Of a DNA stretch of 29,757 nt, positions 1-29,757 are shown piece after piece. Source of the DNA: a virus; the IMG/VR virus record IMGVR_UViG_3300008517_000102, positions 1 through 29,757 of that record; one strand, 5' to 3'. Numbering within the stretch: the stretch's first letter is position 1; each line of letters begins with the position of its first letter. Below the pieces are notes generated by a model that saw only the letters and a list, made by a program, of their open reading frames with translations, made no database searches and was not told where the DNA came from. The position numbers and the translations under genes were made by a program.

Positions 1-43
1 CGCTAACCTCTATAGCTTTCACTAATTCACCTGGCTTTCCCAT
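1..43 (-). CDS. Start of a gene cut by the left edge
   Basis: An ATG at 43 on the minus strand opens a frame that stays open to the window edge and gives 14 residues (MGKPGELVKAIEVS). It lies 14 bases beyond the TAA of the preceding gene, with a purine-rich AAGGGAT about 12 bases upstream as a possible ribosome binding site. Every other gene here follows its neighbour at similar spacing on the same strand, which supports a real gene start. The fragment is too short to assign a function. Confidence 0.5.
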   Translation of the reverse strand, partial: MGKPGELVKAIEVS

Positions 44-57
44 AATAGATCTATCCC

Positions 58-450
58 TTAGAGAACTTTCTTCTTTAGCGATAGCTTCCAGTCACCAGTG
101 TCTGCGCCGGTAGCTGCGACAATCTTTACTCTTACATACTTGCAACAACCTAATGCACCGAGGTCATCGATCCATACATCAGCAGCTGAACCAGCAGAAG
201 CTACTAAAGACATCACGCCGAATACTTCGTTGGTCATATCATCGTAAGTTGCATCGTCTTCGGACTTGTCAGCTTCAACACTACCTTCGATGGTAGCAGT
301 AACTGTTCCCGCAGTACAGCTCAGGGCCATCTGTAGAGCTGTCTTGGAATATGAATCCATGCGCGGATACTGATAAGTATAAGTGGCATCGGTTCCGTTA
401 GTTACGTCAGCCAGAACATCAGTGTCAGTTGGGTTTGTAATTGCACTCAT
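58..450 (-). CDS. Small beta-rich protein, probable minor virion component
   Basis: This 130-residue protein is not recognised as a named family. It is Thr-, Ala- and Asp-rich with alternating short hydrophobic stretches, which suggests a compact beta-sandwich. It has no signal peptide, membrane segment or catalytic motif that I can see. A pair of cysteines (LGCCKY) lies near residue 102. The start is fixed by an AAGGAG six to nine bases upstream of the ATG. It directly follows another small beta-rich protein (466-987) and the two large surface proteins, so a tail-associated or fibre-accessory role is the best inference. The TAA stop is followed after 14 bases by the next gene. Confidence 0.7.
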   Translation of the reverse strand: MSAITNPTDTDVLADVTNGTDATYTYQYPRMDSYSKTALQMALSCTAGTVTATIEGSVEADKSEDDATYDDMTNEVFGVMSLVASAGSAADVWIDDLGALGCCKYVRVKIVAATGADTGDWKLSLKKKVL

Positions 451-465
451 TATAATCTCTCCTTG

Positions 466-987
466 TTATACGGCTACTACTTGTCCGTCTTCGGACAGAG
501 GCGACCAGATACAGTGAGCACACACAACTAAATCAGTTGCAGCATCTGCGTCATATTCAAATAGGATAGTGCTTGCGACTCCAGCAGTTTGTTCTAGAGC
601 AATGAAAGGCAATAGGTCTGCTGCACCGACGATAGGATCTGCGATGATAGCACTGGTTCCAGGATTGAGAACAGTAAGTGCATTACCTGATACATCGGTC
701 CTGGCAAGAAGACAACCTTTACTAATAGCTTGAGCACCAGCTGCGTTCACTGCTGTAATGTCATCGCTTCCACCAGCTGAATCAATCTTGAACTGCACGT
801 TATCGAACACAGTAGTATCAGTCATTGTAGTGACGTGCAGCCATAGAGCATGGATACGAACTGAGCCCGTGACCGTAAAAATGTTCTCCTGGTTATCTAC
901 TCCGACACCAGGATTAAGAGTATGATCTGGGCTCTTCAATTCTACGCCCAATGCTTTCATTCGAGAATTAGAAGATAGTTTTACCAT
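466..987 (-). CDS. Beta-rich protein, probable virion component
   Basis: This 173-residue protein has no family I can name. The sequence suggests an all-beta fold: VTGSVRIHALWLHVTT near residues 39-54, VFDNVQFKID near 60-69 and a C-terminal ILFEYDADAATDLVVCAHCIW strand region. The alternation of short strands with Asp/Gly/Ala turns is typical of phage fibre and baseplate accessory proteins. A GGAGG eight bases upstream of the ATG supports the start. It lies between the five-module surface protein and another small beta-rich protein in one transcription unit, so it may cap or attach to the distal tail. No enzymatic motif is visible. Confidence 0.7.
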   Translation of the reverse strand: MVKLSSNSRMKALGVELKSPDHTLNPGVGVDNQENIFTVTGSVRIHALWLHVTTMTDTTVFDNVQFKIDSAGGSDDITAVNAAGAQAISKGCLLARTDVSGNALTVLNPGTSAIIADPIVGAADLLPFIALEQTAGVASTILFEYDADAATDLVVCAHCIWSPLSEDGQVVAV

Positions 988-1010
988 TTGTTATTCCTCC
1001 ATAATTGAGC

Positions 1011-4000
1011 TTATTCGAGCCAGACCTTTAGATTTCTAACTCTTCCGTTTAGTGTAAGCGTATCTTGAAAGTTGTCACCTATTCTGATTGAGCATTCCGT
1101 TGTATCGAAATCACAAGTACCAGTACGATTAGTATATACATTGCCAATATTACTGTCGTCAATCCATAGGTCCATGTTGCTCATGTCACCCGTATCAATG
1201 TGAAATTTAACCTTATGCCAATCTGTAAAATCTACAGGATCGAGAGCAGTGTAAATATAGCGAAGACCAGCAACACTATCCCATAGCGCTGCTCCTACTT
1301 TACCTGCGCTATAATACACGGCAAATCTATTAGCCGTACTACCAGTAAGAGCACTACTAATTTCTACCATTGATTTACTTCCGCCAGCTTCGGCAGATCC
1401 GCTGTACTCAAGATTACATTCAAACTCCATCGTAAGTTTCTTCCAGTATTCGCTATTCCCAATCACAGGAGGATCAATCAAACGTCTGGGTTGGCTATAG
1501 ATACTGTGTGGAGTTTCTGTCGTGTCATCTCCAATGAATGTCTCATAGAATTCATCATGCTGGGCTTCAGTCAATACAGTGCCGTCTTCGTAATTCAAGT
1601 AATGAATCTTGCCATTATGTTTGTAAGCTCCAGTACTTACAGCTCCTATACTAAGGCCGACTCCTACATTCTTGGTAGGGCCAACTGCAATATCTGAGCT
1701 AGCAGTATCAAGTGCATTTACATATAGTCTCAACTTGCTAGTACCTGCACCTACATACTCATACGTTGCAGTAATTACTACATATTCGCTTGTAGTAATA
1801 TTTCCTTTCTGTACGGAAGTTCCAACACCTGCAGCATTGAATATTCTAAAGAAGATATCATCGCCAGCAGTACGAGTAAGTTGCCATCCTCGTTCAGTAG
1901 TAGTGTTGTCCTTGCACATAATAACGCCATCACCTGAGATTGAATCTGTTTGTACAATAGCCTGCACACTGAAACTCCCAGCAGGGTCGAAGGTTCCATC
2001 GTCTGCTCTAGTGAGATAATCATTGGTTCCATCAAAGTCCCACATATATCCACGTCGCACACCATCACCAATATTGTTATTCCATCCAGTCGGATATGTG
2101 TCGTCAGGAAGTCTAGTTGGAGTTCCACTGACTGTCATGATGTAAGCGCCAGTCTCGGTAGTATAAGTAGCTCCTACATCTTTCTCAAAATAGATTTCCA
2201 TAAGAGGATTGCCAGGGGGATTGATTTCTCCCATAGGTCTTAGAGGAAGAACCATCGTATTTGGCTGACGAGCTATAGGGGTGCCATCACAACTATGATA
2301 TTCTGTGGCATATAATTCAGTACCACTAGAACCAGATATTTCGAATTGGGCTCCATAAATATATATTGAATCTTGGCTCAATCCTAGATAAACAACACCA
2401 CCATCACCAGTCGCAGTATAGATTCTGCAACTACGTAATGCAGTAGCACTCGCTGTAAATGTCATAACACATCTATACCAACCATTATCTAAAGCCTCTA
2501 TATGTCCAACAGATCTAACAGCGGTACCGACTATACCGTTAACAATATCAAAATAACAGCTATGATCACCGGGAGCATCATCGTTTAGATAGAGATAAAT
2601 CCAGCTTCTATTCGCAGGTTTAACATATACAGAAAGTACATAGTCTTGACCAACAACAAGATTGTTATCAAGTTTGACACCGTGTTGACCATTGGCATTA
2701 TCTTCAACAATCACATGCGTTAATCCATCTCGTGCTGGGCTAGTTATGGTAGCATCTAGATTCACGGTACAAAGATATTTAATCCATTGAGTAAAATCCC
2801 AAGAATATCTATACATATTGATTCCTGGATATTCAACTATCACTCCACCACCCTTACCTCCAACTCTAGGAACATTGATCCCGAAGGGAGTGGTAGGAGT
2901 ATTCACTGATAGCTGAGTTATAGAAGCATCCGACAAAGTGTGATGACCACTAGGTTCATCAGCTGGAATGGGTGTATCATAAAACCAGTAACGTTGCGGT
3001 TTATTTTTGTTGCTTGTACCAGTAGCTATACCTAGCAGGTGTTCTCTTTCCTCGACTAGCTCCTGAATAGTTAAATATTCTTTGTCTACCCGCAGATAAG
3101 CTATCTCTCCGGGGAAAGGATTAGCTCCTGCACTATCGGCCCCAACAACCCAGGCTCTGGCTCCATCAATCCCATAGGTAGCAATATTCGAACCGCCTCC
3201 TCCAGGATGTCCGTTTGCATATATATCAAGGTGACTAGAAATATTTCTTGTCATCTGTAAGACATACCAAGAATTAGTCCGTATCGAATTTACACCTGTA
3301 CCTGGCCCTATTTCAGCTGCAGCCTTACTGTAGTAAGCGTTTATTCTATTATTGGGAGCATCATATCGAACCACTACCCCATCAACAGTTCTAGAACCAT
3401 GAGCGAACAGGACAGAATTAGTATCAGAATCAAGTCTGAATAGAATAGTTATAGTATGTTCTCCATCAAAAATATTCATGCTCGCATCGTGAGCCATAGA
3501 GAAGTATTGATTGACTCCATTTAAATTGGCAGACTGTAGTCTACTTCCTTGATAAGATTGGATTATACTAGGTATATGGGTAGGAGCATTTGATGGTTGT
3601 AAATCCATTCTATAAATAATATCTGCGTCAGTTGGATGATAGATTCCAACATTAGGGATAACATTATCTGTGTTCTCTACAATCAAAGCTCCATATGCAT
3701 GACATACACCAGAAGCTACTCCAGTTCGACCAGGTACAACTACTAGAGAAACCGTTTGAACACCCACTAGTGAGGTGCAAGTACCATTTACCGAAAATCT
3801 TTTCCAAGTATTAGTTACACTAACATCTTTTACTTCGAGTTGGGCTATTCCATCTTCAATCAAAATGATAGTGCAGAGATGTGGTATATCTGCTCTGAGA
3901 TATACACTGGCGGTAAATGTTCTTCCTTGAAGTACTCCTAGAGCAGGAGTATAACTTCGTCTATATCCGCTGCTATCTCCGGTATTGTCTAGCTTATCAG

Positions 4001-4247
4001 CTGTCTTTCTAATATCTGGAGGTGGTCCATATGCATCATCACTGGTTACAGCACAGGTTCCCGATTGAGTCCAGCTGGAAAAATCTTCGCTATAAGGAAC
4101 AAGATTCTCGCCAGACTGGTCAATTAGATATCCGGTTGAAGGAACTACTCTACTGATATACTCGCAGAGAGTAGATTCCCTAACCATAGTCCGAGCATCT
4201 AGATTGATTCCCGCGAAAGGACAATCGAGGATTTTATAGTTTACCAT
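1011..4247 (-). CDS. Large multi-domain tail protein with lectin-like and CBM-like modules
   Basis: This 1078-residue protein is probably the main host-surface-binding protein. Five beta-sandwich modules can be traced. A carbohydrate-binding-like module spans residues ~48-190 (opening NLVPYSEDFSSWT). A LamG/concanavalin-like module at ~225-395 contains LNGVNQYFS and LDIYANG. A second CBM-like module at ~478-650 has YSWDFTQW, the DNGWYRC signature and a closing YIYGAQFE. Further LamG-like modules lie at ~730-905 (WDFDGTNDYL, LRLYVNALD) and ~930-1078 (MDLWIDDSNIG). Repeated 'S-DF-W' and 'DGWYR' features are established marks of the CBM_4_9-like domains common in phage tail proteins; binding to host glycans is inferred. 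No trimerisation helix or glycosidase motif is seen. AGGAG nine bases upstream of the ATG supports the start. Confidence 0.85.
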   Translation of the reverse strand: MVNYKILDCPFAGINLDARTMVRESTLCEYISRVVPSTGYLIDQSGENLVPYSEDFSSWTQSGTCAVTSDDAYGPPPDIRKTADKLDNTGDSSGYRRSYTPALGVLQGRTFTASVYLRADIPHLCTIILIEDGIAQLEVKDVSVTNTWKRFSVNGTCTSLVGVQTVSLVVVPGRTGVASGVCHAYGALIVENTDNVIPNVGIYHPTDADIIYRMDLQPSNAPTHIPSIIQSYQGSRLQSANLNGVNQYFSMAHDASMNIFDGEHTITILFRLDSDTNSVLFAHGSRTVDGVVVRYDAPNNRINAYYSKAAAEIGPGTGVNSIRTNSWYVLQMTRNISSHLDIYANGHPGGGGSNIATYGIDGARAWVVGADSAGANPFPGEIAYLRVDKEYLTIQELVEEREHLLGIATGTSNKNKPQRYWFYDTPIPADEPSGHHTLSDASITQLSVNTPTTPFGINVPRVGGKGGGVIVEYPGINMYRYSWDFTQWIKYLCTVNLDATITSPARDGLTHVIVEDNANGQHGVKLDNNLVVGQDYVLSVYVKPANRSWIYLYLNDDAPGDHSCYFDIVNGIVGTAVRSVGHIEALDNGWYRCVMTFTASATALRSCRIYTATGDGGVVYLGLSQDSIYIYGAQFEISGSSGTELYATEYHSCDGTPIARQPNTMVLPLRPMGEINPPGNPLMEIYFEKDVGATYTTETGAYIMTVSGTPTRLPDDTYPTGWNNNIGDGVRRGYMWDFDGTNDYLTRADDGTFDPAGSFSVQAIVQTDSISGDGVIMCKDNTTTERGWQLTRTAGDDIFFRIFNAAGVGTSVQKGNITTSEYVVITATYEYVGAGTSKLRLYVNALDTASSDIAVGPTKNVGVGLSIGAVSTGAYKHNGKIHYLNYEDGTVLTEAQHDEFYETFIGDDTTETPHSIYSQPRRLIDPPVIGNSEYWKKLTMEFECNLEYSGSAEAGGSKSMVEISSALTGSTANRFAVYYSAGKVGAALWDSVAGLRYIYTALDPVDFTDWHKVKFHIDTGDMSNMDLWIDDSNIGNVYTNRTGTCDFDTTECSIRIGDNFQDTLTLNGRVRNLKVWLE

Positions 4248-4270
4248 ATGACATGGCTCCTAAAGAGCTA

Positions 4271-6433
4271 TTAGCCCTTGTTAGCTGTATACCATACATT
4301 TACAGTAGTTGAAGTGTCGCAATCTGCTTCAATGTAGAGATATCTAAAACTATTGCTCATGATACCGGCATAACAAATCGCACCGGCAGCTAGAGTGTCA
4401 CTCCAACCCTGAGTACGGAAACCACCATATCCAGCCGCGACAGCACCAGGAAGGGCTATCCAAGTAGCACTATCTGGGGAAACTCGAAGAGTCAAAGCTG
4501 TGAGAGGAGCGCCACCGCTATTTTCAACAGTTACTGTCCAATTGATATCGTTGAGAATTTCTATAGCAGCTAGAATGGTTGTCGGGGCACTTACTGTAGT
4601 CGGTCCAGTCTTTGCTGGAGCTACTATTGCTACTTCTTCTTTCTTAACCTTACGCCAGTCATTACCTGAATCTTCACCAGGAAGTAATGCTCCCTGTAGT
4701 ACATAGAGCTGACCATTTACGTCTGTCTTCAATACGGTAGGATCGCTACCATCAGTACCAACTGCAAGCTGTCCATCTGTACCAACAGCTAATGGTCTGA
4801 ACGAATCAACATAATCATAACCCAACATCAAGCTAGTGGTTACTAATGAATTGGTTGTTCCAGCTAATGTACTGGTTGGAAAATCATCTAGTATATCTGC
4901 TAGTACGGTTGAATCTCCATCCTGTAGTCTAAGATATCCGGGCGAGGCTGTGTTATCTAGGAAGCCAGCAGCACCATCACTAAGTTCCACATGAATAGGA
5001 TTGCCTACAGCATTGGCGGCTGCATCTGCGCTGACCTTTACGGCAGTGAGGGATTGCTCAGCTATATCTGTCGCCATCGCATTGCCAGCACTAACATTAA
5101 CTCCTCTTTCGTTACCAGCTGCATCGCGAATAGTCATATATTGATTTCTGTTGGCTGACATCCTTGCGATACCAACATCGTTCTCGTCTACTGGATCTGT
5201 TGCTACATCGTCAAATCTGAATCCGGCTGCCATGACACCATCAGAACCTGGAGTAAAGATTGCATCGTCTTGATGAACAGCATTCTCGATAGTCTCTACA
5301 GCAATTACTGCGAGATCGTTATCAGCCAGCGTAACAGTCTGGGTTCCAGCATCTCTATTACCGCCATTGACGTTTACTGCAACTCCGCCAACCATATCCG
5401 TATCTGAAGTTACCCAGATTCTATTGCCCGTGGCATTGACAGCCGCATCTTTGCTGACTTGATATCTGGCATCACTGGCAGGAGCAGTAGAGATTGAGTT
5501 AGCTCCAATAGCCGAACCCAGCGGACCAGTAAGATAAGTATCCATGGCACCAGCAGTAATTCCTGCTCTGTCCCAAGTAGCACCATCGAATCCCATGAGT
5601 CGAGAATAAGTTACCAGACCCTTGATAGCATTGGCTTCATTATCTGCGCCAGCAGCTACAACATCAACCGAATTCAAAGAATCACTGATTCTAACGAAGA
5701 TAGGATTACCTTCTACGTTAGCATTAACATCCTTGGAAACTTGGAATCTAGCATCCGTAGGAGGAGCAACAGATACCGAAGCAGCTTCAAGCTGAGAACC
5801 TAGCGGTCCAACTACATCAATCTGCAGTTCTCCGCCAGCGTCAGTCTTGAGATATGTAGCGTTAGCGCCGTCATGACCAGCTAATAGTTGACCAGCTACA
5901 TCTGTAAGCAAGTAGTATGGTCCACCAGCACCGATGTCATCACCAACCATAGAAGTCCCGCCACCTACTGTTTCTAATTTACCAGCAGCATCAGTCTTTA
6001 GTTTGGTAGCCGCAGCACCATCCCAACCTAGATAAAGAACTCCGTTAGCATCTGACAATAGAAGCTGGGGATTGGCTCCATCGTGAGCCATATAGAGTTG
6101 ACCGTTTACATCAGACAACGCATAGTATGGTCCACCGGCTAGAGGATCATCACAGATCTTCATCCCCGTGCCATCATTCAGGATTATCTTGCCAGTGTTA
6201 TCTGTAAGAATAAATTGTTCGTTTACTCCATCATGGCCTATATAAATCTGGCCAGCAGCATCACTCAAGATAGATAATTGAGTAATACCATCATTGCAAG
6301 GCTTAACATCTGTAGCAACACCGCCACCACCGGTTACGGCTAATGAACCATCAGTGGAACATTTGACCGGGACCATTGTGGTTACGCCGCTAACTGGATG
6401 AGTATATTGTGCTTTTAGGACTTCTCCGCCCAT
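4271..6433 (-). CDS. Repeat-built virion structural protein, fibre-like
   Basis: This 720-residue protein contains several internal repeats. Units of the form 'L-[ST]-D-x2-G-Q-[IL]-x2-[AG]-H-D-G-x-N' occur at residues 56-71, 106-121 and 176-191, and 'LKTD-x2-G-x-L' at 146-153, 196-203 and 568-575. A longer unit starting GPLGS and containing DAR-[FY]-QVSKD occurs at 209-247 and 303-341, with a partial third copy near 461-482. Residues 279-289 (LMGFDGATWDR) match a motif recurrent in phage virion proteins. The C-terminal ~110 residues look like a non-repetitive beta domain. The repeats suggest an extended fibre, collar or head-fibre-like protein; attachment site and partner are unknown. AGGAGG upstream fixes the start. 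Confidence 0.8.
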   Translation of the reverse strand: MGGEVLKAQYTHPVSGVTTMVPVKCSTDGSLAVTGGGGVATDVKPCNDGITQLSILSDAAGQIYIGHDGVNEQFILTDNTGKIILNDGTGMKICDDPLAGGPYYALSDVNGQLYMAHDGANPQLLLSDANGVLYLGWDGAAATKLKTDAAGKLETVGGGTSMVGDDIGAGGPYYLLTDVAGQLLAGHDGANATYLKTDAGGELQIDVVGPLGSQLEAASVSVAPPTDARFQVSKDVNANVEGNPIFVRISDSLNSVDVVAAGADNEANAIKGLVTYSRLMGFDGATWDRAGITAGAMDTYLTGPLGSAIGANSISTAPASDARYQVSKDAAVNATGNRIWVTSDTDMVGGVAVNVNGGNRDAGTQTVTLADNDLAVIAVETIENAVHQDDAIFTPGSDGVMAAGFRFDDVATDPVDENDVGIARMSANRNQYMTIRDAAGNERGVNVSAGNAMATDIAEQSLTAVKVSADAAANAVGNPIHVELSDGAAGFLDNTASPGYLRLQDGDSTVLADILDDFPTSTLAGTTNSLVTTSLMLGYDYVDSFRPLAVGTDGQLAVGTDGSDPTVLKTDVNGQLYVLQGALLPGEDSGNDWRKVKKEEVAIVAPAKTGPTTVSAPTTILAAIEILNDINWTVTVENSGGAPLTALTLRVSPDSATWIALPGAVAAGYGGFRTQGWSDTLAAGAICYAGIMSNSFRYLYIEADCDTSTTVNVWYTANKG

Positions 6434-6449
6434 TGTAATTTCCTCCTAT

Positions 6450-8936
6450 TTACGCTGCCCGTTTAGCCTCAATAGATTGGGCTTTGGTTTGGTTCGCGAC
6501 GGACATTCTTGATACTTTCGCTCCTCTAGGACCCGCAGGCGGAGGCATCCCCTGAGTAGGTCCTTCAGGCCTGAGATTCATTTGAGCCTGTGCAATAAAC
6601 TCTGGAGTAAGAGTTGAATCCATTGGCATTCCGAGTAAATAAGTTAGTTGGACTTTCATAGTATAAGAAATTGGTTCTTTCCTCGCTGCTACAGCATCCA
6701 TAATATCTGTAACCATCTTAGCATATAGCCGGGGATATACTTCTCTGACTGTCTCAACTGCTTCCCTAGAAATACTCGCGTGTGTAAGATCTTCTAATAC
6801 ACTGAGAGGATCTTCCACGGCTACGATTCTACGAAAGAATTTTGTTAATTCTACTTCGCTGATATATGGCTGTTTCCCTTGTAAAGCATCTACTGTATTA
6901 AGACTCATTGCACTCGGCATGGTAGCCAGCAAATGAGATACCGCTTTCTGTACTGTCATGTTCAGATCCTGAGCTATATCAGGAAATTCTTCTTGCAGAT
7001 TTGCTAGATTAGCGTTCATTCTTTCTTGTAAGACTTCAGGATCAGCAAGCGGCTTTAATTTGCTTGAAATATACTGGAAGGTTTCTTGTTTGTTTTGGAG
7101 AATATCTTTTCTTGTCTTTTTCTTTTCGCCTTCACGCCAAGCCTCATATGCCCTAACTCCGATAGATGCACCGACAGGTGCCCGATACTTAGTTTTCATT
7201 AGAGCTTGAGTAATCTTGCGTTCTATAATCCAATCAACCATATTAGTAATACGATGAAATCCTTTAATAATTGAAGCAGGATTGCGTAATGCTTGAGTAA
7301 GAGCACCAATACCAATTGCACCCTTAAAGCCACCACCGAGAAGATAAGCTAGACCTCCTGTGAGTCCACCAGGGAGTAATTCTGAAAGTGCTCCTTTAGC
7401 CGGTTCTCCTAAACCAGCGAGTTTTATTTCAAGTCGTGCCGATGATTCAGCTAGAGGTAAAGAATCATCTAGTGCCTTTGTAATGTCCGCAATATCAATA
7501 GTTTTCTTTAGTTTAGGATCCCACCATTTTATAACGGGAACTTTATTCTTGGATATAGGCAATTTAGGATTAGTTAAAGACTCATATAGTTTTTCTGAAG
7601 CTTTAACTTCTCTTTGTATATTTTTTAAGAAACTTACTCGGTTAGGACCTCGTAATTGTTCTCCGAAAAAATCAGTATCAAATAATTTTTCTCTATAAAG
7701 CTTTCTGTTGCTTATACGAATCTTATTATATTCTTGTCCGTGTTTTACAAGTTGCTTTACTGCCTTAGTTTGCTCTGATGTGAATCGTTTTGAGAATTCT
7801 AAAAGTTCTTCTGATGGTACAGCTAATTGCCCTTTCTTCAAACTTTTTGCCGCTGCTTCTGCTGCAGTTATTGGCGGTCTAAGAAGGGCTCTAACTTCTT
7901 CCTGTGCCACAAGAATACTTCTATCAAATCTTTCTCCGCTTTTTGCGATAGTCTCAGCAAAATCAGGAAGATTTTTGTGCCAATCTATTGCTGCTTGACG
8001 AGCTTCTTTGTTCTCTAAAAATTCTCTAATAACTTTTCTATCCCTACCGGACACTAATCCGCTGAGAGAAGCATATATATCTTTTGTTTTACCAGTTAAA
8101 CCAGGGAAAGGTTTATAAGCTCCAACTACTGCTGGTGCCCTTTCACCAAAGACTAGCCCCTTAACTGCTGGAAGCCCTACCCCCATAATTCCGCCAATTA
8201 AAGCACCCATCCCCATATAGGCAGCTGTCTCTTCAGAGAGTAGAGGTTTATCTTTGAGAACTGATTCACTAAGACCTATACCAGCACCATAGACCCCACC
8301 CTCTAATGCGACAGGAACTCCCTTGGAAATTCCCTTAGCAATAGCTCTCTTCACTAGACTGGGACTGGCAGTAGTCTTAAGAGCACTAGCCAATTTAGCT
8401 TCTAACTGAGCAGCCATCTTAGCCGTTTGAGCTGTAGGAGCTTTAGAAAATATCTGTTTGAGTATCCCTCGTCCAGTTCCAGGAGCAGCTGCTCCACCAG
8501 ATACAACTACGGGAAGCACAGCACCTGTTATCTCACTAGCAAGACTAATTTTGGGACTGGCAGTTCTCCAATTGTCGAGTTCCTCAGGAGTATAGATTCC
8601 AGCCTTTGTTAGAGCCAAATCACTACCACCAAAGGTCAAGCCTCTTGCAGCGCCTAGCAGAGCTGCACTAAGTTCTCCTGACTTGCCACCGTATTCCTGC
8701 TTAACCCAGCCATGATGTTCCATCTCTCTAGATTCAAAACCCCAGCCTAGATCGAATACTTGCTTCATGTTCTCAGGATTGAAATCTACAGACACAGTTT
8801 CACCAGCAGGGCTGACTATATTAATCTTTGGGCTTTCGTCTGAAGCATAGTCAAACCACTGATCGCTCATTACGGCGTCATAGATTTCCTGAGGAGTGTA
8901 TTCTTGTACTCCGCCGGCACCAGTTACCTTGGGCAT
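6450..8936 (-). CDS. Large internal virion / DNA-ejection protein
   Basis: This 828-residue protein is interpreted as an ejection-type protein carried in the particle. Its N-terminal ~110 residues (YTPQEIYDAV, a VxVDFNPENM segment, then GAARGLTFGGSDLAL at 95-109) follow a pattern I associate with podovirus internal proteins. Glycine-rich hydrophobic segments at ~136-148, 240-264 and 521-548 could insert in a membrane, as expected if it helps form a DNA conduit across the cell envelope. The middle (~290-500) is charged and helical. The last ~35 residues are proline-rich and then basic. No lytic transglycosylase or peptidase motif is visible. It closes a four-gene helical block downstream of the nozzle gene, the usual position for ejection proteins. 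Confidence 0.75.
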   Translation of the reverse strand: MPKVTGAGGVQEYTPQEIYDAVMSDQWFDYASDESPKINIVSPAGETVSVDFNPENMKQVFDLGWGFESREMEHHGWVKQEYGGKSGELSAALLGAARGLTFGGSDLALTKAGIYTPEELDNWRTASPKISLASEITGAVLPVVVSGGAAAPGTGRGILKQIFSKAPTAQTAKMAAQLEAKLASALKTTASPSLVKRAIAKGISKGVPVALEGGVYGAGIGLSESVLKDKPLLSEETAAYMGMGALIGGIMGVGLPAVKGLVFGERAPAVVGAYKPFPGLTGKTKDIYASLSGLVSGRDRKVIREFLENKEARQAAIDWHKNLPDFAETIAKSGERFDRSILVAQEEVRALLRPPITAAEAAAKSLKKGQLAVPSEELLEFSKRFTSEQTKAVKQLVKHGQEYNKIRISNRKLYREKLFDTDFFGEQLRGPNRVSFLKNIQREVKASEKLYESLTNPKLPISKNKVPVIKWWDPKLKKTIDIADITKALDDSLPLAESSARLEIKLAGLGEPAKGALSELLPGGLTGGLAYLLGGGFKGAIGIGALTQALRNPASIIKGFHRITNMVDWIIERKITQALMKTKYRAPVGASIGVRAYEAWREGEKKKTRKDILQNKQETFQYISSKLKPLADPEVLQERMNANLANLQEEFPDIAQDLNMTVQKAVSHLLATMPSAMSLNTVDALQGKQPYISEVELTKFFRRIVAVEDPLSVLEDLTHASISREAVETVREVYPRLYAKMVTDIMDAVAARKEPISYTMKVQLTYLLGMPMDSTLTPEFIAQAQMNLRPEGPTQGMPPPAGPRGAKVSRMSVANQTKAQSIEAKRAA

Positions 8937-8956
8937 ATGGATTTACCTTTCCTTGC

Positions 8957-10873
8957 TTAGTATGTTGGCTCGCCTTTACCAGACCATTTCGTAGTTTTCA
9001 TCGGCTGAAACATTCCAGTAGAAATACCTATTTTTTGCATACCACCCAACATACCGGAGTGTTTACGCTGGATAAAGTTTATCATGGCTTCAATGTTTTT
9101 CCTGCCAGTGTCCAGAGTATCGCTAGCTTTAGGCAGCATCTGCATGAACCATTCACGCTCTTTATCGGTAACCTGAGCACCCGAGAATGATCGGATGATA
9201 TCGGCAATAAGAGGTCTAACTAGCTTATCGTAATTGGTTGCATTAGTAGCAGCAATGAAGTCAGGGAAATATTGCATTACAACATCAGGCATATAGGCTG
9301 ATTGACCCTTAAGTACTCTATGAGCATCTCCGAGAGCCAGTACGCCTTCGTGTGCTTTTTCCCATAGACCTAATTCGATAGCAGTTTTCTCAGTCATCTC
9401 TCTGGGCTTCTTTCCTCTTGATGCCATAAGCTGAGCCCAACCCAATCTCATTGTCTGTGCATGAGCAGCTGCACGTTCCTCAAGCTCCATCTTCCTGAGA
9501 TTCTGAGTATCTAGCTTAAGCTGGAAATCAAACATAAGTTGTTCATGCTGTTGTGCTAGCAGAGCCTTTGCCTGCATCGCTCGTTCCTCAATTTCTCGAC
9601 CTTTATACTTAGCTGCAGTTATATCTATTTGTCTACCTAGCATCTGAGTAAGAGCAAGCTTGGCTGCATCGTCTGCCAGAGCTTCATCTTTGAATAGATT
9701 CCGCATCATGGCTACAGCATTATAACGCATATCAACGGCTTTACCTAGCTTGGCAATCTCGGCTTTCTGAGCATCTATGTTCTGATCGATAGCTTTATTA
9801 AATGCGAGGATAGCCATATTAGGCATAGCCTGCCGACCATGCTGACTCTGGAAGTATTGCCCTAATGCACCAAGGGCTAGACCAATAAAACTCATGACAG
9901 CCTTACCAGGATCTTTGAAATGCTTCATGGGATCAATCTCAGCAGAGGCATATGTCTTCTGGGCATCTTCAAGTTTACCCATTTCGTCTTCCATCATTGC
10001 CTGTCTAATCATCTGCTTTTTCTCAGCTTCTAATTCTTTTGCTCGTAGTTGCCCTTCCATTTCTTCCATATAACCTAGTTCTTCTTGGGCTTTTTCCTTG
10101 CCAGTCTGGGCAGATATATCTACAGCAAGTTCTTGCATTCTTGCAAGCTCAGCTGCGGATTTAATGGGCTTAGCTGCTATGGCTGCATATTCCTCTTGTG
10201 GAGTTGGAGCAGCAGCACTAATATCCGTTACTCCGAGCATCTCTTTCTGCTCAGGAGTTAGTTTTGCAAATTCAGATTGTAGAGTTTCATAAGGAGCTAA
10301 ATACTGAGCTGCGCGTTCACCGGCTGCCATACGTTCCTCTTCCAATTGCGTTCCTAATCGAGTAAGTTTTCCAGGATCTCTAACACCCGATACTCTACCG
10401 CCAACACCGGCTCTTTCCATACCAGCTTGAGCAGGAGGAGCCTTGGGTACTATTCCACCCTCGCCAGGAGTACGTTTACGCAGTCCACGCTTCTCAGGAG
10501 GAACGCCTCTTGATACATACTTAGGCTCTCCGGTAATGCTGGGCTCTGCTACAACCTTCATATATTTCTTTTGCCATTCTTCTGCAGCTTCCATTGCCCT
10601 AGTCATATCCCAACCCTTAGACTTAGCAATACGTTTGGCCATTTCGGCTTTCTGTTGTTCTGGATCTTTCATCTGTATAATGTCTTCGTATTTGAAAAAT
10701 TCAGCTGTTGGAGTGGGAACTATTGGGGTCACTTCTAGAGGAGGTTCCACTATTGATGTGGGCTCCAGGATAGCACCTGCTCCTCGTGATTGGGCGTCCA
10801 TCCATTCGGCTAGAGCGAGATTCTTATCAGGCCCCGAAGGCATAGCTATGATTTCATCGTAACTAAGAGGCAT
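8957..10873 (-). CDS. Helical internal virion protein
   Basis: This 638-residue, Ala/Glu/Lys/Gln-rich protein is mostly long predicted helix. Residues ~322-395 hold a small Gly/Ala-rich segment (FIGLALGALGQYF) followed by AFNKAIDQNIDAQKAEIAKL. The 'AID-x2-IDAQK' signature recurs in phage internal or ejection proteins. The N-terminal ~160 residues are proline-rich and low in complexity, and ~260-310 and 425-475 look like coiled coils. The start codon overlaps the previous stop as TAATG with GGAGG just upstream, so translation is probably coupled to the 244-residue neighbour. The role is inferred from composition and position; no enzyme motif is seen. Confidence 0.75.
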   Translation of the reverse strand: MPLSYDEIIAMPSGPDKNLALAEWMDAQSRGAGAILEPTSIVEPPLEVTPIVPTPTAEFFKYEDIIQMKDPEQQKAEMAKRIAKSKGWDMTRAMEAAEEWQKKYMKVVAEPSITGEPKYVSRGVPPEKRGLRKRTPGEGGIVPKAPPAQAGMERAGVGGRVSGVRDPGKLTRLGTQLEEERMAAGERAAQYLAPYETLQSEFAKLTPEQKEMLGVTDISAAAPTPQEEYAAIAAKPIKSAAELARMQELAVDISAQTGKEKAQEELGYMEEMEGQLRAKELEAEKKQMIRQAMMEDEMGKLEDAQKTYASAEIDPMKHFKDPGKAVMSFIGLALGALGQYFQSQHGRQAMPNMAILAFNKAIDQNIDAQKAEIAKLGKAVDMRYNAVAMMRNLFKDEALADDAAKLALTQMLGRQIDITAAKYKGREIEERAMQAKALLAQQHEQLMFDFQLKLDTQNLRKMELEERAAAHAQTMRLGWAQLMASRGKKPREMTEKTAIELGLWEKAHEGVLALGDAHRVLKGQSAYMPDVVMQYFPDFIAATNATNYDKLVRPLIADIIRSFSGAQVTDKEREWFMQMLPKASDTLDTGRKNIEAMINFIQRKHSGMLGGMQKIGISTGMFQPMKTTKWSGKGEPTY

Positions 10874-11607
10874 TATCTTTCCTCCTCAGGTGGAGTAAGG
10901 GCTGCTTGTTCTTGTAGCATCTTCAGTTCGTCTTCTAGTTCTAGTTCTTTCACGCGGCCTCCAATATCACTTAGAGGAATGTTGCCAGCAGCTCTGGGCA
11001 AAGCTTGCTTTAGGCGTTCTTGTATACGCTGCAGACGAACCTGATTGATAGCTTTTTCAACAGGAGCTTGTTCTCGAAGCAATTCGAATTCTCGCTGCAA
11101 ATCGCGTTCTTCTAGCTGTTCCTCTGTGGGGACTTTAATGGGCCGATACATCTCGCCACTTCTACGAAATAAATCTTCTGTCCGTTGAGTAAAGTCCTTC
11201 CCTATAAGTCCGATCTGAGTTTCAGCGTAATCTTCTGCTTCTTTCTGAAGTCTAGCATTCCAAGCTTCTCTGGCTAAACGCTCTTGTAGTACATCTGCCT
11301 TTGGGAATCTACCGCCATATAAACCAAGAGTATCTTCCCATTTAGCAGGTTCTGCAACAATATCAGGACCCATGGCTCTACGGGCTTTCCAGCCTTCAAG
11401 TCCACCAGGAACTTTCTCTGGCTCTTCTAGAGTTTCCCGTAATTCCTTCTCCCTGAGCATTTCCATGTACTTGATGGCATCTTCCCTATCAAGTTCCGCA
11501 ATCTGTTCCTTGAGCTTTTTCCATTGCTCAGGAGTCCATTCTTTACGTTCCTTGCCACGTTTCTTACGGAGTTTCTCTAGCTCTTCATAGAAGCCCGGAT
11601 CTGCCAT
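10873..11607 (-). CDS. Highly charged helical protein of the internal-protein block
   Basis: This 244-residue protein is extremely charged, with Glu, Lys and Arg throughout and almost no hydrophobic stretches. Predicted helices cover ~5-62, ~108-150 and ~160-235. An N-terminal KKRGKERKEW stretch is basic, and the C-terminus is acidic. No family is recognised. It lies between the S74-domain protein (3-base gap) and the 638-residue internal protein (TAATG overlap), so it is probably made with them and may be a minor internal protein or an assembly factor for them. Its ribosome binding site is weak (AAGGG about nine bases from the ATG), so translation may depend on coupling to the gene upstream. 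Confidence 0.7.
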   Translation of the reverse strand: MADPGFYEELEKLRKKRGKERKEWTPEQWKKLKEQIAELDREDAIKYMEMLREKELRETLEEPEKVPGGLEGWKARRAMGPDIVAEPAKWEDTLGLYGGRFPKADVLQERLAREAWNARLQKEAEDYAETQIGLIGKDFTQRTEDLFRRSGEMYRPIKVPTEEQLEERDLQREFELLREQAPVEKAINQVRLQRIQERLKQALPRAAGNIPLSDIGGRVKELELEDELKMLQEQAALTPPEEER

Positions 11608-11610
11608 GAT

Positions 11611-12501
11611 TTAACCCTTCTTCTTTTTCTCTAGGTCTTTGACTTTCTGATGTAGACTTCCAACACTAGCGGCTAGGGCTGCAGATAGAGCACTGTTGTC
11701 GATGATAAGCCTTTCTTTCTTTTTACCCTTCTTTGGCTTCATGGGTACAAATTCTGTAGCATCTATTTTCCTTACAACACTCTTGCCAATGTCAGTCTTA
11801 GCTAAAGCCTGAGCCATTACGCCAGCCTGCTTTTTATCCTTCTTATCGCCAGGGACCATATTATCAGCAGACTTCTTATACTTATAATTATAGCCCTTTA
11901 GAGCTTCCATGAAGCTATCTAATTGCTTACCAGAAAGAGGTTTAATATCAGTCTTCTCTCTCTCGTCAGACAACTGCGCCATTGCAGTACCAGCGGCTTG
12001 AGATAGAAAACCTGCAAATCCAGGATGACCTCCAACCATTGGCTGACCAGCTACTATGCCGTGTCTACCCAGATATTCCTGTAGTGCTAGTTGCTGTTCA
12101 AACTGTTGCTGTTGAACATCCTGTCCTCTGGCACCAGCGAGCATTTCGGCATAAGCCTGTTCAGCCGCAGCCTGTTCCTGTGCTCTTAGAATACCTGCCT
12201 GTTGACCGGTTTGCATTGCCATGGATTCCTGTGCCTGACCAGCCATACGAGCCTGTAGTGCAGGGCCAAGGCCGGTAGCTGAAGCTGCTTGGGCTCTGGC
12301 TCCACGCTGAGCCGCTCCTAAGCCTCTTCGCATCTGTAGCTCAGCGGCACTCTCTACTTCGCCAGCTGCTCTAGCTCTTAGCTGTTCAGCTAGTCCGCGC
12401 TGCTCTTCTTTCCAAGCAGTCGTACCCGGCAGAGTCGGAAGTTTATCCATTTCATATTTTGCCCTGCTAGGTGGTTGTCCTACCCAAAATTCCTTGCCCA
12501 T
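11611..12501 (-). CDS. Internal virion protein with C-terminal S74-type chaperone-like domain
   Basis: This 296-residue protein has two parts. Residues ~25-140 are Ala/Gln/Arg-rich helix with little sequence complexity. Residues ~177-292 resemble the intramolecular chaperone domain of the Peptidase_S74 family: LSDEREKTDIKPL opens it, NYKYKK follows, QAGVMAQ (225-231) matches the conserved 'GVMAQ' element, and a helix (SALSAALAASVGSLHQKVKDL) closes it. In that family a Ser-Lys dyad in 'S-D-x-R-x-K' cleaves the chain just before the Ser; here the pair would be S178 and K183, correctly five apart. Autocleavage is inferred. The domain is best known from tail spikes, but here it sits among helical internal proteins. 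AAGGAGAG upstream supports the start. Confidence 0.75.
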   Translation of the reverse strand: MGKEFWVGQPPSRAKYEMDKLPTLPGTTAWKEEQRGLAEQLRARAAGEVESAAELQMRRGLGAAQRGARAQAASATGLGPALQARMAGQAQESMAMQTGQQAGILRAQEQAAAEQAYAEMLAGARGQDVQQQQFEQQLALQEYLGRHGIVAGQPMVGGHPGFAGFLSQAAGTAMAQLSDEREKTDIKPLSGKQLDSFMEALKGYNYKYKKSADNMVPGDKKDKKQAGVMAQALAKTDIGKSVVRKIDATEFVPMKPKKGKKKERLIIDNSALSAALAASVGSLHQKVKDLEKKKKG

Positions 12502-12503
12502 TT

Positions 12504-12998
12504 TTATCTCTCCTTGATTTTCTTAATCACGAGATTTAGTTGTGACGAACGAAAACTATCTTGTATTAGATCCAGCGCAAATGCTGTAGTAGCCCGAACT
12601 ACCTTGAGTTTAGCTCTAATAGCACAGGTAGCTGCATACATTGCCCTTCTTGTTCCTTCGCTCATAGTGTTAAATCTATTTCGTACATTGTCATCAAATC
12701 CAGCGAAATGATCTTCATTGAAATCGCCTTTAGAAGCTAGTAAAGTTTGACGAGCCGCTGAATTCCCTAAGTCTTCGACGCTTAGATAAAATTCATGTGC
12801 GAGGTCGTATAATTGTTCTTCACTTAGAAAAGGCTCTCTAAGTAATACCCATAGCAAATCAGGTATCGGCAGATTGAGTTCAAGTATCTCGTCTAGTGTG
12901 ACTGTCTTTCTGCCAGCAGCTAGATTCAATATAACTTCTGGAGTATATTCCTCGCAGGGTGTAGATTCTAATACTTGTTTTACTGAAATGGTTTTCAT
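12504..12998 (-). CDS. Small helical protein, family uncertain
   Basis: This 164-residue all-helical protein lies between the nozzle gene and the internal-protein block. Residues ~44-75 (IPDLLWVLLREPFLSEEQLYDLAHEF compressed here as P-x-PDLLW-x-LLR ... FLSE-x-L-x2-LA) resemble the helical 'putative immunity protein' domain found in many phage proteins near tail genes; I hold this loosely. The C-terminal half (FNTMSEGTRRAMYAA onward) is an amphipathic helix bundle. The ATG lies three bases after the upstream TAA and the only SD-like run (AAGGGAAG) is about 20 bases away, so it is probably translated by coupling to the nozzle gene. No catalytic motif is visible. Confidence 0.65.
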   Translation of the reverse strand: MKTISVKQVLESTPCEEYTPEVILNLAAGRKTVTLDEILELNLPIPDLLWVLLREPFLSEEQLYDLAHEFYLSVEDLGNSAARQTLLASKGDFNEDHFAGFDDNVRNRFNTMSEGTRRAMYAATCAIRAKLKVVRATTAFALDLIQDSFRSSQLNLVIKKIKER

Positions 12999-13001
12999 GG
13001 A

Positions 13002-16000
13002 TTATATGGTCTTGCTTCCCTTGAGTGGAACAGTCCGACCCTTTCTACCGATAGTGAGCGCCATGGAGGCAATCTTAAGACTCTCTCCGGTGCCAGCCTG
13101 GTTGATGTCTTCAATCTCGAATGCGATAGCCTGACACTTCTGCTTAGTTGGTTTGAATCTGAACTGATACGGATAATCAGCCGCAAAGGTTCCATTGGCA
13201 GTAAGAGTCTTAGTTTCTGCAACTGCCGGATCGTAATCATAATAAATCTTTACTCTAAGATCATGTACTGATTCAAATCCACCAAAGATGTGTACCCAAT
13301 AAACTCTCTGATATCCCTGTAAATCTGTTAGCTTAAACCAGGGAGTGATAAGCTTCATATTGTAATATTCGCTGCCATCTTGAAAAGTATCATCTTCTGT
13401 ATTAACAACAGCATTGTTCTCTAGATAGGTATATTCTCCTTGCCAAATGACACTGTCAATTATGGACTGAGCGGTAGTGGGAACATAATTGCTCCACTGA
13501 TCTACTAGGTAATCATATGCTAAAGTATGGACAGTCCCAACGTCTACTTGGACCAGGAAGCGGACTTGGTTCCTATTCTGGACTAGTTCGGTTTTAATAA
13601 TATCATATTGGTTCCAAAATTCTACAGGGGCACCGATATACTGAACCTGAAGTTGTCTATTGAGCAGATAAATACCTTTGTGAGATTTGAATATTAAACC
13701 CCTGTCTGTATGGACAAGACTTCTATGGTCAATACAACCAGCATCGGTAGTAACCAATCTGTCTTCACTGAATGTCCCGTCATAGCCTAGTTCATTTGGT
13801 CCTGGACCCGAGAATGCTCTAATTTCATTCTCTTTGAAGACTATAATGTTATAGTCCATCACGGCTAATCCGGTAACTGGACCGCCTGTGCTAACTCTTT
13901 TAGTAAAGAAATCCGAGAAAGCTAATCCTAGCCTATCGGTCTTAACCTTGCTATACCAGATATTCTCTGGATCGTCATCGGTAACCAAGAAAACTCTATC
14001 TTGTCTGGCAGTCATAATATGAGATGCGCCCGGATATATATTCTCTACTATGCCACCTTCAGTATAGAGAAGTGGATTATCTTCAATAGCAAGATCAGAA
14101 TAATCATCTGTGATATCTACATAGGGTAAACTTGTGTAATTATATCTATAACTTCCTGTTTTATGAAAAACATCTTCACCTGCCAGGGTGCGATATAGAT
14201 GAATCTCCATTCTGCGACCAGTAGCTCCAAGCCTAAAGTATTCCCCTTCTTGTAAACAAGGAACTCTAATTTCAGGAGTTCTATTGGCTCCGGTAGCTGT
14301 TAGATCTGCTTCAACTGCTGGGCTAGGAGCTGAACGATATTTCTGACCCTGTCTGTCTGTCCACTCGTAGACTGCTTTATAATAATAGATATCATTAGTC
14401 AATCCACCGCCAGCTTGAGTTGAATTATGAGTAAGTCTTTCGGGGAACAGCATGAAGCCTAAATCTTGGAATCTATTGTCCATCAGACCTACATATCCTC
14501 CGCAAGTATGGAGACATGGACCCATCATCTCAGAATCTAAACCCTTAGTTTGAAACTCTGTCTGGATACCCATGACACTCTTCTCAATATCAACGAGAGC
14601 GGTAACAGCCTGGAAGTCTTTTCTTAGGCTAGCAAATAGATATTTATTGCTTCCCTGGTTAACTACTTTACTAGGAGCAAATCCATCACCAGGAATTTGA
14701 CCTTGTCCGCGAGCATATAGGACTTTAGCTTCAGTCGTAGGAACCCATCCTGTGGTATGAGAATCAGGATAATTATGTGATTTTAGAAAGTATGTTGCCT
14801 GAAGCCAAGTGTCATAGCAAGTCCACACATGAGGCTTATCGTTGAAGGTGAATGCTTTGCTGGCAAGATTGGTGTTCAACATAGTGGTGCAATCTTCTAC
14901 ATTATTACCATCAAATGTACCCCGCGACCTAAGAATATATGTGAAGTGACGCATGAATCCACCGGATAAATCCTGTACCTCTATATAGAACATACAATAG
15001 CAACTCGTGGGACTAGAATCATTTGTTCTGGCTGTATCATGAGTCCCTGTGATTCTTAGGATTGGTTCTGTTAGAGCAGAAGTATCTGTGAGTTCAGTTG
15101 GTCCCGAATAAAGAGTACCATCGGTATTTATAACCGCATAATATACCTTGCCATCGGATAGTTTCTGATATGCAACTACAAGATAATCCTTATCTGTAGC
15201 TTTGTCATAAGCCTCAAATACAGTAAGAGCATTAGTAGGTTCAGCTGTGATAAGATAATCGTCCACTAAAGCTCCGGCATTATTGAACCATTTTACCCAA
15301 ATAAAATTACCTAAAAGATCTTCTTTGTAAGCTACTGCAACACAAGCGCCTTCACTATCATGAGTTGTAGCGCAAGCATCCCAAAGAGCATCATCGTGCA
15401 AATCATTTTCCATGATAGTCGCAGAACTTGGATTCAGGCTATCGGTCGTATCAATATGCCATTGTCTTAAGAAAGTAGGAGCTGTTCCGCCAGATCCATA
15501 GATCCAGAAGTTATCACCAATACCAAATATCTTGGGCTGATCACAGTTTTCAGAGAACTGATAGTGGTCTACAACATTAGCACCAGTAGCAATCTCATGG
15601 ACATTGGCATAAAGTGTATGATTATCGGTAGCCCAAACATATCCCTGATATCCATTAGTCTCATCTACGTCAGGATTTCTCCACCTGACATCTGTTCTGC
15701 CATGTACTTCAGTATCGATAGTTAATGGTTTAAGGCAACCAATTTGTTCCCATACTGGAGTGGTTTGGCTTGAGTCCAGAGAATAGATATAGTAATCGTC
15801 TAGATCTGTAGTTCCATAAGCTTCATGAGCCTGTCTGCCTTGCAAGAGTAATTGATCTTTATAGACAAATAGATTCTGAGCAGTATTAATTTTACGACTA
15901 TTCCCGAACTTAGGATCATAGTCCATTTCTGTATGGCCATTACGTTTATTAATCTGGCCGACTCTATCAAAAGAACCGTTGAGTAGATTCTGGAGTTTAC

Positions 16001-16091
16001 CAGGCATAATACGTTCGGAGGCAGTCTTAGAATCAATGCCGCCAACGAACGGTATTTCTATCTGCTCTTTTTGAGGATATCCTCTAGCCAT
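13002..16091 (-). CDS. Tail nozzle / stabilisation-type protein
   Basis: This 1029-residue protein is the best candidate for the tail nozzle, the protein that closes the short tail (the role of T7 gp12 and of P22 gp10-like proteins). Residues ~15-55 (VGGIDSKTASERIMPGKL, then FDRVGQINKRNGH) show the 'few bound elements, then fixed-point, then fd..g.i.kRnG' layout typical of these N-termini. The rest is beta-rich with many Tyr/Trp/Asp, as expected of a beta-propeller-like body. The C-terminal part (VHIFGGFESVHDLRVKIYYDYDP region, then QAIAFEIED) matches the closing beta region of this type. AAGGAGAG eight bases upstream fixes the start. The gene follows the adaptor and a tail-associated protein. 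Assignment is by pattern, not by search. Confidence 0.8.
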   Translation of the reverse strand: MARGYPQKEQIEIPFVGGIDSKTASERIMPGKLQNLLNGSFDRVGQINKRNGHTEMDYDPKFGNSRKINTAQNLFVYKDQLLLQGRQAHEAYGTTDLDDYYIYSLDSSQTTPVWEQIGCLKPLTIDTEVHGRTDVRWRNPDVDETNGYQGYVWATDNHTLYANVHEIATGANVVDHYQFSENCDQPKIFGIGDNFWIYGSGGTAPTFLRQWHIDTTDSLNPSSATIMENDLHDDALWDACATTHDSEGACVAVAYKEDLLGNFIWVKWFNNAGALVDDYLITAEPTNALTVFEAYDKATDKDYLVVAYQKLSDGKVYYAVINTDGTLYSGPTELTDTSALTEPILRITGTHDTARTNDSSPTSCYCMFYIEVQDLSGGFMRHFTYILRSRGTFDGNNVEDCTTMLNTNLASKAFTFNDKPHVWTCYDTWLQATYFLKSHNYPDSHTTGWVPTTEAKVLYARGQGQIPGDGFAPSKVVNQGSNKYLFASLRKDFQAVTALVDIEKSVMGIQTEFQTKGLDSEMMGPCLHTCGGYVGLMDNRFQDLGFMLFPERLTHNSTQAGGGLTNDIYYYKAVYEWTDRQGQKYRSAPSPAVEADLTATGANRTPEIRVPCLQEGEYFRLGATGRRMEIHLYRTLAGEDVFHKTGSYRYNYTSLPYVDITDDYSDLAIEDNPLLYTEGGIVENIYPGASHIMTARQDRVFLVTDDDPENIWYSKVKTDRLGLAFSDFFTKRVSTGGPVTGLAVMDYNIIVFKENEIRAFSGPGPNELGYDGTFSEDRLVTTDAGCIDHRSLVHTDRGLIFKSHKGIYLLNRQLQVQYIGAPVEFWNQYDIIKTELVQNRNQVRFLVQVDVGTVHTLAYDYLVDQWSNYVPTTAQSIIDSVIWQGEYTYLENNAVVNTEDDTFQDGSEYYNMKLITPWFKLTDLQGYQRVYWVHIFGGFESVHDLRVKIYYDYDPAVAETKTLTANGTFAADYPYQFRFKPTKQKCQAIAFEIEDINQAGTGESLKIASMALTIGRKGRTVPLKGSKTI

Positions 16092-16109
16092 GTACTGGTC
16101 TCTCCTTAG

Positions 16110-16949
16110 TTAGAAAATCCATAAATCTACAACGCAATCAACATCAGTAAGTAACTGCAGATATTTAGTCGGATCGTCATTATCCTCGGTCTCTTCTCGA
16201 ATGATAGGAACAAAACTTCCACCGCCACTACTACTTACCTTGCCAACGGTATGAAGGACTAAGTTACAACCAGCAGGATAACATTCATGGTTTTTCAGAT
16301 TAACACGAGATGTATAATTAACCCTGAATAAAGCCGGCACATCTCCTGGAGCAAGATAAAATCCTGTTATTCCAATCTGTGAACCATAGTCACCAGCGCC
16401 ATAAGTCAGTCCATAGGTTTCGTTCAGGACACCCCAAGCTCCGCCATTTCTTTGCAAACTTAATTGACCCCCGAATCCACCAGCTCCACCAGCAGGAGCT
16501 GCTCGATACCAACCAAGAGTAGAAGCAGCATGATAATAACCTGGATCATTGATTGTAATTGTAGTTGCTCCGGGAGTATGGCTAAAACTACTACCTACAA
16601 TACGTTGTCCATCCCAATAGAAAGCTCTCCAGGCATAAGTAGCTGGCATTGGATTAAGAAGATAATTTATGCTATAAAGAACCAACATGTTGTCAGTGAC
16701 AATACTCGGAGCGGCTGGTGTAAGTAAACCTACGTCATAGGCTCTGACTATATACCAACCTCTAATTTTACGGTTCAATTTGTGCTCGATTACATTGACT
16801 GTAGCTCCAGCTTCTAACTGGATAGAATCCAGATAAACCCCTTTGAGCGTAGGATTATCCACCAAAGGACGGGTGAATTCTTCTACCTGATCCTGGGCTG
16901 CTTTTACATCATAATTTTCAGATGTATGTGGATTAAAAGGATTTACCAT
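16110..16949 (-). CDS. Virion-associated beta protein between adaptor and nozzle
   Basis: This 279-residue protein is not firmly identified. Residues ~50-72 (ATVNVIEHKLNRKIRGWYIV) follow an 'x-v-x-HxLxRxxxGWxVV' pattern that is frequent in phage tail-associated proteins. The middle (~150-200) is Gly/Ala/Tyr-rich, with GGAGGFGGQL and YGAGDYGSQ. A Ser/Gly run (SSSGGGSF) precedes an acidic C-terminal tail that ends VDLWIF. AAAGGAA five bases upstream of the ATG supports the start, and the gene lies ten bases after the adaptor stop. Its position between adaptor and nozzle suggests a tail completion or tail-fibre attachment role. No enzyme motif is visible. Confidence 0.7.
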   Translation of the reverse strand: MVNPFNPHTSENYDVKAAQDQVEEFTRPLVDNPTLKGVYLDSIQLEAGATVNVIEHKLNRKIRGWYIVRAYDVGLLTPAAPSIVTDNMLVLYSINYLLNPMPATYAWRAFYWDGQRIVGSSFSHTPGATTITINDPGYYHAASTLGWYRAAPAGGAGGFGGQLSLQRNGGAWGVLNETYGLTYGAGDYGSQIGITGFYLAPGDVPALFRVNYTSRVNLKNHECYPAGCNLVLHTVGKVSSSGGGSFVPIIREETEDNDDPTKYLQLLTDVDCVVDLWIF

Positions 16950-16958
16950 AGGTTCCTT

Positions 16959-17639
16959 TTAGTAGCCAATGTCATCGAATCGCCTGTATACATCAACTAC
17001 TCTATTCTCTCCGCCTTCATCCCTGGTTGCAGCCATCTCAATAATTCTTGCTTTGATTTCCGCTTTCTTCATAAGGAAGAATGTGGGATCAGACTCTTCT
17101 TTAGCTAAACATCTAGCAACCACACCGCATACAACGTAGTCTTCCCAGCCAATAGGAATCTGGAAATGTACTGTATCGTTTGGATCTACAAGTCTCTCTA
17201 GCTGAGGAATATACCATAATTCCAGCCTTCCACCTAAGCTAGGAGTCGGGGCAATATAAATCTCGTTACCTTCAACTCGATAGCATAAATCTACTTCAGG
17301 AGCCATAACATAAGCAGAGTAATAATCATTGCTGTATTGATCTAATTCTTCCATCATAAAACGCCGCAGTCTATATCTGTTAGTCCCATCCATATAGAAA
17401 ACCTTGATAGCTTTATAGAAGTCGTCGGGGAGTGCATAGTTCTCTGTATCTCCTGCCAGAGTAATTATTTTCTTGGCAAGGAAGTAATCCTCAAAGCTAT
17501 CGATCAATAGATCATGTAGCTCTGATAACTCAGCATTTATCCAATAGGTTAATCTGATATCGGTAATAAAGCCGCTATCTGTCATATCGGCCTGATCGAG
17601 GATAATTGCTTTAAGCTCTGATAGCTTGAGATCGTTCAT
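16959..17639 (-). CDS. Head-tail adaptor protein
   Basis: This protein (226 residues from the ATG) looks like the adaptor that docks under the portal and receives the tail nozzle. A helical N-terminus (residues ~5-48, ending in a helix with WINAELSELHDLL) is followed by YALPDDFYKAIKVFYMDG, the 'Y-x-LP-x-DF' signature seen in phage adaptor or connector proteins, and then a short beta domain (VEGNEIYIAPTP, LELWYIP) and a C-terminal helix. The frame could begin at a GTG at 17648, but AGGGAG lies eight bases before the ATG at 17639 and abuts the GTG, so I chose the ATG. The ribosome binding site lies within a small hairpin (17645-17658), which may limit translation. Confidence 0.8.
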   Translation of the reverse strand: MNDLKLSELKAIILDQADMTDSGFITDIRLTYWINAELSELHDLLIDSFEDYFLAKKIITLAGDTENYALPDDFYKAIKVFYMDGTNRYRLRRFMMEELDQYSNDYYSAYVMAPEVDLCYRVEGNEIYIAPTPSLGGRLELWYIPQLERLVDPNDTVHFQIPIGWEDYVVCGVVARCLAKEESDPTFFLMKKAEIKARIIEMAATRDEGGENRVVDVYRRFDDIGY

Positions 17640-17644
17640 TAACT

Positions 17645-17699
17645 CCACTCCCTAGTGGTGGAGCTTGGCTTTTGAGGGCCAAGCCCCTTGTGTTTTTTA
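17645..17699. terminator. Strong hairpin pair between decoration and adaptor genes
   Basis: A perfect ten-base-pair stem (one G-U in one direction) is formed by 17660-17669 and 17678-17687, with an eight-base loop. On the plus strand it is followed by a T-rich run (TTGTGTTTTTTAT), the standard layout of an intrinsic terminator for plus-strand transcripts. For the minus-strand genes it is an intergenic hairpin preceded by an A-run; it lacks a good U-tract, so attenuation or mRNA-end protection is as likely as termination. A second small stem (17645-17649 with 17654-17658) covers the adaptor gene's ribosome binding site. Confidence 0.55.
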
Positions 17700-18065
17700 T
17701 TACGCAGTTGAATTGTCAAAAGTGCATCTAAAGTTGATTCGGCCAGCATTCGCAGGGTTAGCTAGAGCAGCACCACTAATATCCCAGAGATTAATTACTA
17801 GGGTCTTAGCAGAAGCAGTATAAACACCAATCTGAGCAAACTGATCGGAAGCTGTTCCAAGCTGAAGAGTAGCAACGGCACTTAGCAGATCGGGCCAAAC
17901 GTCATCAAAAGTAATAGTTACGACACCAGTTGTAGTTTTTACTGCTGTATAACCTTTACCCGTGATATCGCTAACAACCGTAGCTGTTGATACCGCAAAG
18001 CTACCCGCAATCGTGACCGAGCTAACTTCATGTGACTTTACATCGAAAGTAGTTCTCGAAGCCAT
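17700..18065 (-). CDS. Short decoration-like protein, paralogue of the preceding gene
   Basis: This 121-residue protein matches both ends of the 336-residue protein encoded just upstream. Its VTIAGSF (residues 17-23) pairs with IVIAGSF there. From ITGKGYTAVKTTTG to the C-terminus (34-121) it pairs with residues 248-336 almost without gaps, sharing ATLQL, an 'F-x-Q-[IV]-G-x-Y' segment and a closing R-I-N-F. The fold is probably beta. The position right after the major capsid gene suggests a capsid decoration or cement protein. AAAGGAGG nine bases upstream fixes the start; the stop is a tandem TAATAA before a strong hairpin. Confidence 0.8.
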   Translation of the reverse strand: MASRTTFDVKSHEVSSVTIAGSFAVSTATVVSDITGKGYTAVKTTTGVVTITFDDVWPDLLSAVATLQLGTASDQFAQIGVYTASAKTLVINLWDISGAALANPANAGRINFRCTFDNSTA

Positions 18066-18080
18066 AGGATATTTCCTCCT

Positions 18081-19091
18081 TTATGAAGTATTACTCATTG
18101 TCAGGGAAAAGTTGATGCGGTTATTAGCATTAATAGCTACATCTGCTAAAGCTCCATCGCTCTTGTCCCAGATCCAGAATTTCAATGTACGGTTAGCTGA
18201 ATCATAAGTCCCTACCTGCAGGAATTTATCAGCAGCAGTAGCCAACTGTAGAGTTGCATCTGCAGATTCCATGTCAGCATACTGCTCTGCAAGTGTAATT
18301 GTATATTCACCAGTTGAAGTCTTAGCTGGACTGTAGCCATAACCCTTGATTGAACCAAGAGCCACCGCATCTGTTCCGCCAGCTAAAGCTGTAGCACCAA
18401 TTACATCGCCAACCTGCATGACTGTAGCACCAGTACCGCCAGAAGCAGTCATGATTTTATCAACAGCAATACCATTCAACGCAGCCTCGGCTTGTGTAAC
18501 TGTAGTAGCAGCAGCAGTAAAATGAAGTTCTGTTGCAGTACCACTTGAGCTAGCATATTCCTGAGCAGTTCCACCGGTAAGCAATTCGGGAGCAAATTCA
18601 TCATCAGTAGCATCAATCTTACCAGCACCGAGAGTACCAGATAGATATGCGACATTAGTAGCACCATCGAGGGCTGCCTTAAGATCGTCCATATCACTGA
18701 CTCCATCTTCGAAGTCAATGTAAGCAATCTTATCAACAGTATCCTCGGTAAGTCTTACTGCGCCGCCTACTCCAGTACCTCCACCAGCAAACATGCATAC
18801 TGACCAATCGTTCCCACCAGTACCGCCGGAAGCTGCTTCAATGACGAAATCCAATGTAGTGTGGAGACTGGTATCAATATTAGCCTTAGCATTGCCATCG
18901 TTGATAATCTCAATTGTATAAGTATCTCCGACAACACCTGCCGTATCAGCAGTCATGAGAGAGTCTATATCGCTACAAACTCCTCCTAGATCTAAAACAG
19001 ACGCTACTTCATCTACACCCATGCCAAAGGAACCAGCAATAACAATCCTGGAAGGACTTACACTTTTTTCATTACTTCTTAGAGTAGCCAT
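18081..19091 (-). CDS. Long decoration-like protein with internal insertion
   Basis: This 336-residue protein follows the major capsid gene. Residues ~14-35 and ~248-336 form the same framework as the 121-residue neighbour. Between them lies a ~210-residue Gly/Ala/Thr/Asp-rich insert, apparently one or two beta modules (GDTYTIEIINDG near 55-66, LLTGGT near 170-175, ALAGGTDAV near 235-243). 'GGT'-terminated modules of this sort recur in phage virion proteins. The framework probably binds the capsid and the insert projects outward; this is inference. Composition is low in Cys, with no enzyme motif. AAGGAGG upstream fixes the start. The 15-base gap to the 121-residue gene points to co-translation of the two. 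Confidence 0.8.
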   Translation of the reverse strand: MATLRSNEKSVSPSRIVIAGSFGMGVDEVASVLDLGGVCSDIDSLMTADTAGVVGDTYTIEIINDGNAKANIDTSLHTTLDFVIEAASGGTGGNDWSVCMFAGGGTGVGGAVRLTEDTVDKIAYIDFEDGVSDMDDLKAALDGATNVAYLSGTLGAGKIDATDDEFAPELLTGGTAQEYASSSGTATELHFTAAATTVTQAEAALNGIAVDKIMTASGGTGATVMQVGDVIGATALAGGTDAVALGSIKGYGYSPAKTSTGEYTITLAEQYADMESADATLQLATAADKFLQVGTYDSANRTLKFWIWDKSDGALADVAINANNRINFSLTMSNTS

Positions 19092-19117
19092 TTAAGTTCC
19101 TCCTTGTATGGATAAAT

Positions 19118-19144
19118 GGATGGGGTCAACTATAGACCCCATCC
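19118..19144 (-). terminator. Hairpin after the major capsid gene
   Basis: A perfect ten-base-pair stem (19118-19127 with 19135-19144) with a seven-base loop lies 18 bases after the capsid-gene stop. It can be extended by five A-T pairs past one bulged base. The following run on the minus strand (ATTTAT) is a weak U-tract, so this may be a partial terminator or an mRNA-stabilising hairpin that raises capsid mRNA over downstream mRNA. Confidence 0.5.
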
Positions 19145-19161
19145 TTTATCGTATTAATCCT

Positions 19162-20403
19162 TTAGGGTAGGGTGATGTTGCAGTTCGCTGACGGATTTGA
19201 ACAACCGAGCTGCGCGTAATAGCCAACCCGAACCTCATAACCGTCTGCAGCAGCCTGACGAAGAATCCTGTTGCCATCGTCCATCAGAATACCGGGAGCA
19301 GGACCTAGGGAGCAAAGCTTCCAAGTATCCAGCTGAATCATATGGGCAGTAGCTTCAGGACAATCACGATCAGAAACTACCTGCACAGGACCACGGTCAC
19401 CATCGACGATTACCGAACGGAATCCGATATGAGCCATAGCACCCTTAGCATTCTGGGCCTGCAGCTTATCATACTGAACCTTCGCGCCTAGTTCCTTGAC
19501 GAGCTTACGGAACTTCACGGGATTGACCAGACAAACATCAGGTCTTCCGCCCTCAGCCGCTACGATGCTAGCGCCATCAATAAGAGCTTCCTCTACGGTC
19601 GCATAGCCAGAAGCGTCGAGCCGCTGTCCACCAAGGCGAGTATCAGTAGAACGATTCACGCCGAAGAATAATGTAGCACCAGGAGCCGAAGCAGGAATCC
19701 AAGCATCTAGACCAGAAATCTTCTTGTAGCTAACCGCATTGTGAGCGTCACCCTCGACAAACATATAGTCGGTGTTGACAGCCGCAGCAATACCGCCAGT
19801 CCAAGCAGCAGAAGCAGTCAGAGTACCAGTGTCACGAGCAATACCCGCTAGAGTTACGCTGCCCGCACGCACTGCATTGGTCTTCGCATCGGAAAGCACG
19901 ACGTGCTGTCCAACCTCGAAATGCACTACATCAGAAGTCGTTGCCAGAACAGCATCAGTAGTAGCAACGTTCCAAGCACCGTCGCCACGGCCGATTGCAC
20001 CAGTGCCATCCAGGAATAGCGAAGCACTCAGAGAAGCCGCACAAGCGCCAAAAGCACTGTCCATCTTGGCCTTTAGACCGCGAATGAACGCACCCTTGTC
20101 ACTAGCAGAAGCTCGAATAGCCTCTCCGTCGATACCGCATACCGCATAATCACTTACGCGGGTAAGCAGGAAATCCTCGAACGAAGGGGAACCCGCATTA
20201 GACTGGGCAGTAGGGAAATCAGCACTACGGCCCTGGCCATTAGCGTACTTAATAGGTAGAGGCATATTGCGCCCTACGAACCCTTCAAACTTGGCTACCA
20301 TAGCCATAAAGGGGTGATCCTGGTAAGTAGCATCCTCAACACCAGTACCCTTGTACAGAGTCTTAAGGACAGGATCTAGACTAGTCATTGTAATATTAGC
20401 CAT
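19162..20403 (-). CDS. Major capsid protein
   Basis: This 413-residue protein is the probable major capsid protein, forming the icosahedral shell (HK97-type fold inferred). It lies directly after the scaffold gene and before the decoration-like genes, the standard order. The sequence fits: a short N-terminus with VLKTLYKGTG, a region with HPFMAMVAKFEGFVGRNMPL, a central IDGEAIRASASD helix, a FLDGTGAIGRGDG loop, and a C-terminal domain with DVCLVNPVKFRKLVKELG and a VVSDRDCP stretch. Sampled lines are clearly richer in G+C than those of neighbouring genes, consistent with codon selection in an abundant protein. AAGGAG lies eleven bases from the ATG. Hairpins flank the gene on both sides. Confidence 0.9.
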   Translation of the reverse strand: MANITMTSLDPVLKTLYKGTGVEDATYQDHPFMAMVAKFEGFVGRNMPLPIKYANGQGRSADFPTAQSNAGSPSFEDFLLTRVSDYAVCGIDGEAIRASASDKGAFIRGLKAKMDSAFGACAASLSASLFLDGTGAIGRGDGAWNVATTDAVLATTSDVVHFEVGQHVVLSDAKTNAVRAGSVTLAGIARDTGTLTASAAWTGGIAAAVNTDYMFVEGDAHNAVSYKKISGLDAWIPASAPGATLFFGVNRSTDTRLGGQRLDASGYATVEEALIDGASIVAAEGGRPDVCLVNPVKFRKLVKELGAKVQYDKLQAQNAKGAMAHIGFRSVIVDGDRGPVQVVSDRDCPEATAHMIQLDTWKLCSLGPAPGILMDDGNRILRQAAADGYEVRVGYYAQLGCSNPSANCNITLP

Positions 20404-20429
20404 AAGTCAAAACACTCCTTGTTTTTAGA

Positions 20430-20488
20430 GCAAGCTTAAGCTCGCTTAGAAAGATAAATCCTTTCCCCAGAGGCAAGGAGATTTATCT
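20430..20488 (-). promoter_or_regulatory. Two hairpins upstream of the major capsid gene
   Basis: In the 86-base gap between scaffold and capsid genes, a nine-base-pair perfect stem (20452-20460 with 20480-20488, 19-base loop) is followed in the transcript by a six-base-pair stem with a TTAA loop (20430-20435 with 20440-20445), which ends just upstream of the capsid ribosome binding site. Neither has a U-tract. They could be RNA-processing or stability elements; no convincing promoter is visible here. Confidence 0.45.
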
Positions 20489-20489
20489 A

Positions 20490-21494
20490 TTATTCGATTG
20501 AGTTAAACACCTTGAGTGCCGCTTCGATGCGTTCCTCTTCGGTTACATGCTCTTCAGCATTCTTCCTCTGACTAACTGAGGTGCCTAACTTGTTGGTTAA
20601 TGTCTCTGTTGATTTACCAGCAGGAGTCTTCTTTTTATCCTTGTCATTAACAGGCGGCTTCTTCTTATCTTTTTCGCTACCATCAGGGTTCAAGAGCTTC
20701 TTAGCATAAGTTGTCTGCATCGTATTCTTAAGCTCTTCCCTGAGATAATCCTCAATCGCTTTTACCGCCTTTGCAGGTTCAAGAATCTCTCCGTGCTCGG
20801 CATACCACAACTCTGCATATTGCAGAGCCTCAGCCGTTGCATTCTGCGTTCTTACTAGCTCAAACTCTTCGGCCTGAGCTGCCTCTTCTATTTGCTCGTA
20901 GTAGGCATTAAGAGCAACCTTGTTCGCGTCGGCTTTCGCTTGCTCCTCAAAGGATGACTGTTTCTTTTCATTAGCTTCTATTCGCTCTAGAAGCTCCTTC
21001 TTTGTTCGCTCGACTTGGGACGAGGCATTGTCTTCTTTAGAACCTAGAATTTTTGCCGTCCAGTCCTCGTATGTGATGCCCATCTTCTCAAGATAATCAT
21101 ACGGATTCGCTTTGAACTGCTTGATAAATTCATTCACTTCTTTGACTTCTTGGTTCTGGGTCTTTAGCTCCTGTTCTCTCTGGCGTAGATCAGCTTCTCT
21201 TTTGTCAACCATTGCCCAGGATTTCTCTAGCTTTTCAACTAGTTCCTTCGCAGTTTTCTTTTCCTCGTCTTTTCCGTCTGACTCATCCTCTGCTGATTCG
21301 TCTTCATCTGCTTGATCGTCTGGCTTAGGATCGGGTTTCTCATCGGTTGTTTCATCGTCAGGTTCGGGATCGGGAGTTTCATCTGCATTAGCTTCATCTA
21401 CATTTTCTGCAGTTTTCTCTGCTTCAATCATCTGAATAGCTTCATCAATTCGTGCAGCTTCCGCTTCTGCCGCATCATAGTTCTCTTCACTCAT
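20490..21494 (-). CDS. Scaffolding protein
   Basis: This 334-residue protein is the probable internal scaffold for capsid assembly. The first ~80 residues are very acidic (repeated Asp/Glu/Pro). Residues ~80-150 and 165-250 are long charged helices with coiled-coil character, and residues ~270-300 are Lys-rich (KKKPPVNDKDKKKTPAG). There is no Cys and very little hydrophobic core, as is usual for phage scaffolds. Its position between portal and major capsid genes is the classical one. AGGAGG six bases upstream of the ATG fixes the start. No protease domain is fused to it, and no separate prohead protease gene is visible nearby. Confidence 0.85.
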   Translation of the reverse strand: MSEENYDAAEAEAARIDEAIQMIEAEKTAENVDEANADETPDPEPDDETTDEKPDPKPDDQADEDESAEDESDGKDEEKKTAKELVEKLEKSWAMVDKREADLRQREQELKTQNQEVKEVNEFIKQFKANPYDYLEKMGITYEDWTAKILGSKEDNASSQVERTKKELLERIEANEKKQSSFEEQAKADANKVALNAYYEQIEEAAQAEEFELVRTQNATAEALQYAELWYAEHGEILEPAKAVKAIEDYLREELKNTMQTTYAKKLLNPDGSEKDKKKPPVNDKDKKKTPAGKSTETLTNKLGTSVSQRKNAEEHVTEEERIEAALKVFNSIE

Positions 21495-21551
21495 TTTGTC
21501 CTCCTATATTCCTAATCGCTTTGGAATAGGTTAGTTCGCTTGTGGCTAATA

Positions 21552-23402
21552 TTACGTCTGCCCCAGAGGTACTCCTGGGGGAACTACTGGCATTCCTGCC
21601 GGTAATGCTCCACCAGCAATTGGTGCTGGAGGTGGTACTGCCGCCTCAATGGGTGGAACTTCTCCCGGAAGTGGCATTGGAGGTTCTGGAGGTCTCACCA
21701 AATCAATTGCTTGAGCCATCCAATCTCTCATCAGAGATAATTTGTTCTCTTCAACTTTATTCATCTTTGCTTGGATATAACTGGTCTGCATAAATCTAAC
21801 GCCATAATCCAGGTCAAAGAAAGGCTCTGGGGGAACAAATGTATTTTTTTCTAGAATCATATAAACAATATGTTTCATAATATCCTGTGGTGCATTCAAG
21901 CGAGATGTAACACTCTCTAGATCCGGGAAGTCTAATAGTGAAAGTGCATGTTCCTGCATCTGAGGAATAGCTGTCACTAATTCCTGTACCGACTGTAATC
22001 TAGCAGCAGGAGTCTTAGGTAGGAAGCTAGTGGGGAATGCCTGCATGATGTATGAATCCTCATCCAGGTTTACCTCTTCCCAAGAAATCTCTCGAAGCTT
22101 ATTGCCGACCTTAGATAGAATCTTGTAAGAACCTTCTCCTCGCTCATCGATTCTCTTTGCAAGCTTAATCATTTGACGGGCGACTGCTAGATGGAATCTA
22201 TCCCAAGCCTGACTCTGATGCTGGAATCTCTGAGACTGAATATCATTTACTTCTCTCAAGGCGACACCGGCTGTAATCCCAGGCTCTTTTCTGCTTATTG
22301 CCGCCATCTGACTAATACCAATCAGCTCAAATGCTTTATTCCATAATCTCTCTAGCTGCTGATAATACTCTGGGCTAATTGCCTGAATAGCCACAGGAAT
22401 TGGAGGCTTAGCACCCTTGGCATATTCAACTACAGATATATCCTCATTGGTCATATTACCCTTATTGGTGCTAGTCCCTTTCTCCATAAAGATCTTGGTT
22501 GAAGCTAGATTCAAGTGTCTCTGAATCTTCTGAAGAATGTAATTGATTTCAACCTGAGTATCTCTGAGAATCTCACAGATGCCCTGGCCGTAATATCCCA
22601 ATGGACGAGGATTCCAACGAAAGATCGCAAAGGGAAATTCTTCGTCTTCCCAAGGTTCGTCTAGCAGCGTGCAACCATCAATACAAATAACATGCCTGCC
22701 ATCTTTAGCATCTTTTCTTGAAGGAAGATACCAAGCTTCTAGAACTCCGACTGGCTGCGAGTGTTGAATCAGCCATGATTCAGTTCCTCTTATTTTACCA
22801 GCGTCAAATATTTCACTCTTGAGTTCAGGATATTGAGCTGCAAGAATACCCTTGTCAACTTCTTTATATTGATATAGAGAGCGGGGTTTTGAATACTTTC
22901 CTTCTATATCGTCGATAATTATCTCGTCTGGAAAGACTCTTTCTACAACAATATCTCCATCTTGTTCGAAAATCTTGGCGAACCCAGTACCAAAAATCTC
23001 ACCATCTCTGAAGACTTCTGGGCTTGTTGAATAGACGTTTGCTTTATAGAATTGGCCATCAGTGAAATAAGTCAAGTTTTTTGCCTTCTGCTGTACTTTA
23101 TAATTGCCATCAAAAGTATAGAACTGAATTCTTGTTCTATTGGTAGCAATCAAAGCCTGAGCAGTATCGATAGCACTTTGAATTACATTCATCTTTAGCC
23201 TATTACGCGGGAGCAACTCTTCTTGCATATAGTCAGTAGAACTTAACCCCAGCACAGCTAGGTTGCTATACAATCTAAGATTCCTTAGATTGGCTTCCCG
23301 GCGGTAGCTTTGATTTTCATCTAAGCTCTTAAAATGACTGACTAAAGAATGAGCCAGTTCCTCGTCTTTAGTTTCTGGACTCCACCATTGTTCGTCATAC
23401 AT
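21552..23402 (-). CDS. Portal protein
   Basis: This 616-residue protein is the probable portal, the ring at one capsid vertex through which DNA enters and leaves. The N-terminal half matches podovirus portals: a helical YRREANLRNLRLYSN region, LLPRNRLKMNVIQSAIDTAQ (residues ~63-82), a 'SPEVFRDGEIFGTGFAKIF' region and FPDEIIIDD before the clip. The centre holds the usual long helix with the GISQMAAISRKEPGITAGVA loop. The last ~45 residues are a Pro/Gly-rich tail, possibly a flexible barrel extension. It follows a small 68-residue gene and precedes the scaffold. The ribosome binding site (GGGAGCGGA) is moderately strong. Confidence 0.9.
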   Translation of the reverse strand: MYDEQWWSPETKDEELAHSLVSHFKSLDENQSYRREANLRNLRLYSNLAVLGLSSTDYMQEELLPRNRLKMNVIQSAIDTAQALIATNRTRIQFYTFDGNYKVQQKAKNLTYFTDGQFYKANVYSTSPEVFRDGEIFGTGFAKIFEQDGDIVVERVFPDEIIIDDIEGKYSKPRSLYQYKEVDKGILAAQYPELKSEIFDAGKIRGTESWLIQHSQPVGVLEAWYLPSRKDAKDGRHVICIDGCTLLDEPWEDEEFPFAIFRWNPRPLGYYGQGICEILRDTQVEINYILQKIQRHLNLASTKIFMEKGTSTNKGNMTNEDISVVEYAKGAKPPIPVAIQAISPEYYQQLERLWNKAFELIGISQMAAISRKEPGITAGVALREVNDIQSQRFQHQSQAWDRFHLAVARQMIKLAKRIDERGEGSYKILSKVGNKLREISWEEVNLDEDSYIMQAFPTSFLPKTPAARLQSVQELVTAIPQMQEHALSLLDFPDLESVTSRLNAPQDIMKHIVYMILEKNTFVPPEPFFDLDYGVRFMQTSYIQAKMNKVEENKLSLMRDWMAQAIDLVRPPEPPMPLPGEVPPIEAAVPPPAPIAGGALPAGMPVVPPGVPLGQT

Positions 23403-23423
23403 TCTTTAATCCGCTCCCATGGT

Positions 23424-23630
23424 TTAGGCTGACCAGTTGAGTAATGCTTCGTCTCGTTTTTTCTGCTCTTCCGGGGTAAGCTCTTTTGTATCATCCTCGA
23501 TTAATATCTGTGTAGATTCCGTAGGATAAGAAAGCTTAAACTCAATGTCTTTATATTTGAAATGTGTTACTTTTCTTTCTCGTAACATATCAACTAGCTT
23601 TTTTAGCTTAGCTACTGATAAATCTTTCAT
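23424..23630 (-). CDS. Small protein immediately upstream of portal
   Basis: This 68-residue protein has no recognised family. Residues 1-20 form a basic amphipathic helix (MKDLSVAKLKKLVDMLRER), followed by a short beta hairpin (THFKYKDIEFKLSYP) and an acidic helix with TPEEQKKRDEALL. AGGAG seven bases upstream of the ATG gives a clear start. Small proteins of this size occur just before the portal gene in many podoviruses, and the layout here fits that, but the function is unknown. Confidence 0.75.
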   Translation of the reverse strand: MKDLSVAKLKKLVDMLRERKVTHFKYKDIEFKLSYPTESTQILIEDDTKELTPEEQKKRDEALLNWSA

Positions 23631-23651
23631 ATTCGCTCCTATGTATTCGCT

Positions 23652-24206
23652 TTACAGTGGAGGCATCGGCACCCAAGGCAGAATGTCTGGGGCTACTGCT
23701 ATTTCAGCAGGAGTAAGAGTACGGATGCTTCTGAGTGAGAGTCGATTTGTTTCGTCTCCTGGGCCTCCCAAAGGAACCCTTTCCATGACAACAGTTGCAT
23801 GACTAATGTCGCCGCCGAAGAAATGACTTACATCTATGTCAATTACTTCCTGCGGAAAGTCTCCAGTTATAACACTAAGATCTACCGTAACTAGCATATA
23901 ATCCCAAGTACCCGATCCTATTGGGTCAGGATTTTCTTCGCTAAATGTACCAAACGTTAATATATAATCAGCGAATCCAAGGTCCGGTATGTCATCGGTA
24001 TTCCACCAAACAGTTCTTAGTACAACCTGCCCCATAGCATTAACCGTAGGTGAAACCCATCCTATGTAGTCGGCTTCCGGGTATTCTTCGCCAATAAATT
24101 TGAAGTCTAGCCCTCCGGCGTTGAGATAGCAATCATTGGGATCTGTCTCGTTCCAATTTGCCCCACTTGGAGTAAAATGTATTCTATTTATATAACCGCT
24201 TGACAT
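23652..24206 (-). CDS. Beta-rich family member 3 of the terminase-portal block
   Basis: This 184-residue protein is the most divergent of three similar adjacent proteins. WVSPTVNAMGQVVLRTVWWNT (as three short strands, residues 50-70) matches the strand pair of the other two. DIDVSHFFGGDISHATVVME (123-142) matches their 'DI[DS]...DTSH' element, and the closing RSIRTL (159-164) matches their 'N[SA]xTL' end. A longer N-terminus and a Pro-rich C-terminal extension of ~20 residues are its own. The fold is probably a jelly-roll. AAAGGAG upstream gives the start. No function is known; a minor capsid, spike or head-fibre role is possible. Confidence 0.7.
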   Translation of the reverse strand: MSSGYINRIHFTPSGANWNETDPNDCYLNAGGLDFKFIGEEYPEADYIGWVSPTVNAMGQVVLRTVWWNTDDIPDLGFADYILTFGTFSEENPDPIGSGTWDYMLVTVDLSVITGDFPQEVIDIDVSHFFGGDISHATVVMERVPLGGPGDETNRLSLRSIRTLTPAEIAVAPDILPWVPMPPL

Positions 24207-24219
24207 AGTAACTACTCCT

Positions 24220-24690
24220 TTACTCTAAAGTCCGGGCGTTCATGAAAAAAACGTCATCAGTCAATCCGCCGATTGGATCTAGACGTATAAATCCTATAAT
24301 AACATGAGAAGTATCAGGAGTGATTGCCGCACTAATATCAAAATCTCTATAGGCCGTCCAGAGCGTCTCGCCTCCAACAGCACTTCCTCCGCCTGACCAA
24401 GTCCAACGCTCATCGTCCCAGGTCTGCACACCGGTATATATTTCAGCAAACTCGTCCATACCGTAAACTATTACATCAAAGTCTGTATAGCCAGCGGCTT
24501 CAATGGTTCCAAACATCGCCCTTAGGGTTAGAGGAGTCACACCGCGTAATTCTACAGGTACATATAGGGTAACTAGAAAGAAACCATCTCCACCCGTACC
24601 AATCTGTATTCCCCAGCCGTCTTGGGACATATCAACCTGATTGATTTCATATTCAGCTCTACCGGGCAATGCCTCTATAAAGGTTCCCAT
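24220..24690 (-). CDS. Beta-rich family member 2
   Basis: This 156-residue protein is closest to the 146-residue upstream neighbour. They share LYVPVELRG (42-50) against VYLPVNLRT, DFDISAAITPDTSHVIIGF (116-134) against DIDISSCCDADTSHLTIEY, and a C-terminal FFMNARTL against MFVNSYTL. Spacing between the shared blocks is nearly the same, so this looks like tandem gene duplication. A beta-sandwich is inferred. The start overlaps the upstream stop as TAATG, with GGAGG seven bases before it. No function is assigned; a virion surface component is plausible. Confidence 0.75.
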   Translation of the reverse strand: MGTFIEALPGRAEYEINQVDMSQDGWGIQIGTGGDGFFLVTLYVPVELRGVTPLTLRAMFGTIEAAGYTDFDVIVYGMDEFAEIYTGVQTWDDERWTWSGGGSAVGGETLWTAYRDFDISAAITPDTSHVIIGFIRLDPIGGLTDDVFFMNARTLE

Positions 24691-25130
24691 TATTCAACCT
24701 CCACTTGCTGCGTTACCAATGTATACGAATTGACAAACATAGCTTCATGACCCAAGGTATCTGCTGGATTAGTACCGGTTCGTTGATATTCGATAGTTAG
24801 ATGAGATGTGTCGGCATCGCAACAAGAACTTATGTCGATATCATAGTAATGTTGTTCCCATGTAAGAGCAACACTAGAAATTGTAACATCATTGTCCCAT
24901 GTGCCTTCTAATACAACTGTATCTGTTAACTCATCAACGGAGTAAACCCTAATCCTGGTCCGAATATCCCCAATAGCCTTGGGGGCTACTCCCTCGTCGT
25001 TTCGTGCCCAAAAAGTTCTAAGCCATAACAAAGGAGCTGTTCTTAGATTAACGGGCAGATATACGCAAACAGAGGTCACTTCGTCGATATCGGGGTCGTA
25101 TGCTAAACCACCTCGTTGGAGAGTAGGCAT
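24690..25130 (-). CDS. Beta-rich family member 1
   Basis: This 146-residue protein heads the three-gene family. Its blocks are VCVYLPVNLRTAPLLWLR (residues 21-38), DIDISSCCDADTSHLTIEYQR (97-117) and EAMFVNSYTL (129-138). The adjacent Cys103-Cys104 pair is not shared with the others. Both ends overlap neighbours as TAATG, with the very strong ribosome binding site GGAGGAGG upstream, so it is expressed with the zinc-binding protein before it and the family member after it. No named family is recognised. A jelly-roll virion protein is my inference. Confidence 0.75.
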   Translation of the reverse strand: MPTLQRGGLAYDPDIDEVTSVCVYLPVNLRTAPLLWLRTFWARNDEGVAPKAIGDIRTRIRVYSVDELTDTVVLEGTWDNDVTISSVALTWEQHYYDIDISSCCDADTSHLTIEYQRTGTNPADTLGHEAMFVNSYTLVTQQVEVE

Positions 25131-25582
25131 TAGTTTTCCTCCTCCGGTTGATGTCGCTTGGCATAGGCCAATGCCTGTTCTAATTTTTCTACATCAGCTC
25201 CAGAACCACGCATAATATATTCACAGCCCTTGCATACAAGTTCTCTTACCATACCAGTTTGAGGATTAAAGTCTATTTTGGCTTGTATTAGTTTACTGAT
25301 GGAACGACCACAACAAGCACATTTCTTGCCCTGCTCTTTGAGTAAAGCAAAACGATCTTCTACTTTAAGTCCTGCGTTCTTTGTATCATATTCATGAACT
25401 GGAACGAATTTCTCTACAGCTACCGGCTTAGTTCCACCTATATCTTTGCCACTAATGTCTCCCGGTTTAGTTTCTTTGGGCATATCCAGATCTACACCAA
25501 GGCACTGAGCAGCATAATGCTTGGAGCATAGGCCTTCTTTTTCAACTGTACGATTACATCCTGTTACTTTACAGAATTCCAT
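25130..25582 (-). CDS. Degenerate Endonuclease VII-like protein with N-terminal zinc knuckle
   Basis: This 150-residue protein has two zinc sites. Residues 4-22 form a C-x4-C-x9-C-x2-H knuckle (CKVTGCNRTVEKEGLCSKH), a type common at the N-terminus of phage HNH endonucleases. Residues 88-141 match the layout of Recombination endonuclease VII: C88-x2-C91, IDFNPQTGMVRELVC (103-117), C117-x2-C120 and a C-terminal helix. The family has a D-H-x-H core and an Asn after the last Cys (T4 residues D40, H41, N62). Here D104 remains, but the His positions are F105 and P107 and the Asn is E121. The fold may be kept for DNA binding while cutting is lost. AGGAGG upstream fixes the start. Confidence 0.75.
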   Translation of the reverse strand: MEFCKVTGCNRTVEKEGLCSKHYAAQCLGVDLDMPKETKPGDISGKDIGGTKPVAVEKFVPVHEYDTKNAGLKVEDRFALLKEQGKKCACCGRSISKLIQAKIDFNPQTGMVRELVCKGCEYIMRGSGADVEKLEQALAYAKRHQPEEEN

Positions 25583-25591
25583 AGCTCCTCC

Positions 25592-26047
25592 TTACACTTC
25601 TACATATGGTGCCCAAGTAGTTTCCCCAGGCATAATCTCGATAAATTCCTCTAGATCTTCCACGATATCTCCAGGCCATGTGAAAATTGTGGTGGAGCCA
25701 TCTGTGATATAGGGAATAAAGTTATCCAAGCTGATTCCCTTGAGTAGCAGGAACCCATCAGGATCAATATTGATATGGCAATCCGCATCCCATAGGGTGA
25801 ATCTGCATACCAGGGTTATGATATTCTCGGAACCATTCTTGATATAAACCCAGTCAAGATGATTCAATACATCCGGCTCAATAGTGCAGCTAAAGACTGT
25901 AATGTCTCCTGGAACTTCCTCATGAAGAATTACTTCTGCATCTACATCTATAATCTCAAAAGCCCCACGCTGCTGCTTCTTCATGGACTTATCAAGGTTA
26001 TTGAACTTCGGGAGAATATTTATATTGGTTGTATCGAAGCTGGCCAT
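25592..26047 (-). CDS. Beta-rich protein of the terminase-portal block
   Basis: This 151-residue protein has no recognised family. A basic N-terminal stretch (NLDKSMKKQQRG, ~18-29) precedes a beta domain with HLDWVYIKNGSENIITLVC (63-81), INIDPDGFLLLKG and acidic final strands (DIVEDLEEFIEIMPGE). The 'YIKN...' strand followed by a 'pGF-LL' turn resembles small beta proteins seen in phage heads and tails, and loosely resembles the neighbour at 26047-26466. The start overlaps that gene's stop as TAATG with GGGAGCGGA upstream. A virion role is inferred from context only. Confidence 0.65.
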   Translation of the reverse strand: MASFDTTNINILPKFNNLDKSMKKQQRGAFEIIDVDAEVILHEEVPGDITVFSCTIEPDVLNHLDWVYIKNGSENIITLVCRFTLWDADCHINIDPDGFLLLKGISLDNFIPYITDGSTTIFTWPGDIVEDLEEFIEIMPGETTWAPYVEV

Positions 26048-26466
26048 TAGGATTCCGCTCCCACTTCAATGACATAGACGGCTATAGTCTCGTCTGAACT
26101 TAGAGTGATTCCGCCTTCATCTGTTACCGGATCATACTTCATAGGATTAGGGATGACCACCGATTCTCCGTTATCTATGGAAGTTACACCATGATCGCCG
26201 CTGATTCTATCATACCAATCTATCTGGACTGTAGCAGTAGCGCCCGGAGCAGTCATATTCCTAAGGCAGACATACTTCATAGAGGGAAATATCTCGCAGC
26301 GGATAAGGTAATCCTCGATTGCTTTTGGATAAACAATCTCAATCCTTGCCCTCGGAGAATCCCTGAGCATGAAAGGCTCAATTACCGGCGTGATACGTGT
26401 GTCTGTGTCGCTGGTAGGGCCATATGAGAGACCGATATCTAGTCTAGTAAAGTCTTGATGACTCAA
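26047..26466 (-). CDS. Beta-rich protein after the terminase large subunit
   Basis: This 139-residue protein has no recognised family. Charged N-terminal residues precede an all-beta region with YVCLRNMTAPGATATVQIDW (64-83), a VTSIDNGESVVIPNP turn and a final strand ETIAVYVIEVG. The only start that fits is a TTG at 26466: AGGAGAGGG lies seven bases upstream, and the first in-frame ATG is 33 codons later inside the conserved-looking body. The gene begins 20 bases after the terminase stop and overlaps its follower. A virion or packaging-associated role is inferred from position. Confidence 0.65.
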   Translation of the reverse strand: MSHQDFTRLDIGLSYGPTSDTDTRITPVIEPFMLRDSPRARIEIVYPKAIEDYLIRCEIFPSMKYVCLRNMTAPGATATVQIDWYDRISGDHGVTSIDNGESVVIPNPMKYDPVTDEGGITLSSDETIAVYVIEVGAES

Positions 26467-26473
26467 GGTTTAT

Positions 26474-26482
26474 CCCTCTCCT
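26474..26482 (-). promoter_or_regulatory. Ribosome binding site that fixes a TTG start
   Basis: AGGAGAGGG on the minus strand lies seven bases before the TTG at 26466. No ATG or GTG is nearby in frame, so this site decides the start of the gene that follows the terminase large subunit. Confidence 0.55.
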
Positions 26483-26485
26483 TTG

Positions 26486-27904
26486 TTAATATATCGTTCC
26501 ATCGAAAGCTCCTTCTACGAGTTGATCAGCTTCCATCTTTGCCTTGTATCTATCTTCTATTTCCTTCCACATCTTATCTTCCAGTGACATTTCTATTTCT
26601 GCTGGCAAGTAGTAATAATGCAGGCAATCTCTCCAGGCATATAGGAAGGCATCGGCCAAGTCACACTCTATTCCTTCCAGCTCTCTTTTGAATTTCTTGT
26701 CCCAGCGCAGTGATTTTAGCTGGCTATAGAGCTTTGAACCCCTTATAACCTTAGCTCTGGACCTTCTGAAATCAGCCCGTAGTAGCTTATAGAATGCCGC
26801 CTTCTTGCTCTTATCGGCTGCATCACAACCTAGGTCATATCTGGCCCTGATTTCCTCTACCAGGTGCATTCCACCAGCCGCCGGGTCTATTACAACCCTC
26901 TCAGGATTATATTTCTCAATAAATTCATTAGCCTTATCAATAATATCCGTTAAGCTAAGCCCTGAAGCCGTAAAATCATCCACATGGTAAGCAATCTGCT
27001 CTGTTTGATCATATCCAAGCATTACATAGGCCGAATTATCATAAAATCCCATATCTATACCTAAAACATAGACTAAATCCTCTGGAATATCTTCTTTTTC
27101 TATCAATACCCTATCGTCATGAAGCCTATATATGTAATCATCTTCAGATCTTACCCATAATCCTTTGTATTCTCTTAGGAATTCTGGATCATCAGGCTCA
27201 AACCCATCTTCAATGCGCCAAGCCTCTAAAGCTTCCTCTGCCAACTCTTGCCAATCCTTCTTACCTGTCCAGATAGGAAACTTTCTGTTATCAAGCACAG
27301 TCCATTTATGCACAGACCAGGTCATCTTAGGGTCTTCACTAATGTCATGAAAGAATCCCTGGCAAGCTGCATTAGGTGTGCCTGTAACCAACAGGGTGCC
27401 GCCATGATCTTTCAAGCCCGGCCCGATAATCTCTCTCATCAACGGCTTAATGATCCTATCTGGTATAGACTGAGCCTCATCAATACAGACTAAATGGAAA
27501 GCATGACCTCTTAGTCTTTCCTTTGCTTGTTCATCTGCAACACCTGCCAGCCATAATCTACTACCATTCGGGAACTTAGCTGTTAACTCACTATGATTGG
27601 GGACTATTCCTAGACCTAAATCAGTGTTTAGCTTAAGTATCTGATCCCATACGAGTTTCTTAGCATGATCTCTTGTATCACAGACGTAAACACATAATGC
27701 ATTAGGAGTATTCTGGCATGTATCTGTCAAATACCTTACGATAGCCCAAGTCTTACCTGCTCTTCTACTTGTTACTACTACTTTTCTTGTCTTAGGATCT
27801 CTAATTACTAGATTTTGTTGCTTAAATAGACCAGCAAGCAGATTAGGCTTGTTCCTGCGTATGAATTCACGCAATATTGCCCGCTGGTTATCTGTAAAAG
27901 CCAT
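26486..27904 (-). CDS. terL: Terminase large subunit
   Basis: This 472-residue protein is the DNA-packaging motor and nuclease. ATPase motifs are present: SRRAGKTW (46-53) as the Walker A-type loop, HLVCIDEAQ (137-145) as Walker B with D142-E143, and LLVTGTPNA (171-179) as motif III. The RNase H-like nuclease follows: GIDMG (282-286) with D284, VVIDPAAGG (337-345) with D340, and ECDLADAFLYAW (413-424) with D418. The order and spacing are those of phage large terminases, and length is in the normal range. The ATG overlaps the preceding gene's stop as TAATG, with AAGGA five bases before it. It acts with the small subunit at 28497-28892 and the portal. Confidence 0.95.
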   Translation of the reverse strand: MAFTDNQRAILREFIRRNKPNLLAGLFKQQNLVIRDPKTRKVVVTSRRAGKTWAIVRYLTDTCQNTPNALCVYVCDTRDHAKKLVWDQILKLNTDLGLGIVPNHSELTAKFPNGSRLWLAGVADEQAKERLRGHAFHLVCIDEAQSIPDRIIKPLMREIIGPGLKDHGGTLLVTGTPNAACQGFFHDISEDPKMTWSVHKWTVLDNRKFPIWTGKKDWQELAEEALEAWRIEDGFEPDDPEFLREYKGLWVRSEDDYIYRLHDDRVLIEKEDIPEDLVYVLGIDMGFYDNSAYVMLGYDQTEQIAYHVDDFTASGLSLTDIIDKANEFIEKYNPERVVIDPAAGGMHLVEEIRARYDLGCDAADKSKKAAFYKLLRADFRRSRAKVIRGSKLYSQLKSLRWDKKFKRELEGIECDLADAFLYAWRDCLHYYYLPAEIEMSLEDKMWKEIEDRYKAKMEADQLVEGAFDGTIY

Positions 27905-28344
27905 TACAATCCTTGAATAAATCTTACTTCCGGGAATACATCATTCTCTAAGGCTTTAATCCATTTAAGACCGATAGGAGTTGGAAAATAGTAAGATATT
28001 GAGCCTTTAGGTTCTTTCCCAAAGAGTTTCTGAGCTAATTTAGTCGCTACAGTCAATCTACGTCTTGTTTGCTTGACATATACGTACATTAGCTCTTCTG
28101 GAGTACCTACTATATAGCCATAGATGGTATTTTGGTCTTCTGGAGGGCAAGCAATGAAGACTTTAATATCCGGCGACCCTAGGTAATCTTCTATCTGGTC
28201 ATGGACCTTGGAATAGAAGGTTTTATCTCCTATATGCTTATTTATGGGACTTGCTCGATAAGATTTCAGGAAGCTATTGTATATGAATGCATGATCTGAC
28301 TCTTTTCCTTCCCTGATCATCATTGAGAATCTGTAATCAACCAT
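27904..28344 (-). CDS. GNAT-like acetyltransferase-fold protein
   Basis: This 146-residue protein resembles the GNAT N-acetyltransferases often found next to phage terminase genes. The N-terminus (IREGKESDHAFIYNSFLKSY, 10-29) matches the GNAT opening strand-helix. The YVYVKQTRRRLTVATKL region (87-103) matches the acetyl-CoA-binding motif A. In the family this reads roughly R/Q-x-x-G-x-G/A; here the glycine position is Thr98, so cofactor binding may be weak or lost. SYYFPTPIGLKW (118-129) suits the later strands. AAAGGA upstream fixes the start. The 152-base gap to the small terminase gene holds only a weak five-base-pair hairpin. Substrate and role are unknown. Confidence 0.7.
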   Translation of the reverse strand: MVDYRFSMMIREGKESDHAFIYNSFLKSYRASPINKHIGDKTFYSKVHDQIEDYLGSPDIKVFIACPPEDQNTIYGYIVGTPEELMYVYVKQTRRRLTVATKLAQKLFGKEPKGSISYYFPTPIGLKWIKALENDVFPEVRFIQGL

Positions 28345-28496
28345 TTTACATCCTTTCGCGTTGCTTGGAGCTTCTAGAGTGGGCCTGAGAATCGTTTAGA
28401 GCTTGTCTAAGGGGTGTCGAAGGAGAAATAGATACCTGGACCTACCTTGAGTCAATTGAAGGGCTCCTGAGGCTTCCTATCGCTTCATAACTATAT

Positions 28497-28892
28497 TTAT
28501 TCTTCTTCCTGTGGTAAATCGTCTTCAGTTAAGCCTAGTATATTCAATGCATAAGCCTTTAGGGCTTCATCAGACATATCAGGACCGCCTGCAATGGTAT
28601 GATCCACCTGACGCTTCTCTGTATTGCCCAGGATAGACTTACTAGCATGAATGACAGCTCTGACATCCCCAGAGTCTACTAAAGCCATTAGAGCCTCTCT
28701 AATAGTAATCTTCTGCTTAGCATATGACTGGTCTAGGAGGGCTTTAAAGACAGGATCACGGTCAAAGATGGAATACAAGGTGGAGCGGGCTATGGAGAGT
28801 CTATCAGCTATCTCAGCTTTAGTGGAACCTTTCTCTGCCAGCGTACATGCTAGCAATACCTGTTCTGGAGTGAGGATGACTGGACTTGCCAT
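28497..28892 (-). CDS. terS: Terminase small subunit
   Basis: This 131-residue protein is the probable DNA-recognition subunit of the terminase. Residues ~18-43 (LAEKGSTKAEIADRLSIA, then RSTLYSIF) form a helix-turn-helix of the type used to bind the packaging site. A helical oligomerisation region follows, and an acidic tail (LTEDDLPQEEE) probably contacts the large subunit. The length is normal for the family and it precedes terL with only a GNAT-like gene between. GGAAG about ten bases from the ATG gives the start. Its first 74 bases overlap the end of the zinc-knuckle ORF in another frame. Confidence 0.85.
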   Translation of the reverse strand: MASPVILTPEQVLLACTLAEKGSTKAEIADRLSIARSTLYSIFDRDPVFKALLDQSYAKQKITIREALMALVDSGDVRAVIHASKSILGNTEKRQVDHTIAGGPDMSDEALKAYALNILGLTEDDLPQEEE

Positions 28893-29070
28893 AGGTTAAT
28901 GACTTCCTTTCGCTAGTTTTGCTAATAATTATATAGACTTCGTCGTCGGGGATTGGGAATAGGTCGTGAATAGAACAAAAACCAGTTTTATCTCTTGTTG
29001 GCATCTCACAGCCGGGGTAAGCACATGTTTTCCAACCATTTAATTCGTCTTGGTAGCTATATTCTTCCAT
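28819..29070 (-). CDS. Small zinc-knuckle protein overlapping terS
   Basis: This 83-residue protein begins with strong AAAGGAG five bases before the ATG. Residues 16-35 form a C-x4-C-x10-C-x2-H knuckle (CAYPGCEMPTRDKTGFCSIH), nearly the same spacing as in the degenerate Endonuclease VII-like protein at 25130-25582. The frame then continues for ~25 residues into terS before a TAA, giving a basic C-terminus. The N-terminal two-thirds is well supported; the overlapping tail could be genuine or the remains of a longer gene. A DNA- or protein-binding role is inferred. Confidence 0.6.
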   Translation of the reverse strand: MEEYSYQDELNGWKTCAYPGCEMPTRDKTGFCSIHDLFPIPDDEVYIIISKTSERKSLTYGKSSHPHSRTGIASMYAGRERFH

Positions 29071-29126
29071 TAATTCTCCTTTCGCTTAGGGATTAAATAA
29101 AAAACTGTTGAAGGGCTGGGATGGTT

Positions 29127-29192
29127 GAACTAATCTAGGACTAAGCTGTTGCCTGAGCTTTTCTTTAGAATTTCCAGAACTAGCCTAGGACT
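29127..29192. repeat. 16-base direct repeat, 50-base period, upstream of terS
   Basis: GAACTAATCTAGGACT (29127-29142) recurs as GAACTAGCCTAGGACT (29177-29192), with two mismatches and exactly 50 bases between starts. The sites lie in the non-coding region before the terminase genes. Such sites may bind a regulator or the small terminase; the sequence alone does not say which. Confidence 0.6.
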
Positions 29193-29196
29193 GCGC

Positions 29197-29227
29197 TATA
29201 CTTTATACAATTTCTATACTGTTATAC
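29197..29227. repeat. Cluster of four TATAC motifs
   Basis: TATAC begins at 29197, 29204, 29215 and 29223 on the plus strand within 31 bases, next to the 16-base repeats. This AT-rich stretch could be a promoter or operator region for the late genes, but the motif is short and could be chance. Confidence 0.4.
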
Positions 29228-29270
29228 TAGGGTATTTAGGGTCTATGTCTTTGTAGTATTAGAGTGGGAT

Positions 29271-29298
29271 AATATAACCGCGCGATCTTGTTGAACAA
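29271..29298 (-). promoter_or_regulatory. Possible promoter for the late operon
   Basis: On the minus strand TTGTTC (29298-29293) is separated by 16 bases from TATATT (29276-29271). Both are partial matches to sigma70-type -35 and -10 boxes. It sits between a probable terminator and the start of the terminase transcription unit, where a promoter is expected. Host sigma preferences are unknown, so this is tentative. Confidence 0.25.
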
Positions 29299-29333
29299 AA
29301 TGAAACCAGAGACTCATACATGGAATCCCTGGT
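29292..29333 (-). terminator. Probable intrinsic terminator after the 43-residue gene
   Basis: In minus-strand RNA, ACCAGGGA (29333-29326) pairs with UCUCUGGU (29312-29305) as eight pairs including one G-U, with a 13-base loop, followed by a U-rich run (TTCATTTTGTT). It starts ten bases after the TAA of the 43-residue gene and so probably ends the upstream transcription unit. Confidence 0.5.
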
Positions 29334-29343
29334 GTCCGAGTGA

Positions 29344-29475
29344 TTAATTCTTCTTTTCTGGATGAGCTTTATAATATAAATATGCGCGATATGCCTTGAG
29401 AGCTGAGGCCTTGGACTTGAACTTCTTAGAGCCCATGAACCAGGCTTTCTCCTTCTTATTATACTTAACAGGCAT
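29344..29475 (-). CDS. Small basic protein
   Basis: This 43-residue protein starts at an ATG at 29475, with GGAAGGAAGGA ending eleven bases upstream, and ends with TAA at 29344. It is strongly basic, with 12 Lys and one Arg, and aromatic: a WFMGSKKFKSKASALKAYRA stretch, then YLYYKAHPEKKN. One helix is likely. No family is recognised; the composition suggests nucleic-acid binding. The good ribosome binding site, the terminator right after the stop and the same strand as its neighbours support a real gene. Confidence 0.6.
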   Translation of the reverse strand: MPVKYNKKEKAWFMGSKKFKSKASALKAYRAYLYYKAHPEKKN

Positions 29476-29518
29476 AAACTATGCTATCCTTCCTTCCTAA
29501 GTTTTTGGTTAGTTTCTG

Positions 29519-29682
29519 CTAGTATTCCTCTATTATATACTCCTTTCTGAGGGAAAAAGGTATAGTTCTGTGCTTAATTACTCCTTGGGATATGCTTGAA
29601 TACCTATAACTAATTGCTGATGCTGATTGAAGCTTAAGCTTTTTTGTGTATGCCTTTAGAATAGTATCGACTTCCTCAAGTG
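29519..29682 (-). CDS. C-terminal end of a gene truncated by the contig end
   Basis: On the minus strand a frame is open from the last biological base (29682) to a TAG at 29519-29521, giving 53 residues (from LEEVDTILKAYTKKLKL to IIEEY). The other two frames stop within the first ten codons. The chain is Lys/Ser-rich and helical. No family is recognised. It lies 43 bases upstream of the 43-residue gene. This is the only candidate gene here that would end in TAG; if the TAG were read through, the frame would stop at TAA (29465-29467), inside the next gene. Confidence 0.5.
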
Positions 29683-29757
29683 CTGTCTCTTATACACATC
29701 TCCGAGCCCACGAGACTAGGCATGATCTCGTATGCCGTCTTCTGCTTGAAAAAAAAA
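29683..29757 (+). other. Illumina Nextera adapter, index and poly-A (sequencing artefact)
   Basis: CTGTCTCTTATACACATCT (29683-29701) is the Tn5 mosaic-end sequence. It continues with the read-through of the Nextera i7 arm (29702-29716), an eight-base index TAGGCATG (29717-29724, matching Nextera N706), the P7 flow-cell tail (29725-29748) and nine A bases. None of this is phage DNA. Real sequence ends at 29682. Confidence 0.97.

Follow-up and report, generated by a model that had tools for sequence, protein, structure and literature searches.

Two adjacent genes in the head module of an uncultured phage look like one gene and the same gene enlarged by an insert, which raises three questions: how the two proteins are related, whether the short or the long form came first, and what such a pair might do on the particle. 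We studied them in a window, i.e., the whole stretch of 29,757 nt analyzed here (IMGVR_UViG_3300008517_000102), the source of which is a podovirus-like phage. The head-gene module is on the minus strand, in the order portal, scaffold-like, major capsid, 336-aa gene, 121-aa gene and head-tail adaptor (Table 1), with 15 bases separating the 336-aa and 121-aa genes. The capsid protein passes the curated cut-off of NF033394 (91.4 versus 80 bits). Upstream of the portal gene, the window also contains another two adjacent paralogs (24220-24690 and 24690-25130; 29% identity over 129 aa, E=2e-10).

We found a single near-identical record of the same phage, IMGVR_UViG_3300028837_000116 (37,145 bases), which is 100% identical to the window where compared. 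The comparison indicates that the window is incomplete and circularly permuted: it lacks ~7.3 kb of the longer record, a stretch of small genes falling between the window ends, and the last 75 bases of the window (29683-29757) have no match there. No third family copy was found in the longer record, and its additional ~7.3 kb contains no further family members.

Table 1. Coordinates of the head-gene module and of the parts of the long and short proteins in the window.
Feature	Position	Strand	Basis or remark
Portal protein	21552-23402	-	Pfam P22_portal, E=5.5e-11
Scaffold-like protein, upstream of the capsid gene	20490-21494	-	Position and acidic, charged composition only
Major capsid protein, immediate upstream neighbour of the 336-aa gene	19162-20403	-	NCBIfam NF033394 capsid_maj_Podo, E=5.9e-26; Pfam SU10_MCP
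Strong 10-bp hairpin between the capsid and long genes	19118-19144		91-nt region folds at -29.1 kcal/mol, z=-3.9
Ribosome-binding site AGGAGG of the long gene	19099-19104		Directly upstream of the gene
Long paralog P0002, 336 aa, with inserted domain	18081-19091	-	ORF
N-terminal arm of the long protein, residues 1-30, motif IAGSF	19002-19091	-	Shuffle test; conserved in family alignment
Insert of the long protein, residues ~31-245	18357-19001	-	227-aa spacer versus 7-17 aa in short relatives
C-terminal domain of the long protein, residues ~246-336	18084-18356	-	46% identity to the short protein; conserved in the family
Ribosome-binding site AGGAGG of the short gene	18075-18080		Directly upstream of the gene
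Short decoration-like protein P0001, 121 aa	17700-18065	-	ORF; member of the short capsid-linked family
Head-tail adaptor, downstream neighbour of the short gene	16959-17648	-	Pfam SU10_adaptor, E=2.8e-16; position kept in relatives

The tandem pair and its insert

Residues 28-120 of the short protein align with residues 242-336 of the long one (BLASTP, 95 aa, 46% identity, E=1e-21). At the other end, short residues 10-32 match long residues 9-31 ('KSHEVSSVTIAGSF' versus 'KSVSPSRIVIAGSF') with a score of 40, which was equalled in 8 of 5000 shuffles, and long residues 9-31 are the best ungapped site for this N-terminal stretch across the whole long protein. The two conserved motifs lie 12 residues apart in the short protein but 227 apart in the long one, which gives a net insert of ~215 residues. 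The earlier note had matched the short protein to long residues ~14-35 and ~248-336, with ~210 residues absent between them; BLASTP, the N-terminal shuffle test and the motif spacers agree with these boundaries within a few residues. These alignments identify the two proteins, of 121 and 336 aa, as paralogs arranged in tandem. A common fold of the short protein and the two ends of the long one is very likely, because both ends are homologous in sequence. The AlphaFold models have confidence too low to give a usable fold (pLDDT of 52 for the short protein and 35 for the long one); all-beta secondary structure is predicted for the short protein at pLDDT 52. Foldseek searches with this low-confidence model gave no PDB fold match, and the best BFVD match (E=0.028) was not significant.

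A second long-short pair was found in IMGVR_UViG_3300049893_001818 (L102, L106), in the order capsid (445 aa), long (342 aa) and short (124 aa). The capsid and short proteins of this phage have 26% (E=7e-17) and 37% (E=4e-22) identity, respectively, to those of the window, and its long protein, P0005, aligns with the long protein of the window through the insert (33% over 251 residues). When the two inserts were compared alone, the score was 131 versus a shuffle mean of 51.7 (0 of 3000 shuffles, z=9.7), which identifies them as homologous. Because a homologous insert is at the same place in both proteins, one insertion that predates the split of the two long-short phages is the more probable history, and transfer between phages is a less probable one. 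A scan keyed to conserved insert stretches had matches in these two phages only, and no Pfam, PHROG or PDB relation was found for the insert. An internal repeat considered in the insert was dropped, since 72 of 300 shuffles and then 220 of 2000 were as good.

Short relatives and the direction of change

Named phages, IMG/VR and bacterial genomes were searched directly with either protein or with the shared domain, and no relatives beyond the same phage came up. The family was first reached using a hand-made degenerate DNA pattern for G-x-G-[FY]...T-G-x-Y-x-[IV]-T; a profile screen and a profile-guided scan came next. The pattern matched 57 stretches, about 22 of which encode clear relatives according to a profile of the two window domains, and the profile-guided scan added further members. 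The resulting family is present in ~35 contigs, not counting the window phage and the second long-short phage, and all of them are viral and uncultured. Scans of bacterial genome contigs gave no relatives, and neither did the stretches read of the distant capsid relatives Shocker, Jasmine, DS1, ctLwi270 and ctEqG8 (actinobacterial and spring-water phages); homologs were not found in named phage records, and all members known to date come from uncultured contigs. A capsid-linked protein family, absent from every public profile library searched, is now defined.

The short relatives are 120-140 aa long and have an N-terminal arm (consensus MASRxFxxVQALNxExKxIAGxF) and a C-terminal domain common to all; according to the family alignment, both conserved parts are kept in both window proteins. 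One copy per contig was found in 21 of 22 whole contigs, and a second copy in the other; the NF033394 capsid family is present in 18 of the 22. In most loci with a readable neighbourhood, the capsid gene is followed by the short gene and then by the adaptor. There is one clear exception to this cassette, G011 (IMGVR_UViG_3300047554_000608), in which the short gene is ~16 kb from the capsid gene (4635-4994 and 21056-22264). It should be noted that a gene for a GIY-YIG homing endonuclease (Pfam E=2.2e-10) lies between the capsid and short genes in L056 (~1700-2360) and L058 (~8300-8985); the capsid frame of L056 is also interrupted.

Aligning the homologues, the course that the earlier note had proposed for deciding whether the short or the long form is ancestral, gave spacers of 7-17 residues in 31 unique short sequences (including the short protein of the window and a few sequences truncated by contig ends), and of 226 and 227 residues in the only two long forms found. 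Three further entries do not count among these: they are a truncated piece of the second long form and proteins of more distant relationship. More distant proteins with the same C-terminal motif were met in L051 (8039-8548), L064 (4439-4948), L026 (638-1039) and L050 (3-2363), and in some of these cases it closes a long protein of the tail-fibre-like type.

Among the relatives, the short form is common and the most widely distributed, and the long form is therefore derived by gain, as a domain insertion. The earlier note had suggested a duplication followed by domain insertion or loss: duplication and insertion are retained, whereas loss is not, given a widespread short form and only two long ones. 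For the long form to be ancestral, and the short protein to have arisen from it by loss of the middle, one would have to rely on a tree too weak to order the four members of the two long-short pairs, against ~35 other contigs that carry only short forms and against a spacer that is short throughout the tree, with long forms confined to the group of the two pairs; we regard this course as extremely improbable. The four proteins of the pairs form one group in the tree (94/94 support, not starred), but alternative branchings among them all fit the data (p-AU 0.28 to 0.45), so the duplication may predate or postdate the split of the two phages. A tandem pair of a different kind was detected in IMGVR_UViG_3300005654_000014 (L076), in the order portal, scaffold-like, capsid, short, short and adaptor. 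The order is like that of the window, except that a second short copy takes the place of the long gene, and this pair may represent a separate duplication.

Possible roles on the particle

Genes for head decoration proteins typically, although not universally, adjoin the major capsid gene, and their products have compact beta-rich folds (Ig-like, beta-tadpole or similar) that are very diverse in sequence. In the window and in most relatives, G011 excepted, the gene lies next to the major capsid gene. Because this place is kept in most relatives, and because of the position, the size, the predicted beta content and the precedents of phages GP4 and Sf14, we favor, as rather probable, the reading that the two genes encode short and long head decoration (cement) proteins. 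Characterised decoration proteins in Pfam, PHROGs, NCBIfam or PDB gave no sequence match to the family.

For these proteins we infer capsid binding, trimers, outward display and adhesion, as follows. The conserved N-terminal arm and the C-terminal beta domain would attach to the outside of the capsid, probably in trimers located at three-fold positions. Plain cement would be the role of the short copy, while the long copy would fill some of the sites, bearing the extra ~215-residue domain, which would leave the loop between arm and body, point outward and perhaps bind cell or environmental surfaces. Two lengths of one capsid-bound protein could be displayed on the particle in this way.

A different assignment is suggested by the weak resemblance of the family to the C-termini of tail fibres, because of which a fibre or neck role is possible: the proteins would be head fibres or neck whiskers, with domains of the fibre-tip type present in few copies at the vertices or the neck, and the long one would be an adhesin. 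The family profile weakly matches C-terminal parts of tail-fibre-like proteins, family members have a weak match to PHROG 11355 (tail fiber, best E=0.0015), longer tail-fibre-like proteins of other contigs also have the motif GxGF...TGxYxITF in their C-terminal part, and the next gene is the head-tail adaptor. The shared C-terminal motif may reflect a common origin of head and fibre domains. However, the family members are short, single-domain proteins with a conserved N-terminal arm of their own, and their genes directly follow the capsid gene rather than being among the tail genes, and we consider a fibre or neck role unlikely.

The functions of the two copies could also differ more deeply, with the short protein alone being virion cement, and the long copy being a diverged duplicate with another job, e.g., in assembly. 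This would agree with an insert whose one known relative is that of the second long form, and with the divergence of the C-terminal domains of the window pair to 46% identity. Conversely, the long copy has kept both flanking conserved parts in two distant phages, beside the capsid gene, and the long gene of the window has a good ribosome-binding site; such a division of labour seems less likely still than the fibre or neck role. Returning to decoration by both copies, a more specific scenario, which we put forward tentatively and with some doubt, is that a head adhesin evolved by duplication of a cement protein and insertion of an undescribed domain into a loop leaving the capsid surface. The shell would then be a mosaic of two arm lengths, an arrangement that distant phages with homologous inserts have kept.

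The dosage of the pair relative to the capsid may be set by the hairpin between the capsid and long genes (Table 1), via partial termination. In L076, a strong hairpin in the corresponding place (3563-3600) is terminator-like and is followed by a T run; given this resemblance to an intrinsic terminator, read-through may be what allows expression of the decoration genes.

Comparison with known head modules

The capsid, portal and adaptor families of the window match those of phages with the NF033394 capsid_maj_Podo protein and of SU10/P22-like head modules; the difference is the decoration-like family, for which no homolog was found in named phage records. Among characterised cement proteins, gp1 of the Ralstonia podovirus GP4 is a 157-aa Ig-like protein that forms 180 trimers at quasi-three-fold sites, and it was compared with Pam1, lambda and KHP30 (PMC9698820). 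It is short, mostly beta and numbered beside the major capsid protein (gp1, gp2), and in this it resembles the short protein of the window, for which all-beta structure is predicted at low confidence; GP4 has one copy per capsid subunit. In contrast, gp1 has no detectable sequence relation to the window proteins, for which capsid binding is proposed, and it is the single cement protein of GP4, whereas the window has a short and a long one.

Phage Sf14 has two decoration proteins, gp33 and gp20, one of which has extra Ig-like domains; their origin was called unclear, and recombination between phage genes was suggested (PMC11821841). The window pair is similar to these proteins, and to T4 Hoc and T5 pb10, in the proposed presence of two decoration proteins per head, one with extra outward domains. 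However, the description of those proteins is of different types that have Ig-like domains in addition to the one that binds the capsid (PMC11821841), whereas the window proteins are paralogous to each other and carry the additional residues in a loop flanked by conserved parts. Stages of a route other than the one suggested for Sf14 are visible among the relatives: a single short gene, a tandem short-short pair, and a long-short pair whose insert occupies a fixed loop. If the proteins do decorate the head, the loop would be a natural site at which a capsid-bound protein can carry a domain of ~215 residues.
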